Shown here: in pieces, positions 1 through 39,096 of the stretch
Layout: the number at the start of each line of letters is the position of its first letter
Numbering within the stretch: position 1 is the first letter of the stretch
From: an uncultured Ectothiorhodospiraceae bacterium
GTDB lineage: Bacteria > Pseudomonadota > Gammaproteobacteria > S012-40
Direction: 5' to 3'
Assembly (NCBI GenBank): GCA_945787715.1
Contig: CALZJE010000029.1
Location: 1 to 39,096, forward strand
Length of the DNA stretch: 39,096 nt
Program-made: the position numbers and the translations under genes
The notes under the pieces: generated by a model
Seen by the model: the letters and a program-made list of their open reading frames with translations, nothing else
What the model was told of the DNA's origin: nothing
The model's database searches: none

Positions 1-1809
1 GCTGAAGGCAATATAGATACAGATGAAATATTTACATCTTTAGTGGATGGGAATTCCACCACAGGTATTGGCAGCTGTTCTTTATTAAGCGAAAAACTGG
101 TGATCGCTCAACAAGGAACAATTAATGGTAAGTTAGTAACACAAAATGAAGATCCCGTAGGTGGGCACATAATTTACACCAGTCTTGGTAAATCAACTGT
201 GACCGAGAGTGATGGAACATTTTCGTTTACAGCGCCATTGAACGAACCATTTACGATTAGCGCAACTAAAGTAGCAAGTGTTGAAGTAACAATTCTATCA
301 GCAGAATTACCTAAAGAAGTGAAGCTGGAATTGACTAATAGTCTACCTGTTATTGAAGAACTCACTAGGAGTTTAGTTGGAATTATTGCAAATGATGGCC
401 AAGTGAAATTTAATGTTATTGCGAAAGATCCTGATGGCGATGAACTAACTTACAAATGGGAGAAGGTGTTGGGTTCTGGGAATTTGATTGCATCAGATGG
501 ATATTTTGCTAATTGGACGGCTCCATCACTAGATGTAGGTTTTGATATTATTGCAGTTATTGTGAATGATGGAACTCACTCTGTGCGACGTGAAGCATAT
601 ATCACTTGGGGAACGCCATGGTCTGAAACTGGTTTTAAAATGCAGTTCCGCTCAGACAAGAAAGTTAATGCGGCACTCAGTGGAATTAAGGTGATATTGT
701 ATAATGAGGATAATAAAACGTATGAACCTGAAAATGTAATCACCAGTGATATAGCAGGGGTTGTAGATTTTAGCCACATTGAACGAACTCGTGGAACAAT
801 TACCATTGATATATCGAGCCCATTTTCTCGATCTCTTACCACTTACGTTGATGTTCCGTTAATATCGTTTGTATATTATATAAACCAGGAAGCTGTAATT
901 TGTCATGGAAAGCAGAAAAATATTTTGGTTAGTTTAAAAGCTGATGATGACTATCACTATTGGAACTTACTACCTATAGACAAAAATGGGCCTGGTGGAT
1001 ATAAATATATTAACCTAGAAAAAGTGTGTGAAGATCAATTTCAAAATGTGCTCGCATATACGTCAAAGCATGAGGAAATGAATGGCTATGGCTATATATT
1101 GGATCAAAATCCACAGAGTGCTGATCAAATTTCCATACCTATAGATAGAAAGCCGGAAAAACTTGCTTTTAGTTCAAGTGATGTTGATGAGTGGCAGATC
1201 AACACACTAAAGATTGAGGCAATGAAGAATAATCAAACATTTTCCATAAGTTATAATAACGGTGATGAAGGTGTTTCATCTGTTATATATCCTACAGAAT
1301 TCCCGGCAGATATTTATTCAATATTTACGCAATTTGAATCGGTTGCCGATATTGGTTTCGAAACTCGAACGCGAAAATTTTATAGTTCACTCCCCCAAAA
1401 TAACATAATTGCTGTTCCTGACGTCAAATTTGACTACGTATACTTTGAAGCCGCTGATGGGATTACTGCAGATCGATTTTTATGGCAAACATCGGGCAAT
1501 CAAGCAAATGACTTAATTGGAATTAAAATTTCTCAAAAAAGTGCGTCTTATATAGAGACTGTTTGGAATGTGTGGTTGCCAGCAGAAAATGGAGCGGAAG
1601 AAGCAAGTTTTTGGACTCCGATAGATATTCCAAATTCTATCTTTCCCCTAGTGACAGATTCAGTTCAACTGAAAATTGATATTTTCGCACTAGAAGTGCC
1701 GTCAGTAAATGATCATGATGATATCTGGCAAGTCATGAGCACCGGAAATACCTTTAAAGATGTACTGAATGGCGGGTACAATGTGGGCATAAAAAATATA
1801 GTTAATTGA
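1..1809 (+). CDS. Large surface/secreted protein with carboxypeptidase-like and PKD-like domains (5' end outside window)
   Basis: The frame is open from base 1, so the true start lies upstream; the GTG at 43 is only an internal codon. About 602 residues are visible. Residues ~40-115 resemble a carboxypeptidase regulatory-like (transthyretin-fold) domain: a G-K-L-V...D-P-V-G-G strand pattern followed by TESDGTFSF. Residues ~125-205 resemble a PKD/cadherin-like domain, with the DPDGDELTYKWE motif and a closing IVNDGTHSV. The remaining ~390 residues are not recognised. They are acidic, rich in aromatic residues and beta-like, with few cysteines. No C-terminal membrane anchor or sorting signal is visible. 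The family is typical of extracellular or periplasmic proteins that bind carbohydrate or protein, so a surface role is inferred. It is separated by 169 bases from crcB and is probably the last gene of its own unit. Confidence 0.7.
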   Translation, partial: AEGNIDTDEIFTSLVDGNSTTGIGSCSLLSEKLVIAQQGTINGKLVTQNEDPVGGHIIYTSLGKSTVTESDGTFSFTAPLNEPFTISATKVASVEVTILSAELPKEVKLELTNSLPVIEELTRSLVGIIANDGQVKFNVIAKDPDGDELTYKWEKVLGSGNLIASDGYFANWTAPSLDVGFDIIAVIVNDGTHSVRREAYITWGTPWSETGFKMQFRSDKKVNAALSGIKVILYNEDNKTYEPENVITSDIAGVVDFSHIERTRGTITIDISSPFSRSLTTYVDVPLISFVYYINQEAVICHGKQKNILVSLKADDDYHYWNLLPIDKNGPGGYKYINLEKVCEDQFQNVLAYTSKHEEMNGYGYILDQNPQSADQISIPIDRKPEKLAFSSSDVDEWQINTLKIEAMKNNQTFSISYNNGDEGVSSVIYPTEFPADIYSIFTQFESVADIGFETRTRKFYSSLPQNNIIAVPDVKFDYVYFEAADGITADRFLWQTSGNQANDLIGIKISQKSASYIETVWNVWLPAENGAEEASFWTPIDIPNSIFPLVTDSVQLKIDIFALEVPSVNDHDDIWQVMSTGNTFKDVLNGGYNVGIKNIVN

Positions 1810-1978
1810 AATTAATGTAATAAGTTGGTTGTTTTTAGTGCTATTTTCGATAATGATGTATTGAATTTACATAAAACTATTTGACCAACACTGAGCCCTG
1901 GTTAGTGATTATGCTTTTTACAGTAATAATCTCAGGGAAAATTGCAATCATTTATCTTCACACAAACTGGGCTATTCT

Positions 1979-2349
1979 TTGACTACTCTATTTGCTATTG
2001 CATTTGGTGGGGCGGCTGGTGCTGTTAGTCGGTATTTGTCTTCCCAGTGGATTTATTCACTTCTCGGTAAATCATTTCCTTTCGGTACACTTGTTGTTAA
2101 TTTTGCAGGATCATTTTTGATGGGGGCGCTCGCAATTTTATTGGTTGAGCGCTTGATGTTTGCGCCAGAAATTAGAGCTTTTCTTCTTGTTGGATTTCTT
2201 GGTTCTTTTACTACATTCTCTGCATTTTCATTTGAAACAGTCAATTTGATTGGCAGCGGAGATTTTATTAAAGCTGGAGTGAATATAGTCATTAATGTTT
2301 TTGTCTGTATTGTCGCTTGTTGGGCTGGGATGATATTAGGTAGGCAATT

Positions 2350-2353
<4 letters not shown>
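1979..2353 (+). CDS. crcB: Fluoride ion channel CrcB (Fluc family)
   Basis: A 124-residue hydrophobic protein of the usual Fluc length with four predicted membrane segments. Family signatures are visible: GGAAGAVSRY near the N-terminus, FGTLVVNFAGSF in the second segment (the conserved G-T-x-x-V-N) and GFLGSFTTFSAFSFE in the third, with the Phe-Thr pore residues. Fluc dimers export fluoride passively across the inner membrane. The only start consistent with family length is a TTG at 1979; no ATG is in frame upstream before the family-like sequence begins and no strong Shine-Dalgarno is seen. The stop overlaps the start of the following DUF190 gene by four bases (ATGA), so the two are probably translationally coupled. 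serS follows, as in Pseudomonas-type genomes. I saw no fluoride-riboswitch consensus in the leader. Confidence 0.93.
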
Positions 2354-3959
<1,606 letters not shown>

Positions 3960-3967
3960 GGTTTTGA

Positions 3968-3999
3968 GGAAGTGTCGTGAGTCACTAAATGACACTTCT
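3968..3999 (+). terminator. Hairpin between convergent serS and the Ig-like lipoprotein gene
   Basis: GAAGTGTC at 3969-3976 pairs with GACACTTC at 3991-3998 (8 perfect base pairs) around a 14-base loop. It sits nine bases after the serS stop. The following T-tract is weak on the plus strand (TTCACGTCTTAATTT), so strength is uncertain. On the minus strand it lies downstream of the gene ending at 4007. Confidence 0.55.
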
Positions 4000-4006
4000 T
4001 CACGTC

Positions 4007-6040
4007 TTAATTTAGTTCAACATCTAGAGTGAGAGATGTGCTAAACCCTTGAAACGCTGCATAGATAGTAAATTCACCAAAGTCACCTGCGGTAATAATT
4101 CCTTTTCGTCCCGGTAGATTGGATACCGATAACGAATCTTCCTCTGTATACCAATAAACTTTTTCTGTTATGTCTCTGCTACTACCGTTTGAATAAGCAG
4201 CCGTGGCTGTGAGCTGTAAAGGGATTTGCGCAACTAAATTTTTATCTGCTTGTATAGAAATACTGCTTATTACTGCATCGCTAATTGTTATCTGTTTTTC
4301 TTGGACTTTGTCATTCAATGTGGCTGTTATTGTTGTTTGACCAGACTTAATCGCTGTTAGTAGACCTTGAGTATATGGATGATTGGAAATAAACAGTACT
4401 GTGGGATCGCTTGATTCCCAAGTGACCAAATGAGATATATCTTGAGATGTGCTATCACTAAACAGTCCCGTTGCTGTAAGTGTTCGCTGTTCATCTCGGT
4501 ATAATGTCTCGAAGTTGTTATTTATAGTGATTGATTCAAGTGTGGCATCGCTTATAGTGAGCGTTAAAATGCTTGTTTTCCCTTTAAAACCAGCTTGGAC
4601 TTCGAACTGACCTACCCGAGAGGGCTCTACTTTCCCGGCAGTGGTATTTTTATTTCCTATTGTTAAAACAGGTTGCTCATCCAAGCTGATCCAGCTTGCC
4701 AGTTTGGTAATGTCATGTGAGCTACCGTCGGCGTAGATGCCTGTTGCTGTTAGTTGAATAGATGTGCCAAGCGCTATTGATTGGCTTGGTGAGTTAATCT
4801 TTAACGAGACTAACTGCGCGTCGCTTGTTGTTATGGGTGTTGTATCTTCTAGTATTTGAGATAAGTTTGCTGATATTTCAGTTTGGCCTTTTGCTAAAGC
4901 ATATGCATTGCTTGTGTGTTCATCAATATTACTGACTTCAATAATGCGTTGATCATGACTTAACCAGGTTACAGAGTTGCTTATATCTTGAGTGCTTCCA
5001 TTTTCAAAAATAGCATAGGCCTGCAGCTTGTTAGTTTCTTCTATTGCAATATTCTCAGGTAGGGTGGCGATTTCGATTGATTTTATTTCAGCTTCAGTAA
5101 CTGTAATGTTGGTGCTTTCAGTGAGCTCTTCAATGGTCACTGTAATCTTATATTCGTCGGCTTGCAGAGGAGGTAAAAACATCGGATTGAATTCGATTTC
5201 AGGGCATGTTGATGTAGCGCATGCTGAATCTGACTCTGATGGCTTTGTTTTAGAGTATGTCCAAGTAGCCGCAGATGTGATATCTAGATTAGATCCATCT
5301 GCATAATATCCAAAGGCGTTGAACGGAGTGATGTTTCCTGAAATGTAAGTTGTGGGTGAGATAGACGTTCTGAATTCGTTTAACTTAGCATTGCTTACTG
5401 TTATTGTTGTAGACGTATTTATTGATTCATTATTATAATTTGCAGTGATTCTTCCTTCTCCAAGAATGAGGCTTAGAAAGTTATTGTCGAATGTTCTTAT
5501 TATAACATCGGCGTCTGAGTTCAAGTCATTGTTTACTACGAACCAGGTAATATCTTTGCTTATATCCAATTTTGAGCCGTCGCTGAAAAAGGCGAAGACT
5601 GACAAAGAGAATCCCATGTTGGGCCTAACTGTTAAGCTATCGGCTTCAATTTTTATGAATTCGATGATTGCGTTACTGACATGAATATCTTTGGCAATGC
5701 TGAGCTTGCCCATTGATGCGCTTATGGTACTCACGCCTTCTTTAAAAGTAAAAAGGGTTCCATCTTCGTTGATGTTCAATACTTCTGGTTCAGTTGAAAA
5801 CCATCGGGCTTTATTACTCACATTTTGATGGCTACCATCACTGAAGTAAGCTCTGGCATGCAAGGTAAGTTGGGCTCCTCCCGGTAAAGTTTTAACCAGA
5901 GGTGCAATTTCAAGTTTTACTACTTCATTTTTGGTTGTGATGGAATTGGGTGGGGGCAATTCACAGCCGCTCATAAGCACGGAAGTGAAAAAAAGCACAA
6001 AAGCTAATGGGTAGTTGCAAGAAAAGATCTTAGTTCGCAT
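4007..6040 (-). CDS. Lipoprotein with seven Big_2-like Ig repeats
   Basis: 677 residues. A lipoprotein signal with lipobox LMSGC places the acylated cysteine at about residue 26. The rest divides into seven repeats of about 85-95 residues, each with the pattern (Y/F)xDGSxxD(I/V)Sxxx(T/R)W, then a G-x-x-x-I-x-A strand and an ending V-S-D/N-A. This is the bacterial Ig-like group 2 (Big_2) signature found in intimin- and adhesin-like proteins. Repeat 3 carries an insertion with two cysteines (residues ~235-245), possibly a disulfide. No catalytic domain is visible, so it may be an adhesin, a stalk or a matrix-binding lipoprotein. The small membrane protein gene upstream ends 31 bases before the ATG start, suggesting one operon transcribed from about 6.47 kb. 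Confidence 0.85.
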   Translation of the reverse strand: MRTKIFSCNYPLAFVLFFTSVLMSGCELPPPNSITTKNEVVKLEIAPLVKTLPGGAQLTLHARAYFSDGSHQNVSNKARWFSTEPEVLNINEDGTLFTFKEGVSTISASMGKLSIAKDIHVSNAIIEFIKIEADSLTVRPNMGFSLSVFAFFSDGSKLDISKDITWFVVNNDLNSDADVIIRTFDNNFLSLILGEGRITANYNNESINTSTTITVSNAKLNEFRTSISPTTYISGNITPFNAFGYYADGSNLDITSAATWTYSKTKPSESDSACATSTCPEIEFNPMFLPPLQADEYKITVTIEELTESTNITVTEAEIKSIEIATLPENIAIEETNKLQAYAIFENGSTQDISNSVTWLSHDQRIIEVSNIDEHTSNAYALAKGQTEISANLSQILEDTTPITTSDAQLVSLKINSPSQSIALGTSIQLTATGIYADGSSHDITKLASWISLDEQPVLTIGNKNTTAGKVEPSRVGQFEVQAGFKGKTSILTLTISDATLESITINNNFETLYRDEQRTLTATGLFSDSTSQDISHLVTWESSDPTVLFISNHPYTQGLLTAIKSGQTTITATLNDKVQEKQITISDAVISSISIQADKNLVAQIPLQLTATAAYSNGSSRDITEKVYWYTEEDSLSVSNLPGRKGIITAGDFGEFTIYAAFQGFSTSLTLDVELN

Positions 6041-6071
6041 TCTCAGCGTTTAATATAGTAGTTTTAGACGT

Positions 6072-6323
6072 TTACATCTTAAGAGTTTTACTCTCTATTT
6101 GCGAGCTAGAATTGCTGTTTATTAGTTTTAGCTCGGCACTATTTTGTTCAACTGACATAGTGTGGGGAGTTGCAACAAGTTGATTATTATTTTTGTTATC
6201 TACTTCAGAATACGAATTAACAGTTAAGCTTGTCAGAGCGAGGAATATAAATACTAATACCCAAAGAACAATGGATTCATCGGTATTTTGGTTGATATTG
6301 TTAGAAGGCTGATTTTTTTTCAT
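6072..6323 (-). CDS. Small single-span membrane protein, unknown function
   Basis: 83 residues. The N-terminus is polar and Asn-rich (KKNQPSNNINQNT), followed by one hydrophobic segment at about residues 18-37 (IVLWVLVFIFLALTSLTV) and a polar Asn/Ser-rich tail, so a single-pass inner-membrane protein or an uncleaved signal anchor is likely. I do not recognise a family. It begins with ATG and lies 31 bases upstream of the Ig-repeat lipoprotein in the same direction, so it may be part of the same unit and act in that protein's assembly. That role is inferred only from position. Low-complexity composition means it could also be fast evolving or non-conserved. Confidence 0.5.
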   Translation of the reverse strand: MKKNQPSNNINQNTDESIVLWVLVFIFLALTSLTVNSYSEVDNKNNNQLVATPHTMSVEQNSAELKLINSNSSSQIESKTLKM

Positions 6324-6468
6324 TGATGTTTTAAGTGTATTTGTTGGAAAATGTGATTAAGTATTGAGCTTTCAGGCTATTTATCGAGCGCATTGAATGC
6401 AATCTTTAAGTCCGTTTTGAGGCTAATCTGCAAACTAGTAATCTGTTTACGGGTAATCAGTGACGTCC

Positions 6469-6474
6469 ATTATA
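6469..6474 (-). promoter_or_regulatory. Candidate -10 box for the small membrane protein/Ig-lipoprotein unit
   Basis: On the minus strand a perfect TATAAT occurs 146 bases upstream of the 83-residue ORF. No good TTGACA-like box is found 16-18 bases further upstream. The same stretch can form an imperfect hairpin (AGTGACGTC with GAGGTCACT, one mismatch) followed by six T on the plus strand. It may therefore be a promoter, a terminator facing the other way, or an operator-like palindrome. Confidence 0.3.
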
Positions 6475-6553
6475 GAGGTCACTTTTTTAAGCGATCGAAC
6501 TATGCCTAAATTAACTGCACTTAGCAACCCGAAAAAAGGTTTAAATTATTGAA

Positions 6554-6862
6554 TTACACTGATTCTGTAGTAACGGTGTTCGGTAGGTTACTCACATCAA
6601 GAGGCACTGGGTCCAGTGCAAGAAACGTAGGAGTAAATTCAAGTTTGTCGTGCGTAAGCACTTTAATTGTATAGGTTTTGGGGACTTTCCGGTGAGCTTC
6701 ACCATGTTGATCTGGTTGAATGCTAATGTGATGCTCAAGATCTTCAAGAATTAATGCGGGACCATCTTCCAATATTTCAACAATTTGGCAGTCAACATCA
6801 TGGTGACGTACACGAAGTCCAATCATTTCACTCATTTGTTCAGTAGTAATGGATATCATCAT
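6554..6862 (-). CDS. Small conserved-looking cytosolic protein, unknown function
   Basis: About 102 residues from ATG at 6862 (a second ATG lies at 6859 and a GTG at 6868; ACGG seven bases upstream could serve as a weak ribosome site). It has no signal peptide or membrane segment. It is acidic, begins with a likely beta-rich module (LRVRHHDVDCQIVEILEDGPALILEDLEHH, split here only for description) and has a central His/Asp-rich stretch. The pattern of alternating charged and hydrophobic residues suggests a small beta-barrel fold of the SH3 or KOW kind. I do not recognise the family. It is a single gene, divergent from the tyrosine phosphatase at 7092, with a 229-base space between them. Confidence 0.6.
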   Translation of the reverse strand: MMISITTEQMSEMIGLRVRHHDVDCQIVEILEDGPALILEDLEHHISIQPDQHGEAHRKVPKTYTIKVLTHDKLEFTPTFLALDPVPLDVSNLPNTVTTESV

Positions 6863-7091
6863 TGTCACCGTTCAAAAATTCCTGTGTTCTGTTTACGATT
6901 AAATTTAGGCGCTAATTCAGCGAATCAGCGAATTAATGCATAATAAGTTCCAGGTTTAGAAAGTAAACCGTTAAATTAATCTGTGGTTGACTTGCTGATG
7001 TGGAATTAAGCGTATACATTTACAATGGTAAAATGTTACCTGATTTACTGATTTACACAATACTTAAATTTGAAAAGGAATATACATTTTT

Positions 7092-7571
7092 ATGGTTAAA
7101 GTACTCTTTGTGTGCATGGGGAATATCTGTCGCTCACCTACTGCTGAAGGGGTTTTTCGAAAAATTGTGGACGACGAAGGATTAAGTTATGCAATTGAAA
7201 TTGATTCTGCTGGCACACATGCTTACCATATTGGGAGTAAACCAGATTCGCGTTCGGAAGCAGCTGCAAAAAATAGAAGTGTTGATTTAAGTACACAACG
7301 TGCCCGTAAAATTAATGAATTCGACTTTGAGTTATTTGATTACATTCTGCCTATGGATCGTGAAAACTATTCAAATTTGCTTGAAATTTGTCCGGTGCAC
7401 TTCGAGAATAAACTTCAGCTATTCTTGGAGTTTGCGAAAAATATTTCTGAGATGGAAGTGCCGGACCCTTATTATGGCGGAAATCAGGGATTTGAACGAG
7501 TATTAGATATGATAGAAGATGCATCAAAAGGACTTCTATGGCATATAAAAACTCGTCATTTGGATGAGTAA
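7092..7571 (+). CDS. Low-molecular-weight protein tyrosine phosphatase
   Basis: 159 residues, the normal length for the family. The P-loop CX5R is at residues 8-15 (VCMGNICRSP: Cys8, Arg14) and the general-acid aspartate is in VPDPYYGG near residue 127. The DSAGTHAYHIG and G-x-x-x-D-x-R-S segments are also typical. The family hydrolyses phosphotyrosine in the cytosol and in bacteria often antagonises tyrosine kinases controlling capsule or exopolysaccharide export. No Wzc/Wza-type partner is next to it, so its target is unknown. AAAGGA lies 11-16 bases upstream of the ATG. It is followed by prfB after 77 bases. Confidence 0.95.
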   Translation: MVKVLFVCMGNICRSPTAEGVFRKIVDDEGLSYAIEIDSAGTHAYHIGSKPDSRSEAAAKNRSVDLSTQRARKINEFDFELFDYILPMDRENYSNLLEICPVHFENKLQLFLEFAKNISEMEVPDPYYGGNQGFERVLDMIEDASKGLLWHIKTRHLDE

Positions 7572-7648
7572 ACCGCTATACTCTCAGGACATTTTGGCAT
7601 TGTTAGTGTATTATTTGCGCCTTTTAAAAGTTAAAGAATTTACAGAAA

Positions 7649-8747
7649 ATGTTAGAAATCAATCCCATCCAAAATCGCATCAAAGATTACGAAGTGCGAT
7701 CAGAATCGCTTAGGGGGTATCTTTGACTATGTTTCCAAGAAAGAACGGTTGGAAGAAGTTGTCGGCGAACTTGAATACCCTGATGTCTGGAACAATCCCG
7801 AAAAAGCTCAGGCGTTAGGGAAAGAGCGTGTAGCGTTAGAACAAGTTGTTGATGTTCTCGATCAATTGAGAGATCAGCTTGCAGATGCGTCAGAGTTGTT
7901 AGAAATGGCAGCAGAAGAAAATGATGAAGATGCTGTCAACTCTGTTATTGTCGATTTAGATAATACACAAAAACAGCTGGAAACCCTTGAATTTCGTCGC
8001 ATGTTTTCAGGCGAAATGGATCCCAACAGTGCTTATCTTGATATTCAGGCGGGATCTGGTGGTACCGAAGCGCAAGATTGGGCGGAGATGATATTGCGTA
8101 TGTATCTTCGCTGGGGAGAACGACGCGGTTTTAAAACTGAGTTGGTCGAAGCTTCAGCGGGTGATGTAGCGGGAATCAAAAGCGCAACTATCCACTTTGT
8201 TGGTGACTATGCGTTCGGTTGGTTGAGGACGGAAACTGGAGTTCATCGTCTTGTGCGAAAGTCACCTTTCGATTCAGGCAATCGCCGACACACCTCATTT
8301 TCATCGGTCTTTGTATCGCCAGAAATTTCGGATGATATCGAAATTGATATCAATCCCGCAGATCTAAGAGTCGACACTTATCGAGCGTCAGGTGCCGGTG
8401 GTCAGCACGTTAACAAAACCGATTCTGCGATTCGTCTAACGCATATACCTACAAACACAGTTGTGCAATGCCAAAATGATCGCTCGCAGCATAAAAACCG
8501 CGCAGCGGCCATGAAAATGCTAAAAGCCAAGTTGTATGAGTTGGAAGTTATGGCACGTAATGCTGAGAAGCAAGTCATGGAAGATTCCAAATCCGATATC
8601 GGATGGGGTAGCCAAATTCGATCCTATGTATTGGACGCATCACGTATCAAAGATTTGCGTACCGGCTATGAGACAGGCAATACCCAGGCGGTACTTGATG
8701 GTGATTTAGATCCGTTTATCGAAGCAAGTTTAAAAAGTGGCCTGTAA
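7649..8747 (+). CDS. prfB: Peptide chain release factor 2, expressed by programmed +1 frameshift
   Basis: The gene starts at ATG 7649 and reads 25 codons to an in-frame TGA at 7724-7726. Reading must shift +1 (CTT then GAC at 7725) to continue to 8747, giving 365 residues, the same as E. coli RF2. The slippery site AGGGGGTATCTTTGAC carries the internal Shine-Dalgarno-like AGGGGG and the CTT-TGA-C stop. RF2 signatures are present: the stop-recognition tripeptide SPF (in RKSPFDSG) and the GGQ hydrolysis motif (GAGGQHVN). RF2 terminates at UGA and UAA. Because it reads UGA, low RF2 favours the frameshift, giving autoregulation. lysS follows after 28 bases, the same order as in E. coli. Confidence 0.98.
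7712..7727 (+). promoter_or_regulatory. prfB programmed +1 frameshift signal
   Basis: AGGGGGTATCTTTGAC: a Shine-Dalgarno-like AGGGGG, a CTT P-site codon and a UGA followed by C, a weak termination context. This is the established RF2 autoregulation element. The 5' frame encodes only 25 residues and the 3' frame begins with residues matching RF2 family sequence ([13 protein letters not shown]). Confidence 0.97.
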
Positions 8748-8775
8748 ACAGGATAAAAGAATTGGAAACTAATTA

Positions 8776-10299
8776 ATGAGTAAAACTGCACCAAAAGATA
8801 ATAACACAGTAGATCAGGCTGATGAGAATGAACTCATAGCACAACGTCGTGCAAAACTTACCGCATTGCGCGAGCAGGAAAACGCATTTCCTAATGATTT
8901 TCACCGCAATGTTATGGCGGGAGAGTTACACGCGGAATATGAAAGTAAAGATGCTGATGCTCTCGCAGAAAATCCTATTCGAGTAAGCTTGGCGGGCCGA
9001 ATGATGACGCGTCGAATTATGGGTAAGGCCAGCTTTGCTCATATACAAGATATGTCGGGGAAAATGCAATTATATGTTGCTCGTGACTTATTGCCTGAAG
9101 GTGTTTATAACGACAAATTCAAGAAATGGGATGTCGGAGATATTCTTGGCGCAGAAGGCGTGTTGTTCCGTACAAAAACAGGCGACCTTTCAGTAAAAGT
9201 TGATGCCATTCGATTACTCACTAAATCGATTCGCCCACTGCCTGAGAAATTTCATGGGCTCTCTGATCAAGAAGTAAAATATCGTCAGCGATATATTGAC
9301 TTGATTATGAATGAAGATTCCCGCGAAAAATTTCGTATGCGTTCGGCCATCGTATCTTACATAAGAAATTTTTTAATCGAGCGTCAGTTCCTCGAAGTTG
9401 AAACGCCCATGATGCAAGCGATTCCTGGCGGCGCAACAGCGAGACCTTTTTCAACATTTCATAATGCACTAGATATGGATTTATTCCTACGAATCGCACC
9501 AGAGTTATATTTGAAACGTTTGGTCGTTGGTGGATTCGAACGAGTATTCGAAATTAACCGTAACTTCCGTAATGAGGGATTATCTACACGTCACAATCCT
9601 GAGTTTACAATGCTAGAGTTTTATCAAGCATATGCTGACTACAATGATTTGATGGATATTACCGAAGCGATGTTACGCGGCATTGCTGAATCAGTACTTG
9701 GTACCACCGATGTAAATTACCAAGGTGATAGCTACGATTTTGGTAGCCCGTTCCATCGCATGACAGTAAAAGATTCTATTCTTCACTACAATCCTGAATT
9801 AAAATCAGCGCAACTGGATGTGTTACAAAGTGCTGTCGCGGTTGCTGAAGGATTAGGAATACCCATTAAACCAAGCTATGGCTTGGGCAAAGTGCAAATC
9901 GAAATTTTTGAAAAAACGGTTGAGCATCGTTTAAAAGATCCAACGTTCATAACAGAATACCCCACCGAGGTTTCACCGCTTGCGCGTCGTAACGATGATA
10001 ATCATTTCGTGACAGATCGTTTCGAGTTTTTCGTTGGTGGTCGTGAAATAGCAAACGGTTTTTCTGAGCTTAATGATTACGAAGACCAGGCAGAGCGCTT
10101 TAAAAAACAAGTTGAAGAGAAAGAAGCCGGTGATGATGAAGCCATGCATTTCGATGAAGATTACATCACAGCGCTTGAGCATGGAATGCCGCCAACAGCG
10201 GGCGAGGGGATTGGTATTGATCGATTAGTAATGTTGTTTACTGATGCGCCTTCTATTCGAGATGTTTTGTTATTTCCACATATGCGGCCTAAAGTATAG
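8776..10299 (+). CDS. lysS: Lysyl-tRNA synthetase, class II
   Basis: 507 residues, normal for bacterial class II LysRS. The N-terminal OB-fold anticodon-binding domain covers about residues 60-175 ([20 protein letters not shown] is typical). The catalytic domain has motif 2 at [20 protein letters not shown] and motif 3 at [13 protein letters not shown] near the C-terminus, with PTEVSPLAR and [12 protein letters not shown] in between. The enzyme attaches lysine to tRNA-Lys in the cytosol. The ATG start lies 28 bases after prfB in the same direction, a conserved gammaproteobacterial pair, so co-transcription is likely. A hairpin terminator follows. Confidence 0.98.
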
Positions 10300-10308
10300 A
10301 AGATTATG

Positions 10309-10358
10309 CATTTGCTTTGCTTTTTCTTTTTCTAGGTTAAAGCAAAGTAAATGTAATT
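10309..10358 (+). terminator. Hairpin terminator after lysS
   Basis: CATTTGCTTTGCT at 10309-10321 pairs with AGCAAAGTAAATG at 10341-10353 (13 pairs, one of them G-T), followed by TAATTTT. It lies ten bases after the lysS stop and between convergent genes, so it could also serve the minus-strand gene ending at 10402, whose 3' side is T-rich once reversed. Confidence 0.65.
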
Positions 10359-10401
10359 TTATAAATATCTAAGGCAAGCACCCATCATGCAAGATGAGAC
10401 G

Positions 10402-12306
10402 TTAGTGTTCGATCAAATTCTCTGTCATTAATAATTTAAAATCAAGAATATCTCGCACCATCAATTGTTGATCAAATATGGTTTTAAAATCAACATCTGT
10501 TCTGTCTGGTTTATTATTCCCTGAGATGACCCCCCTGTTTGATGCCGCCAACAGTGGAGATGTCGGTAGGGGAATGTATCTGTTATCTTGCATGTTATTC
10601 AATAGATTTGTACCGACAAAGCCAACGGGTATCTCCATACCGAGCAGATGTAACAGCGTTGCTGGTAGATCATGTAAACCACCGTGTTTATCTCCAAACG
10701 TTTGTTGAAACTGTTTTAGTCTTTCTTCTTCTCCCGGGATTAATACAAGAAGTGGTATTTTATCATTTTCAACAGAGAATATATCGATGTCATTGAGTGA
10801 TTTTGTTGTACCGAGTGCGCCAGAGTCGTGATCGCCATAGAGTATAAAAACGGTATTGTTATACGAATCCATTTTCTTAATAGAATCGAAAAACTTGGCT
10901 AGTGCATTATCAGTGTATTTTACTGAGCGTAGATAGTTCGGGAGTAAACCATATCCGTCTTCACGTGTTAGCGATGCGAAGTGTTCTTTGTACTCTTCGG
11001 GTATGTCAATGAATGGGTGATGGCTAGTTAGTGAAATGATGAAGTTGAAATAGCGACCTTTTGTCTCAGATATTTTTTCAATGGCGAATTGAAATACGTC
11101 TTCATCGCTAATTCCAAGGCCAATTTTATTTTTTTCTTGCATGACTGAGTTGAAATATAAATTGTCGATGCCATACCGTTTATGTGCGACGGCTTGGTTC
11201 CAAATTTCTCCATCTAGGCCGTGCACTGTCATTGTTTGATAACCTTCGTTTTTGAGAATATTAGGAATCGATTGAAAATAAGATTCCATATGACTCATTT
11301 GTGCCGGTTTTCGAGTGTCTGGTAGTAATCCTGTCATAACTGCAAATTCAGCGTCAGAAGTTCTCCCATGCAAGGTAACATCATATATATTGTTAAAATA
11401 TAGACCACTTTCTTTTAACGTTGAAAAAAAAGGGGTGACAGCTGTATCTACTATCATCAAGTCAGTTAAAAATTCTGACCAACTTTCCAATTGAATGAAA
11501 ACCACATTACGATCTTTCGCAACTCCAAACAGAGGGGTTGGCTGCTGGTTAATTTTTTGCTGACTTTTAAGGAAATCGGCGATCTGAGTCTTTCTCTCAT
11601 TCGGTATTGGTTTTAATAATACTGAATCGGATATATGACTTGCTATATCATACAAATGATAAATAACTATTCCATGTGATGCTGCAAAGTGCTTCGCTGA
11701 GTAGTGTTCCACCCAGTCATATTGAATATTGACACTTTTATTTGTTGCAAGACTACTGCTCCAAGGAATGAATGTTGAAATAAAAAGAAAACTTAATAGG
11801 CTGAGCGTTGAATATTTCTGCAGAGTATTCAACACCGATGTATTGCTTTTAAATGATAAAGACATTGCTTGTTTTTGATATTTATTTTTATTATTTGTGG
11901 AATAGAATAGAAGAAACACGCCAGCAAGAAGCGGGATTAGCGTATCAAAAGATAATAATACATAAATACTATAGTGCACATCCAGCATTTGATGCATTGA
12001 AGATAAGCTACTGACAGAGGGTAATGTATTGAAATAGGAAAAATAAGTTTTATCAATGGTAGAGAGCAAGGTTGTGCTGATTAGTGCAATCCCCAGAATG
12101 AAAAAATGCCTTCTTTCATGAAAAATAACTAATAGAAATGTGATTGCTACTGGCCAAAGTAGACTCCAAAATATTGTTTGGATCTTAAATGGTTCACCCA
12201 ATGCGGTTGCCACGCTCCAGTCCATCCAATATATACTAAAGAAAGCCAAAAAATAGACTAGTGCTGTCATCCAGGAGCGTTTACGGGGTGGAGTAAAAGT
12301 GTTCAT
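10402..12306 (-). CDS. LtaS-type sulfatase-fold membrane phosphotransferase
   Basis: 634 residues with five N-terminal membrane segments (about residues 15-30, 43-61, 67-83, 110-132 and 165-180) and a large periplasmic sulfatase-fold domain. Metal and active-site motifs are visible: VVFIQLES (the metal-binding Glu of the LtaS family), GRTSDAEF at ~residue 310 with the candidate nucleophile Thr, and LYGDHDSG at ~residue 495 with the Asp-His metal pair. HGLDGEIWN and HGGLHDLPATLL complete the family pattern. In Gram-positive bacteria LtaS polymerises glycerol phosphate from phosphatidylglycerol. In Gram-negative bacteria relatives (e.g. OpgB-like) transfer phosphoglycerol or phosphoethanolamine to periplasmic glucans or lipids. 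The acceptor here is unknown. The gene stands alone; the ATG start fits the positive-inside rule. Confidence 0.85.
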   Translation of the reverse strand: MNTFTPPRKRSWMTALVYFLAFFSIYWMDWSVATALGEPFKIQTIFWSLLWPVAITFLLVIFHERRHFFILGIALISTTLLSTIDKTYFSYFNTLPSVSSLSSMHQMLDVHYSIYVLLSFDTLIPLLAGVFLLFYSTNNKNKYQKQAMSLSFKSNTSVLNTLQKYSTLSLLSFLFISTFIPWSSSLATNKSVNIQYDWVEHYSAKHFAASHGIVIYHLYDIASHISDSVLLKPIPNERKTQIADFLKSQQKINQQPTPLFGVAKDRNVVFIQLESWSEFLTDLMIVDTAVTPFFSTLKESGLYFNNIYDVTLHGRTSDAEFAVMTGLLPDTRKPAQMSHMESYFQSIPNILKNEGYQTMTVHGLDGEIWNQAVAHKRYGIDNLYFNSVMQEKNKIGLGISDEDVFQFAIEKISETKGRYFNFIISLTSHHPFIDIPEEYKEHFASLTREDGYGLLPNYLRSVKYTDNALAKFFDSIKKMDSYNNTVFILYGDHDSGALGTTKSLNDIDIFSVENDKIPLLVLIPGEEERLKQFQQTFGDKHGGLHDLPATLLHLLGMEIPVGFVGTNLLNNMQDNRYIPLPTSPLLAASNRGVISGNNKPDRTDVDFKTIFDQQLMVRDILDFKLLMTENLIEH

Positions 12307-12606
12307 TGTTTAATCTTCGGCCGATGCTTTATTTTGTCAGTATTGTAGGGATAATCTGCAAAATGGTTGCCGAAATATTCAATCTAAGAAATTAGATTTT
12401 TGAGGAGCATTAAGAAATTTAACTTAATTTATTGTGATAGAAGTGGTTAGCAATGTGTCGTACAGAAAATTGCAGATAAGATAACTGTGTAGTGGATAAC
12501 TGGGTCGGGAAGACTTCTCCTTCGAATGGTGCGAATATCTATGGGGTAAATAACAAGGGATGTTATCTTTTACATCCCTTGTTAACATGAGGAAGGAAAT
12601 CTAAAG
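12307..12606. other. Intergenic region between glutaredoxin and the LtaS-like gene
   Basis: About 300 bases without a convincing ORF. It should hold the promoter of the LtaS-like gene and contains the grxC terminator hairpin at 12551-12584. I see no other clear signal. Confidence 0.6.
12551..12584 (-). terminator. Hairpin terminator after grxC
   Basis: TAACAAGGGATGT at 12551-12563 is perfectly complementary to ACATCCCTTGTTA at 12572-12584, a 13-bp stem with an 8-base loop. It lies 23 bases after the grxC stop on the minus strand and is followed on that strand by TTTACCCC. The stem is strong; the U-tract is short. Confidence 0.7.
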
Positions 12607-12864
12607 TTATGCAACATTTAGCATGATATCTAACTCACCAGCTGCATTTAATATAGACAGATCGTCGAAACCACCGATAGGCTGATCATTAATAATTATT
12701 TGAGGTAGACTTTTACGACCAGTGCGTTCAATCATATCTGGAAAACGATCCGCTTCTATTGCCAGGTTTATCTCCTCATATTGAATACCTTTTTCGTCGA
12801 GAAGGTATTTAGCGCGGTGGCAATAGCCACAACCTGGGTGGGAGTAAATCAGTACTTTATTCAT
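12607..12864 (-). CDS. grxC: Glutaredoxin 3 (GrxC family)
   Basis: 85 residues, the usual Grx3 length. The dithiol active site CGYC occupies residues 12-15; the conserved cis-proline is in SLPQI (family usually T-V-P-Q) and the glutathione-binding GGFDD motif follows. It reduces protein disulfides and glutathione mixed disulfides in the cytosol using glutathione. It stands alone with a strong terminator downstream and more than 400 bases upstream. The CGYC centre differs slightly from the CPYC of E. coli Grx3, a change also common in marine gammaproteobacterial sequences to my knowledge. Confidence 0.95.
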   Translation of the reverse strand: MNKVLIYSHPGCGYCHRAKYLLDEKGIQYEEINLAIEADRFPDMIERTGRKSLPQIIINDQPIGGFDDLSILNAAGELDIMLNVA

Positions 12865-13309
12865 GCTCTATATCCTACTGTTATGAATAATATCAGTTTA
12901 TAATTAGACACTAATAGTACCAGAGTGTTTCAGTAAAGTATTAGATATAATTCTTCTTAATAATCAGGGGTGTGCGTAAAACATTCATTGAATTGTATTA
13001 GAATCAGGCAATTGTAGATCCCGGAAATGCTATTTCGGTTAAATATTCAGTTGCGGTATTGTCCATGTCGGTAGCATGTCTTTATAACACGACAAACATT
13101 ATGTCGTTAGATGACTTTTGATTTATCGGAATTGCTTAAGATGAAGTAGGAATTTATCTTCGAATAAAATTTTATGCTCTTTTTACAAGCCTTGTAAATT
13201 TTTAACTTTCGTTTATAAGCAGCATTCAATGTTAGCGGATTAGATGCCGCGTCCTTGCTACGGCGTGAAAAGCTATAAGAGATAGAGAAAATTCGTAGTG
13301 CTTTCTTCG
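12865..13309. other. Intergenic region, A+T-rich, no convincing gene
   Basis: About 445 bases upstream of grxC and downstream of the diguanylate cyclase. It contains a palindrome near 13182-13200 (TTTACAAG then CTTGTAAA, no real loop) in T-rich surroundings, perhaps part of a terminator for the cyclase. Also present is a near direct repeat of ATGTCGGTAG/ATGTCGTTAG at about 13066 and 13101. A 73-codon minus-strand ORF running into the cyclase 3' end is Lys/Ser-rich and not convincing. Confidence 0.5.
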
Positions 13310-14701
13310 TTAGCTTGCTTTTGTACATTTTTCAATGGGAACAGCGATACAATTTCTACCCGATGCTTTTGCTTGATAGAGCAATCTGTCCGCGTTTTCA
13401 TTGATCTCTGTAGCTGATGCACATGCGCTGCTCTCCGCGATTCCGCAACTAAAACTTGATTGAAAGTCACCTTCTGTAGAGCGATGCAAGATTTTTGAAA
13501 ACGAAATTCTTAAATCTTCAAGAACAAATTTGGCATCATTTAGCGTGGTATTCGGCATAATCACGGCGAACTCTTCGCCTCCGTATCTGCCAACAATATC
13601 TGTTTTACGTAGCCGTTGCTGTAGAAGACGAGAAAATTGTTTAATAACGCGATCACCTGTTAAATGTCCATGAACATCATTTACCTGTTTGAAATGGTCA
13701 ATATCAATCATGGAAAAACAAAGGCATGAATTATTTCTAGAAGCTTGTTTAAACTCGTTTTCCAGTAGTTGCTTGGTGTATGAATGATTTAACAATCCCG
13801 TTAAACTATCTTTTACCATGAATTTTTTTAGTTTTCTTGCTTTCCTTACTCTTGCTTTTATTGATGTGCCAAGGTTCTTCGGATTAATTGATTTGTTAAT
13901 AAAATCATATCCTCCATATTTCAACATTGCGGGTTGTTTTTCAATGTCATCTTCATTGGATAAGAAGGCAATAGGTATACAATTAAAATTTTCTCTTTGT
14001 CTGATCACCTTAGCCAAATCAAATCCCGAGCATTGTGGCATAGTTAAATCCATTAATATTAAATCTGGATCAAACTCGGTTAAGGGTCCCATTATTTTTA
14101 ACGGATCAATAACTATCTTTGTGTCAATCCCAACGTCTTGTAGTACCAGAGAGATATATGTCGCAATAGTTTCTGAGTCATCAACAATCAACACACGATA
14201 TGGGTCAGTGTTTTTACGATAAGAAAGATAATCAAGCTTGTCTAAGATTGCAGTCGTATCTATCGGCATGTTGAACATTGCTATACCACCAGCGTTAACT
14301 GTTTCAAGATGCACGGTGATATGATCGTTTCTGGTAATGAATAGTATTGGTATGCCTGATAGATGTGGTGATAATTGTCTAACAAGAAAAGAGCCATTCC
14401 CATCGGGAAGTTGTGTGCTAACAATTAAGCAATTAATGTCTCCATCACGAACACAATGTTGTAGTTCAATAAAGTTGTGTATGACTTTTGGAGTGTAGTT
14501 GAAGTGTTTCAATTGATCAGCAAGTTCTTGGCAGGCAGTAGTGTCGTCAAGAAATAGTCCAACGACAAATTTTTCAGAGACGGCATCCTTTGCTCGAAAT
14601 GCATTACTCATTTTCACAACTTGCTGTTGGTCAATTATGTTCATAGCTGTAACTCCAAACTGAATACGGTTCTTTAAACCTAGAGAAAGCAGTTGATCCA
14701 T
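13310..14701 (-). CDS. Two-receiver diguanylate cyclase (REC-REC-GGDEF)
   Basis: 463 residues. Receiver 1 spans ~44-160: acidic residues D52/D53 remain but the phospho-acceptor position is Ser95 (IVSTQLPDGNG), so it is a pseudo-receiver. Receiver 2 spans ~168-285 with D174/D175, phospho-acceptor D218 (LILMDLTMP), S248 and K270, all intact. The GGDEF domain spans ~295-455 with the active-site GGEEF at 374-378. An RxxD inhibitory site (RKTD, 365-368) lies five residues before it. The protein should make cyclic-di-GMP, activated by phosphorylation of receiver 2 and inhibited by its product. This layout resembles PleD and WspR relatives. No histidine kinase is adjacent. The ATG at 14701 gives a 40-residue N-terminal extension before receiver 1; a shorter start at about residue 31 is possible. 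Confidence 0.93.
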   Translation of the reverse strand: MDQLLSLGLKNRIQFGVTAMNIIDQQQVVKMSNAFRAKDAVSEKFVVGLFLDDTTACQELADQLKHFNYTPKVIHNFIELQHCVRDGDINCLIVSTQLPDGNGSFLVRQLSPHLSGIPILFITRNDHITVHLETVNAGGIAMFNMPIDTTAILDKLDYLSYRKNTDPYRVLIVDDSETIATYISLVLQDVGIDTKIVIDPLKIMGPLTEFDPDLILMDLTMPQCSGFDLAKVIRQRENFNCIPIAFLSNEDDIEKQPAMLKYGGYDFINKSINPKNLGTSIKARVRKARKLKKFMVKDSLTGLLNHSYTKQLLENEFKQASRNNSCLCFSMIDIDHFKQVNDVHGHLTGDRVIKQFSRLLQQRLRKTDIVGRYGGEEFAVIMPNTTLNDAKFVLEDLRISFSKILHRSTEGDFQSSFSCGIAESSACASATEINENADRLLYQAKASGRNCIAVPIEKCTKAS

Positions 14702-15256
14702 GGCTATTACCCCAAGGGTACTTCATAAAGGGCGTAACGTAGCCTCTTGTTTCGCATATCTATCTATACGCTATACGAAAAAATCTTGCTTCACCAGCCA
14801 GGTTAAGACAAAATTTTCATTCGGTTTGTGCCCTACGCTGCGCTCTAGCTCCTGCATCCAAGCAGTCGTTTACTAATTAAAACAATGCTCTACGTTCTAT
14901 TTAAACGTCGAACAGATTTTTCTAGGTTAAATGCAATTCATATTTCTTTGCTTTTAATGGTAATTAGTAGCAAGTGGAATTGCTATATTTGATATTTACT
15001 GCAATTGTCTTGCCTCTGCTTGTAAGATGTTATTTTTAAAGATATTTATTGTGTTGAGGCCGAGCGTCATATTGTTTTTTTTGGAAAATGTAAACTAAAG
15101 TGTCGGGTAAATTAGACGTGTTGATCGGGGTGATAATGATAATAAATCCTAAATTAATACTATTTCGTGGTAGATATAATGCTGGTGGCATTGCATTCCA
15201 AGTATTGTGAATAATTTTTAAAGGTGGGCGGCGAAAGCGTGAGTACTTAAAGTACG
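14702..15256. other. Intergenic region, no gene seen
   Basis: 555 bases between the cyclase start and the stop of the ClpP-like lipoprotein gene. It should contain the cyclase promoter. No ORF has a convincing composition. The small stretch at 14826-14872 is richer in C and looks unlike its surroundings, but I could not assign it. A short palindrome AGTACTTAAAGTAC lies at ~15242-15255, beside the lipoprotein stop. Confidence 0.5.
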
Positions 15257-16630
15257 CTAATCTTCCAGTACACCGAACTCTACCAGCTCCATTTTGTTCA
15301 GAAAATTTGGTCTGCTTTTGGGGAATGTTAATTGGTAGAAATAAAATGATTGAGGAATCCCCATGTCAATGTAGTATTGTAAATTATTAGCGTGCCGATC
15401 TTCTTTCAAGGGCTCATTTTTGATAGCTTTGGTTGTTTCGTTAGTTGTTTCGTTAATACTTCTGTTATACCAAGATGAAACACCTATGCGGCTACCTTCT
15501 TGAAACTCACGATCGCAACCTGCGATATAAGAGTGGACAGCTTCCGCGACAACATAACTGGAATGAGTAATTTTGGTTGTTAAGCAGTAGGCGCGGATTG
15601 CATAACCAAGTTCGAGTGCATAACGAGTATGAGGAGAAATCGATCCTGTAACAAAACCGAACTCCAATGTATGAACATTAGGATGTGCAGCTAACATATT
15701 ATTTAAATCCAAGGATGTTCTGCTACTGATTTTTCCATGCATAATGGCTATGCCATTTTCAACATAGAATCTTGCTGGTCCCCAATTTATTTGAGTTTCG
15801 CTATCAACAACCAAATGATATTCGGCTCCCCAGCTTTTTGTCTTGCGTGTGGAGATGTTATAAATTTCTAGTTCATCTACAGTTAGATTGCGCATATCAT
15901 CAAAGGGGACATCTATCATAGTCCAGTAGAAATCTTCTGGTATCCCCATATCTAATTGATAGTTGAGATAGATATCATGCACAGGATCAGTGGTTGAAAA
16001 TTCATTGGCCACCCAGGAGCGGGTCTCGACTCCGCTGTTATCAACAATAGTATGTTTCCAAGTATGTATGCCTAGCTTTCCGCCATTCTCAATAATACGA
16101 TTACAACCAGCGAAGAAAAAATGAACTCCTCCGGAAGCAATCTTTCCCATATAAGGCACAACCGTTGTTAGGCAGGCTTTACGCAGCAGTCGTCCTGCTT
16201 CAAGAGTGGCATTGAAATCGATCGTGCCTAGAACTTTTTTCATAACGATTGTATTAACCTTGGGATGGTTTTTTATAAGATTGCTTACGAGAAGAGGAAT
16301 TGTCGAATCCATGATTCCTTGCATGTAAGCTACGTTCTCAACGACATTAAAGGAGATTGGTTGTTTGCCTCGCTTTTCTGAAAGCGCTTTAAATTGACTT
16401 TTGTCTTTTAGATTTGCCGCATTTATAGCATTTTCTTCTGTTGTTGCTGAAGATTCACCACTACCACATGCGCCTAGCGTTGAAAATAGCAGACAAATAA
16501 CAAGAAGTTTTACGGAAAATGTTATTGCTCTGTTTGCAACAATGCATAACGGATCGAAAGAGAGGGGTGAAGCAATCTTAAAAACGTTATCTAAGCGTAA
16601 AACTCTGTTCGGTAGAATTATTGTTTTCAT
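15257..16630 (-). CDS. Lipoprotein with two tandem ClpP/crotonase-like domains
   Basis: 457 residues. A hydrophobic segment at ~38-53 ends in lipobox LGAC (Cys55), after an unusually long N-region; no better in-frame start is visible. Two repeats follow, ~92-260 and ~285-455. Both share a hydrophobic strand, a helix with NHPKVNT/AHPNVHT, an E-(A/L)-G-x-x-(L/I)-R-x-x-C-L-T-T segment, an A-G-C-(N/D)-R motif, G-I/V-x-x-W, and an ending with DMGIP. The fold resembles COG3904-type ClpP-like periplasmic proteins. Candidate catalytic Ser166 (IASGGVH) and His189 (GIHTW) exist only in repeat 1. Repeat 2 has Ala362 and Ser385 there. It is probably an outer-membrane or periplasmic lipoprotein. The fold assignment is my inference; function is unknown. 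Confidence 0.7.
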   Translation of the reverse strand: MKTIILPNRVLRLDNVFKIASPLSFDPLCIVANRAITFSVKLLVICLLFSTLGACGSGESSATTEENAINAANLKDKSQFKALSEKRGKQPISFNVVENVAYMQGIMDSTIPLLVSNLIKNHPKVNTIVMKKVLGTIDFNATLEAGRLLRKACLTTVVPYMGKIASGGVHFFFAGCNRIIENGGKLGIHTWKHTIVDNSGVETRSWVANEFSTTDPVHDIYLNYQLDMGIPEDFYWTMIDVPFDDMRNLTVDELEIYNISTRKTKSWGAEYHLVVDSETQINWGPARFYVENGIAIMHGKISSRTSLDLNNMLAAHPNVHTLEFGFVTGSISPHTRYALELGYAIRAYCLTTKITHSSYVVAEAVHSYIAGCDREFQEGSRIGVSSWYNRSINETTNETTKAIKNEPLKEDRHANNLQYYIDMGIPQSFYFYQLTFPKSRPNFLNKMELVEFGVLED

Positions 16631-16872
16631 TGTTATTTTTATTCTGTTTAACTTTTAATTTTTGCATGATAAAGGTAAGGGATTGTTGGCAGCTTAAATT
16701 AAGTAGGCGAGCGAGAGAGGGAGTGTATCGAATGACAGTTTTATCCGTGTTTACAAATCCTTAAGTCTTTGATATTGCAGTATTGGAAACTAGGTTTGGA
16801 GGCTTAAAGTGTTGGTTTTGAATGAATCAATGACTTGAGCGCTATAGGAAATGGCAAGTAAGAAGCATAAGT

Positions 16873-16903
16873 GAACCCAGGGAAGCAGAAATCCCCTGGG
16901 TTC
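16873..16903. repeat. Perfect 10-bp hairpin
   Basis: GAACCCAGGG (16873-16882) pairs perfectly with CCCTGGGTTC (16894-16903) around an 11-base loop. No T-tract follows on either strand, so it is not a typical intrinsic terminator. It may be the remaining terminator or structured end of a lost gene or element. Confidence 0.5.
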
Positions 16904-17081
16904 CTTGCTAGGGGCGTCACACTAAATATTTTTGTATTTTCTTGGAGATGAAAAGTAGCCTGAGGCACTAACTGGATTTTTTTAAAAACAGGTTAGCAAG
17001 ACAATATGTACGCCGTTCACTCATCCTTCAATTTGTTCAGAATTTGAAGTTAGAGAAATATTTCGTACCGATGTACCGCGT

Positions 17082-17265
17082 TTAGCGATAAAGGTTGCAC
17101 TTTTTACAACAAGATCTTTTTTCGACGTTACAGAATCGCCCGCTGGCTGAGAGTGGTGTACCTTTGCTATCCAAGGTTGGGACAGTATCTGCTTCGTTCT
17201 CATTATAAAAGCCAGCTTCGGCCCATTGAATTGCAACGCTGTAAAAGTGCTTGTTCGGTATTCAT
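17082..17265 (-). pseudogene. Possible frameshifted small ORF, Cys-rich C-terminus
   Basis: On the minus strand, GAGGGA lies nine bases before an ATG at 17265 that opens MNTEQALLQR. That frame soon stops, but a shift near 17240 gives a continuous protein-like reading (AIQWAEAGFYNENEADT) ending in CNVEKRSCCKKCNLYR before TAA at 17082. The third frame is open from 17236 to 17021 as well, so the correct reading is uncertain. No family recognised. Confidence 0.3.
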
Positions 17266-17839
17266 AGAGATGTATCCCTCATGTATTCTGCTGCGCATTA
17301 TGCCCTTAATCGCCGATAAAAAACGGTGAGTGTATGGGTGATGTTGCTACGGCATTGATAATCCATCGAACAAGGTCAGTCGAGGCAAGATCGTGCATTT
17401 ATACTCTGAGTGCTTCGTACGATAACGTTTTGAGCTATTTGAGGCTTAATGTGGTTGGGAGAATGTTAAAATATACCGTTTATGTGATTGTTAGATTGCA
17501 GGTCGTTGTTTTATGTAATACTTCTCTGTACTGTCAGACTTCAAAAGGTTCAGCTTTCGGTTTCAATAAACTGAATAATATCGATTACCTACCAGTTCCT
17601 TACTGATAGCTGTGGCCGCCAGGGAAAGCACCTCTCACGGAAAACTACCATCCCAAACCATACCCCCCCCCACAATTGTACCAACCAGTTTGCTCGCCTG
17701 TTGCTGTCGTGGTAGGTAAACTGTTTTGTGAATGTGATATAAAAATATGTAACTATGCACAAATGCAAGCTTTCCCACCTTTGTTACTTAATATAAATTA
17801 ATAAAACGACAATGAAAGGGGGCGGATTGAATACCAATT

Positions 17840-18161
17840 CTACTGTAAATAGCGGCCGTCCACCACAGGGAAGTCCAGTCCAGCTGGATGGCTTTCAAAC
17901 GAAAAGAAGTGTGCTCGAATAATGCATCCAGCATGACTTCTATTGTAGTTTGAGATATGGTCGTTGTAAACGCTATTATCCGAGTGTAAGCATGGGGAAT
18001 TAGAAAGATTTAGAGCAGTGGTATTGCCGAATGGTGTAGGGTTCGTGTCGTATTGAATGACACTCGCAGGCATAAGCATAGTTGTTAATGTAGACACAGT
18101 TAGAATGATGAAAGATAATATCTAATAGAGTTGTAACTAACTTGAGTGATTTGCTTTTCAT
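17840..18161 (-). pseudogene. Frameshifted remnant of a small secreted protein
   Basis: An ATG at 18161 begins MKSKSLKLVTTLL, the start of a signal peptide, then the frame is lost near 18120. One base away the other frame supplies the missing hydrophobic core (LSFIILTVSTLTTMLMPAS) and continues for about 85 residues to TAG at 17840, ending FFSFESHPAGLDFPVVDGRY. Joined, the two frames make a textbook secreted small protein of ~105 residues, so a single-base indel is the simplest explanation. The family is not recognised. A sequencing error would give the same picture. Confidence 0.45.
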
Positions 18162-18297
18162 GGCAACTCATTCCCTGGGTACGAAAACATGAAGTAAATA
18201 ATAGGCGCTATTCCTTAAGCTGATTGTGGCGCGGAACTCACTTCGGTCGACGCGGGGATTAGCCATTTCTCGTTGGGAGCTTAAATTGGTGAGTTTT

Positions 18298-18521
18298 TCA
18301 GTGAATTATACTTGATCTGGATAGTTCATGAACCTTACGTTTTCTCGCTGAGTCGTTGATTCTACAAACAATTACTCGGTAAACTGCTCCTGCGTCGTCT
18401 AAAGTGCCTGTGGTTGGTGCTTGATCGCTAATATCCACGTAGGCTTCAATCGACCGGGCATATCAATCCAGCCCTCAATCAGAAAGTTATTCGTAAAATA
18501 AAATAGCTGTGCGATAAAATC
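18298..18521 (-). pseudogene. Frameshifted coding remnant, beta-rich fragment
   Basis: Minus-strand reading from about 18521 gives QLFYFTNNFLIEGWIDMPG, then after a shift near 18455 continues as SIEAYVDISDQAPTTGTLDD, AGAVYRVIVCRINDSARKR, to TGA at 18298. The composition is that of a real, probably extracellular beta-sandwich-like segment, but there is no start codon and neither flank is intact. It is best treated as a gene relic. Function unknown. Confidence 0.35.
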
Positions 18522-18672
18522 TTAAACTCATGAAATATCCAGGATAAAAAACTTATTTGCAAAGAAAGAATTGTTAATAAGTGTCAGCCATATCGTTTTC
18601 TTATTCTAAAGCCTATTGCAATTTGCTATAGTCTAATTGTGAATGTCACATTAAAAAAGTAAGGTGGTCAAA

Positions 18673-21516
18673 ATGACTGTATGTCGTCGTCCCAATTCGT
18701 TTCGGGGAATATTTTCCTGCTCATTGAGGCACACTTTTTTTATTTTTTTACTTGGGTTATTCGTAACTTCATGCGGAGGGGGAGGGGACTCAAAGACACC
18801 TCCTAATGATAACTCCAACAAGAAAGAATTTGTGATCAATTCAGATGGGCAAACTATTGAATATGTTTTGCCTGACAATGCACGTGTCAAGGCAACTTTG
18901 GAGATTCCTGCTGGTGCCGTTCCGGATGGAACGATCATTTCTATTAATCCTGCCGACAATTATCCGCCAAACTCGAAGGTGATTCCAGGCGCAGTATTTG
19001 ATTTTGGCCCGGATGGTCTAGTATTTGGCTCACCAGCTAAACTCACAATATGGTACGACCCTAGTGAAATGTCTACACCGGAAAGTCACTTGGGAATTTA
19101 CAAGATGACTGGGGATAAATGGGAAGAAATTGATAGTATCGTTGATACTAATAGTCACACAGTTACTGCCATGATTGGAGGCCTTAGTCTTGGCGCATTA
19201 GGCATAGAATCTGTACCACCTACTACAGTAGCTTCACCAGAAAACAGGAGCTTTAATTCAAATACTAATTTAGAGGTTACTCTGATATGCAGTGACCAGC
19301 CTGGCAGCGGATGTGATAAAACCTACTACACAATGGACGGAAGCGATCCGACAAGTTCTTCAAGCGTTTACTCCGGGAAGATATTAATAGAGAACGATAC
19401 CACCCTTAAATTTTTCTCAGTGGATACCATCGGTAACGTTGAGGCCATACAAACTGAAAGTTATGTCAGTATTCCTGTGTTCACGATTGGTGGCACAGTG
19501 AGCGGGCTTAATGGCACTCTGATACTGCAAAATGATAACGGAGATGATGTAACCGTTACGACCAATAGTTCTTTTACCTTTGCTACGAGCATTGCTGATG
19601 GGTCAGAGTATACAGTGACAATTCTCAGCAAACAGGCGCAACAAATATGTGATGTCTTCAACCATCAAGGTACAATCAACGGACAGAACGTGACGGATAT
19701 ATCAGTAGTCTGTTCAGACATACCAGCAGGGACATTCACAGTAGGTGGTGAGGTGAATGGCCTCAAAGGTACACTGGTTTTACAAAATAATGGTGGGGAT
19801 GATGAGATCCTTGTTACAAACGGCCCTTTTACCTTTAATACTTCTATTGACGAGAACGCACAATATGATATTACAATCTTGAGCAAGCCGGTTGATCGAG
19901 AATGCTCTGTTAGCAATGGCAGAGGTGTGATCAGTGGCCTAAATGTAACTGACGTCGCACTAAATTGTATTCCAATTTGGGCACATCCTGATGATATTAA
20001 CGATTATATCAATCCAAATGCTGGGGAAGAGGTTGAGAGTGTGCATAATTCTCCAAAGGTCGCAATGGATGATAACGGTAATATAATTGTTGTGTGGATT
20101 GGTGATTCCTGCTCAGAATCAAACTGTCGTCAGGTATATATGATCGAATATCGAAACGAAAGTTGGACACAGGTTGATAATCTATCTGACAACATCAGCC
20201 CAGACGGTTTCACTGCATCATCACCACAAGTTGCGATGAGTAACGACGGCACTGCAATTATCGTTTGGGAACAGTTAACCACTGCGCAATTCGGCAGCTG
20301 TGGTACTTTCGGCACTCAGTGTAGCCATATTTACATGAGCGAATACCGTAATGGCACGTGGAAACATCCTCAGGGTAATACTGACTATATAAATCAACCC
20401 GCCGATATTTCAGTTAACAGTGCTGCCCATGCTCCGCAGGTTGTGATGGACGATAGCGGTAACGCAATTATAGTCTGGTACCAGAAAAGGCCAGATGGCT
20501 GGGGGGTTTACAAGAGCGAATATCGTAGCGGAAGTTGGACACATCCGACCATAAATGAGTACATAAATCCCAAAATCTCTGGCAATAATGCCATAAATCC
20601 AAGTGTTGCAATGGATAATAATGGCAATGCCTTAATTGTTTGGCAGGCCAATGACTTGTCAACTACTTGCAGTGGAAGCAGCCCGTGTAATCGGCTGTAT
20701 ATTAGTGAATATCGAGACAGTAAATGGACGCATCCTGATGATGTGACCTCAGGCTATATAAATCCTGTCGGACAGTATTGCTCAGGAATTAGCTGTATGT
20801 TCGAGGTAGATATAGCGATGGATAATAATGACAATGCCATAATCGTATGGAAGCAACATCTGGGGAATGGCGATAGCGCAAATAATGGGGCAATTTTTAT
20901 GAGCGAATACCGCAATGGGAGCTGGACACACCCCTCAGCTTTAAATGACGCAATTAATCCTGGACTAATGTCCAACAAAGCGCGTTTTCCCCGGGTTGAC
21001 ATGAATGACAACGACAATGCGATTATAGTCTGGCAACAATATGACGGCACTCTTAACTGCAAAGAGAGGATATTTGGCTTGAATGGATATGAGGAGTTTG
21101 CTGTGCCATGCAATCAAACCTACATGAGCGAGACGAGTAGTGGTGGATGGATACACCCAAATGACCTGTCTGAACATATAAGCCCATCTGGCCAAATGGT
21201 GGATTTGATTTCATTTCCGGAAGTAGCAATAAGTAATAATGGAGATGCAGTTATAACTTGGGCTCAAGTGGATGGAAATACAAATTCCACTTGCGTGGAG
21301 GGCAGTGTGAATTTCTGCTCACATATTTTCATGAGCGAAAAGCGCGGAGGGAGCTGGATCCACCCTGAGGATCTTATGGATTATATTAGTCCGACCTATG
21401 AGCCAACGGGTAGCCGTCATCCACAAGTGGCAATTGATAGTAGTGGAAACACAATCATTGCCTGGGATCAGTATAAAGGTATTCAAACCAATATTTATAA
21501 GAGTGATTACAAGTAA
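18673..21516 (+). CDS. Multi-domain surface lipoprotein with eight propeller-like repeats
   Basis: About 947 residues from ATG 18673, preceded by AAGGTGG; a GTG nine bases upstream is less likely. Lipobox FVTSC is followed by a Gly-rich linker. Domains in order: a ZU5-like domain (~residues 45-180; LEIPAGAVPDGT, FDFGPDG), a chitobiase C-terminal-like domain (~185-265; TYYTMDGSDPTSSSS), two ~80-residue repeats beginning TIGG(T/E)V(S/N)GL(N/K)GTL, then eight ~60-75-residue repeats. Each of these last has W-x-H-P-x-x-(I/L), YI(N/S)P, a P-x-V-A-M-(D/S)-x-x-G-(N/D)-A-I-I-(V/T)-W strand and (Y/F)(M/I)SEYR. They look like blades of a beta-propeller. The protein is presumably outer-membrane anchored and exposed, perhaps binding glycans. 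No catalytic residues were recognised. Confidence 0.85.
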   Translation: MTVCRRPNSFRGIFSCSLRHTFFIFLLGLFVTSCGGGGDSKTPPNDNSNKKEFVINSDGQTIEYVLPDNARVKATLEIPAGAVPDGTIISINPADNYPPNSKVIPGAVFDFGPDGLVFGSPAKLTIWYDPSEMSTPESHLGIYKMTGDKWEEIDSIVDTNSHTVTAMIGGLSLGALGIESVPPTTVASPENRSFNSNTNLEVTLICSDQPGSGCDKTYYTMDGSDPTSSSSVYSGKILIENDTTLKFFSVDTIGNVEAIQTESYVSIPVFTIGGTVSGLNGTLILQNDNGDDVTVTTNSSFTFATSIADGSEYTVTILSKQAQQICDVFNHQGTINGQNVTDISVVCSDIPAGTFTVGGEVNGLKGTLVLQNNGGDDEILVTNGPFTFNTSIDENAQYDITILSKPVDRECSVSNGRGVISGLNVTDVALNCIPIWAHPDDINDYINPNAGEEVESVHNSPKVAMDDNGNIIVVWIGDSCSESNCRQVYMIEYRNESWTQVDNLSDNISPDGFTASSPQVAMSNDGTAIIVWEQLTTAQFGSCGTFGTQCSHIYMSEYRNGTWKHPQGNTDYINQPADISVNSAAHAPQVVMDDSGNAIIVWYQKRPDGWGVYKSEYRSGSWTHPTINEYINPKISGNNAINPSVAMDNNGNALIVWQANDLSTTCSGSSPCNRLYISEYRDSKWTHPDDVTSGYINPVGQYCSGISCMFEVDIAMDNNDNAIIVWKQHLGNGDSANNGAIFMSEYRNGSWTHPSALNDAINPGLMSNKARFPRVDMNDNDNAIIVWQQYDGTLNCKERIFGLNGYEEFAVPCNQTYMSETSSGGWIHPNDLSEHISPSGQMVDLISFPEVAISNNGDAVITWAQVDGNTNSTCVEGSVNFCSHIFMSEKRGGSWIHPEDLMDYISPTYEPTGSRHPQVAIDSSGNTIIAWDQYKGIQTNIYKSDYK

Positions 21517-21561
21517 AAGATAAGCCTGCAGGCAGATAAGCAACTTGACTCATGATCCCTC

Positions 21562-23892
21562 CTATTTGGTTAAGCTCGCGAACAGCATTGGTAGTTGTTC
21601 AGGCAGTTTATCCACGTTATCGACGACGGTATAGTTATTGGCGCCGAAGATTCGCTTCACATAACTATCGGCATCAGGATCCAGGGTGAGGCAATAAGAT
21701 AGAATCCCCTTGCTATACAGCTCTTCCACCGCTTTCTTGGTATCGTGACGCAGATGTTGCGGGTCTCGTTCGTCAATATCCGCTGGTTCACCATCGGTAA
21801 CAATCAACAACAGCTTGCGTCGTTCCGCTTGTTTAAGCAGATGATGGCCGGCATGACGCATAGCCGCCCCCATACGTGTAGATAAACCTCCCTGCATCCC
21901 CGCTAAACGTGACTTGGCTTCATCATCATAGTGCTGGTTAAAATCCTTGAACCGATAGTACTGCACATCGTGGCGACCATCCGAGGCAAAGCCATGAATA
22001 GCAAAAGGATCGCCAATGCCATTGATGGCGGTCGATACAAGAGTGGCCGCCTCACGGGTTAGCTCCAGTATCGTTTTTTCTGATCCGCCAATTTTTTCGT
22101 TGGTCGACTCTGAGAGATCCAACAAAACTACTACTGCCAGGTCACGAGTTTTAAGCACATTACGCATTGTTATGCGTGTATTTGGCTGTTCATCCATGCG
22201 GATGGAGATCATCGCATCGATAGCAGCATTGATATCGACTTCATCACCGTCTTCCATGTTGCGCTCACGCTGTACTCCCGATGGAGACAACAGATCGATG
22301 ATCTGTTTAATGCGATGTGCGATTGGGCGATGTTCGGTAAGAATTTTGTCGATATCCTCAGGATTACCCTTAGGTTGGCGACGCTCATAGATAGTAGCCC
22401 AGTCAGGACGATAAAGCTGAATATGGTAATCCCACTCCTGATAGTAAAAAGGTTCCGAGATGCGTTCCTTGCGCCACATTTCATTACAGCTTACGCCCTC
22501 ATCCTCGTGAAGATACTTTTCAGTAGCACAGGTCCATATCTCTGGTGTGTCATCTCCGGCTAGTTTACAATCCACTTCGTTAGCCATCTCCATGACACTT
22601 ACTGTTTTGTGTACTTGATGTTGCGATGCAGCTACGTACTCGTTCATAGTATCGAAAGTAAATTCTTCAAATTCCCAAACGAAACGGTTGTCATCACGAT
22701 AGGGTATACGAATGCGTTCTAGTAATTGTAAGCTGGGCACTTCCTTGCGAGAAGAGAAGAGATTAAACAGCTCTAGACCCATATGCCAGGAGAACTGATT
22801 ATTGTCTTGCTCGGTCTCGATTTTGTCATGGAACTGTTCAGTAAAAGCATTCAGCTCTGCATCATCACTGTTGACATTACTGTCCAGCAGCATAAGTGCT
22901 AAATGTTCCAGTGCATGCATTGTAGGGTGTTCTACCTCAGCCTCAGTCTTAATAGAGAGAAGTGACGCCCACAATTTTTTTAGGCCGGGGAAAACAGAGA
23001 CTGCTCTGTATTCAACACGTGCATCTTCCAGGTAGCCGATAAAGAATAGCTGTACTGGGCTTAATTGCTCAACTGAGATATTTGAATTGGTATAACAAAG
23101 ATGTGCTGCCATGTGCGCTGCTGTAGCACGATATAACTCCAAACCTGTGATCTCTCCCACATCATCCAACGCATCGGGCATGTGCATAATATGTGAGTCG
23201 ATATAAGGTCTGAAATCGGTGTAGTCAGCGCCGGTTGGGCGTAGAAAGAAATCTCGTCCCCACAAGGCTCGCAGGTAAAAATTGAGCTTGCGCTGAGTAT
23301 CAATAAACAGCGTACCACGACGCTCTTTTTGAAGCATTGCCCGGCTGTCCTGCGATTCTAGATTAAAGTACTTGGTCAGGTTGCTAAAGTCACGTCGATA
23401 GGCTTGCGCACCAAAATTGGCCCAGCGACGCAGACCATTTAGTGTCAGCTTGGATAAAAGCTCATCAATTTGATTTAACATTGGCTTCACACCATGCGCA
23501 GCCGTACTGGATAGTTGATGTATCATCGTCAAATAACCACGCAATAACTCGGCATCACCTAAACGGCGTGCAGCAGTGGGCAAACGACTAAACATCAGCG
23601 AGATCACTTCGCCTGAGGCCGTAGACGACAACTTCATCGCCGCAGTAATCACATCATTAATGATATCCTCGCCACACTCCTTCACAACCAGTGGCATCTC
23701 CTCTAGGTAGGAAATCACCAGGTCATTGCCACGCCCCAAGCTGCAGAGGCCTTTGGCACCATCCAAATAATCTTGTAGGCCAGCCGGAGACATAACTCGG
23801 GCTGCTTCTTGGAAGCTCCTCCCCAGCACATCACGCACCTCAGGTGCGATCTCTGCTAGATGCTCTTCGTAATCTTCGAGTTTGATCGACAT
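21562..23892 (-). CDS. CbbO/NorD-type VWA protein, partner of a MoxR ATPase
   Basis: 776 residues. The C-terminal ~190 residues are a von Willebrand factor A domain with a complete metal-ion site: DLSES at 592-596, the Thr at ~672 (GGLSTRMG) and TDGEPAD at ~700. The N-terminal ~580 residues are helical, without membrane segments, as in the CbbO and NorD families; the length fits CbbO better than NorD. The AAA+ gene upstream (24034-24855) runs in the same direction with 141 bases between. Such pairs act as motor plus adaptor remodelling a metalloenzyme: CbbQO reactivates RuBisCO and NorQD helps nitric oxide reductase. Neither target is encoded here, so the substrate is unknown. Confidence 0.85.
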   Translation of the reverse strand: MSIKLEDYEEHLAEIAPEVRDVLGRSFQEAARVMSPAGLQDYLDGAKGLCSLGRGNDLVISYLEEMPLVVKECGEDIINDVITAAMKLSSTASGEVISLMFSRLPTAARRLGDAELLRGYLTMIHQLSSTAAHGVKPMLNQIDELLSKLTLNGLRRWANFGAQAYRRDFSNLTKYFNLESQDSRAMLQKERRGTLFIDTQRKLNFYLRALWGRDFFLRPTGADYTDFRPYIDSHIMHMPDALDDVGEITGLELYRATAAHMAAHLCYTNSNISVEQLSPVQLFFIGYLEDARVEYRAVSVFPGLKKLWASLLSIKTEAEVEHPTMHALEHLALMLLDSNVNSDDAELNAFTEQFHDKIETEQDNNQFSWHMGLELFNLFSSRKEVPSLQLLERIRIPYRDDNRFVWEFEEFTFDTMNEYVAASQHQVHKTVSVMEMANEVDCKLAGDDTPEIWTCATEKYLHEDEGVSCNEMWRKERISEPFYYQEWDYHIQLYRPDWATIYERRQPKGNPEDIDKILTEHRPIAHRIKQIIDLLSPSGVQRERNMEDGDEVDINAAIDAMISIRMDEQPNTRITMRNVLKTRDLAVVVLLDLSESTNEKIGGSEKTILELTREAATLVSTAINGIGDPFAIHGFASDGRHDVQYYRFKDFNQHYDDEAKSRLAGMQGGLSTRMGAAMRHAGHHLLKQAERRKLLLIVTDGEPADIDERDPQHLRHDTKKAVEELYSKGILSYCLTLDPDADSYVKRIFGANNYTVVDNVDKLPEQLPMLFASLTK

Positions 23893-24033
23893 AATAAAAT
23901 TTCGTTAGTCAACGTAGTGAGCGCAAAGGCAAAGCTCGCAAAGGGTTGATATAGCCGTTAAAAAAACCTTTGTGTTCATTGTATCCTGGCGTTCTCTACG
24001 CTACTTAACGCCTCGTTTTATTAACAAAAGGAT

Positions 24034-24855
24034 TTAGCTAAAGAATGTTTGTACCGCAGCATTTAGGGTGTCGCGTATATCCGGATCATCTGTCAGTGGC
24101 GTGACCATTGTCATGCTACAAGCAGCAACAGGAGCAACACCTTTGGCAATTAACTGTCCGGCATAAACCAGCAGACGGGTTGATATTCCTTCATCCAGGC
24201 CATGCCCTTTAAGGTTGCGGGCGCGGTGGCCTATTTGTACAAGCTTGCCGGCAGTGGTTTCATCAACACCGGATTCTTTGGTAATGATCTCAGTTTCAAT
24301 CTTCGCGTTTGGATAGTCGAAATCCAGGCCACCAAAACGTTGCTTGGTAGATTGTTTTAAATCTTTCATTAAACTTTGGTAACCTGGGTTATAAGAGATC
24401 ACCAATTGGAAATCGGGATGTGCTTCCACCAATTCGCCCTTCTTATCGAGAGGCAGGGCACGTCGATGATCAGTGAGGGGATGGATAACAACAGTTGTAT
24501 CCTGGCGAGCTTCTACCACTTCGTCTAAGTAACAAATCGCACCAATACGTGCAGCAGTGGTTAAGGGGCCATCTTGCCATTTTGTGCCATCTTTATCTAA
24601 TAGGAAGCGACCCACCAAATCTGAGGCAGTCATATCTTCATTACAGGCGATGGTAATCAATGGCTTGCCCAAGTTCCAGGCCATATATTCGACAAAGCGG
24701 GATTTACCACAGCCAGTTGGGCCTTTCAGTATCATCGGCATGCGTGCATTGTAGGCAGCTTCATAAAGTGTAATTTCATCGCCTACTGCTTCGTAGTACG
24801 GCTCAGACTTCACTATATACTGTTTCGAATCTACAGTGGTTTTATTCTCAGACAT
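24034..24855 (-). CDS. CbbQ/NorQ-type MoxR AAA+ ATPase
   Basis: 273 residues, normal for CbbQ/NorQ. Walker A GPTGCGKS at 45-52, Walker B ICYLDE at ~107-112, sensor 1 in [11 protein letters not shown] and the typical [12 protein letters not shown] and [16 protein letters not shown] segments are all present. The closing [21 protein letters not shown] is a CbbQ/NorQ hallmark. The hexameric ATPase works with the VWA partner encoded just downstream. The sequence alone does not separate CbbQ (RuBisCO activase) from NorQ or from orphan members, so I leave the symbol empty. No Shine-Dalgarno stands out; TAAGGTGTG precedes the ATG. Three 13-bp direct repeats lie 17-55 bases upstream. Confidence 0.93.
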
Positions 24856-24871
24856 AACACACCTTAATAAC

Positions 24872-24910
24872 TTTCTGGATTACTTTTCTGAATTACTTTT
24901 CTGAATTACT
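24872..24910. repeat. Three tandem 13-bp repeats upstream of the MoxR gene
   Basis: TTTCTGGATTACT, TTTCTGAATTACT and TTTCTGAATTACT follow one another without a gap. They lie just upstream of the ATPase start (minus strand), in its leader or promoter. They could be iterated regulator sites or simple slippage products. Confidence 0.6.
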
Positions 24911-25299
24911 CGAACAATATCGGGCAGGGGCTTCTGTTCTTTGGCTTTACCCCTCCCCCCGCAGCTGTTTTAATACAGACTTACCGCGGTAGATTAGCAT
25001 ATAACTACCTGCAGACTATGCAAAATTGTCAAAATCTCACAGACGTACATGGTTGTCATGGTTAGCTTTGTGACAAGCTTTTACTTCAGCGAAGATTACA
25101 TCTACCCTAGTTTCACCAAACATAGGTAGTTTCCAAATGTACTAGGGATTACTGACAGCGTTTGCTGATTCAGTATGTTCGATACCTAGGTTTCAGTCTT
25201 TGCCAATTATGTACTTTTTGGTGTTTTTCTAAAAATTAAGAACGTTTCTTGCATTTTATGGCGTATAAAGAATTAATTAATACATCCAGAGAGGGATGA
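24911..25299. other. Intergenic region between divergent MoxR and OMP genes
   Basis: About 390 bases, 444 between the two start codons. It should contain both promoters. A C-rich run is at ~24951-24960. An imperfect inverted pair, AAACATAGGTA near 25118 and TACCTAGGTTT near 25184, is separated by about 55 bases. No ORF is convincing. Confidence 0.45.
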
Positions 25300-25770
25300 A
25301 TGCCATTTCGTTTAAATATTATGTTTTACCAATTAATCCTAGTTTTAATCCTGATTTTTTTCAGTGTCCTGGTAAATGCCAAGGAACGATGGGTTGGTTT
25401 ATATGCCAGTAACAACTCTGGCATCAGCTACAAAGATTGGCAAAGCCATTGGAATGCATATGATTATGGTATTGGTTGGTCTTTAGATAAAGACGCAGCA
25501 ATATACGCGAAAGTTGATTATCTGACCCACGATTATAATCTTGTCGAAGTACCGAAAGGCAAGTTGCCAATCTATTATGGAATTGGTGCCGGAATTGAGT
25601 TTGGCTCAGATGTTACAGCAGGATTTCGTATACCTGTAGGGGTAAATTATCTATTTAAAAAAATTCCTTACGATATTTTTGTGGAGGTCGTGCCGATGTT
25701 ACATATTTACCCGAGCACCGTCGTTGCAATTAGCGGTGCTGTTGGGATTCGTTATCATTTTAAATATTAG
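25300..25770 (+). CDS. Small outer-membrane beta-barrel protein
   Basis: 156 residues. The ATG at 25300 follows GAGGG four bases upstream; a later ATG at 25324 would trim eight residues. A signal peptide has its hydrophobic core at ~residues 12-25 and a probable cleavage after VNA. The mature ~130 residues alternate polar and hydrophobic residues (AIYAKVDYL, GIGAGIEFG, AGFRIPVGV) and end in RYHFKY with a terminal aromatic, the recognition signal for outer-membrane barrel insertion. The size fits an eight-stranded barrel such as OmpA/OmpX- or PagL-like proteins. No enzyme motif was seen. It is convergent with the LVIVD-like lipoprotein. Confidence 0.75.
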   Translation: MPFRLNIMFYQLILVLILIFFSVLVNAKERWVGLYASNNSGISYKDWQSHWNAYDYGIGWSLDKDAAIYAKVDYLTHDYNLVEVPKGKLPIYYGIGAGIEFGSDVTAGFRIPVGVNYLFKKIPYDIFVEVVPMLHIYPSTVVAISGAVGIRYHFKY

Positions 25771-25844
25771 TGAAACTTATCGGTTAATGAACTGGCCTTC
25801 CCCCCCCAAAAAAATCTACTAACAAAGATCTTTGCCAATATTGG

Positions 25845-27077
25845 CTATTCCTCTTCCTTATCATCATCGTCCGTTTTGTCTGTCGTCAGCACTACTTTGA
25901 GTATTTTAAGTCCACCTGTTCCACTGGCAACAAATAGTATATTGTTACGGAATAAAATATGATTGACAGATTGTTGGTCTCCAAACTGTAGCTTGCCAAG
26001 CAAGGTAAGGTTTTCGACTTCGCAGCTGTTGTTACTAAAGCTGGTATCGGCGAGGGCTATATACGCGCCAGCTTCACCGTTAGACATAGCTAGGACGGTT
26101 TTATAGGCAGTTGCTGAGTTAGTCACCGTTTTACTTGTATCCAAACCGTCTACAACAGGGATGTCGATGTTATCTAAAACCTCTCCAGTAGACATGCAAA
26201 CGATTTGTGTACCCCCATCGCCAAGTGCAAGAATTGCTTTACCTTTCTTTACTTCAACAGTCGATTTTGATTCAGAAATAGTTGCACCATTTAAAGGAAA
26301 ATCATTTTGAAGTGCCCCAGATATTATATCAAATGTAATGATTCCTGCATCAGTGCCATAAACAACAGCGATTCCATCGTTATCTACATCAACACCTCTA
26401 GCATCATCTACGACATGATAACTGAAGAGAGATAGATCGGATTTATTAAGAATAGATATCCCGGCATTATCGCCGGAAGTTGCATACACAAAATTACCGG
26501 AGACATCGACATCAGTGCCTGCAAAACCTGGAAGATCAATAGTTGTTATGTCATCTGTTAATTTTCCCGCGCTAATTTTCATTTTTGCAAGCATCGCATG
26601 CAATTCATTAGAAGCACCTGCAAAATAGAGATCACTACCATGTACAGTAATACCGTTTACATCTGTATCTTTCAGTATCACACTTGATATGAGTTCTGGA
26701 TTATCTGCTTTTGTGATATTGAATACCTCTATTGCACCCAACATTTTTTCGCCAGCAATATTATAAGAAACGTATGCCTTATTTCCTTTGATAATGACTT
26801 CTGTCGCTTGAAGCGTGGTTCCCTCATAGGATGGTGGTGTAACTTCAGCAATTAAAGTGAGTAAGGCATCCTCTTTCTTTGGAGCTTGCGTAGGCTTGTT
26901 TTTATTTGTGTTATCGACTATTTCAATTATTTTATTGGTATATGTTACTCGCGATGCAAGTATTTCTGAGTCATTTTCTATAACAATATTTTTGCTGGAT
27001 TCATTGGTAATACAAGATGCGAGGGTAAGTAAACTTGTGAGCGAGATATAAAACAATGTTGTTCTTTTGCTAAACAT
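25845..27077 (-). CDS. Lipoprotein with LVIVD-like beta-propeller
   Basis: 410 residues from ATG 27077 (an upstream TTG at 27089 is less likely; GGTG precedes the ATG). A lipobox TLASC marks a lipoprotein, Cys at ~residue 22. After an Asn/Lys/Thr-rich linker the protein shows about seven short repeats of the kind V-x-V-x-G-x-x-(A/V)-Y-(V/A)-(T/A/S), e.g. VIIKGNKAYVSY, ITVHGSDLYFAG, VDVSGNFVYATSG, ILFRNNILFVASG. This is the LVIVD-type propeller pattern seen in periplasmic or surface proteins. It ends in an acidic tail (TDKTDDDDKEEE). No active site is visible; binding or scaffolding is likely. Confidence 0.75.
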   Translation of the reverse strand: MFSKRTTLFYISLTSLLTLASCITNESSKNIVIENDSEILASRVTYTNKIIEIVDNTNKNKPTQAPKKEDALLTLIAEVTPPSYEGTTLQATEVIIKGNKAYVSYNIAGEKMLGAIEVFNITKADNPELISSVILKDTDVNGITVHGSDLYFAGASNELHAMLAKMKISAGKLTDDITTIDLPGFAGTDVDVSGNFVYATSGDNAGISILNKSDLSLFSYHVVDDARGVDVDNDGIAVVYGTDAGIITFDIISGALQNDFPLNGATISESKSTVEVKKGKAILALGDGGTQIVCMSTGEVLDNIDIPVVDGLDTSKTVTNSATAYKTVLAMSNGEAGAYIALADTSFSNNSCEVENLTLLGKLQFGDQQSVNHILFRNNILFVASGTGGLKILKVVLTTDKTDDDDKEEE

Positions 27078-27432
27078 ACTAATCACCAATAAATGTAGTG
27101 TAAATGAGGTAGCGATAATCTATTTGAATCAATACTTCCCTATCGGCTACATCAAACGGACTTTAAACGTGTTCCCAGTTAATACTGAGAACTATCCAAC
27201 TTTGTTTGCTCATGATTTATCTCGATATTTCAAGATAGCAGCTAATAACTCCTAGACTGATAAATGTCAATTTATGTTAAATTTCGTGGCTTAACTTGAT
27301 GACATGATTTCTTGTTTCAACTAAAGGCATTTTCGCTAATATCCGCTATTGTGTTAGGTGAAATGGACTGAGTTCATGCACCTAAACACTCCCAGTAGAT
27401 AAGAATGAAATATAGAGCGGATGTGAAATGTA
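27078..27432. other. Intergenic region between divergent lipoprotein and YaiO-like genes
   Basis: 355 bases. It should hold both promoters. A 62-codon plus-strand ORF overlapping the lipoprotein start has no supporting features. Nothing else stands out. Confidence 0.5.
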
Positions 27433-28572
27433 ATGCGTTTAAATGTTGTCATGATTTTATTGTTGTTTACTGCTATGACAGTCGATTGTTATGCGTTAAC
27501 CATTAGCGATGCATGGCAAGAAGTAGACAGCGGTAACTATGAAAAAGCTGAAGAAATTCTATCAAATATTTTGTTGGAAACTCCTGATTCAGTCGACGAG
27601 TTATTTTTGCTGGCAAGAGTATATGCCTGGAATAAAAAATATAGTCAGGCGGAAAAATATTTATCATTGTTAGTGACACGTTACCCCAGAAATGTTGACT
27701 ATATATTAGCTAGAGCAAAGAACTTTTATTGGCAAAATAAATATTCAGAATCTTTAAAACTGATTGAAAAAGGAAAAATATTAGCACCTACTTATAATGA
27801 AATAGTTATTTTGGAAGAGAGTGTGCTGGCGGCAAAAGAAAATAACGTGATGCGACATGAAATAAAAAATCGATCTGAATCAGAGAAATGGCTAACATCA
27901 ATAGAATACGAATATGAATCGTTAGATAACAATATGCCGGATTGGAAAAATTATTTTATAGCCACCAGTCGTTTATTTAATGACACACACAGGTTCGGTT
28001 TCAATTTAGAGAGGATCGAGCGGTTTGGACTGATAGATCAACAGATGACAGTAAATGCTGCGCTTAGAATTAATGATTCATTACTTTCTTCTTCTAGCTA
28101 TTCAATGAGTGAATTTAGTGAGTTTATACCTAAGTGGTTATTTGATTCTTCTTTGGATTTTATTGTACATCGTGGTTTATCGGTTAAACCACGCATTAAA
28201 TATAGTGAATACACATCGTTAAACGCATTGATGTTTAGTGGGAGTATAGATAAATACTTTTCAAATGTAGAAATAACATATGTGGCATATGTGACATATA
28301 CAGATCTTAAGACGCCGGTATCCAGTCATGAAATTAAATTTTACTATCACTATGGCGTTGGTAAATTTATTTCGATTGCAGCTAACGTGGGAAAAGAGTT
28401 GTTAGTAACCACAGCAATAGATCCAATTTATCAAGACGTCTACGGTGTTCGTATGTCAGGAAAACATAGTTTGACTGATTATTTCGGGTTGACTTATCAA
28501 ATAAGTTTTCATCAACAAGGTGATTCTTATTCAAAACAAGGGGTGCGACTTGGAGTTTTTGTTAAATACTGA
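27433..28572 (+). CDS. YaiO-family outer-membrane barrel with TPR N-terminus
   Basis: 379 residues. Signal peptide ~1-22 (LLLFTAMTVDCYA, cleavage after A). Residues ~25-135 form TPR-like helices (GNYEKAEEILSNIL, KYSQAEKYLSLLV, KYSESLKLIEKGK). Residues ~150-379 form a YaiO-type barrel of alternating strands ending GVRLGVFVKY with the terminal Tyr. E. coli YaiO is an outer-membrane protein of unknown function encoded with the glycosyltransferase YaiP. Here a HEAT-repeat gene follows after 19 bases and a processive glycosyltransferase is convergent just beyond, so a role in export or surface display of a polysaccharide is likely. The ATG at 27433 has only a weak ribosome site. Confidence 0.85.
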   Translation: MRLNVVMILLLFTAMTVDCYALTISDAWQEVDSGNYEKAEEILSNILLETPDSVDELFLLARVYAWNKKYSQAEKYLSLLVTRYPRNVDYILARAKNFYWQNKYSESLKLIEKGKILAPTYNEIVILEESVLAAKENNVMRHEIKNRSESEKWLTSIEYEYESLDNNMPDWKNYFIATSRLFNDTHRFGFNLERIERFGLIDQQMTVNAALRINDSLLSSSSYSMSEFSEFIPKWLFDSSLDFIVHRGLSVKPRIKYSEYTSLNALMFSGSIDKYFSNVEITYVAYVTYTDLKTPVSSHEIKFYYHYGVGKFISIAANVGKELLVTTAIDPIYQDVYGVRMSGKHSLTDYFGLTYQISFHQQGDSYSKQGVRLGVFVKY

Positions 28573-28591
28573 ATCTCGCCTCCACTTGGCA

Positions 28592-29623
28592 ATGATATTT
28601 CTCGTTGTCATTATTTTTTTGAATGTTACGATTTTTTCATTCATTATTTTTTTTAGGATTAAGCTTCATCTGAATGGCAAGAAAGAAATGGCATTTCTTG
28701 ATGTATGGCGGCCCATTATTACACTGTCTGCATTTGAAAAAACGAGTGAATTACCAGAAATGGATAAAAAATTCATTATGTTGTTTATCAATGAGTGGAA
28801 TGTGTTATACGAAAAGCTAGGTGGAGATTGCCATGAAAACCTGGTTGATTTAGCCATTCGTCAAAAGATTCATCAATATGCGATAGGTTTACTTGTTTCT
28901 GGCCGAAGATCCAATCAATTAATTGCAATTACCACTTTAGGGAATATACGTGCGGATAATGCATGGAATCCGTTAGCAGCAATTGCTCAATCCTTTAGTG
29001 TCACAAATTCATTGGCCGCTTTTAATGCGTGCGCAAAAATCAGTCCTGATAGATTATTTGCTGAGTTGTTTTCTCTTGTTATTAGTCGAAAAGATTGGCC
29101 GCCCGTCTTAACAGCGCGTATTTTACGTAATTTAAATTCGCTGGATGTTTGTGCGAATTTATACGGCCAGATAGATAAATGTAAAAGTGAAAACTTAGCT
29201 AATGTACTAAAATTGATTAGCTCCAGCAAATGTTTTGACATCTATGTGCCGATTAAAAATATACTCGAAAAATCTGATGATCCTTCTATTATTGCACTCT
29301 GTTTGAAAGCATTAAACGATCCCAGAGCAATTAATATTGTGGTTCAATTTTCAACTCACGCAGTAAATTTTGTGCGTATGCAAGCAGCTGTATCGCTAGG
29401 GAGAATAGGGGGGAAAGGCGAGATCCCACTGTTAATGTCGCTGGTGTGTGATAAAGACTGGTGGGTTAGGTATAGGGCTGCACAAGCATTAGTGAGCTTA
29501 CCTTTTTTAAAGAAAAAAGATGTTTTACAGTTAAAAGAAGAGTTGGTTGATCAGTATGGTATTGGAATGCTAGAACAAGTATTGTCAGAAAATGATGTAC
29601 ACGAAGCACTTAGTAAAGCTTGA
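28592..29623 (+). CDS. Membrane-anchored HEAT-repeat protein of the YaiO locus
   Basis: About 343 residues from ATG 28592. The open frame extends upstream into the yaiO-like gene, with TTG at 28559 (GGAG three bases before) and GTG at 28520 as other possible starts. One membrane segment, residues ~1-22 (IFLVVIIFLNVTIFSFIIFF), anchors a cytosolic or periplasmic helical domain. HEAT repeats are clearest at ~185-320: SDDPSIIALCLKALND, VNFVRMQAAVSLGRIGG, DKDWWVRYRAAQALVSL. HEAT solenoids bind proteins. The position between an outer-membrane barrel and a polysaccharide synthase suggests an assembly or regulatory partner of that system. It ends 27 bases before the stop of the convergent glycosyltransferase gene. 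Confidence 0.8.
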   Translation: MIFLVVIIFLNVTIFSFIIFFRIKLHLNGKKEMAFLDVWRPIITLSAFEKTSELPEMDKKFIMLFINEWNVLYEKLGGDCHENLVDLAIRQKIHQYAIGLLVSGRRSNQLIAITTLGNIRADNAWNPLAAIAQSFSVTNSLAAFNACAKISPDRLFAELFSLVISRKDWPPVLTARILRNLNSLDVCANLYGQIDKCKSENLANVLKLISSSKCFDIYVPIKNILEKSDDPSIIALCLKALNDPRAINIVVQFSTHAVNFVRMQAAVSLGRIGGKGEIPLLMSLVCDKDWWVRYRAAQALVSLPFLKKKDVLQLKEELVDQYGIGMLEQVLSENDVHEALSKA

Positions 29624-29650
29624 GATCGGATATTATGTTTATTCTCTAAT

Positions 29651-31075
29651 CTATTTTTCAATACTATCGGATGTAGTTGCTGTTTTCCAACTTGCGTTTC
29701 GTTTCATCTCCCCCCAACTGGCTTTTTTCCCGGTTAACCATTGGTACATGGCCATAATTCTCCATAGACTATTTAATTGTCGATAACCAAAATTCTCAAA
29801 GACTGCAATGAAAAGTAGTATAAAAATATACTGAGCACTCGGGTAGATATGAAATGACATCTCTTCCAGTAAAACAGCAACAGATGAGAGCATAACACCA
29901 AATCCAAGTGCAACAACAAAGAAAAATAGCGTGTTCTCCCATGATAGGTAGCCTAAGAAAAAACCCATGCTGATAGTTATATAGCCAAATAGCTCAATGA
30001 ACGGGCCAAGGCATTCAAAGAAAAACATGAATGGCATTGCCACCCACCCCACAACTCCGCCATTCCTGCTGAACATGAGTGATATATTAGATAACAGGCT
30101 TTCGGTTAATCCGCGTTGCCAGCGTATACGTTGATGTTTTAACGTTTTTAAATCTTCAGGTGCTTCAGTCCAGCAAATAGGATCTGGTACATAACTGATA
30201 CGATACTCTTTTTTGTTTTTTCTCATTATCCGATGTAATCTAACGATGAGCTCCATATCTTCTCCTATCATATTGGTTTTATATCCTCCAACTGATATGA
30301 CTGTTTCTTTATGAAAAAGGCCAAATGCGCCTGAGATTATTAATAGAGCATTTAACGGCTCCCAGCCTAAACGACCGAATAAAAAAGCGCGCAAATACTC
30401 GGCGACTTGTAATCTAGCGAGTAAGTTTTTGGGGATACCAATTTTTTGTACGAAGCCTTTCGAAATAGTACATCCATTAACAATTCGAACTGTCCCACCT
30501 GCAGCCACGGTTTCTGGATATTCAATGAACGCTTGAACCACACGTTCCAAGCTATCCGGTTGAAGAAGGGAATCAGCATCTACTGCACAAAATAGGGGAT
30601 AACGTGAAATATTAATTGCAGCATTTAGAGAGTCTGCTTTACCGCCGTTTTGTTTATCTATCACTCGTAGATTGCGGCGCGTTTTGGAGACGTAAATCAT
30701 ATTTATTTTTTCAGTTATTATGCGACTCCTATATGCTTCTGGATATTCCACCAGATCAAACTCCTTCTTTAGAATTTCCAAGGTGTTGTCAGTAGAGCCA
30801 TCATTGACAATGAGTACCTCATATTTAGGATAGGTGAGTTGAAGTAATGCGTATACTGAGTCCACAACGGTTTCAGCTTCATTATATGCAGGCGCGATTA
30901 GGGTAACTGGCATTTCCAGGCCTGTGTTGGTATTTGAAACACCCGCATATTTTTGTGTCTGCATAAATCGTCTGATGGCAAAAATAGAGAGGAAATTAAG
31001 GGACATGTAACCCGTGTATAACCCAACAAAATAGACCAGAAATAGTTGTTCGGCGATGTTTATAATGGCTGTCAT
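29651..31075 (-). CDS. Processive family-2 glycosyltransferase (YaiP/BcsA-like membrane synthase)
   Basis: 474 residues from ATG 31075; the frame extends upstream to a GTG at 31141 but the family-like sequence begins near the ATG. A first membrane segment is at ~5-35. The GT2 domain follows with nucleotide-binding VNDGSTDNT, the DxD motif in CAVDADSLL, the acceptor-site GEDMEL and the processive QxxRW motif (QRIRWQRG). Three to four C-terminal membrane segments close the protein. Such synthases polymerise UDP-sugars at the inner membrane and export the chain. The sugar is unknown. Convergent neighbours (YaiO-like barrel, HEAT protein) suggest a dedicated exopolysaccharide system. A PilZ domain is not present. 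Confidence 0.92.
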   Translation of the reverse strand: MTAIINIAEQLFLVYFVGLYTGYMSLNFLSIFAIRRFMQTQKYAGVSNTNTGLEMPVTLIAPAYNEAETVVDSVYALLQLTYPKYEVLIVNDGSTDNTLEILKKEFDLVEYPEAYRSRIITEKINMIYVSKTRRNLRVIDKQNGGKADSLNAAINISRYPLFCAVDADSLLQPDSLERVVQAFIEYPETVAAGGTVRIVNGCTISKGFVQKIGIPKNLLARLQVAEYLRAFLFGRLGWEPLNALLIISGAFGLFHKETVISVGGYKTNMIGEDMELIVRLHRIMRKNKKEYRISYVPDPICWTEAPEDLKTLKHQRIRWQRGLTESLLSNISLMFSRNGGVVGWVAMPFMFFFECLGPFIELFGYITISMGFFLGYLSWENTLFFFVVALGFGVMLSSVAVLLEEMSFHIYPSAQYIFILLFIAVFENFGYRQLNSLWRIMAMYQWLTGKKASWGEMKRNASWKTATTSDSIEK

Positions 31076-31555
31076 TTTAATCAATAAATACTTTTTGAAT
31101 TGCAAGGTGATTGAAAAAGATGTGGAAGTAATAAATAGCACTCTTTAATGCTAAGAATATCTCGTAATCGGAGTACCTATTTATATATTTTGTCGTTGAT
31201 TAATATAGCGGAACGTTCATGGCGCTACTTAATTTTTCAAAAAATACGATCAATAAATAGCTCGTGGTTAGTAACGCCTGATAGATAACATTAAATTTTT
31301 ATGTTTATTACAGGTGTTTTGAAGAATTGAAGTGGAAATATTAAAGAGTAGTAAGTCCACAGTTATTTACTAACTCATCTAAGTTAATCCTGATTAAAAA
31401 ACAACCGCTACACACAGCCGAAATATATACATCTATAAGAATTTAAATCAAAAATTTAGTGAGAAATTCTTCATTTTAGTTTTTTAGGCTTTACTTATAT
31501 TTCAATTTGGACGAATATTAAGCTTGGGTTTTAGCGTTAAGTTTGAGGTTTAATT
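31076..31555. other. Intergenic region between glycosyltransferase and rhodanese genes
   Basis: About 480 A+T-rich bases between divergent starts. It should contain both promoters. I found no convincing ORF, hairpin or repeat. Confidence 0.5.
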
Positions 31556-32053
31556 GTGAGTGAAGTGATAATAGATGTTAGAGAGCGAGATGAGTATGGT
31601 GCTGAACATGTTGAACATTCGATAAACGTTCCTCTTTCGAATTTTGCATCCGTTGCTCCGGGTGTACTCAAAGCGGTAGAAGATCGTGAGATTTGCTTCC
31701 TTTGCCATAGTGGTGTGAGGTCTGCTCAAGCTGTAAACCTGGCTAAAGGTATGGGTTATCAAAATGAACACACATATAGCTCTTTTGATGGAGGATTGTT
31801 GGAATGGAAAAAGACTGGTAATCCAGTTATCTCAAGCTCGGTCAGCACTGCACTCCCTATTATTCGACAAGTACATCTTACCGTTGGTGCATTGATAATT
31901 ATTTTTGGTGTTCTTGGTGGGGTGGTCAATCCTCTCCTGTCATTTGTTGCTGCCGCTATGGGAGCAGGTCTGTTTTTCGCTGGTGCTACTGGTATCTGTG
32001 CAATGGCAAATGTTCTTGCGATAATGCCCTGGAATAAAGCTAAAGAAATATAA
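31556..32053 (+). CDS. Rhodanese with membrane-anchoring DUF2892 domain (YgaP-like)
   Basis: 165 residues from a GTG start. Residues 1-90 are a rhodanese domain: DVRERDEYGAEHVEHSINVPL and the active-site loop CHSGVRS, Cys at ~49, with a closing FDGGLLEWKKTGNPV. Residues ~100-160 contain two hydrophobic helices (LTVGALIIIFGVLGGVV; AAAMGAGLFFAGATGICAMA) of the DUF2892 type. E. coli YgaP has the same layout and is an inner-membrane sulfurtransferase. The protein should transfer persulfide sulfur at the cytoplasmic face. The N-terminus is short compared with YgaP, which starts with further residues before the first strand. The gene stands alone. Confidence 0.9.
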   Translation: MSEVIIDVRERDEYGAEHVEHSINVPLSNFASVAPGVLKAVEDREICFLCHSGVRSAQAVNLAKGMGYQNEHTYSSFDGGLLEWKKTGNPVISSSVSTALPIIRQVHLTVGALIIIFGVLGGVVNPLLSFVAAAMGAGLFFAGATGICAMANVLAIMPWNKAKEI

Positions 32054-32354
32054 TTTCCCAAACTTATTTCTGGGAGGTTAGAGTTTATTTGTTGCGCTTT
32101 TCGTAAAATAGTATTTTTAAATTCTTTGCTTATGAGTTTTGTTTGTAAGCAATTTTATCAATGCTATTAATTTATATGAATTATTTGGGTTCTTATGAAA
32201 TTGTAGTCAACAAAGGTGAATTGCAAAAGCATAGCTAATGGTATGTTATTTACGCTATCGATGATAGTGATGGTCATTCGGATTTGTGAGAACCATTGAT
32301 CAAACGCTAAGTAGCAAAGAATAATGTGGCATTCAGTCGAGATAGCTGCTTATA
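32054..32354. other. Intergenic region between convergent genes
   Basis: About 300 A+T-rich bases separating the rhodanese and sigma-factor stops. A weak stem TCCCA/TGGGA lies at ~32055-32073 next to the rhodanese stop. No gene seen. Confidence 0.45.
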
Positions 32355-34046
32355 TTAGTCTATATCCTCATCATCGAATTTACTTTCTTTTAACTGTCTC
32401 AGTTTGCGTAGTGCAGCCGATTCTATCTGACGAATCCGTTCTCGGGTTATATTAAACTGTTGGCCGATTTGATCCAAAGTTGATTCACCGGGAACACCAA
32501 TTCCAAAACGCAAGCGCAATACGGTTTGCTCCCTTGCGCTTAAGCTGTCTAGCATGCCGGTAACAACTTTCATTAAGTCTTTTTCACTGGCATCTTCAGA
32601 GGGGGAAATTGCTGATGTATCATCGATCAAATCAAACAGGGTTGAGCCTTCACTTTCACCAATTGGAGTGTCTATCGAAATAGGATCGCTGACTAGCTCG
32701 TTGACTTCCATAACTTTTTCTTTAGGGAGTTGCATTTCAACAGCAAGTTCCTCGGGGCTAGGGTCTCTGCCGTGTGTTTGATAAAATTTTCGTGATATAC
32801 GTTTTTGTTTACCGCTACGTTCAGCCATATGCACGGGCAGCCGGATTGTTCTTGATTGATCTGAGATTGCACGTGATATGGATTGACGGATCCACCAGGT
32901 TGCGTAAGTGGAAAATTTGAATCCACGTTGGTACTCAAATTTATCCGCTGCCCGCATTAAACCGATATTGCCCTCTTGCACAAGATCGAGGAAGGGTAGC
33001 CCACGATAGGTATAATTTTTTGCGATGGAAATCACTAATCTGAGGTTCGCTTTCACCAGGAAATTTTTTTGTCGGCTAAGCGATTTATCTAAGACTTTAA
33101 GGCGTTTGTGAATATGGTAAAAATCCAGCAATGGGTTTCCGAGGCGCAATTTTAACTGTCTTGCTCTGCCGAACCAGGACGCTAATTTCTGGGTGTCAAA
33201 TGCGTCAACCTCTGGCAGATAGGTGTTAAATTGTTCGAGCTGGTTGTTGTCAGCAGCCAGTAAGAACTTATTGAACAGTAAATCGGTCTGCTTATAACTC
33301 ATGCCTGATCTTTCCAGTAATGTAAAAAATTCACTTTTAAAGCTATTCATTTCTTCATTGTAGTTATTGATATTCGCACAGAGTGATCTGAGATATTTTG
33401 GCGTAAAATTAAACTCCACAAAAAGCTGCTCGCGATTTGCATCAATAATGGATTTATTAGCGTCCTGCTTGTTTGAGTCAGTCATTAGAAATAAAAAACG
33501 TTTGAGTTTTTCCTCAAGCAGTTCATCTTTCAATGACTTAAATTTCTCTTGGTTGGTATCTGCCTGATAATCGTCGTTAATATCATTTTCTTGCTTGTTT
33601 TTCAGCCAAAATGTATCGATGCTCTTGCTGCTGCCTCGCGAGTTATTTTCAGAAGAGAATCGAAAAAATTTTTCAATCGGTGTGTTTTCGTTGTTTAGTT
33701 CGTTAATGGTATTTTTTAAATACTGGTGACTGATAGATAAATTCGCCAACGCCTGTTTTATTTCAGATTCTAATGCCTCCATTTTTTGGCCGATGCGAAT
33801 TTCGTCTTCTTTTGTAATGAGATTAATTGCGCCCATTTCCCTCATGTATTTACGGGTGGGATCGTTGGCGTCTTCATTGATCGGATTTTTTAGGTCTGAA
33901 ATGTTATCACTAGCTTCTTTAATATCTGCATTCTTGTTTACTTCAGTATTCTCTTCCCCAGAAGATTCATTTTCATATGAGTATAATTCACATGAATCCT
34001 CGTTGAGTCTGTCAAAGCTGTCCAACAAATCAATTTTCGATTTCAT
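32355..34046 (-). CDS. RpoD paralogue: group 1/2-like sigma-70 factor without region 1.1
   Basis: 563 residues. Region 1.2 is at ~62-90 ([21 protein letters not shown]). A long non-conserved region follows (~90-300, Asn/Glu/Lys-rich). Regions 2.1-2.4 are at ~333-400 ([40 protein letters not shown]), region 3 at ~405-475, and region 4.2 at ~522-548 ([19 protein letters not shown]). The tail ends shortly after, in an acidic FDDEDID. The first ~60 residues are acidic and do not resemble RpoD region 1.1, while RpoS lacks the long insertion. Region 2.4 and 4.2 residues are close to RpoD, so promoter choice may be similar. AAGGAC precedes the ATG. The primary rpoD, normally beside dnaG and rpsU, is presumably elsewhere. 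Confidence 0.88.
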
Positions 34047-34087
34047 TGTTTGTCCTTATTCCAGTAACTGTCTGGAGTAATAATAGA

Positions 34088-34093
34088 ATTATA
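34088..34093 (-). promoter_or_regulatory. Candidate -10 box of the sigma-factor gene
   Basis: A perfect TATAAT on the minus strand about 40 bases before the start codon, in very A+T-rich sequence. The -35 side is poor (ATTACT at a 15-base spacing). Confidence 0.3.
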
Positions 34094-34255
34094 CAAAATC
34101 GATACATAAGTAATATTATGATTGTTATTATTTTATAAAGTTTCAGCTTTTTGTAAATATTTTTCGCGATAAATATCTAATGTATTTGCTTGTGAAAGTG
34201 GAGCACTGTAATGTTTAGATGCTGATGATCGCGCTACGACGCCGTCGGTTGATCA

Positions 34256-34291
34256 GCAGCAGATGGGTTCGAGATATTCCTCATCTGCTGC
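34256..34291 (-). terminator. Strong hairpin after the DUF523-DUF1722 gene
   Basis: GCAGCAGATG (34256-34265) pairs perfectly with CATCTGCTGC (34282-34291), a 10-bp stem with a 16-base loop, just beyond the gene's stop. Partly overlapping pairings (GCTGAT with ATCAGC; CGACG with CGTCG) can form more stems at 34220-34255. No T-tract follows, so factor-independent termination is uncertain. Confidence 0.45.
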
Positions 34292-34300
34292 GCATAACTT

Positions 34301-35245
34301 TTAAAGCTTTTTATAAATACCAAGCTCAATGGGGTATGGTTTGAGGTACAAGGTGTTTTCGATAAACCGATGCTTGTGCCTTGTGAAATACATATTAAGC
34401 AATATAAGGGGTGCGATTAGTGGAAGTTCACCTATTCGATATTTTTCTGCTGTGTATAGAAGTTGCTGCTTTTCTTCATCAGGCAACTGATTTTTTAAAA
34501 AACCGAACAGGTGTTGAAGAACATTGAAATGTCCACCTCTGGTCGCTGGCTTCTTAAGCGTTGCCATTAACGTATTGATATATTGTTTGGCAATGATTGA
34601 GATATTGTCTCTTGTAATTGCTGCAATCAATCGGCCCAGTTCACGATAGCTTTTTTGACATCTAGACAGCAGAACCATCTTATATTGCATATGGAAATTG
34701 AAAATTTTATATGCTGTTATCCCTGATTTATCCAGTTCATTCCAACGTTGATAGGCGTAAATCCGTTGTATAAAGCTATCTAATAAGACTGGATTTTTTA
34801 GTCGGCCTTCCTCTTCAACAGGCAGTAGCGGGAACAATTGAATCAGTTGCTCGGTGAATAAGCCCATTCCTGTAGGCGAGTCTCTGTTTTCTGTGTAAAC
34901 TTTTACGCGTTCCATTCCACAACTGGGCGAGCCTTTTTTAACCACATAGCCAGATAAGGTTTGTATCCAGGCTTTCTGCTGTACTGTGATTTGTTTTAGC
35001 GGTTCTGTGACGTTGTAGCGATTATCTCTGGTACCGACTGCCTGAATGCCTGCAGTTGATGTGACAAGTCTTATTGGCTCTCTGGGAGTGCTCATGCCGA
35101 TGGCTACTTCCGGACAAAAAGTGCGGAACTCGAAACATTTGCCCATTTCTTCAAGCAGTGTGGCGTCTTTACGATGACCGCCATCAAATCTAACTTTCTC
35201 TCCAGCTAAGCAGGCGCTTAACCCAATAATTAATTGCTTATCCAT
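34301..35245 (-). CDS. DUF523-DUF1722 protein (YbgA-like C-terminal domain)
   Basis: 314 residues from ATG 35245, set by AAGGAG six bases upstream; the frame extends further upstream without support. Residues ~1-145 are DUF523, with conserved cysteines in LSACLAG, FCPEV and KKGSPSCGM, probably metal or cluster ligands. Residues ~180-305 are DUF1722 (YbgA), helical, with the FHMQYKMVLLSR and RGGHFNVLQHLFG motifs. YbgA is encoded beside photolyase in E. coli, and DUF523-DUF1722 fusions occur near photolyase, COG2907, DUF1365 and Cfa genes. Such genes lie 1.5 kb away here, so a role in the same light or oxidative-stress response is likely. The function itself is unknown. Confidence 0.88.
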   Translation of the reverse strand: MDKQLIIGLSACLAGEKVRFDGGHRKDATLLEEMGKCFEFRTFCPEVAIGMSTPREPIRLVTSTAGIQAVGTRDNRYNVTEPLKQITVQQKAWIQTLSGYVVKKGSPSCGMERVKVYTENRDSPTGMGLFTEQLIQLFPLLPVEEEGRLKNPVLLDSFIQRIYAYQRWNELDKSGITAYKIFNFHMQYKMVLLSRCQKSYRELGRLIAAITRDNISIIAKQYINTLMATLKKPATRGGHFNVLQHLFGFLKNQLPDEEKQQLLYTAEKYRIGELPLIAPLILLNMYFTRHKHRFIENTLYLKPYPIELGIYKKL

Positions 35246-35673
35246 AACAGCTCCTTTAACACTCAATAGTGATTGAATACGGCTTTATTCCTGTTTTTGT
35301 ACTGACCTAGCATTTGACTGCGACCATATTAAACTTATACAATACATGTACAAACTTGTAAAGCCTTTATCGGCACATACAACGTGTTTATGAATTTGTG
35401 CGGAATAACTGAACTTGCTTCTAAACAAAACCCAGCATGTAGCTGATTTTCTGGTGGTTGGGTACTGATTTTAAAAACACAGTAACCATCCTTGGTGTTT
35501 GACGCCAACATCCGTGTTGGCGACACTTCAAAATCAGTACCCAACCACCAGAAAATCGTGAATTTGAAACTTTGCTGAGTTGTGTTTAGAGGTATGTAAT
35601 TGAATTAAGGCTCATAGGAATGCCGGCGAAAGATAAGTGCTGATTCGCACTCCCTTTTAAAGAGGAATAAGAC
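35246..35673. other. Intergenic region carrying a nested palindrome
   Basis: About 430 bases. Apart from the palindromic element at 35421-35589, it holds the promoter of the DUF523 gene and the leader of the small ORF/signal peptidase unit. A 69-codon minus-strand ORF crossing the palindrome is not a gene. Confidence 0.55.
35421..35589. repeat. Nested long inverted repeat (MITE-like or cruciform element)
   Basis: Three levels of symmetry. A perfect 28-bp inverted repeat joins 35445-35472 and 35530-35557; each arm contains TGGTGGTTGGGTACTG or its complement. Outside it CTAAACAAAACCCAGCA (35421-35437) matches the reverse complement of 35573-35589 with two differences. Inside, CGCCAACA and TGTTGGCG form an 8-bp hairpin with a 4-base loop near the centre. 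The total length is 169 bp with no ORF of its own. No flanking target duplication was identified. Confidence 0.8.
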
Positions 35674-35802
35674 ATGAATCCCATGATAGAAATGATTATT
35701 TACAGCGTAATTCCGATTGTTTTTATACCCATTGTATTTGCTATCTTGTACTTAACGCGAAATAAAGTTGTACAAAAAAAGGCTGACAAACATCATGACT
35801 AG
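35674..35802 (+). CDS. 42-residue membrane peptide overlapping the signal peptidase gene
   Basis: ATG at 35674 with AGAGGA seven to twelve bases upstream, a good ribosome site. The product has a short N-terminus, a single hydrophobic segment (IIYSVIPIVFIPIVFAILYL, residues ~8-27) and a basic tail (TRNKVVQKKADKHHD), so the tail should face the cytosol. The stop TAG overlaps the ATG of the next gene (ATGACTAG), implying translational coupling with the signal peptidase. The family is not recognised. It may be an accessory subunit, a leader controlling signal peptidase translation, or merely a small membrane protein. Confidence 0.6.
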   Translation: MNPMIEMIIYSVIPIVFIPIVFAILYLTRNKVVQKKADKHHD

Positions 35803-36745
35803 TAAAACTGAGCAAGTTGAAAATCAACTGAACGCTGTCGCTGTCCCAGCAAAATCCAAATGGCTGATAATGACAGGCATTATATGTCCTCCACTGATAT
35901 TGTGGCTTTTAGGTAAGCGTGTTTATGCGGTTGCTAGCCTGGGGTTGATTATTATTAGCTTGATTTTGGCGCAGATTTATTCATCGCTGAATAATTGGCC
36001 GTTTCCGATTTGGACATTCCCATTGCATGTGCTTGTATATCTCGCCACTGCTTATCATGTTTATTTTGCGCTGTTAGAAAATGCTGAGCAATTTAATTCG
36101 AAGCGAATAGTGATCAGTTTCTGGTTCATTATGTTGATCATGTTTGGTGCCTATCAGCTACTTGTCAGTAGCTCGTTTTCTCGTTATGGCATTGCATCTG
36201 TTTCTATGAATCCTACTCTGATTCACGGAGACTATGTGATAAGCAAACAACTAACAAAAGAAAGCCATGGGGAAAGTAATTCGATAGCAGGATTAGGTTA
36301 TGGAGATATTGTGATTTTTGAGCACCCGGAAGGTGATGAGATCCAGGTTAAGCGCATTGTCGCGCTAGCTGGCGATCGAGTCACTTTTAGTGGCGAGAGC
36401 CTTACTATCAATGATGAGAAAATTAAGCGGGAAACGATTAATACCAATAATAGTGGCACCCCTTTCCTCTGGTTAAAGACTGAATTATATTCGGAAAATA
36501 ATCATGGAAAAAAATATTTAATCAGCGTTTCAGGTGAGACTGTTCAGGTAAGTGGTGAAGTAGTAGTGCCACCCGGTCATGTATTTGTAATGGGGGATAA
36601 TCGCAACCAGAGTATCGATAGCCGTTTTTGGGGTGTGTTGCCGGTGGACAATATTTTGGAAAAACCTTTATTGATTTGGTGGAGTGTCAAACCAGGTGTT
36701 CAACCGCTTATTCGGTGGAATAGAATTGGACGCTGGGTTGAATGA
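35795..36745 (+). CDS. Signal peptidase I, multi-span type
   Basis: About 316 residues from ATG 35795; a GTG 27 bases upstream is less likely because this ATG lies in the stop overlap with the 42-residue ORF. Four hydrophobic segments (~24-39, 43-62, 74-93, 107-125) come before the catalytic domain, more than the two of E. coli LepB. Catalytic motifs are clear: box B SMNPT (Ser137), box D VKRIVALAGD (Lys186) and box E GDNRNQSIDSRFWG near residue 285. It cleaves signal peptides on the outer face of the inner membrane. The usual lepB neighbours (lepA, rnc, era) are absent, so it is probably a second, specialised peptidase rather than the housekeeping one. Confidence 0.9.
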   Translation: MTSKTEQVENQLNAVAVPAKSKWLIMTGIICPPLILWLLGKRVYAVASLGLIIISLILAQIYSSLNNWPFPIWTFPLHVLVYLATAYHVYFALLENAEQFNSKRIVISFWFIMLIMFGAYQLLVSSSFSRYGIASVSMNPTLIHGDYVISKQLTKESHGESNSIAGLGYGDIVIFEHPEGDEIQVKRIVALAGDRVTFSGESLTINDEKIKRETINTNNSGTPFLWLKTELYSENNHGKKYLISVSGETVQVSGEVVVPPGHVFVMGDNRNQSIDSRFWGVLPVDNILEKPLLIWWSVKPGVQPLIRWNRIGRWVE

Positions 36746-36756
36746 GGCCCAGCGTC
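36729..36756. terminator. Hairpin at the end of the signal peptidase gene
   Basis: GACGCTGGG (36729-36737) pairs perfectly with CCCAGCGTC (36748-36756), with a 10-base loop containing the lepB-like stop codon. It lies between convergent genes. No T-tract follows on either strand. Confidence 0.45.
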
Positions 36757-36768
36757 TGATAAGGAGTG

Positions 36769-38037
36769 CTAAACGGGAAAATGAGCTCTGTTCTCTGGTT
36801 TGACAAAAGTCAGGTGTACATTGCTAATGACTCTTTCTTTGAATCCACCTTCGCAGTAGCAGAGGTAAAACTCCCACAGTCTGATAAATTCCTGACTGTA
36901 ATTCAAGCTCTTTACATCGCTAAGCGCATTAAAAAATCGCAGTCGCCAATCGTGCAATGTGCGTGCATAGTGTGGCCCGATGTCTTCGAAATTTGCCATC
37001 CGCATGTCACTGCTTTCAGTCACTGCGTTTTGCATAGCGGTAACAGACGGGATGAAACATCCAGGGAAAATATAACGCTTAATAAAATCGACTTCCTTTA
37101 ACGCAGCTTTATAGCGTTGATCGGCAATGGTAATTGCCTGGATCAACATCATACCATCAGCCTCTAGTAAATCGCTGCATTTTTGAAAGTAGGTATTGAT
37201 ATATTGATGGCCGATCGCTTCGATCATTTCTATAGAAACTATTTTGTCGTAGCATCCGGTTAAATCTCGATAATCGGAGAATAAAACGGTAATTTTGTCC
37301 TGCAACCCTGCCTCTTTTACCCGCTGGTTTGATAATTCAAACTGTTCCTGAGAGATGGTTGTAGTGGTGACTTTACAGCCGTAGTTTTGTGCGGCGTGTA
37401 AGGCGAATCCACCCCAGCCTGTACCGATTTCTAATACGTGATCAGTATTGCTGAGCTGCAGTTTTTTACAGATGCTATCTAGCTTATAACGGGATGCCTG
37501 TTCCAGATCACTATCAGCATTAGGATAAATGGCAGATGAATACATCATATTGCTGTCGAGAAACAGCTTGAAAAAATCATTCCCTAAATCATAGTGCGCA
37601 GAGATGTTGCGCCTGCTGCCTTCGCGTGTATTTCGGTTTAGCCAGTGTAATGCTTTAAAAATCGGTATTTTTAGGCGAACCAGGCTCTCATCCATATTAT
37701 CCAGTACATCCTGGTTTTGTAATAAAATTTGAACCAGTTCGGTCAGCTTATCGCAGTCCCAATAATTGTTGAAATAGGCTTCTCCTGCACCAGTGCTTCC
37801 ACCAAACGTGACGGCGCTATAAAAACGCTTGTTCTTTACTGTAAGGGTAGCGCTGAGTTGCGAACTGCATTGCGGATTACCAAAATGATAAACCTCGCTT
37901 TCGTCATAAATCGTTAGATAACCGCGGTTGATGTGTTGCAAGCGACCGAATAAACCCTGCTTGGCGAGTTTGTCTAGCCATCTGCCTTTGGTTTTTGCAG
38001 ATAATGTAGCTGAATTAGGGATAATTGACGTATTCAT
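36769..38037 (-). CDS. Cyclopropane-fatty-acid-synthase-like SAM methyltransferase
   Basis: 422 residues. A ~130-residue N-terminal domain precedes the class I methyltransferase core: SAM motif VLEIGTGWGGFALHAA at ~residue 199, preceded by ISAHYDLGNDFFKLFLD, the lipid/headgroup signature of the Cfa family, and followed by IEMIEAIGHQY. Cfa enzymes add a methylene across double bonds of membrane phospholipid acyl chains. The ATG overlaps the stop of the DUF1365 gene by four bases (ATGA), so translation is coupled. In genomes where this cluster is regulated by RpoE-ChrR it responds to singlet oxygen; some members act in furan-fatty-acid formation. Which product is made here is unknown. Confidence 0.92.
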   Translation of the reverse strand: MNTSIIPNSATLSAKTKGRWLDKLAKQGLFGRLQHINRGYLTIYDESEVYHFGNPQCSSQLSATLTVKNKRFYSAVTFGGSTGAGEAYFNNYWDCDKLTELVQILLQNQDVLDNMDESLVRLKIPIFKALHWLNRNTREGSRRNISAHYDLGNDFFKLFLDSNMMYSSAIYPNADSDLEQASRYKLDSICKKLQLSNTDHVLEIGTGWGGFALHAAQNYGCKVTTTTISQEQFELSNQRVKEAGLQDKITVLFSDYRDLTGCYDKIVSIEMIEAIGHQYINTYFQKCSDLLEADGMMLIQAITIADQRYKAALKEVDFIKRYIFPGCFIPSVTAMQNAVTESSDMRMANFEDIGPHYARTLHDWRLRFFNALSDVKSLNYSQEFIRLWEFYLCYCEGGFKERVISNVHLTFVKPENRAHFPV

Positions 38038-38807
38038 AGTTTATTCACCGTTTTTGATTCAGTTAATGAAGAAGGATGGGGATGAAATGGGGTTCGTTTA
38101 ACCCACAGTTTAAAGGCTTGATAATAAATGGCTGCAACGACTTTACTTGTCATCAGCGGAAATTGCAGTAATGCCCGGCTTAACGACGCGGCATTAATTT
38201 CCTGCGCCTTTAATTTTATCGTAGCATCAAAAATTCGTTTTCCGGTTTCATTTACTGTCATGTGTACAGCTAGATGATCACTCGGTATGCTGAATCGCCA
38301 ATCATAATTCTGATTCATGGGATTAAAGGGGGAGACATGAAAGTCTTTATTAAACGAAAACTGAAAGCTTGTGGTGGCGGACTTTTTAACTGGCATAACG
38401 TAACAATGCTGTTCTTTCCAGGGTGTGTTATTCACCTCCGCTACAATCGTATTTAAGGTTGCGCCATCGTCATCAAAACAATAATAGAAACTGACTGGGT
38501 TAAAACCGTAACCGAAGTATTTTAAATGTGTTAGCAATCGAATCGGGCCAGTGGGTCGGTAGCCTGCCTTTTGCTGAACCAATTGCCTTACGCTGTGGGT
38601 CAGATTTTTGCCCCCACCTAAATGTTGTTTTCGATCAAACCAAGCAATATTCGGCTTGTTGGCTGACCATAACCAGAAACGGTTGAAAAGGCTCGGTAGT
38701 TCTTCGAGATCCAGATACATCATGAATAGGGAATAGGAAAATTCATGAGTGTTCGGCGTGAATCTGCGATGTCTAACTCGCCCGAGATAAATGCGACTGT
38801 TATTCAC
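38034..38807 (-). CDS. DUF1365 protein of the Cfa/COG2907 cluster
   Basis: About 257 residues. The GTG at 38807 is preferred because GAGG stands nine bases upstream and because DUF1365 proteins usually begin a few residues before YLGRVRHRRFTP; a TTG at 38822 is an alternative. Family motifs: HEFSYSLFMMYLDLEELP, the region GPIRLLTHLKYFGYGFNPVSFYYC, and WKEQHCYVMP further on. It is soluble or peripheral with unknown activity. It overlaps the COG2907 gene upstream and the Cfa-like gene downstream, so the three form one operon and probably one lipid-modifying pathway. Confidence 0.9.
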   Translation of the reverse strand: MNNSRIYLGRVRHRRFTPNTHEFSYSLFMMYLDLEELPSLFNRFWLWSANKPNIAWFDRKQHLGGGKNLTHSVRQLVQQKAGYRPTGPIRLLTHLKYFGYGFNPVSFYYCFDDDGATLNTIVAEVNNTPWKEQHCYVMPVKKSATTSFQFSFNKDFHVSPFNPMNQNYDWRFSIPSDHLAVHMTVNETGKRIFDATIKLKAQEINAASLSRALLQFPLMTSKVVAAIYYQAFKLWVKRTPFHPHPSSLTESKTVNKL

Positions 38808-39096
38808 TGATGCTATCCTCAAAGTGTTTTAACGCATTTAACGCGCTAACAACACCATCTTCATGAAAGCCAAATCGCCAATACGCGCCACAAAAAAATG
38901 TACGTTTTGGTCCGTTTATTTCATGTTGCTTATGTTGCGCAGCAACACCATCAGGGGTGAAAACCGGATGATCGTAGCGTATCTGTTTGATGATTTTTTG
39001 TTCATCGATTGCATCAGTGTGATTCAGTGTTACACAAAATTGAACCGGTGCGTCGAGCGATTGAAGGATATTCATGTTGTAGGTTAGCGCGACCCG
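38800..39096 (-). CDS. COG2907 NAD/FAD-binding protein, C-terminal part (runs off window)
   Basis: Only the last 98 residues are present; the frame is open to the end of the window. The segment shows the C-terminal COG2907 (predicted NAD/FAD-binding amine-oxidase-like) pattern: VALTYNMNILQ, FCVTLNHT, an HPVF motif, and FCGAYWRFGFHEDG with the flavin-contact glycines. Its partners are DUF1365 and the Cfa-like enzyme. In this gene family the protein probably oxidises or desaturates a lipid or cofactor; the substrate is unknown. Stop TAA lies within the overlap with the DUF1365 start. Confidence 0.88.
   Translation of the reverse strand, partial: RVALTYNMNILQSLDAPVQFCVTLNHTDAIDEQKIIKQIRYDHPVFTPDGVAAQHKQHEINGPKRTFFCGAYWRFGFHEDGVVSALNALKHFEDSISE

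Follow-up and report, generated by a model that had tools for sequence, protein, structure and literature searches.

A palindromic IS1595-type MITE with a probable TwoAYGGAY-type RNA at its apex, a predicted CsrA site

Introduction

Near one end of a contig from an uncultured Ectothiorhodospiraceae bacterium lies a nested palindrome, and the question that it raises is what such a structure is and what, if anything, it carries. The stretch of DNA analysed here (the window; 39,096 nucleotides) is contig 29 of a 4.4-Mb draft genome in 227 contigs, referred to below as G000. An earlier note on this DNA had proposed a non-autonomous mobile element, a cruciform-forming regulatory site or the scar of an integration.

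Anatomy of the palindrome

The perfect 28-bp arms described in the earlier note are exact at 35445-35472 and 35530-35557 (a repeat finder returns 31 nt at 97%), and the inner hairpin with its 8-bp stem is seen in the fold, with an 18-nt match at 35504-35521. Outer arms are also present, but in place of 17 bp with two differences they measure 24-25 bp, at 35414-35437 and 35573-35596, and hold five non-Watson-Crick positions in 25. The unit, formerly put at 169 bp (35421-35589), had been drawn too short, and its true span is 35414-35596, or 183 bp. A second apical hairpin, absent from the earlier description, stands on the minus strand at 35485-35496. The features of the locus are:

34301-35245, minus strand: 2-thiouracil desulfurase + DUF1722 gene (Pfam PF04463, PF08349), context; downstream on the RNA strand
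35406-35413, no strand: left target-site duplication copy, TAACTGAA, matching the right copy at 7/8 positions
35414-35437, plus strand: left terminal inverted repeat of the MITE (arm pairing; 21-base TIR pattern search)
35414-35596, minus strand: complete MITE, 183 bp, IS1595-type (minus is the RNA-sense strand of its core)
35440-35562, minus strand: very probable TwoAYGGAY-type RNA (RF01731, 41.8 bits, gathering score 43, E 1.7e-5)
35445-35472, plus strand: left arm of the perfect 28-bp inner stem (exact match)
35485-35496, minus strand: apical hairpin 2, ACCAAGGATGGT, with an ANGGAN loop (cmscan match and alignment of copies)
35504-35521, minus strand: apical hairpin 1, loop region CACGGATG, ANGGAN (cmscan match and alignment of copies)
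35530-35557, minus strand: right arm of the perfect 28-bp inner stem, the 5' arm of the RNA (compensatory changes among copies)
35573-35596, minus strand: right terminal inverted repeat of the MITE (arm pairing)
35597-35604, no strand: right target-site duplication copy, TAATTGAA (flank comparison)
35795-36745, plus strand: signal peptidase S26 gene (Pfam PF10502), context; divergent from the RNA strand

The reality of the palindrome, nested arms included, is borne out by a fold far above chance: as RNA, positions 35411-35600 fold at -88.5 kcal/mol; 200 dinucleotide shuffles gave -41.1 +/- 4.1 (z = -11.5), and none of them (0/200) was as stable. Five inverted pairs of at least 20 nt occur in the window, and the palindrome is the only one with arms less than 8 kb apart. 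Elsewhere, positions 20052-21470 hold imperfect repeats with a spacing of mostly 170-230 bp, in which a 41-nt unit and a 39-nt unit each occur seven times; they probably represent a repeat protein. An ordinary terminator was rejected as an explanation of the palindrome, the sole terminator-like match being weak; scan counts are near chance for both terminators (1 found, 0.5 expected) and promoters (1 found, 2.2 expected).

Dispersed copies and the IS1595 connection

A whole-genome search with a 190-bp stretch located 12 copies or fragments in G000, that is, 11 beyond the window copy; 38 matches were listed, many of them arm cross-matches or short noise. Full-length or long partial copies lie on contigs C28, C135, C55, C2, C148, C13, C20, C67 and C79, and remnants on C146 and C9. 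Eight of the 12 carry the apical core, two have a decayed core (C67, C79) and two have none (C146, C9). A 21-base pattern for the terminal inverted repeat, allowed up to three mismatches, hit 16 sites in the genome, and its reversed control hit none. These diverged, non-identical copies of the whole element on other contigs rule out an assembly artefact, which the earlier note had named, for the inverted arm, as the refuting outcome. On contig C55, a match to a group II intron domain (RF02005, 57.1 bits; L004:1804-2056) was observed about 120 bp from the copy.

Target-site duplications, which the earlier note had suggested looking for, flank the window copy (8 bp) and most of its relatives. 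An 8-bp duplication matching at 7/8 positions or better was found at eight of the nine testable copies, C13 being the sole exception, against 1/72 mispaired flanks (Fisher p 2e-9), and a scan of flank matches over k peaks clearly at k = 8; copies without a clear terminus (C67, C79, C146) lie outside this count, and C2 and C9 were anchored by hand. The window copy contains no ORF of 80 aa or more within its 183 bp.

The source of the transposition activity is indicated by elements elsewhere that share the termini. A terminal-pattern scan of named genomes yielded 17 stretches, from three MAGs of Gammaproteobacteria and one named Desulfobulbaceae, most of the stretches at contig ends, as expected of repeats. 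One of these, L090 in MAG MC-03, holds an element of 845 bp that agrees with the window element at 23/23 positions of the left terminus and has one mismatch in the right terminus. It encodes a 255-aa transposase of the IS1595 family (PF12762, 4.9e-26; PF12760, 2.9e-15; NF033547, 1.3e-43); no target duplication of its own was found, and it may be internally deleted. A search of the 227-contig G000 draft with this transposase gave no match at E<=1e-10, and a transposase in the same genome is not required for an old, immobile MITE family. Complete MITEs of 140-166 bp with the same termini and other interiors are present in L084, L089, L092 and L096, and that in L096 has a perfect 8-bp duplication. 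The L092 MITE (JAOTSI010000002.1, about 687-826; 140 bp) sits in the MAG named Desulfobulbaceae, which suggests that the vehicle has moved horizontally or that the contig was misbinned.

The palindrome is, almost certainly, an IS1595-type MITE mobilised in trans by a transposase of the IS1595 family, which made an 8-bp target duplication and is now absent from the genome or unassembled. Thus, the non-autonomous mobile element of the earlier note stands, on the strength of dispersed copies, terminal inverted repeats, 8-bp duplications and a terminus matching an IS1595-family insertion sequence, and the scar of an integration found no support. The element is of the same kind as the published MITE derived from ISHwa6 of Haloquadratum walsbyi, for which the accessible text gives 165 bp, seven copies, inverted repeats of 25 bp and direct repeats of 8 bp (PMC3852290): it shares the size class, the inverted repeats of about 25 bp, the 8-bp duplications, the multiple copies and the lack of a transposase gene. 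It differs from the ISHwa6-derived MITE, as far as that text describes it, in its interior, a long stem with covariation that carries a TwoAYGGAY-type RNA at its tip, and the L084, L089, L092 and L096 MITEs, despite their identical type of terminus, likewise have interiors without such a core.

A twin-hairpin RNA at the apex

TwoAYGGAY (RF01731) is a candidate RNA without an assigned function, and the available portions of the papers that treat it do not describe it as mobile (Weinberg 2010, PMC2864571; PMC4333381). At the default threshold Rfam reported no family in the window; when cmscan was run with an E-value threshold, RF01731 was the top match, on the minus strand, 1.2 bits under its gathering score. 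Matches to miRNAs in the low-threshold run were judged to be hairpin noise. Among the sister copies, C148 scores 43.8 bits and passes the cut-off, and C13 (32.6 bits) and C55 (23.7 bits, weak) fall below it. No RF01731 match was obtained for C28, C135, C20 and C2 at E<=5 or E<=10, and these four are joined to the matching copies by alignment, not by Rfam. In the whole-genome RF01731 search of G000, the window copy was not among the matches either.

The loops themselves are well kept. In the window copy they read ACGGAU, which fits AYGGAY, and AAGGAU in the second loop, which does not, and the GGA of hairpin 2 follows that of hairpin 1 by 22 nt. Other copies have AUGGAU and AGGGAU, so that the consensus is ANGGAN rather than AYGGAY. 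GGA is retained at both loops in all eight core copies (in C135, loop 1 is shifted by one base), all four letters occur at the base that precedes it, and six of the eight copies form two strict GGA-loop hairpins.

Mean identity was calculated over six of the eight core-bearing copies, omitting C20 and C2, which have deletions. It is highest in the core (90%), followed by the termini (82%), the stem (54%) and the segment between termini and stem (49%). In the alignment of all eight copies, 19 of 69 pairs show changes on both sides. The covariation score is 0.221, against 0.128 +/- 0.010 in shuffles (0/500 reach 0.221) and 0.014-0.079 with slid partners, controls that are not strict, the copies being related and the structure partly derived from the same sequences. 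The C28 and C135 rows appear misregistered in the stem, an error that in our view would decrease the count, not increase it. An excess of G-U over A-C pairs in the stem (21:11, p 0.11) is not significant and at most suggestive of selection on the RNA strand.

The apex is very probably a TwoAYGGAY-type module, a three-way junction in which two ANGGAN-loop hairpins stand on a long stem, on the minus strand only; confidence is held at this level because the Rfam model reports only four of the eight core-bearing copies. As in the available description of the family, two hairpins whose loops resemble AYGGAY share one stem, and the C148 copy passes the cut-off of the model; what departs from that description is that the module forms the apex of a transposable element and that the loop consensus is relaxed to ANGGAN (PMC2864571).

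Cores of the same type on unrelated termini

The core is found well beyond the window family. With RF01731 at E<=0.01, at least 30 of 369 genomes drawn from the class gave matches, at least 15 of them above the cut-off, with at most seven candidates scored per genome. Eleven matching genomes searched in depth hold 6 to 53 copies each, and wherever copies were aligned or compared the core lies within bounded, dispersed repeats. When 13 genomes of the family were searched with a model of the G000 core (E<=0.1), at least 116 matches were obtained in G003 (150 of 669 candidates scored), 6 in G005 and 15 in G000, and none in the other ten, including G001 of the same genus. G001, which is 80% complete, does have a short pair of window-type termini without a core and, by eye, without a target duplication.

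The vehicles of these cores differ. In G301 the core sits on a MITE of about 232 bp with termini CACTGCTGTCCCGTTAAC, a pattern found at 40 sites in that genome, and with a 9-bp duplication: at k = 9 the mean flank match is 0.61 versus 0.33, and 4/17 copies match at 8/9 or better versus 0/272 mispaired flanks (20 of 53 copies were fetched and 3 skipped). In G003, a member of the same family as G000, loci L239-L272 carry a palindromic repeat that measures about 190 bp between its termini (ATAACTCACAATCGGAGTTCAAA) and has a TwoAYGGAY-type core, and a duplication of 6-7 bp is weakly supported (k = 6, 5/6 or better in 8/23 against a null of 10%; of 116 copies, 34 were retrieved, and 11 of those were set aside because their termini were poor).

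Within G000 itself, the 15 core matches comprise the eight core copies, the decayed C79 and six new ones, of which five belong to a second repeat with different termini and the sixth to a third type. The second repeat, with unrelated termini and a similar twin-hairpin core, was seen at C9:14-93, C10:19550-19625, C101:1899-1978, C67:25176-25245 and C30:38715-38784 (loci L233, L234 and L236-L238), and the third type, at C22:45194-45273 (L235), is a palindrome with other arms and again a similar twin-hairpin core. From G301, G003 and these two further G000 types it follows that similar cores are borne by unrelated ends. A different arrangement was observed in G097, G169, G279 and G372 (e.g., L176, L177, L191), where TwoAYGGAY cores often form divergent inverted pairs a few hundred bases apart, such that either strand would yield one core.

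Orientation relative to neighbouring genes

The earlier note placed the palindrome upstream of a signal-peptidase unit. That is not the relation that counts, because the RNA strand runs in the other direction, towards the 2-thiouracil desulfurase/DUF1722 gene. In G000 the downstream gene is co-directional with the RNA strand in 7/8 core-bearing copies (p 0.07), a tendency that may be due to chance; the truncated or decayed cores of C2, C67 and C79 are antisense to the next gene. The bias was not repeated in six other genomes, where 20 tandem contexts are sense and 21 antisense, with gene orientation taken from a home-made gene caller (elements used/matches: G301, 20/53; G197, 12/12; G251, 18/20; G021, 13/28; G037, 13/14; G157, 5/6). 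A cis-regulatory 5'-leader element was rejected for this reason, and a uniform role in 5' untranslated regions is unlikely. In the same six genomes 24 elements lie between convergent genes and 5 between divergent genes, as expected of tolerated insertions.

Predicted CsrA binding and competing explanations

TwoAYGGAY has been proposed as CsrA-binding by motif matching, in the part of the source available to us (PMC4333381). A survey of loops covered 175 elements in 12 genomes, with G000 represented by two sets. The RNA strand has at least one GGA-loop hairpin in 173 elements and two in 124. An element has on average 1.70 such hairpins on the RNA strand but 0.05 on the other strand and 0.36 after shuffling, 159 of 3,500 shuffled elements have two, and the commonest contexts fit CANGGAYG. 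Because the motif is built into the RNA models with which all elements except the eight copies of the window family were found, the only informative points are the free base before GGA and the contrast between strands. A csrA gene was found in 16/16 element-bearing genomes searched, and it is so common anyway (8/11 other genomes) that its presence carries less weight. G000 has two csrA copies; the second, more divergent one (L080, C204:826-978) was observed on a 4.3-kb contig. Taken together, the motif, the published proposal, the covariation and the presence of csrA argue that CsrA probably binds the minus-strand loops, and a physiological effect of these candidate sites is less probable than binding itself.

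The CsrB/CsrC and RsmX/Y/Z sponges are single sRNA genes with many sites. The window element resembles them, on the part of the literature available, in having GGA in hairpin loops and paired sites (PMC4333381), and it differs from them as a two-site module spread by transposition.

The most serious rival is a plain selfish MITE, in which the TwoAYGGAY-like apex is inert cargo of the founder and looks alike among copies only because they are recent. It accounts for the target duplications and dispersed copies, for the two decayed cores and two coreless copies, and for the indifference of the RNA strand to gene strand in other genomes. It also suits the result of running the core model on loci with the same termini: no core was found in any of those covered, namely seven of the 17 stretches, the autonomous L090 among them, and L099 of G001. 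Against it, the core is better conserved than the transposase-bound termini even though the stem has drifted with compensatory changes, and the reappearance of this core type on elements that have unrelated termini and a different duplication length is not a prediction of pure hitch-hiking. Inert cargo is therefore regarded as rather unlikely. The reading preferred here, an IS1595-type MITE whose TwoAYGGAY apex is a predicted CsrA site, is considered fairly probable. The core copies that the Rfam model does not report make this reading slightly less, and inert cargo slightly more, probable.

A DNA cruciform or single-strand hairpin, serving the transposition machinery or replication, would place the conservation in the DNA structure. 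The stem of the window copy has 0/28 mismatches where the termini of the same copy have 5/25 (p 0.02, post hoc), a contrast that quasi-palindrome correction could produce; the conserved loops, by contrast, are strand-specific, with NGGA on one strand, and are common to vehicles whose transposases are probably different, given their different termini and the other duplication length of G301. This explanation is improbable, and the cruciform-forming regulatory site of the earlier note is not supported as stated, the apex being a strand-specific RNA motif of the minus strand. A stand-alone CsrA sponge gene of the CsrB/RsmY type, duplicated by chance, would explain the paired GGA-loop hairpins but is very improbable, since the termini and 8-bp duplications show transposition, there are only two sites, and promoter and terminator scans are near chance.

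On the CsrA reading of the MITE, the proposed mechanism would run as follows. An IS1595-family transposase would move the MITE in trans, leaving an 8-bp target duplication, and read-through transcription would yield the minus strand and expose two loops 22 nt apart. A CsrA/RsmA dimer would most likely bind both loops. Each insertion would then add a CsrA site to the transcript around it, and many copies together could act as decoy CsrA sites.

Significance

ERIC, Correia/NEMIS and similar repeats are short, imperfect, intergenic palindromes that are dispersed and transcribed as hairpins in mRNAs. The window element is likewise a dispersed palindromic repeat, with no shared sequence claimed, and we know of no CsrA-type twin loops in those repeats. 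The RNA family and the CsrA idea are already in print. In the literature searched, which covered few subscription journals, no paper was found that joins TwoAYGGAY or CsrA sites with MITEs.

Put more broadly, and tentatively, a twin-hairpin CsrA-binding module may repeatedly have been taken up at the apex of palindromic MITEs whose termini and transposases are unrelated, and been amplified to tens of copies, or in one genome to more than 100, as mobile CsrA decoys whose transposition would rewire or titrate the CsrA network. The MITE would be a genomic vehicle for the orphan TwoAYGGAY family and would explain its many copies. The findings suggest that a global post-transcriptional regulator can have its binding sites disseminated by transposable elements, which would be the RNA counterpart of transposons that spread transcription-factor sites.
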